DNA of 64,000 bases from Candidatus Geocrenenecus huangii (GCA_023268155.1 JALNKM010000003.1:124001-188000); one strand, 5' to 3'. Shown: positions 1-64,000, counted from the first letter of the stretch. The notes: generated by a model not told the origin, from the sequence alone. Program-made: numbers and translations.

Positions 1-96
1 TTTAACACTGTATACTGCTGCGAGAATGAGGAGCCCGAATAGGAGTATCAACAAAACAATAACGAACGTATCTAGTATTCTACCGAGTCTTTTCAA
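1..96 (-). CDS. Start of a membrane protein gene, cut by the window edge
   Basis: Only the first 32 codons are present, running off the left edge. The reading frame opens at a TTG preceded by a GGTGG ribosome-binding site 5 nt upstream. It encodes a short basic head (MKRLGRILD) followed by a strongly hydrophobic stretch (FVIVLLILLFGLLILAAVY), a typical N-terminal membrane anchor or signal sequence. It begins 12 nt after the stop of the large secreted repeat protein on the same strand, so the two are probably co-transcribed and may act together at the cell surface. The function cannot be told from this fragment. Confidence 0.6.
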   Translation of the reverse strand, partial: MKRLGRILDTFVIVLLILLFGLLILAAVYSVK

Positions 97-108
97 TTAT
101 TCCACCTT

Positions 109-2865
109 CTATATCTTCGGTATCTTCATAATTCTTTTCACTGTTTTCTTTTTCCGATGAGTACTTTTAAGTTTGATCTTTCTAGCAAGATGCGAGAAAA
201 TCATTACGATATTGACTAACGGGAGTAGCATTAGGATGACCGGGTTGACAAATTGGACCGGAAGCATGAAACTTAACTTGGTTTCATCTATTATCTGGAT
301 TGATGAAAAGTATTCTTCGCCGTCGTAGAGTATGCCGACCTTGTAGGCTCCGCCAGGCATATACGATTCTACTACCCCATTCTCATCCGTCTCCAGTTCT
401 TCTATTAGAATATTATCACGCTCCATTCTCAATCTTAATCCTTTCAACTTCTCGCCTAAAGTGTTGTAGAATGTGCTCACAAATTTATATACATCGACTT
501 GCATCGTCAAACTCTTAGGAGAATCTAAGGTAAAGGTCTTAGACCCTACCTTCACATTCTTGAATACTACTTCTATGGTTAATTCGCCTCCCGGAAGCTT
601 CTCAGTAAATGGGTTGTTTTCAGAGATAGAGATCTCTGACGTTTTCTTCCCGCTCACGTATATGTTGACTTTCCCGAATTTCATTGTTTCCCCATTCTTC
701 AGTTTTACAGATGCTTCCAATGTGTAGATGCTCGCACTAATTGTTACGGGCATCTCGTCTGTTACCAGATTTATTTCACGTGTATCCGTCTTTACCTTAA
801 CGTCCTTGTAATATACTCCTACAATATAGAGGGTTATATTCGGAAGGTTAGGGATCCTCGCTTGTCCATTCTGGTTTAAGTCTACTAAGACCTCTTTATC
901 TCCAACCGAAATAATGACTCTTCCACCATCTATCGCTTGTTTCTCTGCATCTACTACGTTTAGTCTTAAATCTAGAATTCCAGGCGCGACTACTTCTAGA
1001 AGATTTCTATCTATTTCGATAGGTGCTTCTCCTTCTCCAACTTTAAACCCGTAAAGATATACCTTGTAAGAATATGTTGTGAATGGTATATTCCTGAGAA
1101 AAGCAATACCTGAAGTATTTGTCATACTGTTTGTCTTCGACGCTCCCACCAGTAATTCTATCAACGCATCTGGGATGACTGATTCCTTATCTTTATCATA
1201 AAGTTTTATGTAGGCGTCTCCGACTCTTAGATTAATCGTGTAGGATGTCGACGACTGAGGCTGGACGACGACTTGACCAGATTCTACACCCATAACATAA
1301 GCTACAAAATTATATTTTATGGGTAGAAACTCTCCTACCTCAGCTAGACCAGAGTTATCAGTTTTGAATATAAAGTATCTTGCACCATTCTCTAGATAGG
1401 CTACGACGTCTGCTGACAAAGGCTCATCATAGATATTCAGCGTGGCCACAGTAATGTTCTTTCCTCTAATCTTTATAGATAGTTCTTGCTCGTCTCTCGT
1501 AATGCCTACCTTTGTTTCTGCAACCTCTTGCTCCCCTATGTAGAGTTTTACCAAGTATTCTTCGTATGCTGGAATATTTTCTAGAGAAACGTATCCAGCT
1601 GAGAAGTCTAGAGGTATTTCTAGAACTTCTTTCTTTAATATTCCTTTCAGATATCTGGTTATAGATGAGTTTGCGAGAGATGATCCATCAATAGTTAATC
1701 TTGAATCAAAGAAGTTTGCCCTGATGCTTCCTTTAGCTGTCTGCGGAGTTATTTCATACTCTTTAGAGTAGACAGTTATCCCCGCCACAGAAACGGTTAA
1801 CTTGAACTCTCCGAGGGGAACGTGACCGAATCTCAATTCTCCCTCTAACGTTGAAGTTCTTGATACAAGCCTATTCATGTTGTCTCTTATCTCTCCATTA
1901 ATCTCTGTTCCCAGATTTGAAACGATACTTTCACCATCGAAATCGTACACTGTAATGTTAAGTCTCACGGCCCGAGTAGTTACAGAGGCCGTTTCATCTC
2001 CATCTTTCACCTTGACTAATCTGTCATCTGATCGATAAACTTCGTACTCTCCTAACTTAGCGATTAGATAGTATTGACCGTTTGGGATAAGCTTCAAGAC
2101 AGCATAGCCTGTCGAGTTCGATACGGCTTTAAAGGCAACGCCTTCTTGTATGTCTTCTCTAAGCTCGGTTACTACCCCTTCGATAGGCCTATCCATTACA
2201 TCGGAGATCTTTACGATGACTCTGTAGAGGTTTAGCTTTATATCAATGCTCTTAGCGTCTTCGGAGCACGTAGTCGTAATCTCGAATTTTCGATTAACAT
2301 AACTAATATTTACTAGGTAGTCTGCAGAGGGGGTAGTATCGATTAGAGGTACAAAAGTGAATTGCACTTTACCATCTTGGTCAGTTGTACTGCTAAATCT
2401 CAACGTTTCGTTTTCTCTATGAGTAATCTCTACTTTAACATTCTCCAGAAAGTCTCTACCATACTTATCAGTGATTCTCAATGTCCACCTACTTAGTACG
2501 TTGACACGTATCTCTTTTTTAGGAAGAGCAGAGTAGTTGAAGTTCTCAGTAATATTTACTAAGAACCCAGCTGGATAATATACTTCGAGTCTATAACTCT
2601 TCGTATCGCTGATAGATAGAGTAACCTTTCCATCACTACCTGTTCGCTTTGTATCGTTCAGATACTTGTTTCCATCTTGAACTGTGTAGGCTTTCACTAC
2701 AGCGTTTGGTAAAGCTACACCATCGAATGTCTTAACAGTTATAGTTATATCGGGATAAGCGTTTGCCAGGTATACATCGTTCTCGCCACAGTACTGTAGA
2801 AAAAGTATAGAAAGAAGGAGGATAACTACGAGACTTTTTAATCTTAGTGAGTAAAGGTTGGGCAT
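109..2865 (-). CDS. Large secreted, membrane-anchored protein with repeated CnaB/carboxypeptidase-regulatory-like domains
   Basis: This 918-residue protein has an N-terminal signal or anchor helix at about residues 8-25 and a C-terminal transmembrane helix at about 875-897, followed by a very basic tail. The long middle is a series of roughly 80-100-residue beta-sandwich units. Each carries the 'D..g.pi.ga.V......g......T...G.a.l..lp.g.Y.v.v...g' pattern of CnaB or carboxypeptidase-regulatory-like domains (for example 'DVMDRPIEGVVTEL' and 'YDKDKESVIPDALIEL'). This predicts an extracellular stalk or envelope protein held by its C-terminus. No enzymatic domain was seen. It is followed closely by another membrane protein gene. 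The binding partner and precise role are unknown. Confidence 0.7.
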   Translation of the reverse strand: MPNLYSLRLKSLVVILLLSILFLQYCGENDVYLANAYPDITITVKTFDGVALPNAVVKAYTVQDGNKYLNDTKRTGSDGKVTLSISDTKSYRLEVYYPAGFLVNITENFNYSALPKKEIRVNVLSRWTLRITDKYGRDFLENVKVEITHRENETLRFSSTTDQDGKVQFTFVPLIDTTPSADYLVNISYVNRKFEITTTCSEDAKSIDIKLNLYRVIVKISDVMDRPIEGVVTELREDIQEGVAFKAVSNSTGYAVLKLIPNGQYYLIAKLGEYEVYRSDDRLVKVKDGDETASVTTRAVRLNITVYDFDGESIVSNLGTEINGEIRDNMNRLVSRTSTLEGELRFGHVPLGEFKLTVSVAGITVYSKEYEITPQTAKGSIRANFFDSRLTIDGSSLANSSITRYLKGILKKEVLEIPLDFSAGYVSLENIPAYEEYLVKLYIGEQEVAETKVGITRDEQELSIKIRGKNITVATLNIYDEPLSADVVAYLENGARYFIFKTDNSGLAEVGEFLPIKYNFVAYVMGVESGQVVVQPQSSTSYTINLRVGDAYIKLYDKDKESVIPDALIELLVGASKTNSMTNTSGIAFLRNIPFTTYSYKVYLYGFKVGEGEAPIEIDRNLLEVVAPGILDLRLNVVDAEKQAIDGGRVIISVGDKEVLVDLNQNGQARIPNLPNITLYIVGVYYKDVKVKTDTREINLVTDEMPVTISASIYTLEASVKLKNGETMKFGKVNIYVSGKKTSEISISENNPFTEKLPGGELTIEVVFKNVKVGSKTFTLDSPKSLTMQVDVYKFVSTFYNTLGEKLKGLRLRMERDNILIEELETDENGVVESYMPGGAYKVGILYDGEEYFSSIQIIDETKLSFMLPVQFVNPVILMLLPLVNIVMIFSHLARKIKLKSTHRKKKTVKRIMKIPKI

Positions 2866-2950
2866 ACCTCAATGCACTAATGATAATAGCGGTCTTTGTA
2901 GGATATATTTATGACGTTCTCTAGAAATCTCTTCAAATAGGTGGAATAGC

Positions 2951-3370
2951 TTGAAATTGTATCGGGGAGAAATAAATGTTAAGACTTATGGAGAAGGAGA
3001 CCTAGTAGATTTAAATGGGAAGCTTGAAGAGCAAGTAAAGAAGTCTGGAGTTAGAGAAGGCATCGTACACGTGTTTGTTGTAGGGTCAACGGCCGCGTTG
3101 ACAACCATTGAGTATGAAGAAGGCTTGAAAGAAGACTTATTCAACATATTGGAGAGAATTGCTCCACGGGATATTGATTACAAGCATCATCTCCGGTGGG
3201 GAGATTATAATGGGCATAGCCATGCCAGGGCTTCTATAATCGGTCCAAGCATATCTATCCCTATTGGAGATGGGAAACTTCTTCTCGGTACATGGCAACA
3301 AGTCGTTCTGGTAGAGTTGGATACTAGGCCAAGGTCTAGAAAGATAATAACGATGATTATTGGCGAGTAG
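2951..3370 (+). CDS. YjbQ/UPF0047 family protein
   Basis: The 139-residue product matches the compact YjbQ (UPF0047) fold in length and motifs, including 'VHVFVVGSTAALTTIEYEEGL', the histidine-rich 'HHLRWGDYNGHSHARASIIGPS' loop that forms the presumed metal or substrate site, and the closing 'LGTWQQVVLVELDTRPRSRKI'. Family members can show weak thiamine-phosphate synthase activity, but the physiological role is not settled. The start is a TTG with a GGTGG ribosome-binding site 6 nt upstream. The gene diverges from the secreted repeat protein and its last 14 nt overlap the convergent coiled-coil gene. Confidence 0.85.
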   Translation: MKLYRGEINVKTYGEGDLVDLNGKLEEQVKKSGVREGIVHVFVVGSTAALTTIEYEEGLKEDLFNILERIAPRDIDYKHHLRWGDYNGHSHARASIIGPSISIPIGDGKLLLGTWQQVVLVELDTRPRSRKIITMIIGE

Positions 3371-3983
3371 ACTTAGACTGTTTCTCTATTATCGTTTCTA
3401 GAGTCCATCTAATCGCATTAACTATCTCTCTAAGCCTATACTCTTCTCTAAAATTCCTTATTACTATCTCCTTGACCCTATCGCCTTCCTGAACTATGTT
3501 GTAGACTAGTTCATGACCAGGTGGAAGCCTCCCCTTCTCAACTCTCTCTGAATCTGTCTTCGCCATCGATTCTAAGACCTTCTTGACTAGAAAGGATGAG
3601 AAAGGTTTCATGTCGTACGTAACGTTTATGCTTGGATCGATAATGAATCTCAACTCGGTTGGCGAGATGTAAACGGTGGCTAGAGTATCGCCCGTCCTAG
3701 ATTTGAGAATCCTAATCCTACCTTCCTCGACTTCCTGCGGAGCAGGTGCTTCAGGTTTGACAGGTACTGCCTTCTGGGCTTCTTTGACGACTTCTCTTAC
3801 TTCTTCTTTCGCCTCTACAGATATAGAAGGCTTCCTAAAGCTCTTCTCTACAAGCTCTCTATCAACTAGTTCAACCATCTGTTTTAGAAGATTTAATTCT
3901 TTCTCTAGCTCGCTGATCCTTTCCTCCAGATATTCTTTTACTTTCGCTAGATTCTTTAATTGTTCTTTTTCTTCTTCAGACAT
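3357..3983 (-). CDS. Archaeal coiled-coil protein of unknown function
   Basis: I do not recognise the family by name. The product (208 residues from the chosen start) begins with about 55 residues of heptad-rich coiled coil ('EYLEERISELEKELNLLKQM'). A low-complexity Pro/Glu/Val linker follows, then a C-terminal globular domain with mixed alpha/beta character ('RIRILKSRTGDTLATVYISP' to the end). I chose the ATG at 3983 because GAGGTGG lies just upstream; an in-frame start at 4016 would overlap the ligase. It begins 13 nt after the ligase stop, so it is probably expressed with DNA ligase. A role in DNA transactions is only an inference from that operon. Confidence 0.7.
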   Translation of the reverse strand: MSEEEKEQLKNLAKVKEYLEERISELEKELNLLKQMVELVDRELVEKSFRKPSISVEAKEEVREVVKEAQKAVPVKPEAPAPQEVEEGRIRILKSRTGDTLATVYISPTELRFIIDPSINVTYDMKPFSSFLVKKVLESMAKTDSERVEKGRLPPGHELVYNIVQEGDRVKEIVIRNFREEYRLREIVNAIRWTLETIIEKQSKSTRQ

Positions 3984-3996
3984 ATTCTCCACCTCA

Positions 3997-5769
3997 TTAA
4001 CTGCTAGGCGTCTCAACTATTTTCTTCAATTGAGAATTATACATTTCTATAAGTTCATTAACTGTTGTTGCGTCTTCTGGACTTTTATCGAGTCTATACT
4101 TGCCGGTAAATCTTGGAAACCGTATAGCTAGTCCTGTATTTTCTTTTATGACATTCCATCCTGCACGATGTATGGGGCTGAGAGTTATTTCCGCACCTAT
4201 AATCTCTAATACTAGCCTAGGTTCGAACCATACGTCTGCCTCCATACCTGTCTCTACTCTTGCATGTCTATGATGTATCTTACACTGCTCGAGGATACTT
4301 GGAAGTTTTTCTAGGTCTTCATCTGTAAACCCGCTTCCAACTTTACACACTGAGGGAAAAACATCTTTTTCAGGATCATATGCGGCCATGAGTAGCGCTC
4401 CATATTTTCCACTTCTTCTACCTCTTCCATGAAATGCTCCGACTACAACGAGGTCCACTGTATCGATCATCTCACTCTTATAGTCGCGTTTATACTTGAT
4501 CCAAAGCCAACCTCTAGCCCCAGCTCTATATATGGCCTCTTTACCTAATGCTTTAACAACTACTCCTTCGCAACCTACCTCGACCGCTTCATGGAAAAAT
4601 CTCTCAAGTCCTTCAGAACTATCCGTATACACTGCTTTGCTCAAGTTTATCCTCTCACCTATCTTAACTATTTTTTCAAGTATCTTTCTTCTTTGTTCAA
4701 GTGGTTCAATGGTTAGATCTCTTCCATCTACATACAAGACGTCGAAGAAGTATAAGCTTACAGGATATTCTTCTATAGCCTTGTGTATTTCATGCTTCCT
4801 CTTACGGTGCATTAGTTCTTGGAAAGGAAGCATCTCCCCAGTCTCCTTCTCTATTGCTACAGCTTCACATTCGAGTATTGCTTCATCCGCTAATACCGAT
4901 TCCTGAACGAGCTTTACAACGTCTGGATACTGTGAAGTGATGTTCTCCTGTCTTCTAGAGAAGATGATGACGTCGCCGCCTTTCTTATGAATCTGCATTC
5001 TCTCCCCATCATACTTGTATTCCACTATACATTTTCCTCCAACTTTATCTAGGATTTCTGTAGCAGAGGATAACCTTTCAGCCAGCATAGGTCGGACCGG
5101 TCGACCTATGGTTATCTTGATATTCTTTATACCTTCCAAGCCTTCACTAACTGCAATCTTTGCCACATACCCGATGTCTGAAGTTAGGTTGTATGCTCTC
5201 TCAAAAGATTCTCTTGCTTCTTTTCCCCCACCATACAGTATTGCGAGCGCATCGAGGATAGTCATATCGGCCACTCCTAGTCTTAGTTTGCCTGTAACTA
5301 TTCTAAGAATGTATTTAGCCTCCTTTGGTGTAGCTGATGCTAATAATCCCACGAGGATCTGTACCTTCATCTCCATAGCTCCTTCTCCAACAGCTCTAGC
5401 AATCTTCTCCAGTGATTGGTAAACCTCCTGAACTGTTAATTCATGCATATGAAGAGTTATCTGACTGCGCTTCTGTAGAAGCTTTTCAGCCACTAGCCCT
5501 ATATCTCCTAGCCTACTATATTCTTCTTTAACAAACTTCTCATGTTGTCCTGAAGCGAGCTTAACAGCCCTGAGAGCTAGTTTATCAGCTACGCCTAACT
5601 CAATCCCCGTAAAGGGTGGATAGATCTCTCCAACCGTAAGGTACACGATCTTATCTATAATTTCAGGGGGGCTTTTCTTCAATAACTCTACTAAGAGATT
5701 CGTCATCTCTATTCTACTAGTAGTCGCTTCAATCTTCTCATAGTAATCTGTAAGTTGAGAGAAATGCAT
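3997..5769 (-). CDS. lig: ATP-dependent DNA ligase
   Basis: This 590-residue protein has the architecture of archaeal DNA ligase I: an alpha-helical DNA-binding domain (about 1-215), then the adenylation domain with the nucleotidyl-lysine motif EYKYDGER near residue 250, and the OB-fold domain. Further ligase motifs are visible: 'YFFDVLYVDGRDL', 'EGVVVKALGKEAIYRAG' and 'WIKYKRDY'. It seals nicks in Okazaki fragments and repair intermediates. Length is normal for the family. It is the first gene of a two-gene run with the coiled-coil protein. Between it and the divergent aconitase gene are about 140 nt of promoter DNA. Confidence 0.97.
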   Translation of the reverse strand: MHFSQLTDYYEKIEATTSRIEMTNLLVELLKKSPPEIIDKIVYLTVGEIYPPFTGIELGVADKLALRAVKLASGQHEKFVKEEYSRLGDIGLVAEKLLQKRSQITLHMHELTVQEVYQSLEKIARAVGEGAMEMKVQILVGLLASATPKEAKYILRIVTGKLRLGVADMTILDALAILYGGGKEARESFERAYNLTSDIGYVAKIAVSEGLEGIKNIKITIGRPVRPMLAERLSSATEILDKVGGKCIVEYKYDGERMQIHKKGGDVIIFSRRQENITSQYPDVVKLVQESVLADEAILECEAVAIEKETGEMLPFQELMHRKRKHEIHKAIEEYPVSLYFFDVLYVDGRDLTIEPLEQRRKILEKIVKIGERINLSKAVYTDSSEGLERFFHEAVEVGCEGVVVKALGKEAIYRAGARGWLWIKYKRDYKSEMIDTVDLVVVGAFHGRGRRSGKYGALLMAAYDPEKDVFPSVCKVGSGFTDEDLEKLPSILEQCKIHHRHARVETGMEADVWFEPRLVLEIIGAEITLSPIHRAGWNVIKENTGLAIRFPRFTGKYRLDKSPEDATTVNELIEMYNSQLKKIVETPSS

Positions 5770-5892
5770 TCCAATGAAATCTTACGCAACGTCTAATTAA
5801 AGTTTTAAAGATGTGGATGGATGCATCTTACTTGAATATTTCTCCATTAGATTTACAAGGAATCTCCTAAATCATAATTCCGTGATCGTTCC

Positions 5893-5904
5893 TTAAGTAT
5901 ATAA
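5893..5904 (+). promoter_or_regulatory. Box A promoter of the aconitase gene
   Basis: The sequence TTAAGTATATAA is a good archaeal TATA box. Its centre lies about 30 nt before the ATG at 5929, which fits a leaderless or nearly leaderless transcript starting at that codon. An AGGAGG immediately after the box sits too close to the TTG at 5911 and too far from the ATG to be a convincing ribosome-binding site. Confidence 0.5.
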
Positions 5905-5928
5905 GGAGGATTGAAAAAGGTTTATTCG

Positions 5929-8628
5929 ATGAATTCTTCAAATGTTTCCGAATTATTAAGAACTTATAAAGGTAGCGCTAGGATATGGAATCCGGCAAGA
6001 TTAGAAAAGGTAAATCTATCATCGATGCCATACTCTATAAGAATTCTCCTCGAGAATGTTCTCAGGAATCTGGATGGAAAGGTTGTTACTGAAGAAGATG
6101 TCAAGACGTTAATAAATTGGAGAGATAACATCGGAAGAGAGATCCCATATTTTCCCAGTAGAGTAATCTTACAGGATTTCACAGGTGTTCCCGCATTAGT
6201 TGACCTTGCAGCTATGAGGGATGCAGTAAAGAAAGTCGGCGGGAACCCGAAGATCGTTAATCCACTCGTCCCTGTACACTTGATAATAGATCATTCTGTC
6301 CAGGTAGATTTCCACGGTACAAGCTATGCCCTCGAACGAAACATGGAACTGGAAATAGAAAGAAACATCGAAAGATATAGATTTCTTAAATGGGCTGAGA
6401 AGGCCTTCAAGAATCTTAAAGTTGCATCTCCGGGTTTCGGTATAATACATCAGGTTAACTTAGAGTATCTAGCACAAGTTGTGCATCTAGCTAGAAGTAA
6501 TGGTAGGCTTATAGCTTACCCAGACACTGTTATAGGTACTGACTCACACACCACGATGGTTTCTTCTCTGGGAGTACTCGGATGGGGTGTAGGAGGTATA
6601 GAAGCTGAGGCAGTAATGCTCGGTCAACCATATTATATCTCGATACCGGAAGTGATAGGAGTAAGGCTGATTGGAGAACCGGGAGAGGGGGTGACACCTA
6701 CAGACATAGTCTTAACAATCACCGAGATACTTAGGAAAAGGAACTTAGTAGATAAGATTGTTGAATTCGTCGGTCCAGGCGTTAGCAGGCTTTCTACACC
6801 AGATAGAGCAACGATTTCTAACATGTCTCCTGAATATGGTCCTCGAACCGCATATTTCCCAATAGACAAGGAAACATTGAGATATCTTTCCTTGACTGGT
6901 AGAAGACTGGAACATGTTAAATTTGTTGAAAAGTATTCGAGGAAGATTGGGATATTTAGAGAAGAGTCATCTCCAGAACCAGAATACATAAACGTGGTAG
7001 AGATAGACCTAGGCGAGGTTGAACCTTCTATCTCGGGTCCATCGAATCCTGAAGACAGGATTCCACTACGCATGGTAAAAGAAAAATTCATCCAGATGCT
7101 TAATGAATACATTGAGGAATTTAAGAAGGCGGGAGCATCCGTAGACTTTTACGTTAAAGCTCCACTGGAATTAGATGGCTTGAAGATGGAGCTAACGCAT
7201 GGAAACATCGTTATAGCTGCTATAACGAGCTGTGTAAATACTTCTAATCCCACATTGATGATCGGTGCAGGTCTACTTGCTAAGAAAGCTGTAGAAAGGG
7301 GATTATCTCCTAAACCGTGGGTTAAAACTAGTTTCGCACCGGGAAGCCCCGTAGTGGTAGAGTATCTCAAGAAAGCGAATTTACTCCAGTATCTCGAAGC
7401 TTTAAGATTCCATGTAGTAGGATTTGGTTGTACAACATGTATAGGGAATACTGGGCCACTCCCCCCAAAGATCGCGGAAGCAATTAAATCTAATCATCTT
7501 TACGCTGTAAGCATACTAAGCGGTAATAGAAACTTCGCTGGGAGAATACACCCATTAACTAGAGGAAGCTTCTTGGCATCTCCTCTATTGGTCGTAGCAT
7601 ACGCCTTAGCAGGTAGACTCGACATCGACTTATACAATGAGCCGCTGGGATTAGACCCGAATGGCCAGCCAGTATATCTCAAAGACATATGGCCCAATAT
7701 AAGAGAGATCAGGGAAATAATGGAAAAGGTTATTAACCCATCAGACTTCAGGAAGAAGTATAGCAAGATATTTAAGGGAAGTGAGAAGTGGAGAAAGATC
7801 CAGGTTGAGGAGTCAGACCTCTATCCATGGGATGAAAAATCAACTTATATTCGTAAGGCTCCATTCTTCGAAGACTTAACACTTGAGCCTCCAGAACTGA
7901 AAGACATAACGAATGCTAGAGCCCTAGTTCTGCTAGGAGACCGGATAACTACCGACCACATATCGCCTGCTGGGTCCATACCAGTAGATAGTTTAGCAGG
8001 AAAGTATCTAATCGAGAAAGGAGTTAAACCTGAAGAATTCAACACGTATGGATCGAGGAGAGGAAATCATGAGGTAATGATTAGGGGAACTTTTGACAAT
8101 GTCCGGTTAAGAAACTTGTTAACGCCTGGAAAAGAAGGCGGATGGACCATACATATTCCCACTGGACAATTAATGAGGATATATGAAGCCTCCCAGAAAT
8201 ACAAGGAAGAAGGTACCCACATGATTGTAGTTGCTGGAACACAGTACGGTGCAGGAAGCTCAAGAGACTGGGCAGCCAAAGGTCCATACCTGCTTGGAGT
8301 TAAAGCAGTCATTGCTGAAAGCTATGAAAGCATACATAGAAGTAACCTAGTAGGCATGGGTATACTACCGCTACAATTTGAAGAAGGACAGAGCTGGAAG
8401 ACCCTAGGATTAACTGGGAAGGAAATATTCCACATAGAGGGTATACAAGAGGGGTTGTATCCGAGAAAGAAGCTTAGAGTGAGAGCAGTAAGAGAAGACG
8501 GCTCAGAAGTTGTTTTTAACGTGATCGCTAGATTGGATACAAATACTGAGGTCGAATATTTCAAACATGGTGGCATACTAAAATACGTATTGAGAAAGCT
8601 ACTCAAAAGTTCAAGAAAGGCGGAGTAG
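5929..8628 (+). CDS. acnA: Aconitate hydratase, AcnA/IRP type
   Basis: This is a full-length single-chain aconitase of about 900 residues that interconverts citrate and isocitrate in the citric acid cycle. The three [4Fe-4S] cysteines are visible in 'ITSCVNTSNP' near residue 435 and 'CTTCIGNTGP' near residue 500. The N-terminal 'YSIRILLENVLRN' and the C-terminal swivel domain ('DRITTDHISPAGSIP', 'GAGSSRDWAAKGP') are those of the AcnA/IRP branch. The ATG at 5929 is preferred on promoter spacing; an in-frame TTG at 5911 would add six residues. It stands alone, divergent from lig, and is followed by a T-run. Confidence 0.97.
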   Translation: MNSSNVSELLRTYKGSARIWNPARLEKVNLSSMPYSIRILLENVLRNLDGKVVTEEDVKTLINWRDNIGREIPYFPSRVILQDFTGVPALVDLAAMRDAVKKVGGNPKIVNPLVPVHLIIDHSVQVDFHGTSYALERNMELEIERNIERYRFLKWAEKAFKNLKVASPGFGIIHQVNLEYLAQVVHLARSNGRLIAYPDTVIGTDSHTTMVSSLGVLGWGVGGIEAEAVMLGQPYYISIPEVIGVRLIGEPGEGVTPTDIVLTITEILRKRNLVDKIVEFVGPGVSRLSTPDRATISNMSPEYGPRTAYFPIDKETLRYLSLTGRRLEHVKFVEKYSRKIGIFREESSPEPEYINVVEIDLGEVEPSISGPSNPEDRIPLRMVKEKFIQMLNEYIEEFKKAGASVDFYVKAPLELDGLKMELTHGNIVIAAITSCVNTSNPTLMIGAGLLAKKAVERGLSPKPWVKTSFAPGSPVVVEYLKKANLLQYLEALRFHVVGFGCTTCIGNTGPLPPKIAEAIKSNHLYAVSILSGNRNFAGRIHPLTRGSFLASPLLVVAYALAGRLDIDLYNEPLGLDPNGQPVYLKDIWPNIREIREIMEKVINPSDFRKKYSKIFKGSEKWRKIQVEESDLYPWDEKSTYIRKAPFFEDLTLEPPELKDITNARALVLLGDRITTDHISPAGSIPVDSLAGKYLIEKGVKPEEFNTYGSRRGNHEVMIRGTFDNVRLRNLLTPGKEGGWTIHIPTGQLMRIYEASQKYKEEGTHMIVVAGTQYGAGSSRDWAAKGPYLLGVKAVIAESYESIHRSNLVGMGILPLQFEEGQSWKTLGLTGKEIFHIEGIQEGLYPRKKLRVRAVREDGSEVVFNVIARLDTNTEVEYFKHGGILKYVLRKLLKSSRKAE

Positions 8629-8638
8629 ATCTCACCCC

Positions 8639-8645
8639 TTTTTTT
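8639..8645 (+). terminator. T-run after the aconitase gene
   Basis: Seven consecutive T residues begin 11 nt after the aconitase stop codon, with no hairpin needed. Archaeal RNA polymerase terminates on such runs. It lies just before the convergent beta-RFAP synthase gene. Confidence 0.4.
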
Positions 8646-8663
8646 ACATTCCTTTCAAAAAGC

Positions 8664-9575
8664 TTACAGTTGTGATATCTCTGCACCAATATTACGTGCG
8701 GTTGTGAAGATGAACCTAAAACCCTCTACGCTTCCGAGTTTCCTACCTACCTCTTCAACCCCTGATCTTTCCACGAACCCATATATTGTCGGACCCCATG
8801 AACTTTGACCAATACCTCTTACTCCAATTTTTCTTAGCAGCTCAACAACTTTTACGGAGTCTTTGAAGTATCTGCCAGATTGAGCGGTCTCGAAGAATCT
8901 GGATGTCATTGCATCGATTTCTTCAATAGCTTGCGAGAATCTCTGAAAATTCTTCTCAATTAGAGATGGTAGAAGTTTCATCAAGATTATCAAGGATGTT
9001 TCTCTAGGATCTCCGCTATCAGGTCTCTTCAATGCCTCAAATTCTATTCTCCCATGCAAGCCTATTCCTTCTTCTGTCGGAATTGCTAACAAGATCATCC
9101 ATTCCTGAGGGAAGTCAGCTCTGAACAGTAATGGTGGAATATCTGTATCAGATTCTTTACCTCCGTCAATAGTCAATCCACCCCTCTGGAATAACCAGTA
9201 GCCTGCACCAGATACTGTACATCTGTTAAAGATCAAAGCTATATCTCTAGACGTTAGATCAAGGTCATAGAGTTTAGAAGCTGCTAATCCGATCGAGAGA
9301 ATAGTCTGAGTCCCAGATCCTAATCCAACGTGTCTAGGAATATAGTTAAGGCATCTAACCATTAAACCGTTTATTCCCAGTTTCCCAACGACATCTTCAA
9401 CAAGCATTTCCAACCATTTAGGACCATCGACAATGATACTGTCGCATTTAGAGACAATCATAGACAGCCTAGGATCGTTCAAGTAAAGTCCTACTGAACC
9501 CCATCTACGTCCAAGAACCCCCAATGGATCAATAAATCCTAAATGGATTCTTGATCCAGCTTCCACCTTAATCAT
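8664..9575 (-). CDS. Beta-ribofuranosylaminobenzene 5'-phosphate synthase (GHMP-kinase fold)
   Basis: The enzyme joins 4-hydroxybenzoate or 4-aminobenzoate to phosphoribosyl diphosphate with loss of CO2 or pyrophosphate, the committed step to the arylamine part of tetrahydromethanopterin. The 303-residue protein has the GHMP fold: an N-terminal 'SRIHLGFIDPLGVLGRRWGS', the glycine-rich 'PRHVGLGSGTQT' loop near residue 80-91, and the C-terminal 'GIGQSSWGPTIYGF' loop. These features are typical of beta-RFAP synthase rather than of sugar or mevalonate kinases. It sits back-to-back with mptA and mptE, which make the pterin half of the same cofactor, and this supports the assignment. Confidence 0.88.
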   Translation of the reverse strand: MIKVEAGSRIHLGFIDPLGVLGRRWGSVGLYLNDPRLSMIVSKCDSIIVDGPKWLEMLVEDVVGKLGINGLMVRCLNYIPRHVGLGSGTQTILSIGLAASKLYDLDLTSRDIALIFNRCTVSGAGYWLFQRGGLTIDGGKESDTDIPPLLFRADFPQEWMILLAIPTEEGIGLHGRIEFEALKRPDSGDPRETSLIILMKLLPSLIEKNFQRFSQAIEEIDAMTSRFFETAQSGRYFKDSVKVVELLRKIGVRGIGQSSWGPTIYGFVERSGVEEVGRKLGSVEGFRFIFTTARNIGAEISQL

Positions 9576-9743
9576 CGATCTTCAGAACCTCAAACCATAA
9601 TTTCTGCGTATTCTTTTATAATTTTAAAGTCTGTTTACTATGTTCCGAGCTGGAAAATTCAATGATGCTTATCAAGACACTATCTTTGTAGGAATAGTAA
9701 TAGTTATATGGGAGCCGCCTGGACTGAAACTGTAGTCTATAAT

Positions 9744-10622
9744 ATGTCGATGAGTAACGTTCCTAACGTTCAAGATGAAGAACCGAAAGTACAAATTCCG
9801 ATAAATAGGGTCGGGTTCAAGAATATAAGGATACCTGCAGGTAAAATGCTTTTAAATGGGTTAGAGATATTTTTCATACCCAGGTTTCATATATCGGTAG
9901 ATTTGCCTAAAGACAAACGTGGTGTTCATGCATCTAGAATATATGGTATCGTCTCAGAAATAGTTAAGGAGTATTGGGGGAAGAACGTAGAGCTCGAGGA
10001 GATTGGGGAGGAGATCGCTAAAGAATTATTGAAAGCACATCCGTACTCGAGTAAGGCATATGTTGTTATAGAGTCTTCAGCATACTATAAGGCTGAAGCA
10101 CCTATTACGAAATCCACCTCCTACGAACGCTTCAAAATATATGTAAAAGTTAAAGCATACAGGAACTCGAAGAGTATAAAATATTTTGGAGTGGAGGTCG
10201 AGGGATTAACAGCCTGTCCATGTGCTAGAGAAGTCGTAAAGAAAGCTTTCCCTGGAGCGGATACAACACATATGCAGAGGAGTAGAGCCAAAGTCATTCT
10301 TAGATTGTTTGGAGATACGAGAATAGACCTGGTCGACCTACTGGACATAGTTAAGTCATCTTTCAGCTCTCCACTATATTCATACTTGAAGAGAACAGAT
10401 GAGGCGAAAGTGGTTATTGACGCATTAGAGTCGCCTAAATTTGCAGAAGATACTCTCAGAGAAATAGTAGAGAAGATTGCTCAGAGGTGGATAGACCTGC
10501 CCGATGATTCAGAGATATACGTAAGTGTTGAAAGTAAAGAGAGCCTCCATCCTCAAGATATCGTAGCATTCATCAAATTGAAGTTAAGCGATGCGAGAAA
10601 CCTGCTAAACAAGAGGGTGTAG
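9744..10622 (+). CDS. mptA: GTP cyclohydrolase MptA (FolE2-like)
   Basis: MptA converts GTP to 7,8-dihydroneopterin 2',3'-cyclic phosphate, the first step of methanopterin synthesis. Visible family motifs are 'PINRVGFKNIRIP', 'RFHISVDLPKDKRGVHASR' and the metal-binding 'VEGLTACPCAREV' with its cysteine pair, plus 'THMQRSRA'. The open frame extends upstream to an ATG at 9708, but a box A-like AGTTATATGG at 9700-9709 overlaps that codon. I therefore prefer the ATG at 9744 (MSMSNVPNVQDE). It is followed by mptE after only 3 nt, so the two are one operon, divergent from the beta-RFAP synthase gene. Confidence 0.92.
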   Translation: MSMSNVPNVQDEEPKVQIPINRVGFKNIRIPAGKMLLNGLEIFFIPRFHISVDLPKDKRGVHASRIYGIVSEIVKEYWGKNVELEEIGEEIAKELLKAHPYSSKAYVVIESSAYYKAEAPITKSTSYERFKIYVKVKAYRNSKSIKYFGVEVEGLTACPCAREVVKKAFPGADTTHMQRSRAKVILRLFGDTRIDLVDLLDIVKSSFSSPLYSYLKRTDEAKVVIDALESPKFAEDTLREIVEKIAQRWIDLPDDSEIYVSVESKESLHPQDIVAFIKLKLSDARNLLNKRV

Positions 10623-10625
10623 GCT

Positions 10626-11423
10626 TTGAGATGGGAAGAGTGGGAGCCAATCTATCTTGAGATAGTTAAAGAGATGGGCTATTCCATAGAGAAAGATCTT
10701 ACGGCAGCCTATACATTAAGTCACCTGATAACTGACAGAGCTTTAACCACCGAGGAATTAAGAGAAGAGTTAGATGAAAGAAAAACTGCAGTAGTCTTCG
10801 GGGCGGGACCATCACTTAAAGTAGACATAGAAGAATTCGTTAAGTCGGGCATAATTGATGACGTCGTTGTTTTTGTAGCCGATGGAGCTTCAAGAGCATT
10901 CCTAGAAAGAGGATTAAAGATTGATATTATTGTAACCGATCTGGATGGAGGTGACGAGACTCTAATAGAATCTTCTAGGGTATGTCTAGCAACAGTGGTA
11001 CATGCTCATGGAGATAATATTGAAAAGATAAGAGAACTTGTACCACGACTTTATGGAAAGATACTTGGTACAACGCAATGCAAGCCATGCGACCTCCTAT
11101 ACAACTTTGGAGGATTTACTGATGGAGATAGAGCAGTATTCTTGTCGGATGCTCTAGGATTTGAAAACATAGTTCTAGCAGGAATGGATTTCGGAGAAGA
11201 AATAGGTGAATACTCTAAGAGCATTAACAAGCATGATTTTGAGCGGCTTAAGGTTAAGAGAAAGAAGCTACGCATAGGTAAGAAGCTACTCGAAATCTAC
11301 GCATCCAAATCTACTAGGAAACTGTTCAATGCAACTTCTAGAGGTGAGGAAATAAAAGGATTTATTCAAACATCTTTCGAGGAAATAGAAGATGTGCTAA
11401 GACAACATGTGCTAGAATCATAG
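10626..11423 (+). CDS. mptE: 6-hydroxymethyl-7,8-dihydropterin diphosphokinase, MptE type
   Basis: This 265-residue protein belongs to the MptE/DUF115 family, which activates 6-hydroxymethyl-dihydropterin with pyrophosphate from ATP before its coupling to the arylamine unit. The diagnostic run is visible: 'VVFGAGPSLKVDIEEF', 'FVADGASRAFLERG', 'DIIVTDLDGGDE' and 'VVHAHGDNIEKI'. Its start is a TTG 3 nt after the mptA stop, so translation is likely coupled. The order mptA-mptE next to beta-RFAP synthase makes this a small tetrahydromethanopterin-type cofactor locus. Confidence 0.9.
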   Translation: MRWEEWEPIYLEIVKEMGYSIEKDLTAAYTLSHLITDRALTTEELREELDERKTAVVFGAGPSLKVDIEEFVKSGIIDDVVVFVADGASRAFLERGLKIDIIVTDLDGGDETLIESSRVCLATVVHAHGDNIEKIRELVPRLYGKILGTTQCKPCDLLYNFGGFTDGDRAVFLSDALGFENIVLAGMDFGEEIGEYSKSINKHDFERLKVKRKKLRIGKKLLEIYASKSTRKLFNATSRGEEIKGFIQTSFEEIEDVLRQHVLES

Positions 11424-11485
11424 AAGCTAGCCGGTCGTTAAAGGTTTATGTCTAAGCATACTTTCAGTAACTTTTGTGATGGAAC

Positions 11486-12283
11486 ATGACCGGAAATAAG
11501 AAGTGTAAAATTGGCATTATAGGTGGATCCGGAATTTACGATCCCGGTCTCTTAAAGAATGTAGAGAGAGCAAAAGTTTACACACCCTATGGCTCGCCAA
11601 GCTCTCACATCACTATCGGAGAATACTCTGGGATAACGGTAGCCTTCATCCCAAGGCATGGAGAAGGCCACATTATTCCACCACATGCGATAAACTATAG
11701 AGCAAATATCTGGGCTTTAAAAGAGCTTGGAGTCGAGAGGGTGCTTGCTCCAAGCGCTGTGGGAAGTCTCCAAGAAGGGTATAAGCCAGGGGAACTTGTT
11801 CTCCCAGACCAGTACATTGATAGGACTTGGGGGCGCGCCGGAACATTCTACGAGGGGGGTCAGGTAGCGCATGTAAGCATGGCCGACCCATTCTGCCCAG
11901 AGCTTACAGACATAGTATATGATGTTGCGGTCTCACTCGGTCTACCCATACATAAGGGTGGAACGTACATCTGTATCCAGGGGCCACGATTCTCAACTAG
12001 AGCAGAATCAAGACTCTACAAGAGCTGGGGTGCACATATAATAGGTATGACTTTAGTCCCAGAAGTGAATCTGGCTAGAGAAGCAAGAATGTGTTATCTA
12101 ACAATAGCGATGGTAACAGACTATGATGTATGGGCTGAGAAACCTGTAAGCGCTGAAGAAGTAGCACGGACTATGAGGGAGAACGTTGAGAAAGTTAAGA
12201 AGCTATTAGAGAAGACGATCCCGAAGATACCTGAGGATAGAAGATGTCTATGTAAAAAGTATCTGGACGAGGCACTTATGTAA
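11486..12283 (+). CDS. mtnP: S-methyl-5'-thioadenosine phosphorylase
   Basis: The protein cleaves methylthioadenosine with phosphate to adenine and methylthioribose 1-phosphate, recycling the by-product of polyamine synthesis. The 265-residue length and motifs fit the trimeric PNP/MTAP fold: '[13 protein letters not shown]', '[20 protein letters not shown]', 'QYIDRTWGR', '[16 protein letters not shown]' and '[16 protein letters not shown]'. The serine of the last block and the cysteine pairs near the C-terminus (including CLCKKY) are like thermophilic archaeal enzymes stabilised by disulfides. It is preceded by 62 nt of promoter DNA and stands alone. Confidence 0.94.
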
Positions 12284-12522
12284 ACTTCATCTATTTATAT
12301 GAAATTTCTCAATAATTCTAAAACTTGTAGATTCGATAATAGAACAATGTTCATGAAAAGTTTGACTCTTACTGAGATCTCAGGCTGCTGTAATAAGTTT
12401 ACCTTCTAGTCGGGTCTCTTCCCTCAATTATCAGGTTATATCTTTAATAGTAGTCGTCTTAAATCTCCAAGTATCTATGGAATTCTTGTAGGTGTAGTCG
12501 AACCCTAAAATTCACCTCAACA

Positions 12523-12529
12523 TTTAAAT
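12523..12529 (+). promoter_or_regulatory. Box A promoter of pheS
   Basis: TTTAAAT in an AT-rich context predicts transcription from about 12550. That places the AGAGGGA at 12556-12562 in the leader as a ribosome-binding site and argues that translation begins just after it, not at the TTG at 12620. The 280 nt between mtnP and this box show no gene. Confidence 0.4.
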
Positions 12530-12568
12530 CTAGCTGGATTGACTAGATATGCTTTAGAGGGATAGATT

Positions 12569-14107
12569 ATTGTTTCAGAGATTACGCTTCACTGGCTTGA
12601 GAAGAGCCTAGTCAAGTTATTGAGAAGAGAGGGGAGGGCTCTAAGTTTTGAGGAGGCTGCAAATCTTCTTAACAGAGATGTCGGTACGATAGCTAAAACT
12701 GTTCAATGGCTTAGGGAGAAAAACCTTGTAGAGGTCGAAGTAAGAACATCGAATCTTGTATCTTTAGGATCGGAAGGTCAAATCTATTCCGCTGATGGAC
12801 TTCCTGAGAGGAGGTTGATAGAGATGCTTTCAGAGGCAGGAGGCGTAGCTAGCATAGATGAGCTGAAGAAAAGTCTTGGCGAAGACGTCTTCCAGATAGG
12901 CTTAATCTGGGCAAAGAAGAATCAATGGATAAATATAGAGTCTACTGGCCCCCAGAAATCTGTCAAGCTAATACATTATCCGGGAGAAACATCTGAGGAA
13001 AAACTTCTTAAACATTTAAGAGAGAGGGGAGTAGTTGAATTCGAAGACCTCGGTGAAGACTTAAAGAAGGCTTGCATGAACCTTAAAACTAGACAATCTG
13101 TCATCAATATAGATGAAGTTAAGAGATATTACGTGAGGCTTACAGATAAAGCCTTGCAGATCCCAGAAGGAGAACTGCATATACAGGAAGTTACCAGGTT
13201 GACGAAGGACATGCTTACCTCGGGCTCGTGGAGACAGTATAGGTTCAGCAGATTCGATATCAGCGCTCCCTCGAAACCAATCTACGCTGGGAAGAGGCAT
13301 CCTCTCCAGAGATTAATAAAAATTGTTAAAGAGATATTTGTCGAGATGGGGTTCGAGGAGATACGCGGACCCATTGTAGAACTTGCTTTCTGGAATTTCG
13401 ATGCTTTATTCCAGCCTCAAGACCATCCTGCAAGAGACATGCATGATACCTTCTACCTAAATTATCCTAGCACTGGCCAGTTGCCTGAAAACCTAGTAGA
13501 AAGGATAAAAGATGCGCATGAAACAGGTGGTTCGACGGGGTCGCTTGGATGGAGATACAGATGGAGAAGAGAAGAAGCTGATAAACTAGTTCTCAGAACT
13601 CATACTACTGCTACCACCATCAGATATCTTGCTGAGCACCCTGACCCGCCTGTAAAAGTGTTCTCAGTAGATAGGATATACAGGAATGAAAAAGTAGACT
13701 GGAAGCATCTAGCAGAATTTCATCAGATTGAAGGAATAGTAATGGATAAGAATGTATGCTTCAGAGACCTCATAGGATTGATTAAAGAATTCTACTCCCG
13801 TCTAGGCTTGAAAGATGTGAGGTTTAGACCAAGCTACTTTCCATACACTGAGCCTTCGGCTGAAGCGATAGTATATCTTAGAGAGAAGAACACATGGCTA
13901 GAATTGATAGGGATGGGGATCTTTAGACCAGAGGTCACTCAGCCTCTAAATGTCAAGTACCCAGTTCTAGCTTGGGGAGGTGGACTTGAACGCCTTGCAC
14001 TAGCATTGTACAATCTAGAAGACATAAGAACATTCTACATGAATGATCTTAGATGGATTAGAAGCATCCCAAGCACTTATCTTGATAAGAAAATCGGATT
14101 ATCGTAG
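12569..14107 (+). CDS. pheS: Phenylalanyl-tRNA synthetase alpha subunit
   Basis: PheS charges tRNA-Phe as part of an (alpha-beta)2 enzyme; the beta subunit gene is not in this window. The N-terminal half is a winged-helix tRNA-binding region, and the catalytic class II core shows motif 2 ('SVDRIYRNEKVDWKHLAEFHQIEG') and motif 3 ('WGGGLERLALALYNL'). The first ATG/GTG/TTG in frame is the TTG at 12620, but the frame upstream encodes 'ITLHWLEKSLVKLL', which matches the conserved first helix of archaeal PheS. An in-frame stop at 12563-12565 leaves only ATT codons (12566, 12569, 12581) after the ribosome-binding site. I give 12569 as the probable start. Confidence 0.93.
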   Translation: MVSEITLHWLEKSLVKLLRREGRALSFEEAANLLNRDVGTIAKTVQWLREKNLVEVEVRTSNLVSLGSEGQIYSADGLPERRLIEMLSEAGGVASIDELKKSLGEDVFQIGLIWAKKNQWINIESTGPQKSVKLIHYPGETSEEKLLKHLRERGVVEFEDLGEDLKKACMNLKTRQSVINIDEVKRYYVRLTDKALQIPEGELHIQEVTRLTKDMLTSGSWRQYRFSRFDISAPSKPIYAGKRHPLQRLIKIVKEIFVEMGFEEIRGPIVELAFWNFDALFQPQDHPARDMHDTFYLNYPSTGQLPENLVERIKDAHETGGSTGSLGWRYRWRREEADKLVLRTHTTATTIRYLAEHPDPPVKVFSVDRIYRNEKVDWKHLAEFHQIEGIVMDKNVCFRDLIGLIKEFYSRLGLKDVRFRPSYFPYTEPSAEAIVYLREKNTWLELIGMGIFRPEVTQPLNVKYPVLAWGGGLERLALALYNLEDIRTFYMNDLRWIRSIPSTYLDKKIGLS

Positions 14108-14135
14108 AAGATTATCAATTGTAGAGAAAGATCAT

Positions 14136-14726
14136 CTATCTATCGTCTCCGTAGGGTGTGGGGAGAGCCTCCAAACTAGTAATCCATTCTATGAATTTTT
14201 TCGACGATCTTCCTCTATGTGATATCTTGTTCTTTTCATGTACCTCCATCTCCGCGAATGTTCTCCCATCTCCCTCATCTGGTATGAAGATTGGGTCGAA
14301 TCCGAAACCACTCACACCTCTAGATTCATAAGATATACTTCCTCTAACTTCTCCAGCGAAGAATTTAATCCCAGTATACGGTGAATAGAAACCGATCACC
14401 GATTTGAAGGAAGCTGACCTTTCTTCTATGTTATTCATCAACTTCAATAAACCTCCCACCCCTATTGTCTTATAGACGTAGGAAGAATACGGGCCGGGAA
14501 AACCATTAAGAGAATCTATGAATAAGCCAGCATCCTCAACTAGTACTGGTTCTCTAAGAATATTATAAGCGTAGAGTACACTCTCCTTAGCTATCTCTCT
14601 AAGATCAGAAGATTGTATTTCCTTTGTCTTCAATAATTCAACCCGGTATCTTAGATTGTATTGCTTGAAGATCTGCTCGAATTCTTCGAGCTTTCCCTTA
14701 TTCGTGGTAACGACCGTGAACCTCAT
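14136..14726 (-). CDS. XTP/dITP diphosphatase (HAM1/RdgB family)
   Basis: The enzyme hydrolyses non-canonical purine nucleoside triphosphates (XTP, ITP, dITP) to monophosphates and pyrophosphate, cleaning the nucleotide pool. The 196-residue length is normal. Typical motifs are the N-terminal 'VVTTNKGKLEEFEQIF', 'VLVEDAGLFIDSLNGFPGPYSSYVYKTIG' (split in the middle), 'GVSGFGFDPIFIPDE' and the C-terminal 'KNKISHRGRSSKKF'. Its ATG overlaps the stop codon of the Bud32 gene by 4 nt, so the pair is translationally coupled. Confidence 0.95.
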   Translation of the reverse strand: MRFTVVTTNKGKLEEFEQIFKQYNLRYRVELLKTKEIQSSDLREIAKESVLYAYNILREPVLVEDAGLFIDSLNGFPGPYSSYVYKTIGVGGLLKLMNNIEERSASFKSVIGFYSPYTGIKFFAGEVRGSISYESRGVSGFGFDPIFIPDEGDGRTFAEMEVHEKNKISHRGRSSKKFIEWITSLEALPTPYGDDR

Positions 14727-15367
14727 CTCCTTCTCTCCTCCACATATCTACCCCTCCTCCTTATTTCTCTTATCTTAGAAATCAAATCTCTCGTAAAGTC
14801 TCCACCTACTACTTCTGAGTATCCTTGAAAGAAGCTGTGCATAAATAATTCTCTTACACCATAGTGTCCGCTTTCCAAACTCCTATCCAATAGATGTATA
14901 TCTACTGCAAAATCTTCTAATTCATCTGTGAATATGCTTAATCCAAAGTCCACTAGGTACAGTTTACCTGAATCGTCAACTATGATGTTGGATGTTGTTA
15001 AGTCGCCGTGAGCTATCCCCGCCATATGCATTCTCCCAACAAGCCTACCTAGAGAATCTGAAACTTCCATTACCTCTCTTTCATTTCTTGCCTCCAGCCA
15101 TCTTTTAAGCTCTACACCAACAATATACTGCATATATATTGTTGTCTCCTTCCTATCAATCAACAATACGGCTGGACATGGAACACATGCTTTCTTCAAA
15201 GCTAGCATAACTTTAACTTCATGAATCATCCTAGATTCTCTGATCTTCTCATCTAAGTTAGAGATTCTATAAGGCTTAGGGATTCTATGCTTCGAGAGGA
15301 CATCGAACCCTATTAGATGAGTTCTTGAAATAATGGCTTCAGCACCAATTCTAATAACATTGCTCAT
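14723..15367 (-). CDS. bud32: Kae1-associated kinase Bud32
   Basis: Bud32 is the small atypical kinase/ATPase of the KEOPS complex that makes N6-threonylcarbamoyl-adenosine on tRNA. The 214-residue protein starts with 'IRIGAEAIISRT', carries 'KHRIPKPYR' (family 'R.pK.YR'), the catalytic 'AHGDLTTSNII', and the metal-binding 'LVDFGLS'. It ends in the short basic C-terminal tail typical of the family. The ATG at 15367 is chosen because everything upstream in the open frame (to 15622) has no Bud32 similarity and overlaps another gene. It is separate here, not fused to Kae1. It precedes the XTP diphosphatase with a 4-nt overlap. Confidence 0.93.
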   Translation of the reverse strand: MSNVIRIGAEAIISRTHLIGFDVLSKHRIPKPYRISNLDEKIRESRMIHEVKVMLALKKACVPCPAVLLIDRKETTIYMQYIVGVELKRWLEARNEREVMEVSDSLGRLVGRMHMAGIAHGDLTTSNIIVDDSGKLYLVDFGLSIFTDELEDFAVDIHLLDRSLESGHYGVRELFMHSFFQGYSEVVGGDFTRDLISKIREIRRRGRYVEERRR

Positions 15368-15539
15368 CTTCCAGCTATACAATCTATATAGAAGTAAGTA
15401 AAAAATATGAAGGAACAAGACTGCCAACGTCATAAGAACCGACTCATGTAGGGTGAACATGATATACAATCTCTCAACCCAACTTCCAGACACCAACAAG
15501 CGAAAATATCTAGAGTATGACAAATATCGGCTTCTCAGA

Positions 15540-15839
15540 TCATGATACCAGAACAGTAGCTGTAAGTATCTTGAGATGAGAGATCTTGTTATTTGATAAG
15601 CCCGGGGAGAAGATTGTTTCAATAAGCTCTGAGTAAGATACGTTATATAGTTCTGCTAGATGCTGTAAGTAGTCTATTGGGTCTCCCCAAGCCCACTCCC
15701 ACTCCATGAACCCGCATCTGAAGCACCTACTATAAACGTCTCCAGCAGCCGAGACTATCAGCCTCCTAGTATTCTCACCGCCACATTCATAACAGTTTCT
15801 AAACCCTAAAACCTTCTTAACCACGATCATTCCAGCCAT
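15540..15839 (-). CDS. Small zinc-ribbon protein, function unknown
   Basis: The product is about 99 residues. It has a single zinc ribbon, C-x2-C ('NCYECGG') followed about 20 residues later by a second C-x2-C ('RCFRCGF'), and then a helical C-terminal part ('DPIDYLQHLAELYNVSYSEL'). A box A-like TATATA at about 15856-15862 puts the transcription start near 15834, so the ATG at 15839 or at 15830 is more likely than the first ATG at 15851. It lies upstream of bud32 on the same strand, separated by about 170 nt. I do not recognise the family. Confidence 0.55.
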   Translation of the reverse strand: MAGMIVVKKVLGFRNCYECGGENTRRLIVSAAGDVYSRCFRCGFMEWEWAWGDPIDYLQHLAELYNVSYSELIETIFSPGLSNNKISHLKILTATVLVS

Positions 15840-16046
15840 CATATAAAACATAGTATATATCAGTCTTCGTGGCCTAACGGTTTAGTCTATGGTTCTATGA
15901 ATCTAGCTCTCTCAGTACACAAATCCTTCTTCCTCCTACGTTTCTCACTCAATGTATAATACAGTATGAGGAGGATGCAGTATGTAATGAGTGTAACGGT
16001 TAGAAATATTAGCCTTAACAATTCTACGGGTTCTCCTAGAATATTT

Positions 16047-16283
16047 CTACTCTGCAACTCTTATCCTCTCAACCCTCTCAAGATTTATGAAGAGCTTATT
16101 ACTGTTCGAGGAGATGACTATCATGGCAGGCTTTGTATCGAGGCTGAATGCTATTAGCCTACCATATATCGGCTCCCCCCTAACCGTTACTACCTCCACC
16201 TGCTTCTCCAGGACTGACTGGAGTTGGGCTTTAATCCAGCTCCTACTCTTTACCTCTCCTTTTAACTCCAAGAGAACCACCAA
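16047..16283 (-). CDS. Small Sm-like (LSm-fold) protein
   Basis: This 78-residue protein looks like a minimal Sm fold: an N-terminal helix ('SWIKAQLQSVLEKQ'), then beta strands 'VEVVTVRGEPIYGRLIAFSL', and a closing strand pair 'NKLFINLERVERIRV' in place of the usual Sm2 'R.G..I..I'. It probably binds RNA, but it lacks the full Sm2 signature, so it may be a divergent SmAP or another small beta-barrel. The start is taken as a TTG at 16283. A canonical SmAP gene is present elsewhere in the window at about 32.7 kb. Confidence 0.6.
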   Translation of the reverse strand: MVVLLELKGEVKSRSWIKAQLQSVLEKQVEVVTVRGEPIYGRLIAFSLDTKPAMIVISSNSNKLFINLERVERIRVAE

Positions 16284-16318
16284 AACCGATACGAAGAAAG
16301 AAGAAATCTAATGCATTC

Positions 16319-16756
16319 ATGGTAGAAGTCGAATCTAAAACTCTATATGAGCTACTCAGGAAACTAATAGACATAAATAAAATAGCGCCTTTCGTTGAGT
16401 ACTGTGAAGAGTGTATGAGGAGGTTTGCAAGAAGTTTCTTTGACAGTGAAGGGTGCGTAAGTAAAAATGGACAAATTTCCTGCTCCAACAGCGATCTACA
16501 GCTTCTTCAGTATGTCAGGAAGATTCTAAATCTTCTTGGGATAAGAACGACTGAACCAAAGATATGTGTGAAGAAGGAGACTGCATTATTCGACAGAAGA
16601 AAAGGGAAGACATATACTGCAAAGAAGGATGTATATCGCATTTATGTTAGAATGTCAGACGTATTAAGGTTCTATCAATTGATTGGATTTACTATATAGA
16701 GAAAGTAGAAAAGACTCGAAGAATATCTTAAGACACATGGACTACTAACAATATAG
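16319..16756 (+). pseudogene. Decayed LAGLIDADG homing endonuclease (C-terminal half)
   Basis: The first 126 codons are open and encode a second-half LAGLIDADG domain: 'YVEYCEECMRRF' style linker, the degenerate motif 'FARSFFDSEGCV', then 'SNSDLQLLQYVRKILNLLGI', 'GKTYTAKKDVYRIYVR' and 'FYQLIGFTI'. This is the pattern of archaeal intron-encoded endonucleases, but the N-terminal half with the first motif is missing. The frame stops at 16697-16699, then continues as RK, stop (16706-16708), KRLEEYLKTHGLL, the expected family C-terminus ('GFTI.RKQ.RLE.YL'). The two TAGs therefore look like point mutations in a relic. It lies just before tRNA-Cys. Confidence 0.75.
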
Positions 16757-16808
16757 CCCCCACAACCCCACTCTATTTTTTAACCCACTCATAATATAAT
16801 ATACTGGA

Positions 16809-16880
16809 GCCCGGGGAGGGATTTGAACCCCCGTGTAGCGGGTCTGCAGCCCGCCGCCTAAACCACTCGGCCACCCGGGC
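16809..16880 (-). tRNA. tRNA-Cys (GCA)
   Basis: The 72-nt sequence folds into a complete cloverleaf: acceptor stem GCCCGGG/CCCGGGC, a D-arm GCCGAGTGGTTTAGGC, anticodon arm GCGGG-CTGCAGA-CCCGC with anticodon GCA, and a T-arm GGGGG-TTCAAAT-CCCTC with one G-T pair. There is no intron and CCA is not encoded. A box A lies 27 nt upstream. Confidence 0.97.
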
Positions 16881-16902
16881 ATCCTTTAGGGTTCCTGATT
16901 CT

Positions 16903-16914
16903 CTATATATTTAG
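16903..16914 (-). promoter_or_regulatory. Box A of the tRNA-Cys gene
   Basis: On the minus strand the sequence reads CTAAATATATAG and its centre is about 27 nt before the first base of the tRNA, so transcription would begin at or next to the mature 5' end. Confidence 0.5.
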
Positions 16915-16919
16915 AGATA

Positions 16920-17470
16920 CTTAAAAATTTTAACTTGGTTTATCCCAGGTAGATCTATCTAAGATACTCAAATGGTTGAGGTTTTGTAGTAGTTTAGATG
17001 AGATTATAATCGCTAATCTTGAAATCATATCTATGGCCTCAGAGACAGATAAGAATATACACAGGTTTAAGTTGAGTACCTTATTTTTCAGATAACAACA
17101 TTTATATACTAAGTTTTCCATGAAATTACTACAAATATAAACAGCAGAAACGCTATTCTACAACTTTGTTTAATATATGCTATCAACAATAGAGGACAAC
17201 ATTATTGGTAGGCTCTCCGGGGATAGATAAAAGCGTATCTGATGTCTCTATAGCAGATCTTAGAACCTCCCGAGAATGTTAAGTCTCTCCAAGACTCTGT
17301 AAGTTAGTCAGGGGAAACAATCTAGGAAGCACAGAGTAGAATAGCATCATCTGTTAAGAAAGTGGACGTAATGGGCCGACCGGCGTATCTTTACGTATAG
17401 GGTGTCACGGTGGCTTTTCTCTATGTGTTTCTCATTAAATTTAAAGAGTAGACTATCGGATAATTTCTCG
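16920..17470. other. Gene-poor intergenic region between tRNA-Cys and the nitroreductase gene
   Basis: I see no convincing protein gene here. A good box A-like TTTATATAC lies at about 17100 on the plus strand, and a short GC-rich self-complementary stretch at 17367-17395 (outer arms CGTAA/TTACG, inner GCCG/CGGC) stands out from the AT-rich surroundings. It could hold an uncharacterised RNA, but no known RNA family (RNase P, SRP, C/D box) is recognisable. Confidence 0.3.
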
Positions 17471-17487
17471 GTAGTGGTGGAGGCAGA

Positions 17488-18261
17488 TTGAGTTTCGTTA
17501 GGAGGAGGAGTGTTATCAATTTATTGAAGTCTAGGAGAAGTATCAGGGTATTTAGTCCTGTAAGCATCCCTGATGAAGTAGTCAAACTACTTGTAGAAGT
17601 AGGTGAGAGAGCTCCAACATTTTTCCAAATGTACTCGATTATCTGGGTTAAGAGTCAGGAGAAGAAGGAGAAACTAGCTGAACTCTGCAGGGGAGAGATT
17701 GTAAAAAATGCATCGATAATCTTACTGGTATGTGGAGATTTGAGGAGAATGTATAGGATGCTGAATCTGCTCGAGCATAAGCATGTCCTAACATCAGATA
17801 AACATCCAGTTGAGACGATAATGTCTATATTTGATGCAGCTTTAACTGTCGAGAATATAATAATTGCTGCTGAATCTCTAGGCTTAGGGTCAGTCATACT
17901 TGATTGCCCCATACTATACGCTCCAGCCATTACACAATTATTCCAGCTTCCTAAAGGAGTTGTGCCGCTCACTCTGATATGCATTGGTGTTAGAGGGGAA
18001 TCACCACCACTGAGACCTAGACTCCCATTAAATATCGTCCTGCATGAAGACATGTATAGAGAGCCAACTGATGAAGAATTGAAAAATTTCTTATCCACTC
18101 TAGAGAAACACATGGAATATGAAAATTACGTCAAGAAGTACACCGGTAGGGAAGTCAAGTACATTGATTATATTAAGGCGAAGACGGAGCTAACTAAGGA
18201 GACGGAGAAAGAAAATGAAGCATTAATCAAGTATCTGAGAGAAAACATGTTTAGGATCTAA
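17488..18261 (+). CDS. Nitroreductase-family FMN oxidoreductase
   Basis: The 257-residue protein has the nitroreductase fold: the FMN-contacting 'LLKSRRSIRVFSPVSIPDEVV' at the N-terminus, 'VGERAPTFFQMYSIIWV' in place of the common 'APS..N.QPW..', 'DAALTVENIIIAAESLGLGSV', and the closing 'GVRGESPPLRPRLPL'. Such enzymes use NAD(P)H to reduce nitro compounds, quinones or flavins; the natural substrate is unknown. The C-terminal 60 residues form an unusually charged helical extension. The start is a TTG after a GTGGAGG ribosome-binding site. It precedes the prenyl synthase by 51 nt on the same strand. Confidence 0.85.
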   Translation: MSFVRRRSVINLLKSRRSIRVFSPVSIPDEVVKLLVEVGERAPTFFQMYSIIWVKSQEKKEKLAELCRGEIVKNASIILLVCGDLRRMYRMLNLLEHKHVLTSDKHPVETIMSIFDAALTVENIIIAAESLGLGSVILDCPILYAPAITQLFQLPKGVVPLTLICIGVRGESPPLRPRLPLNIVLHEDMYREPTDEELKNFLSTLEKHMEYENYVKKYTGREVKYIDYIKAKTELTKETEKENEALIKYLRENMFRI

Positions 18262-18312
18262 TCAGTAAACTTATTTAACTAATTTTTCCAAATTATAGCC
18301 AGTGTTAAGAGA

Positions 18313-19380
18313 ATGGAAGCAGGGAAAAATATTCTTAACTTCTTAGAAGATTATGGTAAGAGAATTACAGCTGAGATAGAAAGATTAGTACCTAGGAGGA
18401 TCGATCAAGAAGGAATATCTAAGTTCTTAGGTGAACCATTCTTCAAGTATGAGCCGAAGTCAATAAATGTCTCAATACTAGATCCTTTCTGGGACCTTAT
18501 AGATAGAGGTGGAAAGAGGTGGAGACCGGCGTTAACAATCATCATTTACGAAGCTCTAGGCGGGAAGATGGAAGATATCCTACCATTAACGGTTATCCCA
18601 GAGATCATACATAATGGGACTCTAGTGGTAGATGATGTAGAAGATGAAAGCGATTACAGGAGGGGCAAACCATGTATCCACAAGATCTATGGAGTAGATA
18701 TAGCGATAAACATGGGGAACACTATGTATTTCCTCCCATTACTAGCGCTCTCAAAGGTCAATATCTCAGATGATAAGAAGTTGAGGATACTCGAGGAATA
18801 CATTAAAACGATGATGGAGCTTAGCTTTGGCCAAGCAATGGATATCGCTTGGCACAGAGGTCTAGTGGACGATGTCACGGAAGAACAGTACATGCAGATG
18901 ACATTACTTAAAACTGGGGCACTAGCCAGATTCTCTGCAAAAATAGCATGTATAGTAGCAGAAGCATCGAGAAAAGTTGAAGAAAAGATCTCGAGATTCT
19001 CTGAATCTCTTGCAGTCGCTTTTCAGATTCAAGATGATGTACTAAACATTGCTGGAGAAGAATCAAAGTACGGAAAAGAGATAGGTGGAGATATAAGAGA
19101 GGGAAAAAGAACTCTATTAGTAGTGTATGCTCTCAGAAACCTACCTTTGGAAAAAGCTGAGCGTTTAAGAAGAATACTCAAAATGAGAACAAATGATAAC
19201 AGATTGATTCGGGAAGCTATAGAGCTCTTGAAGGAGTCGGGAGCTATAGAGTATGCTAGGAAGACATGTATAGAGCTTGTATCAAGATCGTGGAATGAGC
19301 TTAACGAAGTTCTACCGGAATCTCCGGCTAAAGAAAAACTAAAAGCCTTATCAGACTTCTTAATCACTAGAGAATTCTAA
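18313..19380 (+). CDS. Isoprenyl diphosphate synthase (probable geranylgeranyl/farnesyl diphosphate synthase)
   Basis: This 355-residue trans-prenyltransferase builds C15-C25 isoprenyl diphosphates for archaeal ether lipids. The first aspartate-rich motif is visible in 'NGTLVVDDVEDESDYRRGKP' and the second in 'AFQIQDDVLNIAGEES', where the last position of the usual DDxxD is Asn. The allylic-substrate 'GGKRWRPAL' is also present. The N-terminal extension of about 40 residues is longer than in bacterial enzymes but is usual for crenarchaeal ones. Chain length cannot be fixed from sequence alone. It lies downstream of the nitroreductase and convergent with the DUF763 gene. Confidence 0.92.
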   Translation: MEAGKNILNFLEDYGKRITAEIERLVPRRIDQEGISKFLGEPFFKYEPKSINVSILDPFWDLIDRGGKRWRPALTIIIYEALGGKMEDILPLTVIPEIIHNGTLVVDDVEDESDYRRGKPCIHKIYGVDIAINMGNTMYFLPLLALSKVNISDDKKLRILEEYIKTMMELSFGQAMDIAWHRGLVDDVTEEQYMQMTLLKTGALARFSAKIACIVAEASRKVEEKISRFSESLAVAFQIQDDVLNIAGEESKYGKEIGGDIREGKRTLLVVYALRNLPLEKAERLRRILKMRTNDNRLIREAIELLKESGAIEYARKTCIELVSRSWNELNEVLPESPAKEKLKALSDFLITREF

Positions 19381-19423
19381 TTTTCGCTCCAAGGATCCTA
19401 GGATATTTGAATATCCACTATTC

Positions 19424-20530
19424 TCATGGATATAGTTTTCTTTCGAGCTCTGCTAATCTTCTAAATGCTTCAAGTTTCTCTTCTCTATCCACTGAGGTTG
19501 ATTCCAAGATCGATCTTAGGAAGTTTATCGACTCATCCATTCTCTTTCTTGATACCGGGTAAGGGACTCCATCTTTTCCACCATGAGCGAAAGTGAATCT
19601 TAACGGATCTCTCCAATCTATCTGTGACCCGTAGATCAGCGTAGAGATTAGAGCCAAAGCCCTCAGGGTTGAGGGGCCGAGCCCTTCTATCTGGATTAAT
19701 TCTTCATAATCGCTAGGCTTTATATTGTATGCTTTATTGACCGCTTTCCAGTTTATCTTTCTAGGCATTTCTAGGTGAGGAGGTAGCTGTAACTCGTGGT
19801 CAGCTTCAATCCATCTCGTTAATGTCTCCTGCTTATTCAATGAGAGATTTATTAATCTAACTAGCTTTCCAGGATTTTCACAGATAAGGTCAACTGAGGT
19901 CTTCCTAGCTTCTCTGCTTCTACTGGATGTTAGGTTGAGAACAGTTTCTTCTACTCTATCTCCAGCTATTCCACTATGCGGCTCTTCTACGAAGCTTGAT
20001 ACTTTTTCGCCGATCCAATGATATCTTCTAGCATACTTACTATTCAGATTCATCCCCTGTTGTACTATGCCCCAGTCTCCATCTTCAGTAAATATTATTG
20101 CATGATGATATATGCTGTAGCCATCTTGAAGAACAGCGTTATCTACTTTGGCTGAGAGTCTACTCACCTTAACGAGCTTGGCCTTTACTTCTTCAGGTAT
20201 ATTTAACTTGTAGATCATTTCAGGAGTCTTAACGCCCATAGCTCCTTTACCTCCAACTACTGCTAATCCATGGGTATCTATCTTAATCGATTCTCTAAGC
20301 GCTCCCATTACGACTGTTGTCAAACCGCTGGAATGCCAATCAAATCCTAAAACACATCCAAATGCTTGAAACCAGTAAGGGTCTCCTATCTTTCTTATGA
20401 CTTCTCTTTTTCCAAGCTCTTCCACCATCACCTTAACTATTGAGTTGGCGAGGTTTTTCATCTTATCCATTAGCCATGGCGGCACATGACCTTTGTGAAG
20501 AGGGAGGTCAGCTGTCCCACTTAGATTCAT
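19424..20530 (-). CDS. DUF763 family protein
   Basis: The 368-residue protein matches the DUF763 family found in thermophilic archaea and bacteria. Characteristic blocks are 'SGTADLPLHKGHVPPWL', 'AFGCVLGFDWHSSGLTTVVMGALRE', 'GLAVVGGKGA', 'YHHAIIFTEDGDWGIVQQGMN', and a helix-hairpin-helix-like 'IQIEGLGPSTLRALALIS' near the C-terminus, which suggests nucleic-acid contact. The biochemical role is unknown; the family is sometimes found near DNA repair genes. It is a single gene divergent from the membrane pyrophosphatase. Confidence 0.9.
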   Translation of the reverse strand: MNLSGTADLPLHKGHVPPWLMDKMKNLANSIVKVMVEELGKREVIRKIGDPYWFQAFGCVLGFDWHSSGLTTVVMGALRESIKIDTHGLAVVGGKGAMGVKTPEMIYKLNIPEEVKAKLVKVSRLSAKVDNAVLQDGYSIYHHAIIFTEDGDWGIVQQGMNLNSKYARRYHWIGEKVSSFVEEPHSGIAGDRVEETVLNLTSSRSREARKTSVDLICENPGKLVRLINLSLNKQETLTRWIEADHELQLPPHLEMPRKINWKAVNKAYNIKPSDYEELIQIEGLGPSTLRALALISTLIYGSQIDWRDPLRFTFAHGGKDGVPYPVSRKRMDESINFLRSILESTSVDREEKLEAFRRLAELERKLYP

Positions 20531-20667
20531 CCTTCTCCTTTATGTATAATCTCGATACTCATAGTTAATCGTTTTCTCCATACCTTTATATCCTCGTGTA
20601 ATGTATTGCATATACTTCATGTTAATGTTGAACTAGAAAGATTTAATTTTCAGATAACCGTCTAAAA

Positions 20668-22914
20668 ATGGGAGTGAATGATTTTATGCAAGGAGATGTT
20701 TTGCTAGTTTCAATTTTATCCATACTTTCAGGTATAGTAGGAGTATTCATAGCAGTCGTCCTGTATGAACTTATACAAAGATACCCGAGAGGTTCCGAGA
20801 AGATGATCGAGATATGGAAAGCAATTAGGGAAGGAGCTAAAGCATACATGTCTAAGCAGATAAAAACAATCATGTCTTTCACGCTCGGCCTGTCTATCGC
20901 CGTACTAACGATGATATATATCGTCTACAGTTTTGCCATGAACATACCTTCAGAGATAGCTCTTAGAGAGGCAATATTAACCGCAGTATCAGTTCTAGTA
21001 GGTGGAGCATCATCTATAGCTGCAGCATTCTTTAGTATGGATGCATCAACGAGAACAAATGTTAGGGTAACGGAGGCAGGGAAGAAGAATAGCCTTGAAG
21101 CATTGAAGGTATCTGTACTCGGTGGAGGAGTGCTAGGATTCTCAGTATATAGTCTAAGCCTACTCGGACTCTCAATACTATTCGTATTGTATAGCTTGAT
21201 AGGCGGCAGGCTCCCAGAACAGGTTGAGTATAGAATGGCTCTAGACGCATTGGCAGGATTCGCCTTCGGTGCGAGCCTCTCAGCATTATTTGCGCAGTTA
21301 GGTGGAGGAATCTACACAAAGGCTGCAGACATAGGTGCAGACCTCGTTGGAAAGATCGAGGCGGGAATCCCTGAAGATGATCCTAGAAATCCTGCTGTAA
21401 TAGCAGACCAAGTAGGAGATAATGTAGGAGATTGTGCGGGTAGAGGTGCAGACATCTTCGAATCTGTTACTGCTGAAACACTGGGAGGAATGATAATCGG
21501 ATGGGTTCTCTATGTCTTGACTGGTCAACCATTATTTATGGTTCTTCCACTAGCTATTGGGGCTGTTGGAGTAATCTCGACGGTAGCGGGTCTAGTTGGA
21601 ATACTATCTTATCGTCGATTCAGAGAAGCTTTCGAGCCCTTTGCATTCGGTGTAGTGGTATCAGCAGTAGTTTCAGTATTGACTTATGCTCTCGTAGTCT
21701 ACTTACTCTTCCCTCTACAGTGGACTTATATGCTCGTAGCCGGAACAGCTGGAATAGTAGGAGCAACACTCGTAGTACTTTCAACTAACAGGTATACTGG
21801 AATGAAGTCGAAACTAGTTCAAGAAGTTGCTCAAGCAGCTCAAAGTGGTCCTGCAATAAATATTTTATCAGGTCTTTCAGTAGGTCTAAGAGCCGTCGCA
21901 GAACCTATAACGATAATTGCGGCAGCCCTAGGAGTAGCTTTCTATGCTGGGAAGAGCATGCCTCTACCAAGTGTACCTGAAAGTTGGCTGATAGATTTTA
22001 TCAAAGGAGTCTTCGGGACAGCCTTAGCTACTAGAGGAATGCTATCTCTAGCTGGAACAATCATGACTCTGGATGGTGCAGGTCCGATCGCTGACAATGC
22101 TGGGGGCATCGCGGAGATGGCAGGACTCGAAGAGAGGGTTAGAGCTAACTTGGATCCATTGGATGCTGTTGGAAACACTACTAAAGCTTTAACAAAAGGT
22201 TACGCTATGGCCTCTGCAACCATCGCCACGCTCCTGCTCTTCCAAGCATTCATTCAAGACTATGTTGCCCGGCAGGTTGGGATACTTGAATTGAGTGCTT
22301 CAACTCTTCTAAAGACTATGCAGGAATTCATAGATTACGTGATCTTATTGAAGCCGGATATAATTATATCTGTCCTTATAGGCGCTCTGCTTCCATACTT
22401 GTTTTCAGGCATAGCATTAAAAGCAGTATCTAGGGCAGCATTTCAGATGGTAGAAGAAGTTAGGAGACAGTTTAGAGAGATACCTGGCCTCCTAAATGGA
22501 GACGCTAAACCTGATTACTATCGAGCCGTCTCGATAAGCACTGAGTATGCTTTAAAGAGTATGGCCACTCCCGCATTGTTAATAATTATAACACCCTTGA
22601 TCGTGGGTGTCCTGTTCGGTGGCCCAGGAATAGGAGCTCTAGTCATAGGTTCAACAGCCTCCACAATACCTTTAGCTATAATGATGATGTGGGGTGGAGC
22701 TACATGGGATAATGCAAAGAAATTTATCGAGGCAGGGAATTTCGGAGGAAAACGTTCGCCCGCACATCAAGCAGCAGTAGTAGGCGATACCGTCGGTGAT
22801 CCGTTGAAAGATACCGTTGGACCCTCATTACACATACTTATCAAGCTGCTTAATACGATCTCGCTAGTATTCATTCCACTTTACTTCCTATGGATACTAC
22901 ACGCCGTTATATGA
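20668..22914 (+). CDS. hppA: Membrane-bound proton-pumping pyrophosphatase, K+-independent type
   Basis: This 748-residue integral membrane protein, with about 16 predicted helices, hydrolyses pyrophosphate and pumps H+ outward. The catalytic loops are intact: 'ADQVGDNVGDCAGRGAD', 'DGAGPIADNAGGIAEMAG' and 'GDTVGDPLKDTVGPS'. The motif GNTTKALTKG has Lys where K+-dependent enzymes have Ala, which marks it as the K+-independent proton-pumping class. It scavenges the pyrophosphate released by aminoacylation and polymer synthesis. A box A-like GATTTAATTTT at about 20641 supports an almost leaderless start at 20668. The HTH regulator follows 80 nt downstream. Confidence 0.96.
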   Translation: MGVNDFMQGDVLLVSILSILSGIVGVFIAVVLYELIQRYPRGSEKMIEIWKAIREGAKAYMSKQIKTIMSFTLGLSIAVLTMIYIVYSFAMNIPSEIALREAILTAVSVLVGGASSIAAAFFSMDASTRTNVRVTEAGKKNSLEALKVSVLGGGVLGFSVYSLSLLGLSILFVLYSLIGGRLPEQVEYRMALDALAGFAFGASLSALFAQLGGGIYTKAADIGADLVGKIEAGIPEDDPRNPAVIADQVGDNVGDCAGRGADIFESVTAETLGGMIIGWVLYVLTGQPLFMVLPLAIGAVGVISTVAGLVGILSYRRFREAFEPFAFGVVVSAVVSVLTYALVVYLLFPLQWTYMLVAGTAGIVGATLVVLSTNRYTGMKSKLVQEVAQAAQSGPAINILSGLSVGLRAVAEPITIIAAALGVAFYAGKSMPLPSVPESWLIDFIKGVFGTALATRGMLSLAGTIMTLDGAGPIADNAGGIAEMAGLEERVRANLDPLDAVGNTTKALTKGYAMASATIATLLLFQAFIQDYVARQVGILELSASTLLKTMQEFIDYVILLKPDIIISVLIGALLPYLFSGIALKAVSRAAFQMVEEVRRQFREIPGLLNGDAKPDYYRAVSISTEYALKSMATPALLIIITPLIVGVLFGGPGIGALVIGSTASTIPLAIMMMWGGATWDNAKKFIEAGNFGGKRSPAHQAAVVGDTVGDPLKDTVGPSLHILIKLLNTISLVFIPLYFLWILHAVI

Positions 22915-22994
22915 TGCAGACCTAGATTTCTGTATTTTTCCTCTACATATTCTTTAGGAAATACTCTTATACCGCTAGAGAAAAATTATTAGTA

Positions 22995-23519
22995 ATGAGT
23001 TTTCTCGAAGAAATTCGAGAAGAACCTTTACATATATTCTCTAAACTCGAAGCAGAAGTTCTAGAATATCTCGAGAGACATCCATGGGGGGGTACAATAC
23101 ATCAGATAGCTAGAGATGTTAAGTGTTCTTTCAAGTCTCTTTATAGTGTGTTGGGGATGCTTGAGAAAAATGGATGGATAATGACGGTAAAGGAAAGAAA
23201 TGGTGGTATCGGGAGACCGAGGAATAGATATATTCTGAGGCAAAGTCTAAGTACTATAATCAGGAAGCTACATGATTGTGGATGCAGGTTTGATGATAGA
23301 ACAAAGTTTCTAAATCTATCCGAGGTCTCCTATCCTTATTCTCTTACTATATTCAAAAGAGCATTAGCCAAGATGAATTATGGAGAATGCCTTGTAATAC
23401 TTCTGGGAGACACAATCAACTTAAGAGAGTTTGTAGAGTTAGCATCAAAAAAAGACATAAGGGTCGTAGACATTCTAACAAACAGTCATAACATAAGAGT
23501 GATCTTTAAGAAAGGCTAG
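22995..23519 (+). CDS. Winged-helix DNA-binding protein fused to a TusA-like domain
   Basis: Residues 15-80 form a winged helix ('GTIHQIARDVKCSFKSLYSV', then 'LEKNGWIMTVKERNGGIGRP'). A short linker with 'HDCGC' follows. Residues about 112-174 resemble the TusA/SirA/YedF fold: 'YPYSLTIFKRALAKMNYGECLVILLGD', 'LREFVELASKKDIRVVDI', and a final 'IRVIFKKG'. The catalytic CPxP cysteine of TusA is replaced by YPY, so this domain is unlikely to carry persulfide and is more likely a sensor. The role as a transcription regulator is inferred. A strong hairpin lies directly after the stop. Confidence 0.65.
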   Translation: MSFLEEIREEPLHIFSKLEAEVLEYLERHPWGGTIHQIARDVKCSFKSLYSVLGMLEKNGWIMTVKERNGGIGRPRNRYILRQSLSTIIRKLHDCGCRFDDRTKFLNLSEVSYPYSLTIFKRALAKMNYGECLVILLGDTINLREFVELASKKDIRVVDILTNSHNIRVIFKKG

Positions 23520-23520
23520 G

Positions 23521-23562
23521 ACGGAGAACATAAAGGTCTTCTTCCTTATCTTGTTCCTCCGT
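23521..23562 (+). terminator. Hairpin with T-run after the HTH-TusA-like gene
   Basis: ACGGAGAACA at 23521-23530 pairs with TGTT-C-CTCCGT at 23552-23562, a 10-bp stem with one bulged C, starting 2 nt after the stop codon. Further pairing is possible in the loop (AAGG/CCTT). TTTT follows. It looks like a factor-independent terminator or a 3'-protecting hairpin. Confidence 0.5.
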
Positions 23563-23741
23563 TTTAAGCGAGGAAGAAATCTTGAATTTAAGCTGATAGT
23601 GTTTCAAAGCATTAAAAATATGTAGATAACCAAATGTTAAGCTAAAGAAGATAGTATTCAGCAATCCTTGCGTAAAAATCGTTACTGAAAAACTTGAGAA
23701 GACTAATATATCAGAAGTAATAGGCAGGGTGTGAGAAGAAC

Positions 23742-24704
23742 ATGCCTGACTTTCCTAATAAGGACCTGTTAAAGAATCTTTCGAATGAGATTACTAAGCT
23801 TGTCGAGAATGTGTCGGAGAGTGTTGCAAGCGTTATAACTACTTCCTTGACAATGGATGCTTTCCTCAGAGTTGTACCAATTAGAGGTGTTGGCTCAGCT
23901 TTCGTTATCTCTGAAGATGGATACCTCGTAACCAATAGTCATGTTATAGCGAGAGCGGAAACTATAACGCTCTTGATAAAGGATGAGACACTGCAAGCAA
24001 GGATAGTATCGTTAGACCCATCGAGAGACATCGCTTTACTGAAAGCTCAAACTAGTAGGCTCAAACCAATCAAGCTAGGAGATTCAGATAAGGTTAGTAT
24101 AGGAGAGATAGTATTAGCGATAGGTAGTCCGCTAGGCCTACCAGGTCCCAACGTGAGCTTAGGAGTTGTGAGTGCGAAAGGTAGAGTGATAGAAGGAGAA
24201 GACTTTATACTAGAAGATCTAATACAGACAGATGCTGCGATAAATCCTGGGAATAGTGGTGGCCCCCTCATAAACATGGAAGGAGAAGTAGTAGGAGTTA
24301 CCACTGCAATGATACCTTTTGCACAAGGTGTTGGATTCGCTATACCAATAAATACAGTTAAACGTTTTATGGACATGATAGCGAGATACGGTAGACCTAT
24401 CAGAGCTTACATAGGCGTAATTACCACACCACTGAGCGACCAGATAGCGACATACTATGGACTCCCAGTTCGTGAAGGACTTATTGTATTAAGAGTCTTA
24501 AGAGGAAGTCCATCACATATTTATGGAATCCAAGAAGGAGATATCATAACACATGCAGGATCACATAAATTAAAGAATGTCAGCGACCTAAGAAGAATAA
24601 TAGAAGAATCACTGGAAACCGGTAGAGTGAACTTAACAATAATAAGAGGCCATAAGAAGATTGAATTAGTGATACCGATTGTTATTGAAGAAGTAGGATA
24701 CTAG
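23742..24704 (+). CDS. HtrA/DegP-like serine protease, cytoplasmic
   Basis: The 320-residue protein has a trypsin-like domain with a complete catalytic triad: His in 'VTNSHVIA', Asp in 'DPSRDIALLKA' and Ser in 'NPGNSGGPLIN'. One C-terminal PDZ domain follows (about residues 225-315, 'GLIVLRVLRGSPSHIYGIQEGDII'). There is no signal peptide or membrane helix, unlike bacterial DegP, so it would act inside the cell in protein quality control unless another start exists. An AGGGTGTGAG ribosome-binding site precedes the ATG. It is a single gene, about 220 nt after the HTH-TusA-like gene. Confidence 0.93.
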   Translation: MPDFPNKDLLKNLSNEITKLVENVSESVASVITTSLTMDAFLRVVPIRGVGSAFVISEDGYLVTNSHVIARAETITLLIKDETLQARIVSLDPSRDIALLKAQTSRLKPIKLGDSDKVSIGEIVLAIGSPLGLPGPNVSLGVVSAKGRVIEGEDFILEDLIQTDAAINPGNSGGPLINMEGEVVGVTTAMIPFAQGVGFAIPINTVKRFMDMIARYGRPIRAYIGVITTPLSDQIATYYGLPVREGLIVLRVLRGSPSHIYGIQEGDIITHAGSHKLKNVSDLRRIIEESLETGRVNLTIIRGHKKIELVIPIVIEEVGY

Positions 24705-24707
24705 TTC

Positions 24708-25100
24708 CTATAAGGTCTCAGAGCTAAAGTGTGTACCCTTCATCGCTTTAACCGGACAAATTGCTTCATATGCCATACAGGATATACAGTCTTTCTCTCT
24801 GATAATATCAGATTTACCCACTCTGTATTTCTCAAAAAGTTCTCGGAAGAACGCGCACAGATCATTTCCATTACCTTTCCTGCCTGGATTTAAAGCCTAT
24901 TCAAATACATATACTGAACATACGCTCATGCATGCTCCATTCACTATACAGTAATCCCAATCGACCGCAAACTACGTTTCATGTATCCTAAGCTTTGTAG
25001 GATAAGATTTACCTTCAGAATCCATACTCTACATGCTTTCAGCTCCGACAGCATGCTCATTATAAGTGAAAAACTGTGTTTCATCCGACCTTAGCCATGA
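24708..25100 (-). pseudogene. Degraded dicluster zinc-containing ferredoxin
   Basis: In one frame the minus strand reads, from about 25100 downwards, a recognisable archaeal zinc/7Fe ferredoxin: 'KLRIHET', stop, 'FAVDWDYCIVNGACMSVC', then 'VYVFE', stop, and finally 'DIIREKDCISCMAYEAICP' followed by VKAM. Intact relatives read 'LGIHGT.VAVDWDLCI.DGAC...CP' and 'CIFCMAC...CPV'. In-frame stops lie at 25029-25031, 24972-24974 and 24897-24899. In addition one ligand of the second cluster is changed to Tyr and the Pro of the first cluster motif to Ser. The open codon 24708-24710 is the original stop. It lies between htrA and the ferredoxin-dependent oxidoreductase operon. Confidence 0.85.
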
Positions 25101-25179
25101 AAGAGGTTTTTCGATTCTATGAGTAAGTTATGATTTTTCAAGATAAAAGGATTTAAAGGAGTAGGATGAGATATCATGC

Positions 25180-25500
25180 ATGAATGCTCAGCATTCGAGT
25201 GGAAGAGTGAGCTGCTCTGAATGTGTTAATTTCACAATTCATCCTGATTATCCTTACTTAGTAATATGTCTGGAAAAACAACAATTGGCCCCTCTTCCTA
25301 AAGAAGTCTGTAAGGACTATGTAGAGAAGACCTGGGAGAAATTAATCGAAATGTTATCTGAGAGAGGATTCCTCTATTGTAGTGAATGTAAGAAACCGAT
25401 ATATAGTTTGGACGAGTTAAATAACCATAAGAAAGAGTTTATCTCTTTAGAATTCTTCCCGGACGAGGTTGCAAGTGAGGAATCCCCCGCAGCAGACTGA
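25180..25500 (+). CDS. Small cysteine-rich protein preceding the 2-oxoacid oxidoreductase
   Basis: The 106-residue protein has two putative zinc knuckles: an N-terminal 'VSCSECVNF' with 'LVICLEKQQ' and 'KEVCKDY', and a C-terminal 'LYCSECKKPIYSL' followed by a possible HxK. I cannot assign a family. It ends 46 nt before the oxidoreductase alpha start and is on the same strand, so it is likely to be co-transcribed. A role as an assembly or regulatory partner of the iron-sulfur enzyme is only inferred from this position. Confidence 0.65.
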   Translation: MNAQHSSGRVSCSECVNFTIHPDYPYLVICLEKQQLAPLPKEVCKDYVEKTWEKLIEMLSERGFLYCSECKKPIYSLDELNNHKKEFISLEFFPDEVASEESPAAD

Positions 25501-25546
25501 GTAATTAGAGAAAGTTATTAACGTGCTCATAAGGAGTATGTCTTCG

Positions 25547-28382
<2,836 letters not shown>

Positions 28383-28432
28383 ACCCGCTGTTTAATCTCT
28401 ACAAACATTCTGCCTCATAATTGTAATATGAG

Positions 28433-28879
28433 TCAGGCGATTAGTAAGGGTATGTCCCTAGCTACATTCTTAATCTTTTCGACAATTTTAAAGGACTCGT
28501 ATCTGCTGTAGCCTACGACGACGTGTTCAGCGTTTCTCACTTGTTGTAGTAATGATTTGAGAGAACCATACTTTGCATGTATAATCTTAGTTCTAACATT
28601 CTTCTCGATCGCCATGTTGATTATCTTCTCCAGAACCTGGTTTGCTCTTCTCAGTTCTTCATGGAATCTTTTCTCAGAAAATGTGTAGATTAAAGCGATA
28701 TGATCTCCAACGCCTTTTCTTATGCTAGGTCCAGGCAGGTACTCAGCAACCTCCCTCTTGAAAATATAAGCTACTACGAGATCTAGCCCCTTGGAAGATG
28801 CTAACTCGATTGCTCTCTCTCCGATTCTTATTCCATCAGCTAAATCTGGAATTATTAGTAAGACATATCCCCGGGCCAA
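28433..28879 (-). CDS. Universal stress protein (UspA family)
   Basis: This 148-residue protein has the alpha/beta Rossmann-like USP fold: an N-terminal 'VLLIIPDLADGIRIGERAIELASSKGLDLVVAYI', a middle helix region 'EELRRANQVLEKIINMAIEK', and a final 'HVVVGYSRYESFKIVEKIKNVARDIPLLIA'. The full G-2x-G-9x-G-S/T ATP-binding signature is not evident, so it may not bind ATP. It probably responds to stress, but its target is unknown. It is read towards the oxidoreductase operon and follows the MFS gene by about 50 nt on the same strand. Confidence 0.75.
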   Translation of the reverse strand: MARGYVLLIIPDLADGIRIGERAIELASSKGLDLVVAYIFKREVAEYLPGPSIRKGVGDHIALIYTFSEKRFHEELRRANQVLEKIINMAIEKNVRTKIIHAKYGSLKSLLQQVRNAEHVVVGYSRYESFKIVEKIKNVARDIPLLIA

Positions 28880-28928
28880 TCTTCCTCTATCTACCAGTTA
28901 TCTTTATTCTAAGGTGAAGATATAAATT

Positions 28929-30113
28929 TTAATCAAGATACCTATAAAGAAGTCCTATGACAAATCTACCCACTGCTGTGACGATGTACAACGTTGTTAG
29001 AGCAGCTTCCAAAGACCATGATTGTTGAAGTATTTCTAGAATGTATCCAGCTACTAATGAACCACAAAAGAAAGCCGACCCAACCGAGAAATTATACAGA
29101 GCGGTGTAAACTCCCTTCCCCTCTATAGGGGTATTCTCTAGAACGTATGCAAGAGAAGCAGCATCGTAAAGTGCACCGAACACCCCTATCAATCCATGTA
29201 TCAAGACTAGGGATAGAAGATAAGGGGAAAAAGCATAAACTAACGGAATTAAAGCCATAGCCGAGCCACTCAATGCAAGAATACTTGAAGTCTTAACTAA
29301 AGTAAGATGGTCCCTAATTAGAGCTAGTCCAGCAGCGCCTGAAAGTCCGAAAACAATGTCTAAAATACTTATGTCGAAGAGGGATAACACGGATATTTTT
29401 GTTAATGTAATTGTGAAAAGAGGCCATGCCATCGATAAGAAGAAGCCAAAACTTACTGATAAAACCAGGAAATTGAGAAACTTTATGCACCTTCGAATTC
29501 TGAGAGTCTTTATAGAAGGCAAGTATCCTTCCTCCGGATCTACGTTTAGTTCTTTACAAAATATCCAAGTGATGATAGAACCGGTTATTCCTGATATAGA
29601 AGCTATCGAGAACCCTATAGAGAAACCGCTTAAACCAAGTAGGGATGATAGACCAACTGCCAAAGTTGCTAGAACCCATCCTAGGTAACTTAGAGAATTG
29701 ATGTTTTCTATGAATCTCCGCCACCTATCTTCGCTTATCAGCCTCGAGGAATATGCTACGAATGTAGGTATGCTCATAGACGCAGTCATTGAGTGAAACG
29801 TTACTAGTCCAATAAAGACCGTAATGCTTTTCACGAACAACAATGCTGCCATCGTTATGGATGAGAAAAACCCACCCAGAATAATGAACATAACATATTT
29901 AATCAATCTGTCACTTAGATATCCCCAAATTACTTGGAAGAAGTTTAATGATAAATTGCTTAAAGAATAGAGTATACCTATCTCAATTGGCGACGCCCCA
30001 AGTTCTATTGCATATATTGGGATAAATGGTGAACTTGCACCATAGTGGATAGAGTCTAATAATGCCTTGCAGTACAGAACATGCTCTATCCACTTATTCT
30101 TATCTTTGTTCAT
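28929..30113 (-). CDS. Major facilitator superfamily transporter
   Basis: The 394-residue product has about 12 hydrophobic segments in two halves and an MFS-like loop 'VIWGYLSDRLIKY' between helices 2 and 3. 'HYGASSPFIPIYAIELGASPIEIGILYS' in helix 1 and the following loop resembles drug or sugar efflux carriers, but the substrate cannot be told. The chosen ATG at 30113 (MNKDKNKWIEH) follows GGAGGTGG by 6 nt; the longer open frame from 30167 includes that ribosome-binding site. The universal stress protein gene follows on the same strand. Confidence 0.85.
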   Translation of the reverse strand: MNKDKNKWIEHVLYCKALLDSIHYGASSPFIPIYAIELGASPIEIGILYSLSNLSLNFFQVIWGYLSDRLIKYVMFIILGGFFSSITMAALLFVKSITVFIGLVTFHSMTASMSIPTFVAYSSRLISEDRWRRFIENINSLSYLGWVLATLAVGLSSLLGLSGFSIGFSIASISGITGSIITWIFCKELNVDPEEGYLPSIKTLRIRRCIKFLNFLVLSVSFGFFLSMAWPLFTITLTKISVLSLFDISILDIVFGLSGAAGLALIRDHLTLVKTSSILALSGSAMALIPLVYAFSPYLLSLVLIHGLIGVFGALYDAASLAYVLENTPIEGKGVYTALYNFSVGSAFFCGSLVAGYILEILQQSWSLEAALTTLYIVTAVGRFVIGLLYRYLD

Positions 30114-30391
30114 TGAAGCCACCTCCAGACTAATATTAACCAAATCCCTAGAAGTATACGCTTCCATGAAGAATCTGGAGTGGGGCGAGACCCGATGAAA
30201 CTTCTGTGAACAATAATTGTCTTGCCAATATTTAACTAAAAAATTGTTTAATTCTATATTCCTGCATCAAAACGCTACATTGTTTTTATTTCGAGCAGGA
30301 TATTTATATGAGGTATGACTTCTTCGAGAAAATTCTATATCATAGTGAATCTTATTGATGAGACTTAATAACCGCGGAGATTATTTTTAAT

Positions 30392-31147
30392 TTGAGCTTG
30401 ATGGATTTAGCTGTAGCACTAGAGAGAATCAAACAAGCAATCCTTAAGAGAGAGGTAATAGTAATAGTCGGATTATGTGAAGTTTTTTATGAAGGCAGAG
30501 CCTCATCTATTCTCGGTCCTGGAGAAAGAATCGCCATCATTAAATCAGACTATAGTGTGCTAATTCATAGACCATCTGGTTACGAACCTTCCAATTGGCA
30601 GCCGCCAGATTCTAAGATCGATTTAAAGATAAAGGATAATACGCTGGTATTGGAAGCTAGAAGAGTGAATCCATCTGAAATACTAACTGTAATATTCCAT
30701 GAAGTCTACCAGATCTTGTCTTGGAAACTTCTTGATGAAGCAGACTTCAGCATGTATGCAACTGAAGAAGACATGAAGAAGGCCATATTATTCAACCCAT
30801 CGATAATTGAAGAAGGATTCCAGCCGTTTGAACAAGAAAGAAAACTTAAGCCTTCAGGATTCGTCGATATATTAGGAGTCGATTCTTCCGGTAGACTAAC
30901 CGTTGTAGAGATCAAGAGAAGAAAAGCTACTGTAGAAGATATTAATCAATTGGTCCAGTATGCGAATAGCGTGGAGAGGGAATTCGGCGTCAGGCCGAGA
31001 GCGATTATTGTGGCCCCCGGAGTCCAGCGTTCAGCTGTCCGAGCCATGCACATAAACAGCATAGAGTTCAGATGTTTAACACCGAAGAAGTCTGCAGAGA
31101 TTCTTAGAAAGAAGGCTGGGCTAGATAGGTATGCCGGCCTAGAATAA
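30392..31147 (+). CDS. nucS: Mismatch-specific endonuclease EndoMS/NucS
   Basis: NucS/EndoMS makes double-strand cuts at mismatched bases and replaces MutS-MutL repair in many archaea. The N-terminal domain binds DNA ('AIIKSDYSVLIHRPSGYEPSNWQP', split), and the RecB-like C-terminal nuclease domain shows the catalytic 'GFVDILGVDSSGRLTVVEIKRRKA' pattern with Asp and E-x-K, then 'QLVQYANSVE'. The 251-residue length is normal. The start is a TTG at 30392, with an ATG at 30401 as an alternative. It ends with a 9-nt overlap with the convergent methionine adenosyltransferase gene. Confidence 0.95.
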   Translation: MSLMDLAVALERIKQAILKREVIVIVGLCEVFYEGRASSILGPGERIAIIKSDYSVLIHRPSGYEPSNWQPPDSKIDLKIKDNTLVLEARRVNPSEILTVIFHEVYQILSWKLLDEADFSMYATEEDMKKAILFNPSIIEEGFQPFEQERKLKPSGFVDILGVDSSGRLTVVEIKRRKATVEDINQLVQYANSVEREFGVRPRAIIVAPGVQRSAVRAMHINSIEFRCLTPKKSAEILRKKAGLDRYAGLE

Positions 31148-32356
31148 AGTTACTTCTCCTCTAAGAACCAGCTCTTCCAATTTTACTATCTTCTCGATCT
31201 CGTCTTTAGCTATCTCGACTGCTTCGTAGGCTAAGGTTTTCTCATCCACGTTATCTCTCGGTATGTATTGGATCGAGATTGCCAGTGGTCTATTTATGGG
31301 TCTACCTATCTGGCTCAGTAATCTAACATATACTTCTTCCAGTCCTGATACTTCCTTGTAGATTCTTTCGGCAATCATCCTAGCCGATATATTGTAGAGT
31401 TTTCCTACATGTGATCTTGCGTTCTTCCCAGCGGTGGCTTCCAGAGACATCTGCCTATTCGGAGTTATTAATCCGTTAACTCTATTTCCTCTCCCAGTAT
31501 TTCCATCGTCTCCGCTTTCTGCAGACGTACCTGTAACTGTGAGATAGACAGAATTCTTACTAGGTATGTCGGCAGTGTTTACCTGTACACTTACTTCTAC
31601 GTTCTTTTCTTCCGAGAGGATCTTGTAAGCTAATGACTCAACCTCGTTTTTCATTGCTTCTTTGACTGATAGATAATGGTCGAGGTCAGAGGTTAGATGA
31701 GCGATCAGGCTATCTGCAACCGTTATATAATATTTGTTCTGGATACGGAGACCCATAACCTTGCAATCCTCACCACTTTCAGGTATTCTAGATTTGAACT
31801 CTCTAGAATTTATCATCCTCTCAGTTTCGTGGACTATCTTTTCTAGAGGTGTGAAAGGAGCGTATCCTACCCCGAAGGATGTGTCATTGGCCAGAGGAAT
31901 ACCTTCATTCATCTCAACGATAGTTTTCAGGTCTACGCTTCCAGGTCTAATCTTGGTGTCGATGATTACGTGCTCGCTAGGATCTAGGAATCTAAAGTTT
32001 TCCTTGATGAACTTCTCAATCTCTTCTTTAATCAGCTCGTTATACGGTATCTCTTCATCTCCTACTTTTATCGTCGCTCTTCCTGCGATAAGTATGTATA
32101 TAGGAGCCTCTACTACTCCTCCTCCAAACCAAGTTCTAGAGCTTCCTCCTACTAGTAATCCCTTGTCTAGATTGTGATGAAAGATCGAGCCATACCTTTC
32201 TTTGTAGTATCTGGATAATGCTCTACTAGCTGCTTCACATGCAGAATCTATTATATAGTCGGGGTGACCGACACCTTTACGCTCTACAAACTCGGTCTGC
32301 TGGCAGATTGTAGGCACTCTATCTAATCTTTCAACAATTATCTGTGACTTCCACAT
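31139..32356 (-). CDS. mat: Archaeal S-adenosylmethionine synthetase
   Basis: The enzyme makes S-adenosylmethionine from methionine and ATP. It belongs to the archaeal MAT family, distinct from bacterial MetK, as shown by '[24 protein letters not shown]', '[22 protein letters not shown]' (split), '[15 protein letters not shown]' and '[20 protein letters not shown]'. The 405-residue length is normal. A box A-like CTTTATAAAT centred about 22 nt upstream suggests a leaderless message. The convergent neighbour nucS overlaps its last 9 nt. Confidence 0.97.
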
Positions 32357-32579
32357 CTCTAAGACCTGGATTTATAAAGATAATAGACTATTTAACTTCT
32401 ATTATACTATTAAACCTTCGAAAAGCGGGTATTTGAAATTTTGTAGGGAGTCTATGATGTGATCTTGTAATCAATGTATCTCAGCTTCTTCATGTAAAGA
32501 TAAATCTGGATATATACCATGATCTAGCCTTGGATTCTTCTTCGTTACACCCCATGTTTTGTTGTAGTTAGTCGACCTC

Positions 32580-32843
32580 TCATTCTGACGATTCAGGTAT
32601 AAGCTGTATGTACATTATGTTGTTTCCTCGAATAAGGATCCTTGGATACATAGCTCTCTTATTGTTGTCTTGGTATTCAACTGCTTTCTCGATTACTAAG
32701 TTCATGAAGCTATCGCATTCGACAACCATCCCTTCATACATCAAATCATTCTTTAAAGTTACTCTGATATTCCTGTTAAGGTATTTCGTAATCAACGCTA
32801 TGGGTCTCTTACCAGCTTCCATAGAAGACACCATAGTATTCAA
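32580..32843 (-). CDS. Archaeal Sm-like protein (SmAP)
   Basis: The 87-residue protein carries both Sm motifs: Sm1 in 'NRNIRVTLKNDLMYEGMVVECDSFMNLVIE' and Sm2 in 'RILIRGNNIMYIQLI'. Such proteins form heptameric rings that bind U-rich RNA. Starts at 32843 (TTG) and 32834 (ATG) are both possible. ATTTAAAA at 32875-32883 is a suitable box A and suggests a short leader before 32834. The ribosomal L37e gene that often accompanies archaeal SmAP genes is not downstream; the next 220 nt show no gene. Confidence 0.9.
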   Translation of the reverse strand: MNTMVSSMEAGKRPIALITKYLNRNIRVTLKNDLMYEGMVVECDSFMNLVIEKAVEYQDNNKRAMYPRILIRGNNIMYIQLIPESSE

Positions 32844-33008
32844 GAATTCTTCGGTATTTCATACTTTCAAGAAGGTTTTAAATGTTTCGCTAGAAAAACA
32901 CCACTCATAACTTATCATACGATCAATTAACAGAGAACATTATCGATACACGATCCTACCTTAACGGATTTACATATTTCAAATTCTATTGAAGAAACTT
33001 CAGAGCGG

Positions 33009-33713
33009 CTACTTCATGTTAAGTACTTCTTGTATCGTTGGCGGGATCCGTATTTCCGAAAAACATATTCCACAAACGAATAAATCTCCTGAGATTCTCT
33101 GGCTTAATATTAAGGGAGCATTACATACTGGGCACGACCTACTTGGAGATTCCGGAGTGAACATTTGTTTACCGCACGATTCACATTTAGTTGACCCTAT
33201 TGGGTTAAGTTTTCCACAATGTGGGCAAACCATATCTGATGCTCTTGAAATAACCTCTATCGCGGGTTTCTCTTCTTCGATCTTTTCTTCTTTAGGCTTC
33301 TCCTCAGATCCTATTATGGTCTCTATCTCTTTCTCAATTTCTTCTACGATACTTGGTTCTTTCGGTTTACTTATCTTGCTTGGTTCCTTAACAGACGGTT
33401 TAGGTGCTTCTTTTTTTAGGGCAGGTCTCCTAATTACCGAGGGCGTAGCAGGGTATGAGGCATGTGAATACTGTCCAGCGGGTATCGTTATACTTGTTCT
33501 TACAGCTCTCACATATAATAGTAGCCCCACCCCGCTGATGACAGCACCAAGTACTATAATGTATATGAGGTAGTTGAGACCCATATATGTTGCATCGAGG
33601 AATATTCTAAAAGGATCGCTTACAGGGAGAAAGACATAGTAGAGGACTATTCCTATTATTGTCGCTACACCTACGAAGCTCAAGACCATGCCTATAATCA
33701 TTAGAGGAGTCAA
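33009..33713 (-). CDS. Membrane protein with two helices and a cytoplasmic double zinc ribbon
   Basis: The 234-residue protein begins with two transmembrane helices (about residues 6-30 and 48-72). A charged Pro/Lys/Glu-rich linker follows, then two zinc ribbons: 'MVCPHCGKLNPIGSTKCESCGK' (split) and 'SCPVCNAPLI' with 'FVCGICFSEI'. The function is unknown. The TTG start at 33713 is supported by a GGGTG ribosome-binding site 7 nt upstream. It is the third gene of a run after ileS and rio2, so it may be expressed with the translation machinery. Confidence 0.65.
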   Translation of the reverse strand: MTPLMIIGMVLSFVGVATIIGIVLYYVFLPVSDPFRIFLDATYMGLNYLIYIIVLGAVISGVGLLLYVRAVRTSITIPAGQYSHASYPATPSVIRRPALKKEAPKPSVKEPSKISKPKEPSIVEEIEKEIETIIGSEEKPKEEKIEEEKPAIEVISRASDMVCPHCGKLNPIGSTKCESCGKQMFTPESPSRSCPVCNAPLILSQRISGDLFVCGICFSEIRIPPTIQEVLNMK

Positions 33714-33743
33714 TTGGCAGCACCCTTTTAATAAAATGTTCTC

Positions 33744-34646
33744 CTAGGCTGTATTAAACATTTCTCCTAGAACTTCATCGAGAAAACTCTGATATTTTCT
33801 CGGTATGATCTCGATATTCCATCGTTTCTTGAAATACCTAATCAGATTTGTTAAATCTCTCTTAAGATAGATCTTAGCCATTGGATGATCTTTCTTAACC
33901 CATTGGGGCCAATCTATTATGATTATGTCTTCCGACGGCTTGACCAGAATGTTGTAAACACTTAAGTCGCTGTGGACTACTCCTATCTCATATGCTTTTA
34001 TAACGTTATCAAGAATCTTCGTAAGAATCTTTAAAGGATTCTTTATGTATTGTGCGGACGGTATCTCTATTCCTGCGAATATCCTAGTTACTACGATATG
34101 TCTATTCCTGGCAATAGGCTCCGGCACATCGACGCCTTCTGGATGAAGAAGATTTAAGGCCTCAAATTCATTCCTTGCAGCATTTATAGATGCATAGAGA
34201 TGTGAGTGTATTGAGTACAATGTTGGTCTTTTCTTCCCGTATCCTCTGAAACTGGTTCTTCCTATTCTAAAGAATTTGACTGCGAGCTTTTCGCCTTTAG
34301 GCGATAACGCTTCATAAACATCTGCCTCTTTCCCAACCCCTAAAGCTTTCCCGATACTTTCAACGATGTTCCTTTTTACAAGGTTTCTTAATGCAAGCAG
34401 GTCTAGCCCATTATAGTTTAACAAGCATCCTTTCTCTCTTCCTCTAGGAGACCATACAAGCCTATAGAAGTTAAGTTTCTTCAATAGCTTCTCTATGCTT
34501 GGCCTGTCAAGTTTTGACTGCTTCTCTATTACTTCGAGGGGGACGACTTCAAACTTTGTTAGATTCTTCTCGATTATGTGTAGAATCTTGAAATGGTCTT
34601 CATTGAGATTCGTGAAGACCGTTCTAAGAAGATGGAGAATAGACAT
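33744..34646 (-). CDS. rio2: RIO2-type serine/threonine kinase
   Basis: The 300-residue protein has the RIO2 layout: an N-terminal winged helix (about residues 1-90) followed by the RIO kinase domain with the phosphate loop 'GVGKEADVYEA', catalytic 'GVVHSDLSVYNILV' and metal-binding 'IIIDWPQWV'. RIO2 acts in late maturation of the small ribosomal subunit. Its ATG follows the IleRS stop codon with no gap, so expression is coupled with ileS. A zinc-ribbon membrane protein follows after 30 nt. Confidence 0.95.
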   Translation of the reverse strand: MSILHLLRTVFTNLNEDHFKILHIIEKNLTKFEVVPLEVIEKQSKLDRPSIEKLLKKLNFYRLVWSPRGREKGCLLNYNGLDLLALRNLVKRNIVESIGKALGVGKEADVYEALSPKGEKLAVKFFRIGRTSFRGYGKKRPTLYSIHSHLYASINAARNEFEALNLLHPEGVDVPEPIARNRHIVVTRIFAGIEIPSAQYIKNPLKILTKILDNVIKAYEIGVVHSDLSVYNILVKPSEDIIIIDWPQWVKKDHPMAKIYLKRDLTNLIRYFKKRWNIEIIPRKYQSFLDEVLGEMFNTA

Positions 34647-37600
34647 CTACATCTTCCTCACACCTATCCTAATGGTCTCTCCTCCGATTTCCCATTCTTT
34701 CACAAATCCTTCTACTTCACCTTCAACCTTAACCTCAAGCTCTTTACATCTTGTTTCTCCTTTTATAAATTCTTTCGTAGATTCTAGATGGCTTCTCCAC
34801 TCTTCATCTGGGACCGACATATCAACTGATATGTAGTCGGTAACCTGTAGGTTCATCTCTTTCCTCATGGTCTGTATTCTTCTAATCACTTCTCTTGCAA
34901 GAGACAATGTTACTAGTTCTCTCGTCTCCGTAACGTCTAGGTATATGGTTGCAAATCTTCCATCTTCCTTACGTATGTTCTCTGGAAATATCTCTTCAAA
35001 TTCAATTTCGTTACTCTCTATCTTGACTACGCTTCCATCGCTTAGCATCAGCTCGATATATCCGTTTAATTCAAGTTCTCCTCTTAGTTTTTCAACGTCG
35101 AGCTTACTTACCCTTTCGACTATCTCCTTCACTTTCTTTCCATGCTTTGGACCTATAACACTGTATACTGGCCTGACCACATATCTTACTCCAATTGGTT
35201 TCTCAGCTACATCTAAGATCTCTAGTTCGATAGTGTTAAGCTGGATCTTTAAGAATTCTTTCAAGTTTTCAAAAGCTTTCTTAGCTCTGAGATTGATTGG
35301 GGAGAGAATGTATGCCTTAACAGGCCATCTTAATTTCTTTCCAGCTTTCTGGCGGATAGCTAATGCGTCGGATAACGTTTGGCGGGCTATCTCCATCATG
35401 TCTTCTAACTCTTCATCTATCCATTGCTCGTCTGGTTTAGGCCATTTTAACATGTGTACGCTTTCCGGATCATCGCTCAGCCTTAATTCTTGGTGGAACT
35501 TCTCAGCCAAGTACGGGGTTACTACCGCCATCAAGCATGTGAGCTTCTTCAGAACGTGGTAGAGAGTTGCGTAGACTGCGAGTTTACTCCATGTCTGTTC
35601 TTCTACCCATACCCTCCTCCTGATAGAGCGGACATATAATCTGCTAAGGTCTTCGACTATGAATTCCCTCAGTATTCTAGCAGCTGAATGTATCTCAAGT
35701 TCTTCAAGATTTTTAGTAAAGATCTTTACTAGATTGTTTATCCTAGATATAATCCATCTATCTTCGAGTTCAAGATATTTTTCTACTTTGTAGATATCGA
35801 TCTCCTCTGGATTGAACCCGTCTATCCCGAAGTATGTTGTAGCGAAAGAGAATACGTTCCAGAGTATGTTTAGTTCTTGTATTATCTGTTCCACTTCTCT
35901 TGGAATAAAGTTCATGTTATCCCATGGAGCTGACTTGGAGACTAGGTACAGTCTGAGGGGATCAGCTCCAAATCTCTCTATGGCCTCCATAGCCCATATA
36001 ACATTTCCTTTACTCTTCGACATCTTTTTTCCTTCAGCATCCATTACGTGACCTTGATTTAAGACAGTCTTGTATGGTGCTTGCCCATAAAGAAGGCAGG
36101 ATGTAAATATTAACGTGTAGAACCATCCTCTAGTCTGGTCTATTGCTTCTGTAATAAAGTCGTAAGGGAATAGTTTCTTGAAGAGTTCCCGGTCTGTTAA
36201 AGCGTTGATGCTTGCTGTATGAGCCATTCCTGAGTCTAGCCAGGTATCCATTACGAAGGTTTCCCTCTTCATGATTCCACCGCATCTCGTACACTTGTAC
36301 ATCACGTTGTCCACCCATGGTCTCAGAAGCCTTATCTCAGAAGGTTTAACATCTGCTTTTAGCAGTTCTTCTTTTGCAGAGACCACCTTCTTTTCTCCAC
36401 AGTTAGTGCATATCCATACAGGTAGGGGCGTCCCCCAAACCTTAGTTCTAGTTATACACCAATCCTCAGCGTTCTCTAACCAATCTCCGAATCTGTGGTA
36501 TCCTGCCCATGCAGGCTTCCATGAAATTTTCTTATTCTCTCTAATCATGATATCCTTTATTCTATCTACTTTTATGAACCATTGACGGCTTGAGAGATAT
36601 AGTAGAGGAGAGCCACATCTCCAGCAATGCGGGTAATTATGGAGAATTTTTCCCTCCCATATTAGAAGGTTTTTTTCCTTTAAGTATTCTATTATCTTCC
36701 TGCCTGCTTCCGTATAGTATAGTCCTGAAAATTCGCCTGCATCATTCGTAAAGTATCCGTTAGTCGATACAGGATTGAAGATTGGAAGACCGATCTTTAA
36801 TCCGAGTTCGAAATCTTCTGGACCATGTGCTGGAGCTATGTGTACGCATCCAGTTCCTTCCTCCATCGTGACAAATTCAGCTGTTACGACTGTGTGAGCT
36901 GGTGGGCCATGCCCTAAATGTTTCGAAACTTTTTCAATTAATGGATGAAGATATTTGTATCCAGCAATAGCTAAGCCTTTGAAACGTCCTAGTACTTGAT
37001 AATTGTCTATTCTTGTTTCATTGATAAATCTTCCAAGTAGTTTTTCCGCTATTATCCATTCTTCATCTCCAACCCTTATCTTTAGGTAGTATTCATCTGG
37101 GTGAATAGCTACAGCTTCATTTCCTGCAAGAGTCCAAGGCGTCGTAGTCCATATTACTACATATAGGTTTCCAGCTCCCTCAAGCGGGAATTTTACATAT
37201 ATAGAGGGATCTTCTACTTCTTCATACCCTTGAGCTACTTCGTGGCTGCTTAACGGTGTTTCGCATCTTGGACAATATGGTACGACTTTGAAGCTTTCTA
37301 TTAAATCTCCCTTCTCATATGCTTGTTTGATGAACCACCATACATGCTCTATGTATCTTTCCCTCCTCGTTTCATACGCAGTATCATAGTCTAGCCAAAC
37401 AGCGAGTCGCTCGGAAGCTTCTCTCCAATGCTTGATGTAATAGTCTACAAGCTTGTTCGCTTCTTCAACGAATCTATCTAACCCGTATTCTTCTACTTCT
37501 TTCTTTGTTGTGAAACCGAGTTTCTTCTCAACTTCTATCTCTGTCGGCAGGCCTAGGCAATCCCATCCCCCCCTCCTCCATACATCCATGCCTCTCATTG

Positions 37601-37811
37601 CATAGAATCTAAGTACCAAATCTTTGTAGACTCTGCCTCGAGCATGACCTACATGCATGTACCCGTTGGCGGTTGGAGGGCCCTCCAAGAAAGCAAAGAT
37701 GGGAGCACCCTTATTCATGTTGAAGACCTTACTGATTATGTTGTTTTCCCTCCACCATCTAGATATTTCTTCTTCCACTTGTATTGGATTATATTTTCCT
37801 ATGAGGACCAT
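34647..37811 (-). CDS. ileS: Isoleucyl-tRNA synthetase
   Basis: This class I synthetase of 1054 residues has the HIGH motif as 'GYMHVGHARG' near residue 50, the KMSKS loop 'GKKMSKSKGN' near residue 600, and the large editing domain ('WTTTPWTLAGNEAVA', 'TGCVHIAPAHGPEDFELG'). Zinc-binding cysteine pairs are visible in 'VPYCPRCETPL', 'CTNCGEKK' and 'YKCTRCGG'. The ATG at 37811 has GGAAGGGTG 6 nt upstream; a GTG at 37820 lies inside that site and is less likely. It leads the operon ileS-rio2-zinc-ribbon protein. Confidence 0.97.
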   Translation of the reverse strand: MVLIGKYNPIQVEEEISRWWRENNIISKVFNMNKGAPIFAFLEGPPTANGYMHVGHARGRVYKDLVLRFYAMRGMDVWRRGGWDCLGLPTEIEVEKKLGFTTKKEVEEYGLDRFVEEANKLVDYYIKHWREASERLAVWLDYDTAYETRRERYIEHVWWFIKQAYEKGDLIESFKVVPYCPRCETPLSSHEVAQGYEEVEDPSIYVKFPLEGAGNLYVVIWTTTPWTLAGNEAVAIHPDEYYLKIRVGDEEWIIAEKLLGRFINETRIDNYQVLGRFKGLAIAGYKYLHPLIEKVSKHLGHGPPAHTVVTAEFVTMEEGTGCVHIAPAHGPEDFELGLKIGLPIFNPVSTNGYFTNDAGEFSGLYYTEAGRKIIEYLKEKNLLIWEGKILHNYPHCWRCGSPLLYLSSRQWFIKVDRIKDIMIRENKKISWKPAWAGYHRFGDWLENAEDWCITRTKVWGTPLPVWICTNCGEKKVVSAKEELLKADVKPSEIRLLRPWVDNVMYKCTRCGGIMKRETFVMDTWLDSGMAHTASINALTDRELFKKLFPYDFITEAIDQTRGWFYTLIFTSCLLYGQAPYKTVLNQGHVMDAEGKKMSKSKGNVIWAMEAIERFGADPLRLYLVSKSAPWDNMNFIPREVEQIIQELNILWNVFSFATTYFGIDGFNPEEIDIYKVEKYLELEDRWIISRINNLVKIFTKNLEELEIHSAARILREFIVEDLSRLYVRSIRRRVWVEEQTWSKLAVYATLYHVLKKLTCLMAVVTPYLAEKFHQELRLSDDPESVHMLKWPKPDEQWIDEELEDMMEIARQTLSDALAIRQKAGKKLRWPVKAYILSPINLRAKKAFENLKEFLKIQLNTIELEILDVAEKPIGVRYVVRPVYSVIGPKHGKKVKEIVERVSKLDVEKLRGELELNGYIELMLSDGSVVKIESNEIEFEEIFPENIRKEDGRFATIYLDVTETRELVTLSLAREVIRRIQTMRKEMNLQVTDYISVDMSVPDEEWRSHLESTKEFIKGETRCKELEVKVEGEVEGFVKEWEIGGETIRIGVRKM

Positions 37812-38263
37812 ACTATACACCCTTCCAGCTTAGTTACCCTTAATTCTCGTATGACCCAAATATACCTTGAATAATCAATAATTAATAAATTTGGCGATAC
37901 ATCATCCACGTTTACGTAGGACCTCCGAACAATTTAAACATTCCTAACAGAAAATAGTAATCTTTAATCTCACATATATTTCAGTCTTCTCTATTAGGCT
38001 TCCATCTAGCGAGCTAGTTGAAAACCTCAGCTTCCACCATGATATCTCTATCAACCTCTAATCTTTCAATCTTCTTCATGAGAATCCAGGCATTAAAATA
38101 AAACACTACTACGACTAGTAGCCCTACATTGTAATGTGGATGAAGATAAAGACGTTATCAATAAACTAGTCTAAGACAGATAAACCATATTCTCATTCAT
38201 CCTATTCCCTTAATTCGCTAGAAAACTTATATAATAAGCTTCGATTTGGATTATGTGACGTCT
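37812..38263. other. Intergenic region between ileS and a small membrane protein gene
   Basis: The region holds the divergent promoters. For the plus-strand gene, ACTTATATAAT at about 38223-38233 is a good box A. A short minus-strand open stretch at 38014-38106 would encode a hydrophobic segment and a charged tail, but it lacks a standard start and is not accepted. Nothing else was recognised. Confidence 0.4.
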
Positions 38264-38641
38264 ATGTCTTCTTTGAAGGATCTATCAAGGATTGGGGTGC
38301 TCCTCATTGGCGTAGCATTGATTATTATTGCTTCGATTGCACTCCATTTCTACATAACCTATCTTAGCAAGACTTTTGAAAATTCTTACATGACTAGACC
38401 TTTTATATCATATTGTTCTCCAAGTAGGATAATCATCATAGAAGCACGTCAAGATTTAATGAATGTAAAAGTACTAGATAATAGCTCTAATACTATTTGC
38501 TTATTTGATAAAATACCGAAGAACTCTAAAGAGATATGTAATGTTCAAGGTTATGGAGTATATGTAATCCAGTATGGAGAATTTAAAGATGTTGTAGAAT
38601 GCATTAGATCAGTGGTAGTCGAATCGAGGCCAGTTGACTAG
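38264..38641 (+). CDS. Single-pass membrane protein, function unknown
   Basis: The 125-residue product (MSSLKDLSRI start) has one transmembrane helix at about residues 10-35 ('VLLIGVALIIIASIALHFYI') and an extracytoplasmic beta-rich domain with three cysteines that could form disulfides ('SYCSPSR', 'NTICLF', 'KEICNVQ'). No family was recognised. A box A about 35 nt upstream fits the ATG at 38264 better than the TTG at 38246. Similarly sized anchored proteins with small beta domains are common in thermophilic archaea, but I cannot suggest a role. Confidence 0.6.
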   Translation: MSSLKDLSRIGVLLIGVALIIIASIALHFYITYLSKTFENSYMTRPFISYCSPSRIIIIEARQDLMNVKVLDNSSNTICLFDKIPKNSKEICNVQGYGVYVIQYGEFKDVVECIRSVVVESRPVD

Positions 38642-38872
38642 TAAAGCGTTTAGAAAGACATTAGTGTTGCTACAAGCCTCTCATACCTAATGGTAATCCT
38701 CCTAAAAGACTGTAGCTATCCGAGAAGACTCCAATCAGAGATCTCACCCTAGCATAGAGTCCAGTTTTGTACGGTCTCATTTGCTTTCTTATTTTTGTTT
38801 AATCTAAACTTATCTTTAATTACCCTGCTTTTTAGAAGTTAGTTTAAATGTAGGTAATAGTAATAGTGATTT

Positions 38873-39430
38873 ATGGATAAGGAAAAAAAGGATTCTACGA
38901 ATAAGATAATATCTGCCCGATATTTTGAAGATAGCATAACTTCTACGTTAGATGATGTTTCGAGATACTATCTTAGAAGAGGGTACGGTGTGTTGGATGA
39001 GGCTAAAAAAATAGTAGAGTATTCTCTCGTTGAGGCATTGTTCTTGTTAGAGATGGGTAGGATGAGGCTTTTTGACCTTAAAGGAGAAGAGGTAAATTTC
39101 GATAGGCTTCTAAAAGAATCATCTATAAAGGAGCCAACTCTATGGAGAGACTACATAGTTTACAGAGACTTGAGGAAGAGAAACTATGTCGTCAAGGACG
39201 GCTTCAGTTCAGATCTACGTTTCAGAGTCTTTGAAAGAGGAGAATATATGGAGAAGCCTGCAAGATACCTAATTGCGATCGTCTATGAGGGTAGAGATCT
39301 ACCAGTCGAGAGGCTAATCGAATGGTTGGAGATATGCAGGAATAATAAAAAGGAGCTTATATTAGCTGTTGTTGATAGGAGAAACGAGGTGATATACTAT
39401 ACTGTCAGGATGGTAGATCTAGTTCCATAA
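38873..39430 (+). CDS. tRNA-splicing endonuclease, structural (non-catalytic) subunit
   Basis: The 185-residue protein has the full EndA fold, with an N-terminal domain ('GVLDEAKKIVEYSLVEALFLLEMGRMRL') and a nuclease-like C-terminal domain ('WRDYIVYRDLRKRNYVVKDGF', 'ELILAVVDRRNEVIYYTV'). In active subunits the triad is Tyr in 'FRVYERG', His in 'H.KYL' and Lys in 'KKLLLAVVD'. Here the first reads FRVFERG, the His position is non-His ('KPARYLI'), and only the Lys region is kept. It therefore looks like the structural subunit of the heterotetrameric enzyme, with the catalytic subunit encoded elsewhere. Confidence 0.85.
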   Translation: MDKEKKDSTNKIISARYFEDSITSTLDDVSRYYLRRGYGVLDEAKKIVEYSLVEALFLLEMGRMRLFDLKGEEVNFDRLLKESSIKEPTLWRDYIVYRDLRKRNYVVKDGFSSDLRFRVFERGEYMEKPARYLIAIVYEGRDLPVERLIEWLEICRNNKKELILAVVDRRNEVIYYTVRMVDLVP

Positions 39431-39478
39431 TTATGCTACGCCCAGAAAGGATGCTTGCAACTAGATTCCAGAAATCTT

Positions 39479-39486
39479 CTAAATTA
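39479..39486 (+). repeat. Left target-site duplication of the IS element
   Basis: CTAAATTA directly precedes the left inverted repeat and is repeated exactly at 40203-40210. Eight base pairs is the usual duplication length of IS6-family elements. Confidence 0.9.
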
Positions 39487-40202
39487 GATAGTGTCCAAAT
39501 AAGGTAATGTATTTAAATGGGGTCTAGCTTGTTATCTTCATGGATATTGTAGCCCTAATCTCTAGTTGTTTTAAGCGTAATAAGAAAGTAGGGAGGTTAA
39601 GGTTTTAGCTGTATTAGAGTATATGTTTCATGGTAGTTGTAGGAAGGTCTCGAAGGTTCTAAGCATTGCTATGGAGCCTATAAGTAAGTCGGATGTACAT
39701 TATCTTTCAAAGATCATATCTTCTAAATTGAAGATAGCGTTAGAACCAAGGTATAGGAGATGCATAGCTATTGATGAAACAAAGCTTAAAGTTAAGAAGA
39801 CCGTAGTATACGTATGGTCTGCTGTAGACGTTGATTCAGGTGAATTACTAGCTCTAGAAGCTTCATATTGTAGAAGCTGTCTAAACGCTCTAAAATTCAT
39901 TAGGAAAGTCCTAAGACTATGCTTGAACAAGCCGAAGATAATTGTGGATAAGGGTCCATGGTATATATGGGCTCTAGAAAGACTTGGAATAGAATATGAT
40001 TATCAAAGATTTGGGATGAGGAATAGAGTTGAAAGATTCTTCAGATACCTTAAGGAGAGAACAGCAGTATTCCATAACAAGCTAAGTGCAAGAAACCATA
40101 TACAGGGAATAACCAATCTGAATCTATTCCTCAACCTATTCACACTATACTATCAGACCATAAGATAGAGAGATGGTTAAGAATACTTATTTGGACACTA
40201 TC
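39487..40202 (+). mobile_element. IS6-like insertion sequence, 716 bp
   Basis: The element has perfect 17-bp terminal inverted repeats, GATAGTGTCCAAATAAG at 39487-39503 and its reverse complement at 40186-40202. It is flanked by an exact 8-bp target duplication (CTAAATTA). It encodes one DDE transposase. It is inserted in the gap between the tRNA endonuclease subunit gene and uL29, only 13 nt past the uL29 stop codon, so it breaks neither gene. The undamaged ends and duplication show that the insertion is recent. Confidence 0.93.
39540..40168 (+). pseudogene. Frameshifted DDE transposase of the IS6-like element
   Basis: The frame opens at the ATG at 39540 (MDIVALISSCFKRNKKVG) and stops at 39606-39608 after the run GGTTTT. 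One extra T in this run (39603-39606) would join it to the next frame, which runs to 40168 and holds 'VLEYMFHGSCRKVSKVLSI', the helix-turn-helix part, and the catalytic D-D-E: Asp in 'CIAIDETKLK', Asp in 'IIVDKGPWY' and Glu in 'RNRVERFFRYLKERT'. The joined product would be about 210 residues. The second frame could still be translated from the ATG at 39623 but would lack its N-terminus. Confidence 0.85.
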
Positions 40203-40210
40203 CTAAATTA
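40203..40210 (+). repeat. Right target-site duplication of the IS element
   Basis: This is the exact second copy of CTAAATTA, adjoining the right inverted repeat and ending 5 nt before the stop codon of uL29. Confidence 0.9.
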
Positions 40211-40215
40211 AATGG

Positions 40216-40416
40216 TTATAGTTTTATACCTCTCTCCTTCAAGATCGTTAAGATCCTGGCTATTCTCTTCTTAGTATTTCTGATTAGAGCAGTCTTCTCC
40301 ATTCCTGCACCGCCTATCTTACTTCTGAGTAGCACAAGCTCGGCTCTCAGCCTATCCAGCTCGTCTAACAATTCCTCACTACTCTTCTGCCTCAGTTCTT
40401 TCACTTCCTTCACCAA
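40216..40416 (-). CDS. rpl29: Large-subunit ribosomal protein uL29
   Basis: The 66-residue protein is uL29, which sits near the peptide exit of the large ribosomal subunit. It has the typical antiparallel helices ('KEVKELRQKSSEELLDELDR', 'LIRNTKKRIARILTILKER'). The first 38 nt overlap the end of rps3, with a TTG start and a neighbouring GTG as an alternative. The order uL22-uS3-uL29 is the usual archaeal S10/spc-type order; genes that normally follow are absent because the IS element and an unrelated gene lie downstream. Confidence 0.95.
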   Translation of the reverse strand: MVKEVKELRQKSSEELLDELDRLRAELVLLRSKIGGAGMEKTALIRNTKKRIARILTILKERGIKL

Positions 40417-41062
40417 CTTCCTCCACCACCTCTACTTTCGGTTGTGAAGATTTCAAGATCTGAATCTTCTCTACGTTGACTCCAAGTTCTTCTGGTAGAA
40501 GTGCATCTGAAGGGTATATCTTTACTTTCACGCCGTATATCCCTGTCTTAAGCAAGACAGATGCTTTCCCAACCCTCACGTATTTTAAAGCATATTCTCC
40601 TGATTTTGGAATAAACCCTGCACTATATTTTTCCGTTCTAGCTCTCGCAGACGTAAGTTTTCCACTTATCTCTATCTCTACTCCTCTCGCACCTGCATCC
40701 ATTATCCTCCTCAATGCCCAAAATGCTACTCTTCTATGTCTCACACCTCTCTCTATTGCTTGAGCTATCCTATAAGCCATAACATATGGGTTGAGCTCAG
40801 GTATCTCTATCTCCGCTACTGTTACGTTCGGGTTCTCTATACCAAACCTCGAGGCAAGTACTTCTGAAATCTCCTTAATGGTTCTACCTCTAGAACCTAT
40901 GACTCTGCCTGGATGCATAGCGTATATCGTTACTCTAGTACCGATGGGGGTAAAAACTATGTCTACTCCTCCGAATCCTGCATCTTTCAATTTCTCAGCT
41001 AGGTATTCTTCAACCTCCGTCTTCTTCTTCCTCTTCTCAAGCAGTTGTTTAATAGTTGACAA
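40379..41062 (-). CDS. rps3: Small-subunit ribosomal protein uS3
   Basis: The 227-residue protein is uS3, at the mRNA entry of the small subunit. It carries a KH domain with 'HPGRVIGSRGRTIKEISEVL', then 'QAIERGVRHRRVAFWALRRIMDAGARGVEIEISGKL' (in parts) and 'GYIPKSGEYALKYVRVG'-like 'GFIPKSGEYALKYVRVGKA'. The C-terminal acidic tail is typical of archaeal uS3. It follows uL22 by one base and overlaps uL29 by 38 nt. Confidence 0.97.
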   Translation of the reverse strand: MSTIKQLLEKRKKKTEVEEYLAEKLKDAGFGGVDIVFTPIGTRVTIYAMHPGRVIGSRGRTIKEISEVLASRFGIENPNVTVAEIEIPELNPYVMAYRIAQAIERGVRHRRVAFWALRRIMDAGARGVEIEISGKLTSARARTEKYSAGFIPKSGEYALKYVRVGKASVLLKTGIYGVKVKIYPSDALLPEELGVNVEKIQILKSSQPKVEVVEEVGEGSERTEAEE

Positions 41063-41063
41063 C

Positions 41064-41522
41064 CTATTCTTTCACCTCTCCTATGATTTCTATGTGGGTG
41101 AGGATTTTATCATATGGCGTTGCTCTACCAAATGCCCTCTCAATAAATTTCCTTATAACTCTTCCTTTATGAGCTACAGCATATCTTATTACTACTTTTT
41201 CAGGGTCAAGACCTTTAAATTCAGCATTTGCTTCAAGGCTCTCCAATAATTTTAACATCATTCTCGCAATTTTAACTGGGTATCCTCCGGGACCTCTTGT
41301 CTGGCGGTGATGTGCTCTATCCTTCCTATACCTCCTGTAGGGGATCATTCTCTTCATAGCTATAACGTCCTCCATAAGCTTCTTAGCCTCAGGTATCCTC
41401 AACCCGATAACCGCTGTACAAACCTCGCGTGAAAACTTCGGAGAGACATCTACCTCTCTAAGACTAGCTTTAACCGTCTTGGCTGGATCCAGTTCTTTTA
41501 CTGAGTAACCCCAGTTAGGCAT
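41064..41522 (-). CDS. rpl22: Large-subunit ribosomal protein uL22
   Basis: The 152-residue protein is uL22, which lines the exit tunnel. Visible family blocks are 'WGYSVKELDPAKTVKASLREVDVSPKFSREV', 'MIPYRRYRKDRAHHR' and 'GPGGYPVKIARMMLKLLES', plus the C-terminal hairpin 'GRVIRKFIERAFGRATPYDKI'. It is the first gene of the uL22-uS3-uL29 run; uS19 and uL2, which usually precede it, are not upstream, where Ogg2 is found 145 nt away on the same strand. Confidence 0.96.
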   Translation of the reverse strand: MPNWGYSVKELDPAKTVKASLREVDVSPKFSREVCTAVIGLRIPEAKKLMEDVIAMKRMIPYRRYRKDRAHHRQTRGPGGYPVKIARMMLKLLESLEANAEFKGLDPEKVVIRYAVAHKGRVIRKFIERAFGRATPYDKILTHIEIIGEVKE

Positions 41523-41667
41523 CTCCCATCCGCCTATCTGTTAGTCATCATCTATGCAGGAGAGAATGTAAGCACTATTTAATGATGCCGTTCGAATTAG
41601 TCTTATCCAGATGTAAGCCCCATTCTAGCTAAAAACCTATTTCAAATCTACGGTTTAGAGATTTATT

Positions 41668-42300
41668 CTATTTTACTATTTTACCTGTCTCCATGTACCA
41701 TAGATACAAGTCTAGTTCTCCAGGCTTGAGGCCAACTATCCTAGATATTTCTTCCAAGGTTTTTTCAATTTCTAAATACTTCTTCCTCGTTAATGTTCTA
41801 GGCTTCTCTGTTATCTCATACTTTTCCAATAAGTTTAGGATGTGGAAGTCGATTATTGCTACTTCCAGGCATCCTATATTTCTAAGGAAATGGCTTGCCT
41901 CCTTATATCCTAATCCATCGATATTCTCCACCAACCATTCTCTGATCTGCTTACAATCAACCAATGTGTCAAGAACGTTCTTTACCTGGTCTAGCTTCCT
42001 TCTAGCCCTAACGATGTATTTGGCTCTAGTCTCAGGATACCTGTGCCCAAGCCTTCTTAGTTCTTCCACCAGTTCTTTTTCCGGAAGCTTCAAAAACCCA
42101 TCATTAATCCTTTCTTGTATTCGTAGACTTTTCTCAGCACTGTATCCCGCGGCCAAGATGCAGAAACATAATTCCTTGAATATTTCTGTAATATCTTTAC
42201 TCCTAAGCTGGATGAAGCTTCTTATCTTCTCATCTACAAGCCTCTTTATATCTGTCTCAATTAATCTTCTAAGCTCGTTCAGCAATTGTTCCAAAGTCAT
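41668..42300 (-). CDS. 8-oxoguanine DNA glycosylase/lyase, Ogg2 family
   Basis: The 210-residue enzyme removes oxidised guanine from DNA. It has the helix-hairpin-helix fold of the archaeal Ogg2 family: 'CILAAGYSAEKSLRIQERINDGFL', 'LGHRYPETRAKYI', the catalytic lysine region 'IDGLGYKEASHFLRNIG', and the catalytic aspartate in 'AIIDFHILNLL'. The family ends with a short 'LDLYLWY..TGKI' tail, present here. It lies downstream of the cytochrome bd-type oxidase genes on the same strand, a sensible neighbour for oxidative damage repair. Confidence 0.93.
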   Translation of the reverse strand: MTLEQLLNELRRLIETDIKRLVDEKIRSFIQLRSKDITEIFKELCFCILAAGYSAEKSLRIQERINDGFLKLPEKELVEELRRLGHRYPETRAKYIVRARRKLDQVKNVLDTLVDCKQIREWLVENIDGLGYKEASHFLRNIGCLEVAIIDFHILNLLEKYEITEKPRTLTRKKYLEIEKTLEEISRIVGLKPGELDLYLWYMETGKIVK

Positions 42301-42352
42301 CTGGAGTGTTTTATGTCTAGATGTAGTAAAAAGTATTGTGGAGGTTGGGAGT

Positions 42353-43465
42353 TCACGATTCCCCGATTATTCCTTTAATGAGGTACAGGTAAAGTAATGC
42401 TATGAAGATCGCTGTAAAGAAAAGTATAGCTGATACTCCTGACAGTATCAAGGATGGTTCTATGAAAAGCAGTCTATTTATGAATATTTCCACGGGCACC
42501 CCTGTATCGCCTACTATAACCATGTATGGTAGCCTACCGATATCGTGTGCTATCTCTCCAAATACTAGTGCGGCTATAGATAGAGGGGCAAGAATATATG
42601 CTGTCCACCTCCTAGAAGGTTGATAATAATGGACTATCCCGAGGACCAAGATCAGAATTGATAGTAGAACCATTCCGAGGAAAAAGTATGAAACATCCGT
42701 TGATGGGTATTGGGTAGGTAGAAATGATCTTGTTAAGCTGGCGAATAGGTACGGTGAGTGAAAGCTCAGCGTACTCCAGAACCAGAATCCTGCTAATCCT
42801 TGAGGTACTATCATCAAGCCTCCGATAAGGCTAGCGTACCCACTCCATCTTTCAACTGTTTTATCAATCTTCGACGACCATGCTAAGCCAGCTGAAGCGG
42901 CTAGGAACCCTATGGATAACGCTCCGAAAAATGTATGTAGTAGAAGTGGAGGATAGAGGGGGTTCATTAAAGCTTCTATAATGTTCCCAGAAATCGGGTT
43001 TAAGCTAGTTAAGCCGACGGGACTGCTTATGAATGCGAAAATATATCTAAACCCTGCGGGGATCATTAATCCTGAGAAGGCCATGACGAGCCCTACGGCG
43101 AGATGTATTCTCGCTCCAACTCTATCCCAAGTATACCAGTAGGCAGCTATAGATGTTAATCTAAGTATTATACCAATGATACTTATTAGTAGGGGGATGA
43201 ATAGGATTATCGTTGCGATGTTTACCAGCGTGGGCCAGAATCCAGCCAAAACAACGGTTATCATAGTTCCGTAGACGCCTGAAACGACCTCCGTTGCAAC
43301 GAGAAACTTGAAGACTTTTCTAGAAGGCTTAGCTGCCTCAGTATTTGAAATTGACCTCCATCTAAGAATTACACTGTAGAATCCTAAACCGATGTTTATG
43401 TTTACGAACGTTAAATGGATCAGCAATATTACTCCTAGAACCATTAAAGGTAAAGTTACATCCAT
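42353..43465 (-). CDS. Cytochrome bd-type oxygen reductase, CydA' subunit
   Basis: The 370-residue protein has nine hydrophobic segments. It is related to CydA rather than CydB: 'LIHLTFVNINIGLGFYSV' keeps a histidine in helix 1, 'GARIHLAVGLVMAFSGLMIPAGFRYIFAF' resembles the second haem region of CydA, and 'GEIAHDIGRLPYMV' is a degenerate form of the GRQPW motif. It fits CydA', the CydA paralogue that takes the place of CydB in some archaea. It directly follows cydA, sharing one base, and no cydB is nearby. Confidence 0.75.
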   Translation of the reverse strand: MDVTLPLMVLGVILLIHLTFVNINIGLGFYSVILRWRSISNTEAAKPSRKVFKFLVATEVVSGVYGTMITVVLAGFWPTLVNIATIILFIPLLISIIGIILRLTSIAAYWYTWDRVGARIHLAVGLVMAFSGLMIPAGFRYIFAFISSPVGLTSLNPISGNIIEALMNPLYPPLLLHTFFGALSIGFLAASAGLAWSSKIDKTVERWSGYASLIGGLMIVPQGLAGFWFWSTLSFHSPYLFASLTRSFLPTQYPSTDVSYFFLGMVLLSILILVLGIVHYYQPSRRWTAYILAPLSIAALVFGEIAHDIGRLPYMVIVGDTGVPVEIFINRLLFIEPSLILSGVSAILFFTAIFIALLYLYLIKGIIGES

Positions 43466-44961
43466 TATCCCTCACCTATCTTTAGGAATTTCGGAGGCTT
43501 CTTCAAAACTAGGTATATTGTTGTAAAGGTTATGATGAGCCCTAACAGTAGTCCACCGATTATGGTCAAAACTATCTCTAATCCTATTGGATTCGGTGTA
43601 ACGAGTTCTTCTGGATAAAGTAAGCCATATACTGTCCAGGGTTTTCTACCAATCTCTCTTACCGCCCATCCAAGCCCTGCCAATGCGGGAGCGATAAAGA
43701 ACATAGCAAGCCCACCATAGAACAGTATTCTTTCTCTCCCATGCCAGAACTTCCTGAAAACGAATGAGCTTATGATTATTAGCGAGATTATTAGGGATAA
43801 CGCTGCTAAACTGATCTTAACTTCGTAGAGAGTTTTCACTAATGGAAGCTTCTCAAAAGCTTTCAGGGTATCCATTACAGCTATTTCTTTAACTGGCATA
43901 CCGCCTATCCTGAGGTTCGGGGTTGGATGATTCTCAGAGACCTGCATGAAATAGTCAAATCCTTTGAACACGTAATTCGGGTCCCCGAAGATCGTTAACC
44001 CCGCTGGAAGATATGGCCCAGATTTCTCTAGGCCAGCTATCATAGCGAATTTAGTTGGCTGGTAGAGGTATACCATTAAACCTTGCTCATGGCCTTCTAT
44101 TCCTTGGATGATTAGCAGGATCGAGCCTATTAAAGCAACCGTCTTAAACAATTTTAGATAATAGTCTCTTTTCTCTTTCATCCTTAATCCATTATATGCA
44201 AGTGCTCCTGCTATCCAGAATACTCCCACTATCGTTGTAGCGAGAAGTTGATGTATTATGCTCGTTAAAGCATAAGGGCTGGTTAAAGATACCCATGGAT
44301 CTTTTAACAACTCACCGTAAGAATTGGTTAACATGTTCAGTATAGTTGGGTTAACTAGAGGTGCTCCAGAACTTGCCCATCTGGTTACTAATGCTTCCTT
44401 AACAGACAATAAGAAATCTGCATTTACTAGTAATGGACCATATATGGGAGCCCATGGATAGATTTTATTGATTATTTCTCCAGTCCCCCATGGTGCTTGC
44501 ATCCAAGAATTTACAGAGGTTATTAATGCTCCTGACAACAAGGCACCTCCAGTGTAGGTTACCGTTATTATCCAATGTGTCCAAGGATTCTTGAACTTGT
44601 CCCATGTATAAAGTAGTGCGATAAGTAGCGTTGCTTCGATTGTGAAAGCTACCAACTCTAAGAAGAGTGGAGTGAAGAAGAATGACCCGATAGCCAGTAT
44701 TACACCATTCCATACCTGTACGAGTCCGAACTCCACTAGCGTCCCCGTCGCCGCTCCAAATACGAACGCAACTACTATAACTATGGATATTTGTTTAGCA
44801 AGGCTAATGAAGGCAGAATCTTTCTTCTTTAAACCTAGAAACTCAATTATAGTTAATGTAATAGAGAAACCTATAACTATGGCGACAGTTATTGAGTGAA
44901 TGTAGATCCCTAATGCAGATAGATCGAGTATTCCTCTTAGACCCGTTCCAAGACTATTCAT
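43465..44961 (-). CDS. cydA: Cytochrome bd-type oxygen reductase, CydA subunit
   Basis: The 498-residue protein is CydA, the haem-bearing subunit of a quinol:oxygen reductase in the cytoplasmic membrane. Typical features are 'YIHSITVAIVIGF' with the conserved His, 'FFFTPLFLELVAFTIEATLL' with the conserved Glu, 'SVNSWMQAPWG', 'EGHEQGLMVYLYQPTKFAMIAG' (in parts) and 'REIGRKPWTVYG'. The long quinone loop insertion is absent. The ATG at 44961 is chosen because CAGGGTGA precedes it; the frame stays open to 45036. It overlaps cydA' by one base. Confidence 0.9.
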   Translation of the reverse strand: MNSLGTGLRGILDLSALGIYIHSITVAIVIGFSITLTIIEFLGLKKKDSAFISLAKQISIVIVVAFVFGAATGTLVEFGLVQVWNGVILAIGSFFFTPLFLELVAFTIEATLLIALLYTWDKFKNPWTHWIITVTYTGGALLSGALITSVNSWMQAPWGTGEIINKIYPWAPIYGPLLVNADFLLSVKEALVTRWASSGAPLVNPTILNMLTNSYGELLKDPWVSLTSPYALTSIIHQLLATTIVGVFWIAGALAYNGLRMKEKRDYYLKLFKTVALIGSILLIIQGIEGHEQGLMVYLYQPTKFAMIAGLEKSGPYLPAGLTIFGDPNYVFKGFDYFMQVSENHPTPNLRIGGMPVKEIAVMDTLKAFEKLPLVKTLYEVKISLAALSLIISLIIISSFVFRKFWHGRERILFYGGLAMFFIAPALAGLGWAVREIGRKPWTVYGLLYPEELVTPNPIGLEIVLTIIGGLLLGLIITFTTIYLVLKKPPKFLKIGEG

Positions 44962-45018
44962 ATTTTTCACCCTGCCGATTTCATACTTCTTCCAAGTTAC
45001 AGGATTAATAAGACTTAT

Positions 45019-45033
45019 GTTCGAACTTCGAAC
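45019..45033 (-). promoter_or_regulatory. Palindromic operator at the cydA promoter
   Basis: The minus strand reads GTTCGAAGTTCGAAC, a perfect 7-bp inverted repeat around one G. It lies just downstream of the box A-like TTTAATTTAT (about 45037-45046), so a bound regulator would block transcription start of cydA. A near copy lies at the start of the adjacent Lrp-family gene, with matching flanks TTTATG before and AT after. Confidence 0.55.
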
Positions 45034-45118
45034 CATAAATTAAACCGAGTTTGTATACGTGTAAGGACATTCGAAAAAATAGAAGGATGGCATAGTCGTA
45101 TGGCACATGTTCTCTGGA

Positions 45119-45781
45119 TTACTGCTTTTCAGGTTCCTTGTATACAAACCACCAATCGTATCCTTTGTACTGCGTTAATCTTTCTTCAGCTGTTTTCTCA
45201 TCTGTCGCCGGTGGAACTATTACTTTGTCTCCTACGAGCTCATTATTTGGCCAGTTTGCTGGAATCGCTGCTTTAGATTTATCTGCTATCTGGAGTCCTC
45301 TGACAGCTCTTATTATCTCATCTATGTTTCTTCCAAGCTCTGGTGGGTAGTAGTATATCGCTCTAAGGATCCCCTCGGGATCAATTATGAAGACTGCCCT
45401 AACAGTGTTTGTTCCCTTTTTCGGGTGAACCATACCAAGCATTCCAGCAATCTTTCCCATGTCGTCAGCGATTACAGGAAACTCAATAGTTAAGTTAAGT
45501 TTCTCCTTGATCCATTTAATCCATTGTATATGGCTGAAAACCTGGTCTATGCTAAGACCAATAAGTTCACAGTTTAGTTTCTTGAATTCATCATACCTTT
45601 TCTGGAATGCGTAGAACTCGGTTGTACAGACAGGGGTGAAGTCGGCTGGATGAGAAAACAATACAACCCATTTTCCTTTATAGTCTTCTGGGAAATTGAT
45701 TACGCCCTTGGTCGTTCTAGCTTTAAAGCTCGGCATCTTATCTCCTATCATAGGAATTTTTCCCAACTCTACCGCTTCCAT
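45119..45781 (-). CDS. Peroxiredoxin, archaeal Prx6-like
   Basis: The 220-residue thiol peroxidase reduces hydrogen peroxide and organic peroxides. The peroxidatic Cys52 lies in '[13 protein letters not shown]', with the arginine in '[20 protein letters not shown]' supporting it. The C-terminal arm ('[19 protein letters not shown]') is that of archaeal Prx6-type enzymes, but the extra C-terminal cysteines known from some relatives are missing; a Cys at about 75 could serve for resolution. AGGAGA precedes the ATG. It is divergent from the Lrp-family gene and shares its upstream region, next to the oxygen reductase. Confidence 0.94.
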
Positions 45782-45838
45782 TCTCCTACTGCCCCCGGTT
45801 CTTTATTATTTATTAAATGGCTCGATTATTAATATTTT

Positions 45839-46261
45839 ATGGTTCGACTTACGAACATCGAACTAATAAAAGAGTTATTAGTAGATTCTAGAAGATCCTA
45901 TGTCGAATTAGCGAAAAGATTTGGTGTAACAGAAGCAGCAATAAGAAAAAGAATAAAGAAATTAGAATCCGAGAAGATTATAAAACGATTTACTATCGAG
46001 GTTGATTTGAAGAAGCTTGGATTCGAGATTCATACGCTTATAGGCTTAGATGCTTCTCCCGAGAAGCTTGTCCAGGTACTTGAAGAATTACAGAGGATGG
46101 AAGAAGTCGCAGGACTCTATACTTCATCCGGAGACCACATGATATTGATGGAATGCTGGTTCAAGAATATGAATCAACTATCGGAATTCGTAAAGAGGCT
46201 GGAGAAGCTGGATGGAGTAACAAGAATCTGTCCAGCAATTATCTTAGAGAAGATCAAGTAG
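45839..46261 (+). CDS. Lrp/AsnC-family transcriptional regulator
   Basis: The 140-residue protein has an N-terminal helix-turn-helix ('LIKELLVDSRRSYVELAKRFGVTEAAIRKRIKKLE' in parts) and a C-terminal RAM effector domain ('TLIGLDASPEKLVQVLEELQRM', 'SGDHMILMECWFKNMNQL'). Such proteins form dimers and octamers and bind palindromic sites. A box A-like TATTAAAT at 45811-45818 puts transcription start at the ATG, so the message is leaderless. A GTTCG-N5-CGAAC palindrome covers codons 2-6, suggesting autorepression. Its neighbours are peroxiredoxin and the CydA-CydA' oxidase, likely targets. Confidence 0.93.
   Translation: MVRLTNIELIKELLVDSRRSYVELAKRFGVTEAAIRKRIKKLESEKIIKRFTIEVDLKKLGFEIHTLIGLDASPEKLVQVLEELQRMEEVAGLYTSSGDHMILMECWFKNMNQLSEFVKRLEKLDGVTRICPAIILEKIK
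45842..45856 (+). promoter_or_regulatory. Probable operator inside the start of the Lrp-family gene
   Basis: GTTCGACTTACGAAC has 5-bp inverted arms around ACTTA and lies from +4 of the coding sequence, just after the expected transcription start. Together with flanks (TTTATG before, AT after) it matches the cydA palindrome at all but three of its 15 positions. Confidence 0.5.
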
Positions 46262-46294
46262 ACTTCCACGTAATTAGTTTACGAAGACATTGAT

Positions 46295-47728
46295 CTAAAT
46301 GACCGGGATCAACCTTGGTATTAGATCTTCTTCGGATGGTTCAACGATGAAGAATCGTGTACGAGGCTTGACCCCATAAAGAATAACTCTACCATGTTTC
46401 TTAGTTATCTTAATATGAGAATCAGATAAGGGTGCAAGCCTCTCAATGATCCATGGGTAGAGAGGCTTAGCAAGCAATATCGTCAATCCACCAATATTTC
46501 TTACTAGATTCGAGATACGGTATATCAGTTCTACAATAGCTTCACGCAACCTACTAGCTAATCTATCTATTCCGAGAGAGATTATTGGAGGGCCTTTACC
46601 TGCGGATAAGCTTCTTTCAACCACACCAAAAATCCTTTCAAAGACCTCCTCTGGGTCGAACATCGACATCTTTTCCACATTCTGAGGCAATTCTTCCTTT
46701 CTTTCAATATCGATGAGAATAGTTAGATTGTCATTTATGAGTTCTTCTGGGATTTTAAAGATCTTAGCAAAATTAATTACGTCACGCCAATCAGTTCCTC
46801 CGGATAGAATCATTATAACAGGTCTATTTCCTCTAATAATATTGGAAACAAGCATTGGCGAATACACTAATGCATACTCTTGAAGAGACACCCAAGGGTC
46901 GATTTCTAGTAGAATTGTTGTACCACCAGTAAATCCACCTATCTCTTTATCAAGGTCGGAGATTCCAGTAGAGAACCTTCCGGGAAGGTCCGGTGGCGTT
47001 ACATATTTTCTACCTTCGTAAAATTCCTTTGTAATATTCAGTGGAGGATATGCCTCGAATCCTTTGTATAGACTTATACATGCTAATGGTTCTCTTATCT
47101 CTGAACCCCTCATCTTCAGTATATTTACTTCTCTCCAAAGCCTATCTTCAATAATTTCTCTTTTAAGGAATATTACACCGTCAGATATGAATTCTTCGAA
47201 TCCGTATTCATACACCTGCTCATTTGGGATTTCTTTTATCAAGATCGTCGTACACCCCATCTGTCTCGCAATCTTCGATAGTAAGGAATGAAGAAATACT
47301 CTAGCCTCAAATGGGGATTTAAACATTTGGCTCATAGCTGTAAATGAATCTATTACAAGCCTCTTCGCACTCATAGACTCAACAGCGTCAACAATGTCTG
47401 CTACTGATATACTTACACCAGGCTCAAATAACGTTGGGATAGCCAAGTACTTGAATAATCCTCTATCTCTTAGACTACGGAAGTCCAAGCCGAAACCTAA
47501 CATAAAATCATAGAATCTTTCTTCATCTTCTAGGAGGGATGCATAAACACCTGGCTCATTATATTTTAGTATACCATTATAGATGAAGGCTCCGGCTAGA
47601 GCAGTCTTGCCTGTTCCAGGATTCCCTGAAACAGTTATAAGACCGCCACGTGGAAAACCCGTTATAATCTTGTCGAACCCCTCCACACCCGTCAGAACGA
47701 CTTCATGGCTGGACATGGTTACCCCCAT
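46295..47728 (-). CDS. KaiC-like RecA-superfamily ATPase with a degenerate second domain
   Basis: The 477-residue protein starts with a KaiC-type domain containing 'GVEGFDKIITGFPRGGLITVSGNPGTGKTALAG' (in parts) with an intact Walker A GNPGTGKT and Walker B 'RLVIDSFTAM'. A second domain begins at about residue 235 ('FSTGISDLDKEIGGFTGGTTILLE'), but its Walker A is lost (IDPWVSLQ). Archaeal KaiC-like ATPases are often signalling or motility regulators; no circadian role is implied. The first ATG overlaps the stop of the upstream gene (ATGGGGGTAA); a second ATG lies at 47716. Confidence 0.85.
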   Translation of the reverse strand: MGVTMSSHEVVLTGVEGFDKIITGFPRGGLITVSGNPGTGKTALAGAFIYNGILKYNEPGVYASLLEDEERFYDFMLGFGLDFRSLRDRGLFKYLAIPTLFEPGVSISVADIVDAVESMSAKRLVIDSFTAMSQMFKSPFEARVFLHSLLSKIARQMGCTTILIKEIPNEQVYEYGFEEFISDGVIFLKREIIEDRLWREVNILKMRGSEIREPLACISLYKGFEAYPPLNITKEFYEGRKYVTPPDLPGRFSTGISDLDKEIGGFTGGTTILLEIDPWVSLQEYALVYSPMLVSNIIRGNRPVIMILSGGTDWRDVINFAKIFKIPEELINDNLTILIDIERKEELPQNVEKMSMFDPEEVFERIFGVVERSLSAGKGPPIISLGIDRLASRLREAIVELIYRISNLVRNIGGLTILLAKPLYPWIIERLAPLSDSHIKITKKHGRVILYGVKPRTRFFIVEPSEEDLIPRLIPVI

Positions 47729-48084
47729 TTAAAAACTCGTAAAAACCTCTTGTAGGATTCCTCATCATCGGATTTCATTAATTCTAGGAACTCCTCGGGA
47801 GAGACACCTATCATCTTTCCTTCTTCTATAAGCTTCATGGCCAGGATCCTTAGAATGGCATCCGCACCCTTACCTAGGAAATTCTTGAGAGCATTATAAA
47901 AGATTGGGGGAGAGGATACGAGAACTTCATACATGTCATGTTGCAGACGTCTATTAAGATAATGTTCAAGAGCACTCAATCCAGCTGGACCTAACAATTC
48001 TCTAAAAGTAGACCTGAAAACCTCTTTAACATATGAGTCTATCCCCTCATTATTCTTTTCAGTCCAAGAAGCCTCTTTACCCAC
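47719..48084 (-). CDS. Small helical protein co-operonic with the KaiC-like ATPase
   Basis: The 121-residue, mostly alpha-helical protein has 'VFRSTFRELLGPAGLSALEHYLNRRL' and 'ALKNFLGKGADAILRILAMKLIEE' blocks, which resemble small partner proteins found beside archaeal KaiC-like ATPases. No catalytic motif is seen. Its stop overlaps the start of the KaiC-like gene by 10 nt, which strongly suggests a shared function. The family name is not certain. Confidence 0.7.
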   Translation of the reverse strand: MGKEASWTEKNNEGIDSYVKEVFRSTFRELLGPAGLSALEHYLNRRLQHDMYEVLVSSPPIFYNALKNFLGKGADAILRILAMKLIEEGKMIGVSPEEFLELMKSDDEESYKRFLRVFKWG

Positions 48085-48447
48085 TTTAGTTCTACCTCTC
48101 CGGGAACCTCAGCCTTCCATGCAATATTTATACAGAGGAGTTAATATTCTTTTAAGATCTTTATCTCCACAGTATGAGAAACTTAACAATCATTCAGTAA
48201 ACGCTTTCCATCTATTTTTGGAGGATGTCAATAATTTTCAGGAATATTGTCTAGATAATCTAGGTTTGGTCTACTGATGAACTAGAGCAGATCTTAACAT
48301 GTGAAGGAATCTCTAAGCAATGATGGAAAAGAGAGCTAGGAACAACAAGATTATACATCAATAGACTATCCCGTTCATCCCAATGGATATTACTGCTCGT
48401 TGTCATGGATTTCTTAGAAAGATAAATCCTTAATCGAAAAGAATTGA

Positions 48448-48509
48448 TTGGGTCGGCTCGGCTCTTCCTCCATCATCAATCAGTCTGGGGCAGCGGCCTC
48501 ATCCCCAAC
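48448..48509 (-). ncRNA. Possible C/D-box-like small RNA
   Basis: This 62-nt segment is far more GC-rich than its surroundings. On the minus strand it contains GATGA (C-like), CTGA (D'), TGATGA (C') and CCGA (D-like) in the right order, and its ends TTGGG and CCCAA can pair as a terminal stem. The outer boxes are not canonical and the first guide interval is long, so the assignment is tentative. The rest of the 535-nt gap (48085-48619) shows no gene. Confidence 0.3.
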
Positions 48510-48619
48510 ACATTATCCCCATCACACTAGCTTAAAGGATTTACCCCATTCATGCCTTAGCAACCCTTCGCATGATATAAGTTTATGTAATAGATTCACA
48601 CAAAAAATCTAGAAGAGTA

Positions 48620-49096
48620 TTGATAGAAGTATGCTTTACCTTGAATGGAAAGATGGTGAAAGTCCAGACAGAGCCGAATGCTACATTGCTTGATGTTCTT
48701 AGAGAAGAACTAAGAATATCGAGTGTTAAGAGAGGATGCGAGGTTGGAGAATGCGGTGCATGCACCGTACTTATCGACGGGAAGCCTGTTAACAGCTGCT
48801 TGATACTTGCACCAAAAGTCGAGGGGAGAAGTATACTCACGGTTGAAGGGCTAACGAGAAACGATGAACTCCACCCTCTCCAAGAATCATTCATAGAAGA
48901 ATTCGCATTACAATGTGGATACTGCACGCCTGGAGTACTATTAACGGCGAAGGCATTGTTAGACCTGAAACCTTCCCCTACGATAGAAGAGATAAAAGAA
49001 GCCCTATCTGGAAACATCTGTAGATGCGGAGCATACCAAGAAATAATAAATGCAATACTGAAGACGTCTAGGAAACTCCAGGGAAAATCAGATTAG
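48620..49096 (+). CDS. Molybdenum hydroxylase [2Fe-2S] small subunit (first copy)
   Basis: The 158-residue protein carries two [2Fe-2S] clusters that pass electrons from the molybdenum site. The plant-type cluster ligands are in 'CEVGECGACTVLIDGKPVNSC' (in parts), and the second cluster in 'QCGYCTPGVL' and 'NICRCGAYQ'. This is the standard small subunit of xanthine dehydrogenase, aldehyde oxidase and CO dehydrogenase families. The start is a TTG. A second small subunit lies at 53173, about 4.5 kb downstream, so this one may serve another large subunit or be an alternative partner. The MobA-like gene follows after 5 nt. Confidence 0.93.
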   Translation: MIEVCFTLNGKMVKVQTEPNATLLDVLREELRISSVKRGCEVGECGACTVLIDGKPVNSCLILAPKVEGRSILTVEGLTRNDELHPLQESFIEEFALQCGYCTPGVLLTAKALLDLKPSPTIEEIKEALSGNICRCGAYQEIINAILKTSRKLQGKSD

Positions 49097-49101
49097 AAGC
49101 T

Positions 49102-49737
49102 ATGACAGAATATGAGTATGTGAAGAAGATGAGTAAGAAGAATAAGATTGCATTAATAATACTAGCAGCAGGAAAATCCACGAGATTTCCAGGAAATAAG
49201 CTTTTAGCAAAAATAAACAATGAATCCATGATTGAGAAAGTAGTTAAGACAGGGTTGAACTCCAAAGCCGACAACATCCTGATCGTAGTTGGACACGAAG
49301 CTGAAAAAATATCGAAATCGCTTGAAAATATAAGAGATGCAAGAATACAAGTAATCTATAACCCAAGATATGAAGAAGGTCAGAGCAGTTCTGTAAAGAC
49401 TGGTGTTGAGTACGTCGTAGGTAAGGCAGACGCAGTAATGATCCTTCCAGCCGACGTACCATTCATTACTCCGGAAGACATAGATAGACTTATAGAAGTA
49501 TATGAGATAACCAATTCAACAATTGTTGTTGCATCATATAGAGGGAGACATGGACACCCAATACTCTTCTCAAGCAAGCTCTTCAACGAGTTAATGATGA
49601 TAACGGAAGAAAAACATGGTCTTAAAGAGGTCATAGAAAAACATAGAGAAGAGATAGTCGAGGCGGAATCAAGTCCATTCACATTAATAGATATAGATAC
49701 ACAAGAAGACCTTGAGAAAATCTTGAAGATGTACTAG
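49102..49737 (+). CDS. MobA/MocA-like molybdenum cofactor nucleotidyltransferase
   Basis: The 211-residue protein has the MobA-like nucleotidyltransferase fold: 'LIILAAGKSTRFPGNKLLAKI' (in parts), 'ILIVVGHEAEKI', 'QGSSSVKTG'-like 'EGQSSSVKTGVEYV' and 'MILPADVPFITPEDI'. MocA-type enzymes add CMP to molybdopterin for xanthine-dehydrogenase-type enzymes, which fits the location between the small and large hydroxylase subunit genes. Whether it uses CTP or GTP cannot be told from sequence by eye. Confidence 0.85.
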   Translation: MTEYEYVKKMSKKNKIALIILAAGKSTRFPGNKLLAKINNESMIEKVVKTGLNSKADNILIVVGHEAEKISKSLENIRDARIQVIYNPRYEEGQSSSVKTGVEYVVGKADAVMILPADVPFITPEDIDRLIEVYEITNSTIVVASYRGRHGHPILFSSKLFNELMMITEEKHGLKEVIEKHREEIVEAESSPFTLIDIDTQEDLEKILKMY

Positions 49738-49887
49738 AGAAACGAAGACCTCTAAAAAGTTCCCCATATTTACATCTTTACCTAATACCTAATACCCCAT
49801 TACTAGAGATCTCGAGTAAAACAATGGTGGATGAAGTAGTTAGCTAAGACTAATAAGGTTCTTAATTTACTCAGATAGTTGAGCTTC

Positions 49888-52254
49888 ATGAGTTTCTACG
49901 CTATCGGTAAGAGGACTGCTAGAAAAGACTCAGTAGCAAAAGTCACTGGCTGGGAGAAGTATGCCTCAGACATATATCTTCCAAACATGCTTCATGCAAG
50001 AGTCCTAAAGAGCCCTTTCCCCCACGCTATAGTAAAAAAGATCGATACGAGTAGAGCGGAGGAGATGGGGGCCATAGTAGTGACCTTCAAGGATGTACCT
50101 GACAAATTATTCTGTCCAAGACTTGTAAGCACACCCGATGCAACATACAAGGATTGGAAAGTATTAACAGATAAACCGAAATTCGTTGGAGAACCTATAG
50201 CTGCCGTCGCAGCCGAGACAGAAGAACTAGCACAAATAGCTTTAGAGTCCATCAATGTTGAATATGAATTACTTGAGCCTGTATTCGATGCCCTAGAATC
50301 GATGAAAGAAGGAAAACCAAGGATTCATGACAAGATCATGTTGAATGACAAGATCATAGATATAGAGAACAATGTTGCCTGTAGATTAGAGCTTCAGGAA
50401 GGAGACCTAGAAGAAGCATTCAAGAGATCAGATATAATTATCGAGAGGGAGTTCAGAACGAGTAGAGGATATCACAACCAGCTTGAACCCAAGGTCGCTG
50501 TAGTTAACCCTGAGCCGGACGGAGGCTTAACGATATGGTGTACGACCCAGACCATCCATAACACGAGACTACTGATTAGCGAGATCTTCAACATACCTGT
50601 AAGCAAGATCAATGTCAAGAAACTCGCTCTAGGAGGAGGATTCGGCTCAAGCATACAGACAAACATTGTTGTCCCTATAGCTGTGGCGCTAGCGCTTAAG
50701 GCCCGTAGACCCGTTAGACTAGCATATACAAAGGAAGAAGACATGCATGAGCATAGCAGCTACCAGATGATCTTCAGATTAAAGATAGGGGTAACGAGAG
50801 ATGGAAAACTCACAGGAGGATTCATGGAGAACATAATGGATATAGGTGCACACCAGATCCAGGCCTACCCATTACTTGGAACATGCGCTGGATGGTGGGT
50901 ATCCTTATACAAGCTTCAAGCAATAAAATATGTAGGTGTAGCGATCTACACGAACAAGATACCTTCATGCGCATACAGGGGATACGGCAACCCCCAGGTA
51001 ACATGGGCCGTAGAAACGATTATGGATGAGCTGGCGGAAATGCTTGGAATGGATCCCATCGAGTTTAGGCTCAAAAACTATGTAGGCGAAAGAGACCTAT
51101 TCTGGGGTCAGGGACCAACAGTAAAATCAATCATCAAGAGCTGCGGAGTAGAGGAAATACTGAAGAAGGGATCCGAATTGATAGGTTGGAAGAATAGACC
51201 TAAGCCTGGAGAACAGAAAGGTAGATTCAGAAGGGGGATAGGGATGGCGAGAGGATACCATACGTCGAGCGCAGGAGCGCCTATACCAAGTCAAGTGATC
51301 GATTATTCTGGAGCAATCCTAAAAGTAAACGAAGATGGGACAGTAGACTACATTACTGGTCTGGTCGATCAGGGTGGAGGGACATTAGAAGCTCATGCAA
51401 AAATAATAGCTGAGGAGCTCGGTTTACCATTAAAGAATGTAAACATTGTTGCCGCGGACTCGCAGACAACGATATACGATGTATGTACACATGCCTCTAG
51501 AGGAGTATATGCTGGAGGGGGAGCAGCATTAAATGTTGCAAGACAAGTTAAAGAAAAAATATTCAAGTTGGCTTCAACGATCTTAAACGCTTACCCGCAT
51601 ACGTTGAGGATACGACCAGATGAAGAGAGGGGTCAAGCAGTAATATACGTTGAGGGGCTACCTGGGAAAGAGATAACGCTCGGAGAGCTTGCAACCCTTG
51701 CTAGAATAAAGAATCTGGGAACGATCGCTGCAGTAGACAGTTTTAGACCTCCAGCCTGCCCACCACACTTTACAGGATACTTTGTTGAAGTATTAGTTGA
51801 TACAGAGACAGGCATCGTGAAACCTTTAAAGGTAGTGATAGGCGCGGATGTCGGGACAGTAATAAATCCAGACCTCGCGGAAGGACAGCTCCACGGCGGC
51901 TTCATCATGGGTTGGAGTAGAGCCATTCTCGAAGATTTAAAATACAATGAGGAGATTGGAGATATAGAATGTAGGGGATTCATAATCGATTATAAGATGC
52001 CTACTGCTGCAGACATACCAGAAGAGATCAAGACATTCTTTGTAGAAACCTATGAGCCTACAGGACCCTTCGGAGCAAAAGGTTTAGGTGAGGGGGCGCA
52101 GAACCCCGCCATAGCAGCAATATCTAACGCAATCTATAATGCGACAGGAGTAAGATTTTACGAGTTGCCGATAACCCCTGAGAAACTACTAGAGAAATTA
52201 AAAGAAAAAGAGGGTAGAAAACTTGCTGTGGAGGATGCTGTAAAGCTAACATGA
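49888..52254 (+). CDS. Molybdenum hydroxylase large subunit (xanthine dehydrogenase/aldehyde oxidase family)
   Basis: This roughly 788-residue subunit holds the molybdopterin site. Visible are 'GGGFGSSIQTN', 'CAYRGYGNPQ' and the glutamate-bearing 'GAKGLGEGAQNPAIAAISNA'. The AYRGYG loop is that of the xanthine dehydrogenase and aldehyde oxidase branch, not the AYRCSFR loop of form I CO dehydrogenase. The substrate remains unknown. A box A-like TTAATTTA at about 49863 fits a leaderless start at the ATG at 49888; a TTG lies at 49879. The FAD subunit gene follows after 16 nt. Confidence 0.93.
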   Translation: MSFYAIGKRTARKDSVAKVTGWEKYASDIYLPNMLHARVLKSPFPHAIVKKIDTSRAEEMGAIVVTFKDVPDKLFCPRLVSTPDATYKDWKVLTDKPKFVGEPIAAVAAETEELAQIALESINVEYELLEPVFDALESMKEGKPRIHDKIMLNDKIIDIENNVACRLELQEGDLEEAFKRSDIIIEREFRTSRGYHNQLEPKVAVVNPEPDGGLTIWCTTQTIHNTRLLISEIFNIPVSKINVKKLALGGGFGSSIQTNIVVPIAVALALKARRPVRLAYTKEEDMHEHSSYQMIFRLKIGVTRDGKLTGGFMENIMDIGAHQIQAYPLLGTCAGWWVSLYKLQAIKYVGVAIYTNKIPSCAYRGYGNPQVTWAVETIMDELAEMLGMDPIEFRLKNYVGERDLFWGQGPTVKSIIKSCGVEEILKKGSELIGWKNRPKPGEQKGRFRRGIGMARGYHTSSAGAPIPSQVIDYSGAILKVNEDGTVDYITGLVDQGGGTLEAHAKIIAEELGLPLKNVNIVAADSQTTIYDVCTHASRGVYAGGGAALNVARQVKEKIFKLASTILNAYPHTLRIRPDEERGQAVIYVEGLPGKEITLGELATLARIKNLGTIAAVDSFRPPACPPHFTGYFVEVLVDTETGIVKPLKVVIGADVGTVINPDLAEGQLHGGFIMGWSRAILEDLKYNEEIGDIECRGFIIDYKMPTAADIPEEIKTFFVETYEPTGPFGAKGLGEGAQNPAIAAISNAIYNATGVRFYELPITPEKLLEKLKEKEGRKLAVEDAVKLT

Positions 52255-52270
52255 AAGCAGAGGTGGTTTA

Positions 52271-53176
52271 ATGAGGGCAGATTATGTAAACCTCGTCAAT
52301 ACACATACAGTTCCAGTAAGATTCATGTATCATTCGCCTGAAACTCTTGAAGAAGCATTGAGACTAATGAGAGAATATGGAGGCGAGGCCAGAGTCATGG
52401 CGGGTGGGACGGACCTGATAGTAGATATGAAGCTGCGCAGGAAAGAACCCAAACACATAGTAAGCTTAAACAAGATTAGGGGGATAGAGTATATAGTCGA
52501 AGAAGATGGGGGAGTAAGAATCGGCGCAAACACAAAGTTGAGAAGCATAGAGAAGAATAGTATCGTACGTGAGAGATTTGAAGCATTGTATGAGGCGGTT
52601 AGGTCTATAGCCTCAGTACAAGTAAGGAATATGGGCACTCTTGTTGGGAACATATGTAATGCTAGCCCAGCCGCCGACTCAGCTCCTCCCCTTCTAGTCT
52701 ACGACGCAGTAGTGAAGGCTCGAAGTATAGATGGCGAGAGGAAGATAAAGATAAGAGATTTCTTTAAAGGGCCGGGAAAAACATGCTTGAAGGATGATGA
52801 GATCGTCACGGAAGTATTCATACCATATCCTCCCGGAGATTCGGCGAGCACATTCTTTAAGATCTCTAGAGTCAGCATGGACTTAGCAAAAGTTAACATA
52901 GCGATACTTGTCAAACTCAGCAGCAACGTGGTCGAAGACTTCAGAATTGCATTAGGGGCCGTTGCACCTACACCCTTAAGAATACCCAAAGCTGAAGAAT
53001 ATCTAAGACATAAACCTCTAAATGAAGAAAACCTCAACATTGTTGAAAAAATAGTAAGTGAAGAAATAAAGCCGATAACAGATGTAAGATCTACTGAATG
53101 GTATCGGAGAGAAGTATCCAAAATATTGGTAAGAGATGCATTAAATTCGACCATTAAGAAGCTGGTGAGAACATGA
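52271..53176 (+). CDS. Molybdenum hydroxylase FAD-binding medium subunit
   Basis: The 301-residue protein is the FAD subunit (CoxM/XdhB type). FAD-binding stretches are 'ARVMAGGTDLIVDMKLR' and 'TLVGNICNASPAADSAPPLL' (in parts), with the C-terminal CO-dehydrogenase-flavoprotein domain ('AVAPTPLRIPKAEEYL'). It is 16 nt after the large subunit and overlaps the second small subunit by 4 nt, so large, medium and small subunits form one transcription unit. Confidence 0.95.
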   Translation: MRADYVNLVNTHTVPVRFMYHSPETLEEALRLMREYGGEARVMAGGTDLIVDMKLRRKEPKHIVSLNKIRGIEYIVEEDGGVRIGANTKLRSIEKNSIVRERFEALYEAVRSIASVQVRNMGTLVGNICNASPAADSAPPLLVYDAVVKARSIDGERKIKIRDFFKGPGKTCLKDDEIVTEVFIPYPPGDSASTFFKISRVSMDLAKVNIAILVKLSSNVVEDFRIALGAVAPTPLRIPKAEEYLRHKPLNEENLNIVEKIVSEEIKPITDVRSTEWYRREVSKILVRDALNSTIKKLVRT

Positions 53177-53655
53177 AGATTGAATTAATAGTTAATGGAG
53201 TTAGAAGAGTAATTGATGTCGAGCCTAACGAACTGTTGATCAATGTTATCCGGGAGAAGCTAGGCTTGACTGGGACCAAGTATGGATGCGGTATAGGAGA
53301 ATGCGGAGCATGCACCGTCATTGTTGACAGTAAGCCTGTACTATCATGTCTAACGCTAGCAGTCGAAGTCGCGGGGAGAGAAATTACGACAATAGAAGGA
53401 GTAGCCAAGAATGGTAGACTAGACCCAGTTCAAGAAGCATTCGTAGAAGAAGGCGCAGTCCAGTGTGGATACTGTACGCCTGGATTCATAATAATGGCAA
53501 AAGCATTACTTGAAGAGAACAAGAATCCAAGCAGACAAGAAATCATCGAATATATTAAGGGAAACCTATGCAGATGCACAGGATACATAAACATCGTAAA
53601 AGCAATACAGAAAGCTTCTGAGAAAATCACGCTGAAAGAAAGAAAAACCACGTAA
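53173..53655 (+). CDS. Molybdenum hydroxylase [2Fe-2S] small subunit (second copy)
   Basis: The 160-residue protein has the same two-cluster layout as the copy at 48620: 'CGIGECGACTVIVDSKPVLSC' (in parts), 'QCGYCTPGFI' and 'NLCRCTGYI'. Its ATG overlaps the end of the medium subunit gene. Because it is coupled to the large and medium subunits, it is the probable partner in the heterotrimer. Confidence 0.95.
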   Translation: MKIELIVNGVRRVIDVEPNELLINVIREKLGLTGTKYGCGIGECGACTVIVDSKPVLSCLTLAVEVAGREITTIEGVAKNGRLDPVQEAFVEEGAVQCGYCTPGFIIMAKALLEENKNPSRQEIIEYIKGNLCRCTGYINIVKAIQKASEKITLKERKTT

Positions 53656-53735
53656 ACATAATATTTTCTCTCAGTAATGCTCATGCAATCTATCTAGCGA
53701 AAAGATTTTAAGAGGGGATCCGGATTAATTATGTC

Positions 53736-54140
53736 ATGCCAGGGGAACGTCCTACTGCTGCTTTTGTGTTATCTCTAATAGGAGGTATTCTTATACTACT
53801 TGGAAGCATAGTCACCGCTATATTTGCAGGCATATTCGGTGGAGCTATGATGATAGTACCATTCTTAGGAGGTCTGGGAGCACTAGTAATAGCTATGGGC
53901 ATTCTTGGGATAATATTTGGAATAATAATATTGATCGGAGCCATAATGGTCAATTCAAGCAATCCTTCTAGAGTAAGAACAGGGTCAATAATCGTATTGG
54001 TCTTCTCTATTCTAAGCCTACTTAGTGGCGGAGGATTCATAGTAGGATTCATACTAGCATTAATCGGAAGCATACTTGGATTAGTCTGGAAGCCATATGA
54101 AGAAAAAGGTCGTCTACCTCCTCCACCGCCTCCCCCCTAA
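53736..54140 (+). CDS. Four-helix membrane protein with polyproline tail
   Basis: The 134-residue protein has about four transmembrane helices with Gly/Ala/Ile-rich faces ('FVLSLIGGILILLGSIV', 'GALVIAMGILGIIFGII' and others). It ends with 'KPYEEKGRLPPPPPPP', a run of seven prolines in the cytoplasm that could bind a proline-recognising partner. It resembles DUF4064-type small membrane proteins of thermophilic archaea. No enzymatic role is suggested. It follows the hydroxylase operon by about 80 nt. A T-rich stretch just after it may end transcription. Confidence 0.6.
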   Translation: MPGERPTAAFVLSLIGGILILLGSIVTAIFAGIFGGAMMIVPFLGGLGALVIAMGILGIIFGIIILIGAIMVNSSNPSRVRTGSIIVLVFSILSLLSGGGFIVGFILALIGSILGLVWKPYEEKGRLPPPPPPP

Positions 54141-54183
54141 TACCTATCCAACTTTTTTCATTTTAAAATACTAAATAATTTTA

Positions 54184-54321
54184 TCAAGTCTTATGTAGAT
54201 ACTCATATAACGTTCTCACATAGGAGGATATAGAATCCACTCTTTTACTTAATTCTTCGACCTTAGCTTCAAGTTTAGCTATTCTCTCTCTTAGTGATAT
54301 AATCTCTGATTCTACACTCAT
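54184..54321 (-). CDS. 45-residue coiled-coil microprotein
   Basis: The frame encodes MSVESEIISLRERIAKLEAK and then a further heptad-rich part ending in 'YEYLHKT'. Almost the whole chain is one amphipathic helix with leucine/isoleucine at a and d positions, suggesting a homodimer or an adaptor. An AAGGT lies 8 nt before the ATG, and an ATATAT box A about 25 nt upstream. It lies between the polyproline membrane protein and xdhC, in its own short gap. The function is unknown. Confidence 0.6.
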   Translation of the reverse strand: MSVESEIISLRERIAKLEAKVEELSKRVDSISSYVRTLYEYLHKT

Positions 54322-54391
54322 GGAGATTTACCTTGTTAAGCCATGATATATTTCTTTCCATTTTAGAGTTTTCTATTATATACCTTACACT

Positions 54392-54409
54392 ATAGTGGCA
54401 AACCACTAT
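54392..54409 (-). terminator. Hairpin at the end of xdhC
   Basis: ATAGTGG-CAAA-CCACTAT forms a perfect 7-bp stem with a 4-nt loop and includes the xdhC stop codon. It may terminate the xdhC message or separate it from the promoter of the 45-residue gene. Confidence 0.35.
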
Positions 54410-55236
54410 TCCTGATGTATCAGAATTGATAGGTGCTTCATAGTCCCTCCTTTCAAGACTTTTACAATCTCAGCCATTATCGCCACCGCAATCTCCTCGG
54501 GCGTATCTGCGCCTATATCTATCCCCACCGGCATGTACAATCTCTCCTTAAGATCTCCTACTCTGTAACCTTCTTCTTTGAGCCTCTTCAAAAACTCTGC
54601 ACATTTTCTCTTACTGCCAAGCAAACCTATGTATTTAGCATTAGTCCTTAGAGAAGCCCTCAACGCTTTGTAATCTTCCTCTACTCCACCATAAACTATC
54701 AGGACTACATCCTTACTAGTAATATGTATCTTTTCCACCCAGTCTTCTAAATCTTTAGAAATGATTAATTCTTCTGCATCCGGAAATCTTTCTTTACTTG
54801 CGAACTCGGGGTTGACGTCGACGATTGCGATCTTATATCCGAGGAATACGGCAATCCTTGAGACCGCTTGTGCTAGATGCCCTGCCCCTATTAATACTAT
54901 TTTAGGCATCGGTTTGAGAACATCCATGAATACTTCTACTTCTCCACCACATATTAAACCCGTCTCAACACCTTCGCCTACGCCTTCTCTTCTAAATACG
55001 TATTTCTTCAATGTGGGTTTACCTTCTCTAAGAGCTCCGAGGGCATCTCTCCAAACCATCATCTCGAAAGACCCCCCGCCAAGCGTTCCGATAAATGAGC
55101 CATCTTCTCTAACTAAGATCCTAGCTCCAACGTCTCTTGGAGCAGAACCCGTCTTCTTCACTATGGTTGCTAGGACTACAGACCTCCCATTCTTATGCTC
55201 TTCAATGAGAGCCTTATAGATGTCTAGATAACTCAT
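54406..55236 (-). CDS. xdhC: XdhC/CoxI-family molybdenum cofactor insertion factor
   Basis: The 276-residue protein belongs to the XdhC/CoxI family, which binds molybdopterin cytosine dinucleotide and helps insert (sulfurated) cofactor into hydroxylases. The N-terminal domain has 'VLATIVKKTGSAPRDVGARILV' and 'GTLGGGSFEMMV', and a Rossmann-fold C-terminal domain begins with 'KIVLIGAGHLAQAVSRIAVFLGYK' and contains 'YIGLLGSKRKCAEFLKRLKEEG' (in parts). It lies convergent with the hydroxylase operon, which it probably serves. Confidence 0.93.
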   Translation of the reverse strand: MSYLDIYKALIEEHKNGRSVVLATIVKKTGSAPRDVGARILVREDGSFIGTLGGGSFEMMVWRDALGALREGKPTLKKYVFRREGVGEGVETGLICGGEVEVFMDVLKPMPKIVLIGAGHLAQAVSRIAVFLGYKIAIVDVNPEFASKERFPDAEELIISKDLEDWVEKIHITSKDVVLIVYGGVEEDYKALRASLRTNAKYIGLLGSKRKCAEFLKRLKEEGYRVGDLKERLYMPVGIDIGADTPEEIAVAIMAEIVKVLKGGTMKHLSILIHQE

Positions 55237-55352
55237 ACCATCCTATAAGATTATCTGGTTCTTTCTTAAATAATTTACCAGAAGACAAAGAGGTTACAAT
55301 CGATCATGAGCGTTAGCATCTGGCTTAAATAAAAAATAGGATTTTAAGAAAG

Positions 55353-56261
55353 TTACGCTAGACGCCACTTGTCCAGTAGCTGATTCCATAATGGACTATC
55401 CATTAACTCTCTTAATGCGTGGTTTATCATGTTTCTCAGCCAATAATCTTCAGGTCTAGTGGCTACTGCATAAGTAGATATTCCACCCAATCTTCCAACT
55501 TCTCTGAACTTTGCAGCTACATCAGGCTTCTCTTTAAAGTATGGTCCAGTGAAAGCGCTATCACTTATTACCGCTACAGCTCTCCTATCCAACACTGCCT
55601 CCAATGCAAGCGCATATGAATCCAGTGCAAGCTTCTTGAACCTGTAGCCTTGTTTTATGAGTCTTTCAGCCCATTCATCACTTGTAGCTCCAAGCTGGCA
55701 GGCGATATACTCTCCAGAATTCAGTAGCTCTTCCATACTTCTTGCTTCATCTTTGAGAGTTAGCAAGTGGTGATAGTACACGTAGTAAGGTATAGAGTAC
55801 CATACTTTTTCTGCTCTCGCAGCTGTATGAGTCATCCCTGAAGCAATTATGTCTATATCTCCTTCTACCAAGGCTGTTACTATAGTTGACCAATCCCACG
55901 GTTTCGGAACAACTTTCCATCCATACTTATTCGCAATCCATTTAATAACATCTACGTCGAATCCTTGTGCTTCACCTGTCGGCGTAACCTCGGTGAAAGG
56001 TGGGTAAGCAGCATCGAAGCCGTGAATAATCACAACTTCGGCCCCAGGAGGCGGCGCCTCAGTGAACTTCCCCTTCGGCTTAACAGTTGTAGTTACCGTT
56101 TTTTCAACTGGTGGAGCCTCAGGCTTCAACACGTATCCGGCAACTCCTCCGATAACCAATCCAGCGATGGCTGATCCAGCAACCTTGGCAGCGGTACCGA
56201 CAGCGTTTCTTCTGGAAATCTTCTTATCTAAGATGTTTCCTCTAACATTTTCCCCAGACAT
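55353..56261 (-). CDS. ABC transporter substrate-binding protein for polar amino acids
   Basis: The 302-residue protein has an N-terminal 'KISRRNAVGTAAK' followed by a hydrophobic 'VAGSAIAGLVIGGVAGYV', which looks like a twin-arginine signal or anchor. The mature part is a family 3 solute-binding protein: 'GFDAAYPPFTEVTPTGEAQGFDVDVIKWIANKYG' (in parts), 'IDIIASGMTHTAARAEKVWYSIPYY' (in parts) and 'DRRAVAVISD'. It captures amino acids outside the cell. It is divergent from the three genes for the rest of the transporter, with about 160 nt of shared promoter DNA. Confidence 0.93.
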   Translation of the reverse strand: MSGENVRGNILDKKISRRNAVGTAAKVAGSAIAGLVIGGVAGYVLKPEAPPVEKTVTTTVKPKGKFTEAPPPGAEVVIIHGFDAAYPPFTEVTPTGEAQGFDVDVIKWIANKYGWKVVPKPWDWSTIVTALVEGDIDIIASGMTHTAARAEKVWYSIPYYVYYHHLLTLKDEARSMEELLNSGEYIACQLGATSDEWAERLIKQGYRFKKLALDSYALALEAVLDRRAVAVISDSAFTGPYFKEKPDVAAKFREVGRLGGISTYAVATRPEDYWLRNMINHALRELMDSPLWNQLLDKWRLA

Positions 56262-56423
56262 CGTGTATGAATTAAAACTTATCCTAAATAAATCTTTCTA
56301 ACTATTCTATCGCATCATGGCCCTCAATTCTTCAATAAAAATATCCAGCTCAAACATCTAACCTAGCTCATCCTACCTCTAAGCCCGAATACTGCCATAA
56401 GAAAAAAATGTTTATAGTTTTAT

Positions 56424-57116
56424 ATGAGCTATATTGTAGAGATCTCGAAGCTGATGGTGACGGTTTGGGATTATCTTCCATACATTCTTGAAGGGGTGTT
56501 GTGGACTCTGGGTCTAGTAGCTGGAGGATTAGGGATTGGATTCATTATCGGTCTACCTTTAGCAATAGCTCAAGTCTATGGACATAGATTCTTGAAGATT
56601 CTAGTAGAAGTCTACGCATGGTTTTTTAGAAGTGTCCCATTGCTTGTATTACTCTTCCTCTTTTATTGGGGGATATTCCCAGCACTAGGCTACAAGCTCG
56701 ATCCACTAACATGCAGCGTCCTAGTCCTAGGTTTTAGAAGCGGCGGGTACCAATCTCAAATCTTTAGGGGAGCTATACAATCTATAAGTGAAGGCCAGTT
56801 CGTGGCCGCGAGAACTCTTGGTATGAGCAAGCTCCAATCAATCTATCATATAATTCTTCCTCAGGCATTGAGGATAGCTATTCCAGGCTGGACAAACGAG
56901 TATGCAATTATCTTGAAGGATTCTGCAATATGTTTCGTGCTAGGCGTGATGGAGATCCTGACAAGAACGAGATATGTCGTTATGGCTACCCTTGAACCAC
57001 TTCTACCCTACTTTATAGCGGGAGGATTATTCATCGTATTAACGTATGGAGGAACAAAAATAGTTAACATAATTTATGAGAAGGCTAAGATACCTGGATT
57101 AATAGGGAGGATGTAG
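56424..57116 (+). CDS. ABC transporter permease for polar amino acids (first)
   Basis: The 230-residue inner-membrane protein belongs to the HisM/GlnP family. It has about five helices and the EAA loop 'EGQFVAARTLGMSKLQSIYHIILPQALRIAIP' (in parts), which contacts the ATPase. It starts at 56424, close to a box A-like TTTATAGTTTTATATG. The ATPase gene begins 4 nt after its stop, so the two are coupled. Confidence 0.93.
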   Translation: MSYIVEISKLMVTVWDYLPYILEGVLWTLGLVAGGLGIGFIIGLPLAIAQVYGHRFLKILVEVYAWFFRSVPLLVLLFLFYWGIFPALGYKLDPLTCSVLVLGFRSGGYQSQIFRGAIQSISEGQFVAARTLGMSKLQSIYHIILPQALRIAIPGWTNEYAIILKDSAICFVLGVMEILTRTRYVVMATLEPLLPYFIAGGLFIVLTYGGTKIVNIIYEKAKIPGLIGRM

Positions 57117-57119
57117 CAT

Positions 57120-57884
57120 ATGCCGGACGACGATATTGTTCTAAAAGTAGAAGACTTGTATAAGAGCTATGGAAAGATCGCAGTATTAAAGGGAATCTCA
57201 TTTGAGGTTAGGAGAGGTGAAACGAAAATAATCTGTGGCCCATCGGGGTCTGGGAAAAGCACTCTGCTTAGATGCTTGAATTTGTTAACTAGACCTGATA
57301 AAGGGAGGATATGGCTGGAAGGAGAAGATATAACTAACCGCAACGTCGACATAAACAAGGTTAGGCAAAAAATTGGATTCGTCTTTCAAGAATTCAATCT
57401 CTTCAACCATCTTACGGCTCTAAAGAATGTAAGCATAGGCCTAGAAGTAGTTAAGAAGATGAAGAAAGAAGAAGCTCACAGAATAGCGTTAGAAATGTTG
57501 AAGAAGGTGGGTTTGAGTGAGCATGCTCATAAGTATCCTGCTGAGCTCTCAGGAGGTCAGAAACAGAGGGTAGCAATAGCTAGAGCTCTCGCAATGAACC
57601 CTGCGGTAATATTCTACGATGAGCCAACATCCGCTCTAGACCCCCAGTTGATAGGAGAAGTACTAGAAGTCATGAAAGCGTTAGCAAGAGAAAAAGTTAC
57701 AAGTGTGGTCGTCACGCATGAGATGGGGTTCGCACAAACCGTCGGAGACGAATTATTGTTCATGTGTGATGGAAAGATTGTTGAACGTGGCCCACCGATG
57801 GAAATTATACGGAAACCGAAATGTGAAGAAACGAAGAAATTCTTCCAAAGAATACATGAGCTATATGCGAGGGAGACAAGATGA
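57120..57884 (+). CDS. ABC transporter ATP-binding protein for polar amino acids
   Basis: The 254-residue ATPase has Walker A 'GPSGSGKST', signature 'LSGGQKQRVAIARALA', and Walker B 'VIFYDEPTSALDPQLIGEV', with the switch histidine in 'VVVTHEMGFAQ'. The sequence 'FQEFNLFNHLTALKNV' is typical of GlnQ/HisP. It drives import by the two permeases; its stop overlaps the start of the second permease by 4 nt. Confidence 0.96.
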   Translation: MPDDDIVLKVEDLYKSYGKIAVLKGISFEVRRGETKIICGPSGSGKSTLLRCLNLLTRPDKGRIWLEGEDITNRNVDINKVRQKIGFVFQEFNLFNHLTALKNVSIGLEVVKKMKKEEAHRIALEMLKKVGLSEHAHKYPAELSGGQKQRVAIARALAMNPAVIFYDEPTSALDPQLIGEVLEVMKALAREKVTSVVVTHEMGFAQTVGDELLFMCDGKIVERGPPMEIIRKPKCEETKKFFQRIHELYARETR

Positions 57885-58537
57885 GTTTCTGGGAAAGCTT
57901 CATCTCAGATTTACTGAAAGGGTGGATCACAACTATTGAGATACTTGCTATATCTGTTCCTGCTAGCGTATTGTTAGGTCTAGGTTTAGCTGTTGCAAGG
58001 GTTTATGGAAACCGGATGATCTCACTTATAGCAAGCGGATTCGTAGCACTCCTGAGGGGGCTGCCGCTAGTAGTCACCTTGCTCATAATATTCTTCGCGT
58101 TGCCTAAGCTTGGAATCTACTTTTCACCATTCTGGGCTGCGGTTACAGCTTTCATAATGTGTAGTGGCGCATACCAGTCAGAATACGTAAGAGGGGCCAT
58201 ACGTTCAATAGATGTGGGTCAATCGCTTGCAGCCCAAGCTCTCGGAATGTCGAAACTCCAAGAAATTACGCATATTATCCTTCCACAAGCATTTAGAAGA
58301 GCCCTACCCGGGATAACTAATGAGATAATCTACCTGATACTTTATTCTTCTCTTGCGTACCTCGTCGGAGTCCAAGAATTGTTCGCAATTGCAAAGCATT
58401 TTAATTCATTACAGTTTAGACCTATAGAGATCTTCTCTACCACGGCGTTGATATATGCTTTCATGGCAACTATAGCGACGCTGGGCTTTAGAAGATTAGA
58501 GATGAAACTGAGAATACCGGGACTAGAAGTGACATAG
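57881..58537 (+). CDS. ABC transporter permease for polar amino acids (second)
   Basis: The 218-residue permease has the EAA loop 'VGQSLAAQALGMSKLQEITHIILPQAFRRALPG' (in parts) and about five helices. Its similarity to the first permease suggests a heterodimeric channel. It overlaps the ATPase by 4 nt and ends the transporter operon; the next gene, after an 86-nt gap, belongs to a different set. Confidence 0.93.
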   Translation: MSFWESFISDLLKGWITTIEILAISVPASVLLGLGLAVARVYGNRMISLIASGFVALLRGLPLVVTLLIIFFALPKLGIYFSPFWAAVTAFIMCSGAYQSEYVRGAIRSIDVGQSLAAQALGMSKLQEITHIILPQAFRRALPGITNEIIYLILYSSLAYLVGVQELFAIAKHFNSLQFRPIEIFSTTALIYAFMATIATLGFRRLEMKLRIPGLEVT

Positions 58538-58623
58538 CTTCTACACCTTGTAGATCTCCTCTTAACAGCTGCCTTCCAGTGATTTTTTCATAAAAGTATA
58601 TATTGGCAGAGAATGCTTCTTTA

Positions 58624-59610
58624 TTGAAATTGTCTGAAGAAATAGCCGAGTTTAAATGTAGCATATGCGGTTCCATTCTGAGAATCAGCCCTGAAAATAT
58701 TGTATCTATCTGTGAGTATTGCGGTGGATTGAACATAGTTAGCGGAATAATAGATTGTGAAGACATATTCATCTCCACATCCGTCAATGTTGACAAGGTC
58801 CTTGAAGAATTCCTTAACAGGGTTAGGAAAGATGTTGATTTAAAAAAGATTTCAGACAAACTTAGAATTGTCTCCACCCAGGGATGGTATGTTCCATTCT
58901 GGATCTCTAGAGTCTTAATCCGCGGTGAAGTAGTCTACATCAAGAGGCAGTATAGAGGTAAGAAAGTTGAAATAATTAGGAATAGAGATAGCTTCTCAGA
59001 AGAAATCGATATAGACATCATTGCTAGAAGGCAAGTAAAGAACCTCGCTTTGAGAGAATTAATTAAGACATACTTTAGACAGAAGCCTCAGCTGGCAGAG
59101 CTCAAGAATCTCGCCGAAGATTGGTGGAGGTCGAATAAGTTAACAATCCTTAACATAGAATTTGACAGGAAGGAATCTGAGATCTCGTTAAGAGAAGAGG
59201 CAGTAGACTCTGTCAGGAGAATATGGGAAGATAAAGTCGATGAGATAGAATTCTTTAAGGCGGAAGTGAAGAAGATGGAGAGACCTAAGCTAATCTTTCT
59301 ACCGCTTTGGGAGGTTGTCTACGAATATAATGGAAGCTTCTACACAGCTTACCATCAAGGATGGAGCGGTCACCCACTAATCTTCTACGAGCCCATCACT
59401 ATGAGTAGAAGGCTGCTCTATGCTATAGGCATGTTCACATCCATCATTTTGGGATCTATCATAGGCTCAGCACTGTCTCTACTAACATTAGATAGCTTGA
59501 GCGATGCCTGGTGGATAATACTTTTCCTGCTCTTCATACTCGCTTTAATCGGATACAGGTCTGCGAAAGGATTCATCTCAGATATAAGAGTTGAGAAGTC
59601 ATGGAGATAG
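58624..59610 (+). CDS. Zinc-ribbon protein with C-terminal membrane hairpin (YdjG-like), first copy
   Basis: The protein (about 328 residues from the TTG at 58624) opens with a TFIIB-like zinc ribbon, 'FKCSICGSIL' and 'ICEYCGGLN'. A long soluble middle follows, and then two C-terminal transmembrane helices ('YAIGMFTSIILGSIIGSALSLL', in parts, and 'WWIILFLLFILALIGY'). A box A AAAGTATATATT at 58592-58604 overlaps the first TTG at 58603, so the one at 58624 is preferred. It starts a five-gene set and overlaps the next gene by 10 nt. The resemblance in layout to Bacillus YdjG is a comparison, not a proven homology. Confidence 0.65.
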   Translation: MKLSEEIAEFKCSICGSILRISPENIVSICEYCGGLNIVSGIIDCEDIFISTSVNVDKVLEEFLNRVRKDVDLKKISDKLRIVSTQGWYVPFWISRVLIRGEVVYIKRQYRGKKVEIIRNRDSFSEEIDIDIIARRQVKNLALRELIKTYFRQKPQLAELKNLAEDWWRSNKLTILNIEFDRKESEISLREEAVDSVRRIWEDKVDEIEFFKAEVKKMERPKLIFLPLWEVVYEYNGSFYTAYHQGWSGHPLIFYEPITMSRRLLYAIGMFTSIILGSIIGSALSLLTLDSLSDAWWIILFLLFILALIGYRSAKGFISDIRVEKSWR

Positions 59611-60533
59611 TGTGCCCTGGTTGTAGTGCTAGATTCCAAGTCCCTGAGAGCGTGAGGACGTTTACATGCCCATACTGTGGATTAGTTTTTGGAGAAAGAG
59701 TGGTAGAAGATCACTACTATTTCCCAGTAATAAAAGAGGAGCCTTACACTATGCTACTGAATTTCCTTAGAAGACAATTCGGGATACCCTCTGATATTGT
59801 CTCCAACTCAACTCTGAAGATCAAGTACCTCTATTATGTTCCAGTATACTTCTACTACCTATATGGGAGGATGATTGGTAGATGCAGTGGAAGAGGATGG
59901 ACTGAATCTGAGGAGGCAGCATATAAGGGTTTGGTGGCCTCCAGAAATTTTAGAGATATTCTTGAAGATTATCCATTTCCTGTTAGAGGGAAGAAGTTCT
60001 TCAGAAAGGAGATTATGAATATTGGATTCTATCAACAACCTGAGTTTCCCGAGGATGAGGCCAGAAACTATGTAAAAGCATATCTCCATAAAATACTTGA
60101 AGATGAACTCTTTAGAGAATGCAAGAATCTTAAGGAAGTCAGTGTAGAAGAATTAAGAGTTGATTTTCGTGGATTGATCCATTACCCAATATATTATCTT
60201 GAGTATCTTTATGATGACCAGACGTATTCAGCTTACTTAGATGGTGTAGATGGAAAGATCATTTCTGCAGAGTATCCAATCAAGCTTCAGACAAAAACTT
60301 TACAGATGATAATCGGCTCGCTACTATTAACGTGTAGCATCGTGTTCGGATTAGCTCTCTCACTCATTGTAGGGAATCCCCTACCATTTATATTCTCTAT
60401 TGTTCCAGCGATTTCTTCATCTACACCATTGCTTACCAGAAGCTTAACCAAGAAAGTTATATCCTCAGAAGTTAAGATAATTCAAGAAGAGTCTAGACCA
60501 TTCACCAAATATATTAAAAAGTTCTTAACATAG
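59601..60533 (+). CDS. Zinc-ribbon protein with C-terminal membrane hairpin (YdjG-like), second copy
   Basis: The 310-residue product has the same layout as the gene before it: zinc ribbon 'VCPGCSARFQVPESVRTFTCPYCG' (in parts), then a soluble part of about 200 residues ending in 'YLEYLYDDQTYSAYLDG', and two hydrophobic segments near the C-terminus ('IIGSLLLTCSIVFGLALSLIV'). The 'YYLEYLYDDQTYSAYLDGVDG' region parallels 'WEVVYEYNGSFYTAYHQGWSG' of its neighbour, so the two are likely paralogues that form a heteromer. It overlaps the first copy by 10 nt. Confidence 0.65.
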   Translation: MEIVCPGCSARFQVPESVRTFTCPYCGLVFGERVVEDHYYFPVIKEEPYTMLLNFLRRQFGIPSDIVSNSTLKIKYLYYVPVYFYYLYGRMIGRCSGRGWTESEEAAYKGLVASRNFRDILEDYPFPVRGKKFFRKEIMNIGFYQQPEFPEDEARNYVKAYLHKILEDELFRECKNLKEVSVEELRVDFRGLIHYPIYYLEYLYDDQTYSAYLDGVDGKIISAEYPIKLQTKTLQMIIGSLLLTCSIVFGLALSLIVGNPLPFIFSIVPAISSSTPLLTRSLTKKVISSEVKIIQEESRPFTKYIKKFLT

Positions 60534-60569
60534 GAAAAGCTTATCAGCAATCCATGCCAGGATACGCAT

Positions 60570-60893
60570 ATGGTCGGGTACGGTGCTGGAGCTCTAGCCG
60601 TTTTAGCCTTGTCGATCGGTCTAGTTTTAATCGTTTATGGTGGCGGATTAGTACAGATTGATATACTCAACATTCCTGCATGGATTCTTGGACCCCTAGG
60701 TATCTATACATTGATCTACGGGGTTCTCTCCAAAAAAGATACATTATTTTATTCTATATGGGGAGTAATAATGCTAGGGATCACATCCACCTCAGCTCTC
60801 TACAACTTTGTTAATCCCCTGATCATCCTAGGCATATTAATTATTATTGTGGTTGTATTCGTGTTTATCATGAGAGTGGGATTAAGGAAATGA
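60570..60893 (+). CDS. Small four-helix membrane protein
   Basis: The 107-residue protein is almost entirely membrane-embedded, with about four helices ('ALAVLALSIGLVLIVYGGG', 'AWILGPLGIYTLIYGVL', 'LFYSIWGVIMLGITSTS' and 'LIILGILIIIVVVFVFIM'). No motif reveals a function. It ends with an ATGA overlap onto the next gene, so it is coupled to it. Confidence 0.6.
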   Translation: MVGYGAGALAVLALSIGLVLIVYGGGLVQIDILNIPAWILGPLGIYTLIYGVLSKKDTLFYSIWGVIMLGITSTSALYNFVNPLIILGILIIIVVVFVFIMRVGLRK

Positions 60894-61420
60894 GCGGTAA
60901 AGATTATCAGGAAAAAGTTCGGCGCGAAATGACATTGCTAGAGAAGATTCTTAACTATATCCCTGGATACAGAGGATATAAAGAAAAAGAGATCAGAAGA
61001 GAAAGCGATAGACTGGTGAGGAGCGAGTCTGCGAATAAACTAAAAGAAGCAAAAAATATTGTTCGCATGAAGTTAGCTGAAATGTCTAGTTTAAGAATGA
61101 TAGAAGAGAAAGATATCTGGAGAATAGATATGGTTCTATCTAGATTGGATAGAGTTGCTGCAAAGATAGAAAGAGCTCCTGCAGGATACGCAGGGTTATT
61201 TGATGCAGTTAAAGTTAAAGAAGACAAACTGGATAAGGTCCTAGAACACGACTTCTCAATGATAGAGAAATCTGAGAAGATAAGAGATGCAGCTAGAAGA
61301 TTTGAAATTCTTGAATCTAGAGAAGAGTGGCTAAAATGCTTAGAAGAATTACTGGAGCTTATAGATGAGCTTGAGAGAACATTCGATGAGAGAACGGATA
61401 TCCTGAGAGGGCTTGCCTGA
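60890..61420 (+). CDS. Helical, coiled-coil protein of the zinc-ribbon/SPFH set
   Basis: The 176-residue protein begins with 'LNYIPGYRGYKEKEIRRESDRLVR', a motif also found in bacterial helical proteins that neighbour SPFH-zinc-ribbon genes, then a long series of charged amphipathic helices. It has no membrane helix. Such a protein could bind the membrane surface or bridge the membrane components, somewhat as PspA does, but it has no clear PspA signature. It starts inside the end of the previous gene. Confidence 0.65.
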   Translation: MSGKDYQEKVRREMTLLEKILNYIPGYRGYKEKEIRRESDRLVRSESANKLKEAKNIVRMKLAEMSSLRMIEEKDIWRIDMVLSRLDRVAAKIERAPAGYAGLFDAVKVKEDKLDKVLEHDFSMIEKSEKIRDAARRFEILESREEWLKCLEELLELIDELERTFDERTDILRGLA

Positions 61421-61470
61421 TAGCTGGAAACACTTAAAAGGATAAGAATCTTAAAAGATGTGATGGTTCG

Positions 61471-62496
61471 ATGCCTAAGGTAATTGAGTGGGTTGGAGCA
61501 GGAGAGTACGATGTCGTATGGAGATACCCAGTTGAAGAAATTAGCTGGGGAGATACATTAATAGTACACGAGTACGAGGCCGCAATCTTTTTCAGAGATG
61601 GAAAAGCCTATGATGTGTTTAGAGCTGGAAGACATGTTTTAACAACGGCTAACCTCCCTCTTTTAACCTCTATTCTCTCAAGGGTGGCTGGATTCGATAA
61701 AACCCCCTTCAGAGCAACTATAATTTTTGTTAGCCTTAAGCAATTTCAAGGAAGGTTCGGTGGACAAGGTCAGACGAGGGAACTCGCACCCTTGAAATTT
61801 CATGGTAGTTTCTGGTTTAGGATAGAAGACCCCAACCTATTTATAAATGAGGTGGTTGGAGGTCAAGGAGCCTACAGTACGGATAGAATTCAGGAATTTC
61901 TTAGAGGATATTTTAATGAGAGATTAATAGATAGCTTAAGTCAATACTCCCTCATAGATGTTTATGGAAAATTGGATGAAACAAGCTTCTTAGCCAAGAA
62001 TCTCCTATACGAGGCTTTTAGAAGATTGGGTCTCGAATTGATAGATGTCAAGTTCGAGGGGATCGATACCTCCCCTGATTGGAGAGATAGGATATTCTTC
62101 TTGAAGACCGGCGTAAGCGCTGAAGAAGTATTAAGAATGCAGACTGTTCAGAAGGCTGCTGAAAGCCTTTCCAAGAGTGAAGGCGCAGCTGTTGGAGCCG
62201 GCATAGCTATTATCCCACCCTTATTCCAGACCCCTCCTTCTCAACCACAAGTAATCTGCCCCAAGTGTGGTAGACAGAACCCTCAAGGTTCGAGATTCTG
62301 CAATAATTGTGGTGCTCAACTATTAGAGGCGACAGGAGTAAAATGTTCGAGATGCGGAATGCAGAATATGCCGGGTGCAAAATTCTGTTCAAATTGTGGA
62401 AATCCACTAGAATCTTTAACTAAATGTCCAAGATGCAATGCCGACATACCTTCATCTTCTAAGTTCTGCCCTAATTGTGGAACTAAACTAACATGA
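61471..62496 (+). CDS. SPFH-domain protein with C-terminal zinc ribbons (YdjI-like)
   Basis: The 341-residue protein starts with an SPFH/band-7-like domain of the YdjI ('virion core protein') type: 'EYDVVWRYPVEEISWGDTLIVHEYEAAIFFRDGKA' (in parts), 'FRAGRHVLTTANLPLL', 'HGSFWFRIEDPNLFINEV'. A helical segment and a Pro-rich linker precede three zinc-ribbon units, starting 'ICPKCGRQNPQGSRFCNNCG', 'KCSRCGMQNMPGAKFCSNCG' and 'KCPRCNADIPSSSKFCPNCG'. In Bacillus, YdjI works with PspA, YdjG and YdjH at the membrane. It is the last gene of the set. Confidence 0.85.
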   Translation: MPKVIEWVGAGEYDVVWRYPVEEISWGDTLIVHEYEAAIFFRDGKAYDVFRAGRHVLTTANLPLLTSILSRVAGFDKTPFRATIIFVSLKQFQGRFGGQGQTRELAPLKFHGSFWFRIEDPNLFINEVVGGQGAYSTDRIQEFLRGYFNERLIDSLSQYSLIDVYGKLDETSFLAKNLLYEAFRRLGLELIDVKFEGIDTSPDWRDRIFFLKTGVSAEEVLRMQTVQKAAESLSKSEGAAVGAGIAIIPPLFQTPPSQPQVICPKCGRQNPQGSRFCNNCGAQLLEATGVKCSRCGMQNMPGAKFCSNCGNPLESLTKCPRCNADIPSSSKFCPNCGTKLT

Positions 62497-62784
62497 ATCC
62501 AGAGTCTTCTCTACATTCTAACAGAGGTTTTCATAAATCTTTTCGTAGGAGTGATTCATCTTTGTAGATTGTCCCAACTTTCAGCCATTCCTAGAATTTA
62601 TCAGATAGGAAGAAAATATCCTCATAAATCAGTACTATGATTTCCCGAGACGGCATTATCTCGTTGATCGTATTAGTCTACGCTACCGGAAATGCTTGGA
62701 AAATATCAGGTAACGAGAGTGGTGACCTCTTATTGTAATAGATTTTGATTTATTAAGTAGTTAGTGAAAATAAATTTCTAGACT

Positions 62785-64000
62785 ATGCATCATTCGAAGC
62801 TTGTCTTGATGGGGAATGAAGCAATAGCTTACGGTGCTCTTACGGCGGGTGTAGCCGTAGCCTCAGGATATCCTGGAACTCCGTCCAGCGAGGTTCTTGA
62901 TACTCTCCTAGAACTCATAGCATCCGAAGAGGTTAGTAGACCATATGTTGAGTGGGCAGTGAATGAGAGAGTAGCCTTCGAGATCTGTCTAGGAGCATCA
63001 CTCGCTGGTGCTCGTTCACTTGTAACTATGAAGGGTCCTGGACTGAATGTCGCCTCTGACCCTTTATTGTCTTCAGCTTATTCCGGTGTCGAAGCTGGGA
63101 TGCTTATACTTGTAGCAGATGACCCTGGACCCCATACAACGCAGACCGAGCAGGATAGTAGATGGTATGGTGAATTAGCTAAGCTTCCTGTTATAGAGCC
63201 TTCAGATCCTCAGGAGGCATATGAATACACTATTGTAGGATACGAGCTAAGTGAAGAGATCAAGATGCCGGTCATCATGAGGACGACTACAAGAGTGAAT
63301 CATACTGTAAGTGATGTAGAAGTAAGAGAATTTAAAGACCCAAGTTATACACCATCTTTCTCTAAAAATCCTAAAAGGTACATTCGGGCCGTGATGGCCC
63401 TGAATAGAGAAAGACACGGTGAAGTATTAGAAACATTAGATAGTGTTGAGCCTCTCGCTGAGAAGTTTAGGTTATGCAGGGTTGAAGGCTCAGGAGAAGT
63501 CGGAATAGTTTGCTCAGGTGCAGTATACAATTACGTTTTAGAAGTGCTTGAGAAGAACGGTCTACTCTATAAGTACAAGATATTGAAGCTCGGCTTAATT
63601 CACCCACTGCCTAGGAAGACCGTAGCAGAATTCTTGAAGGAAGTTAGCAATGTAATAGTAGTTGAAGAAATAGACCCGTACCTAGAGATTAAGCTGAAAG
63701 CTTTAGCTCATGATGCAGAGCTGGACGTCAAGATAGCCGGAAGACAAGAACTGTTTCCAAGAGTAGGTGAGCTTACTCTAGATGATGTAGAATCTGTATT
63801 GCTCAGCGAAAAACCTAATTCCCACAAGGTTAATCTACCTAGCCGGCCTCCTCCACTATGCCCTGGATGTCCACATATCGGAACCTACATGGGCTTGAGG
63901 ATGGGGATTTCCAGAGCGGGATACAGATGGGGAGAGATACCGATAATGGGCGATATAGGATGCTATGCGCTCGGTCTGAACCCTCCTTTCGAGGCCATCT
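62785..64000 (+). CDS. iorA: Indolepyruvate:ferredoxin oxidoreductase alpha subunit, partial
   Basis: The first 405 codons are present; the gene runs off the right edge. IorA binds thiamine diphosphate and carries 8Fe ferredoxin-like clusters at its C-terminus (not in the window); with IorB it oxidises aryl pyruvates. Seen are 'LMGNEAIAYGALTAGVAVASGYPGTPSSEV' (in parts), 'VTMKGPGLNVASDPLLS' and 'CPGCPHIGTYMGLRMG'. The ATG at 62785 (MHHSKLVLMGNE) follows a 290-nt gap that shows no gene but has AT-rich promoter-like DNA. It depends on ferredoxin, like the 2-oxoacid oxidoreductase at 25.5 kb. Confidence 0.92.
   Translation, partial: MHHSKLVLMGNEAIAYGALTAGVAVASGYPGTPSSEVLDTLLELIASEEVSRPYVEWAVNERVAFEICLGASLAGARSLVTMKGPGLNVASDPLLSSAYSGVEAGMLILVADDPGPHTTQTEQDSRWYGELAKLPVIEPSDPQEAYEYTIVGYELSEEIKMPVIMRTTTRVNHTVSDVEVREFKDPSYTPSFSKNPKRYIRAVMALNRERHGEVLETLDSVEPLAEKFRLCRVEGSGEVGIVCSGAVYNYVLEVLEKNGLLYKYKILKLGLIHPLPRKTVAEFLKEVSNVIVVEEIDPYLEIKLKALAHDAELDVKIAGRQELFPRVGELTLDDVESVLLSEKPNSHKVNLPSRPPPLCPGCPHIGTYMGLRMGISRAGYRWGEIPIMGDIGCYALGLNPPFEAI

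Follow-up and report, generated by a model that had tools for sequence, protein, structure and literature searches.

Does a compact five-gene locus in the hot-spring archaeon Candidatus Geocrenenecus huangii encode a membrane module of the kind that works with PspA in Bacillus subtilis, and is PspA part of it? How TACK archaea guard their membranes without PspA is an open question; in a survey of Psp systems, more than half of archaeal genomes lacked Psp domains and few Psp systems were found in archaea (PMC9239133). In B. subtilis, the soluble SPFH protein YdjI requires YdjG and YdjH for localization to the membrane and recruits PspA there (PMC8581546), and YdjG has been described as containing zinc ribbons, a YpeB-related domain, and a transmembrane (TM) segment (PMC11237479). 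A first-pass annotation had likened the locus to this bacterial set. The locus lies in a window of 64,000 nucleotides, and its features are as follows.

58590..58604, + strand: TATA-like stretch ATAAAAGTATATATT, read from the sequence, ~30 bases 5' of the preferred g1 start.
58630..59610, + strand: g1, predicted zinc ribbon, beta-rich domain, and C-terminal two-helix membrane hairpin (open reading frame, homolog alignment, paralogy with g2).
59601..60533, + strand: g2, predicted zinc ribbon, beta-rich domain, and C-terminal membrane hairpin (open reading frame, homolog alignment, AlphaFold).
60570..60893, + strand: g3, small membrane protein of four-TM type (open reading frame; homologs near g4/g5).
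60890..61420, + strand: g4, predicted all-helical protein with an N-terminal PGYRGYKEKEIRRE motif (open reading frame, alignment of 27 sequences, AlphaFold).
61471..62496, + strand: g5, soluble SPFH protein (Band_7_1) with three C-terminal zinc ribbons at ~62257-62490 (open reading frame, Pfam).

Reading of the open frames confirmed five genes on the + strand between 58630 and 62496, with ends that overlap or lie close together. The end of g1 (59610) overlaps the start of g2 (59601), the end of g3 (60893) overlaps the start of g4 (60890), and 50 bp separate g4 from g5. Gene g1 itself stands as first annotated; its start has been moved from 58624 to TTG 58630 (MSEEIAEFKC) because homologs align there (MSEEVIRFKC..., MSDEVASLVC...), the other candidates being TTG 58624 and TTG 58603. 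With this preferred start, the TATA-like stretch at 58590..58604 would suit a leaderless archaeal transcript.

Across the five proteins, Pfam recognises only g5 and short zinc ribbons. The g5 protein is a member of the Band_7_1 SPFH family (PF13421), to which YdjI also belongs, with a match above Pfam's curated cut-off (96 bits against 24, E 3e-27, profile positions 1-195 of 211); the family was also detected in the B. subtilis control. Zn_Ribbon_1 is matched in three stretches within residues 263-340, and hydropathy reveals no TM segment. The protein thus has the architecture of the YdjI type, an SPFH domain followed by C-terminal zinc ribbons, and its initial description as a YdjI-like SPFH protein with three zinc ribbons is upheld. 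The same genome contains, on contig 17, a separate pair of genes for a classical stomatin and an NfeD-type protease (L095:6204-8287). This STOPP pair shares the SPFH superfamily with g5, but stomatin is TM-anchored and paired with the NfeD protease, whereas g5 is soluble, of Band_7_1 type, and equipped with zinc ribbons. Searches of plasmids found only distant SPFH proteins, and the sole plasmid neighbourhood opened, from Butyrivibrio, had neither a zinc-ribbon membrane gene nor a PspA gene among its annotations.

Candidate membrane anchors are encoded upstream of g5. In both g1 and g2, a CxxC...CxxC zinc ribbon at the N-terminus is followed by hydrophobic stretches at the C-terminus, and their profile-profile alignment (probability 99.9%, E 5e-34) identifies them, at the level of sequence, as true paralogs. 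The AlphaFold model of g2 (mean pLDDT 85.5), for which Foldseek gave no confident PDB match, combines a predicted zinc ribbon and beta-rich domain with a hairpin of two helices at residues 229-257/261-282. This architecture resembles the one published for YdjG. The g3 product is a small multi-TM protein with no Pfam family match; its homologs adjoin g4/g5 in many genomes, in varying order. The two successive zinc-ribbon and hairpin genes, and the four-helix membrane protein, of the first-pass annotation were therefore correctly recognised.

The remaining protein, g4, is the least familiar. It carries PGYRGYKEKEIRRE, as had been noticed, and is all-helical in its AlphaFold model (pLDDT 82), with two short N-terminal helices followed by four long ones. 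Foldseek found no PDB match for this model at E 0.001. A mildly amphipathic segment precedes the PGYRGYK motif; its amphipathicity lies on average at the 76th percentile of shuffles and is weak in the Sulfolobales-like sequences, so that an amphipathic N-terminus is suggestive only. The g4 protein aligns with the NCBIfam family NF047596 (LIMLP_15305, from Leptospira) over residues 8-172 (E 2.7e-14), a weak full-length match whose 53 bits lie far under the family's cut-off of 210, and NF047596 is at most a distant relative. A plasmid search with g4 gave nothing, and a viral origin was set aside, with only scattered weak PHROG matches in single members.

One explanation of the locus is that it is a true phage-shock system, with g4 as a divergent member of PspA/ESCRT-III and the whole set homologous to pspA-ydjGHI. 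The gene sets are similar, each compact operon combining a soluble PF13421 SPFH protein with zinc ribbons, a membrane zinc-ribbon protein, and a helical partner. Furthermore, the distributions of g4 and PspA are complementary: PF04012 (PspA/IM30) passes its cut-off in 8 of 398 Thermoproteota, and g4 is present in one of these eight (Fisher p 0.03, uncorrected for kinship). However, g4 has no Pfam match to PF04012, and its profile-profile comparison with archaeal and E. coli PspA by hhalign gave a probability of <1%, whereas a positive control in the same test, archaeal against E. coli PspA, gave 96% (E 3.7e-9). Nor did PspA or ESCRT-III appear among the 50 best Foldseek matches of g4, so neither comparison places it in the ESCRT-III/PspA superfamily. 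There is no evidence in these comparisons that g4 is a detectable PspA, in agreement with its initial description as a helical protein lacking a clear PspA signature.

The genomic evidence points the same way. Above the curated cut-off, PF04012 was found neither in the host genome or its close relatives nor in nine other diverse genomes that carry the module; matches below the cut-off in relatives, mostly partial and located within long reading frames, were disregarded. None of the eight archaeal PspA loci has an SPFH or zinc-ribbon gene nearby, and in the single genome with both PspA and g4, the g4-SPFH set occupies a separate locus. Pfam likewise found no TPM_phosphatase domain, the YdjH-type TPM, among the five proteins. 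The pspA-ydjGHI operon therefore differs in having PspA and a TPM protein, both missing from the five-gene locus, which instead has a paralogous zinc-ribbon pair, a four-TM protein, and a helical partner that profile comparison finds unrelated to PspA. Profile and structure searches have thus confirmed the SPFH family and returned no PspA or TPM protein; homology of the whole set to the phage-shock system is very improbable, and the PspA partnership suggested at first is unsupported.

If the five genes did not recur together elsewhere, the idea of a module would fall; this point was set beforehand. The neighbourhoods are in fact kept across archaea, as seen in the joint presence, joint absence, and adjacency of g4 and SPFH genes. 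Among 61 relatives, g4 is present in 31 and g2 in 22, and all 22 genomes with g2 also carry g4. In the relatives' loci, g1 and g2 form a tandem and g3 stands either before or after g4-g5; many Caldarchaeales-type genomes have this tandem beside g4-g5. Absence is also shared: in the sister species G001 and G004, of the same genus, searches for g4, g2, and the SPFH protein were all empty. The closest loci among the matches listed are those of Candidatus Geocrenenecus dongiae and Aigarchaeota SKYB24, and the host is therefore probably a Wolframiiraptoraceae/Caldarchaeales-type archaeon.

On a wider scale, a g4 profile scan of 84,980 species genomes gave 256 confirmed matches. The best 80 of these fall in Bathyarchaeota, Nezhaarchaeota, Caldarchaeales-type archaea, Pyrobaculum, Geothermarchaeota, Hadarchaeum, and one Anaerolineae bacterium. 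Of 99 scorable archaeal loci, 93 have an SPFH gene as the next gene downstream of g4 (74/77 named and 19/22 further loci), with a median gap of 3 bp. Across 398 evenly sampled Thermoproteota genomes, 205 carry g4, 200 a Band_7_1 SPFH gene, 198 both, and 191 neither, although the Fisher value for this co-occurrence overstates independence because the genomes are related. From this near-perfect co-occurrence and adjacency, the core of the module is g4 plus g5, with g4 an obligate-looking partner of the SPFH gene. Zinc-ribbon proteins related to g1/g2 and small multi-TM proteins often accompany this core but vary between loci. The early view of a YdjG/YdjI-like archaeal membrane module largely holds once PspA is removed, and the set is not local, its core being shared by roughly half of the Thermoproteota sampled and by some Chloroflexota. 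A search of the open literature, with subscription papers and preprints outside its scope, found no published account of a g4-SPFH module. What appears to be new is an SPFH system of the YdjI type in which PspA gives way to a helical partner that is nearly obligate and had not been recognised.

We consider it most likely, with a probability of roughly 0.6, that the locus encodes a membrane-scaffold complex that works independently of PspA to preserve membrane integrity or to maintain membrane proteins. The g5 protein would probably oligomerise on the inner face of the membrane, forming a scaffold. Because g5 shares the domain family of YdjI and has no TM segment, and g1-g3 offer membrane anchors, the zinc-ribbon/hairpin pair g1/g2, together with multi-TM g3, may tether g5 at the membrane, as YdjG/YdjH do for YdjI. 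The g4 protein would then be a dedicated partner of g5 at the cytosolic membrane face, binding the SPFH scaffold and/or the membrane surface. A role in membrane integrity or in maintenance of membrane proteins is suggested by the biology of SPFH proteins.

Variation in the SPFH partner bears on what such a scaffold might do. Its C-terminal tail differs by lineage, being a zinc ribbon, SHOCT, or GYF; for example, SHOCT or GYF domains replace the zinc ribbons of the SPFH partner in L243:6618-7619 and L167:3689-4792. Interchangeable tails fit expectation for an adaptor scaffold. They also suggest binding of clients or partners, as would be the case if the module served quality control of membrane proteins, with g5 assembling, like HflK/C or stomatin, into a gate for a membrane protease or chaperone, g4 acting as adaptor, and zinc ribbons recruiting clients. 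SPFH proteins often control proteases, as with HflK/C-FtsH and the partners of stomatin. However, in the loci inspected, where most neighbours are unannotated, a recurring protease or AAA+ gene was not noticed, and the genome's stomatin and NfeD protease pair is encoded apart from the module, making this explanation unlikely. Phage defence was also considered and rejected, as PADLOC gave no match for any of the five proteins.

The partners around the core vary as well. Bathyarchaeia have only one zinc-ribbon protein, which is shorter and devoid of TM segments, followed by g4, g5, and a four-TM protein. A FAD gene beside the module there had raised suspicion of a link to isoprenoid lipids; Pfam identified the neighbours as an FAD-dependent dehydrogenase and a lysyl-tRNA synthetase, and the link was dropped. 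Calditenuaceae have an extra zinc-ribbon protein inserted between g4 and g5. Zinc-ribbon anchors are not universal, since Sulfolobales-like families (f21 and f24, a presumptive name) keep g4, an SPFH protein without a zinc ribbon, and a TM protein. Some loci encode zinc-ribbon proteins of this g1/g2 type that are longer and soluble and have an additional domain at the N-terminus; their genes lie between or beside g4 and the SPFH gene (L126:7529-8776, L101:2725-3723, L227:5135-6430).

Several archaeal lineages encode, near the SPFH gene, a protein of Arrestin_N type that ends in a zinc ribbon (L102:8575-9165, L114:10088-10750, L163:1-489, and others). Such a gene lies near g5 in 12 named loci, as could be expected of a vesicle or sorting module akin to the archaeal ESCRT adaptin (Meth_adaptin type) loci, in which SPFH-zinc-ribbon and arrestin-like zinc-ribbon proteins would select cargo. 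The published text consulted describes SPFH-zinc-ribbon genes in Meth_adaptin ESCRT loci of Methanobacteriales and does not report g4 (PMC10936438); zinc-ribbon and immunoglobulin-like (arrestin/adaptin-type) partners in some loci are a further shared feature. Unlike those loci, the g1-g5 module had no Vps4 or ESCRT-III (Snf7) gene that was noticed, the host genome's ESCRT-III-type genes are on other contigs, and an arrestin gene is found in only a minority of loci, frequently on the other strand. A sorting function is accordingly quite unlikely, and a membrane-scaffold complex remains the preferred reading.

A broader proposal is more doubtful, though possible: g4 may found an unrecognised family of SPFH partners that takes over, alongside a soluble SPFH scaffold, the position that PspA holds in bacteria. 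Such a system would guard membrane integrity independently of PspA, would be ancestral or widespread among Thermoproteota, and would also be found in Chloroflexota. The presence of the module in about half of the sampled Thermoproteota bears on how TACK archaea guard membranes without PspA. The module occurs in cultivable Pyrobaculum and, presumably, in Sulfolobales (PF13421 was found in Sulfolobus acidocaldarius), and g4 is almost one-to-one with the SPFH gene; the question is therefore directly testable.

The Chloroflexota extend the range of contexts for g4. In an arbitrarily rooted tree of 109 g4 proteins, with weak support for its deep branches, the Chloroflexota sequences form one group (99/99). 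Some of these bacteria have a TM/zinc-ribbon gene, g4, and an SPFH gene. Others have g4 beside a molybdopterin-dehydrogenase operon with no SPFH gene, and g4 can therefore have another role. Seven such loci without SPFH (L247, L249, L252, L254, L257, L258, and L259) form one branch of the g4 tree, and in them g4 is directly upstream of genes for a fused FAD/2Fe-2S molybdopterin-dehydrogenase subunit, a small TM protein, and the large subunit.

The window has a comparable operon at 48620-55236, molybdopterin dehydrogenase-like (2Fe-2S, MobA-like, large subunit, FAD, 2Fe-2S) and accompanied by an XdhC-like gene. A link between the five genes and this xanthine/CO-dehydrogenase operon (48.6-53.7 kb) was raised because Chloroflexota g4 adjoins such operons; their proximity was judged a coincidence, since no such neighbour was noticed in close relatives. 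Elsewhere in the window, an IS240-type DDE transposase gene lies at 39623-40168, and a LAGLIDADG_3 endonuclease gene (16319-16699) adjoins tRNA-Cys (16805-16880, - strand).
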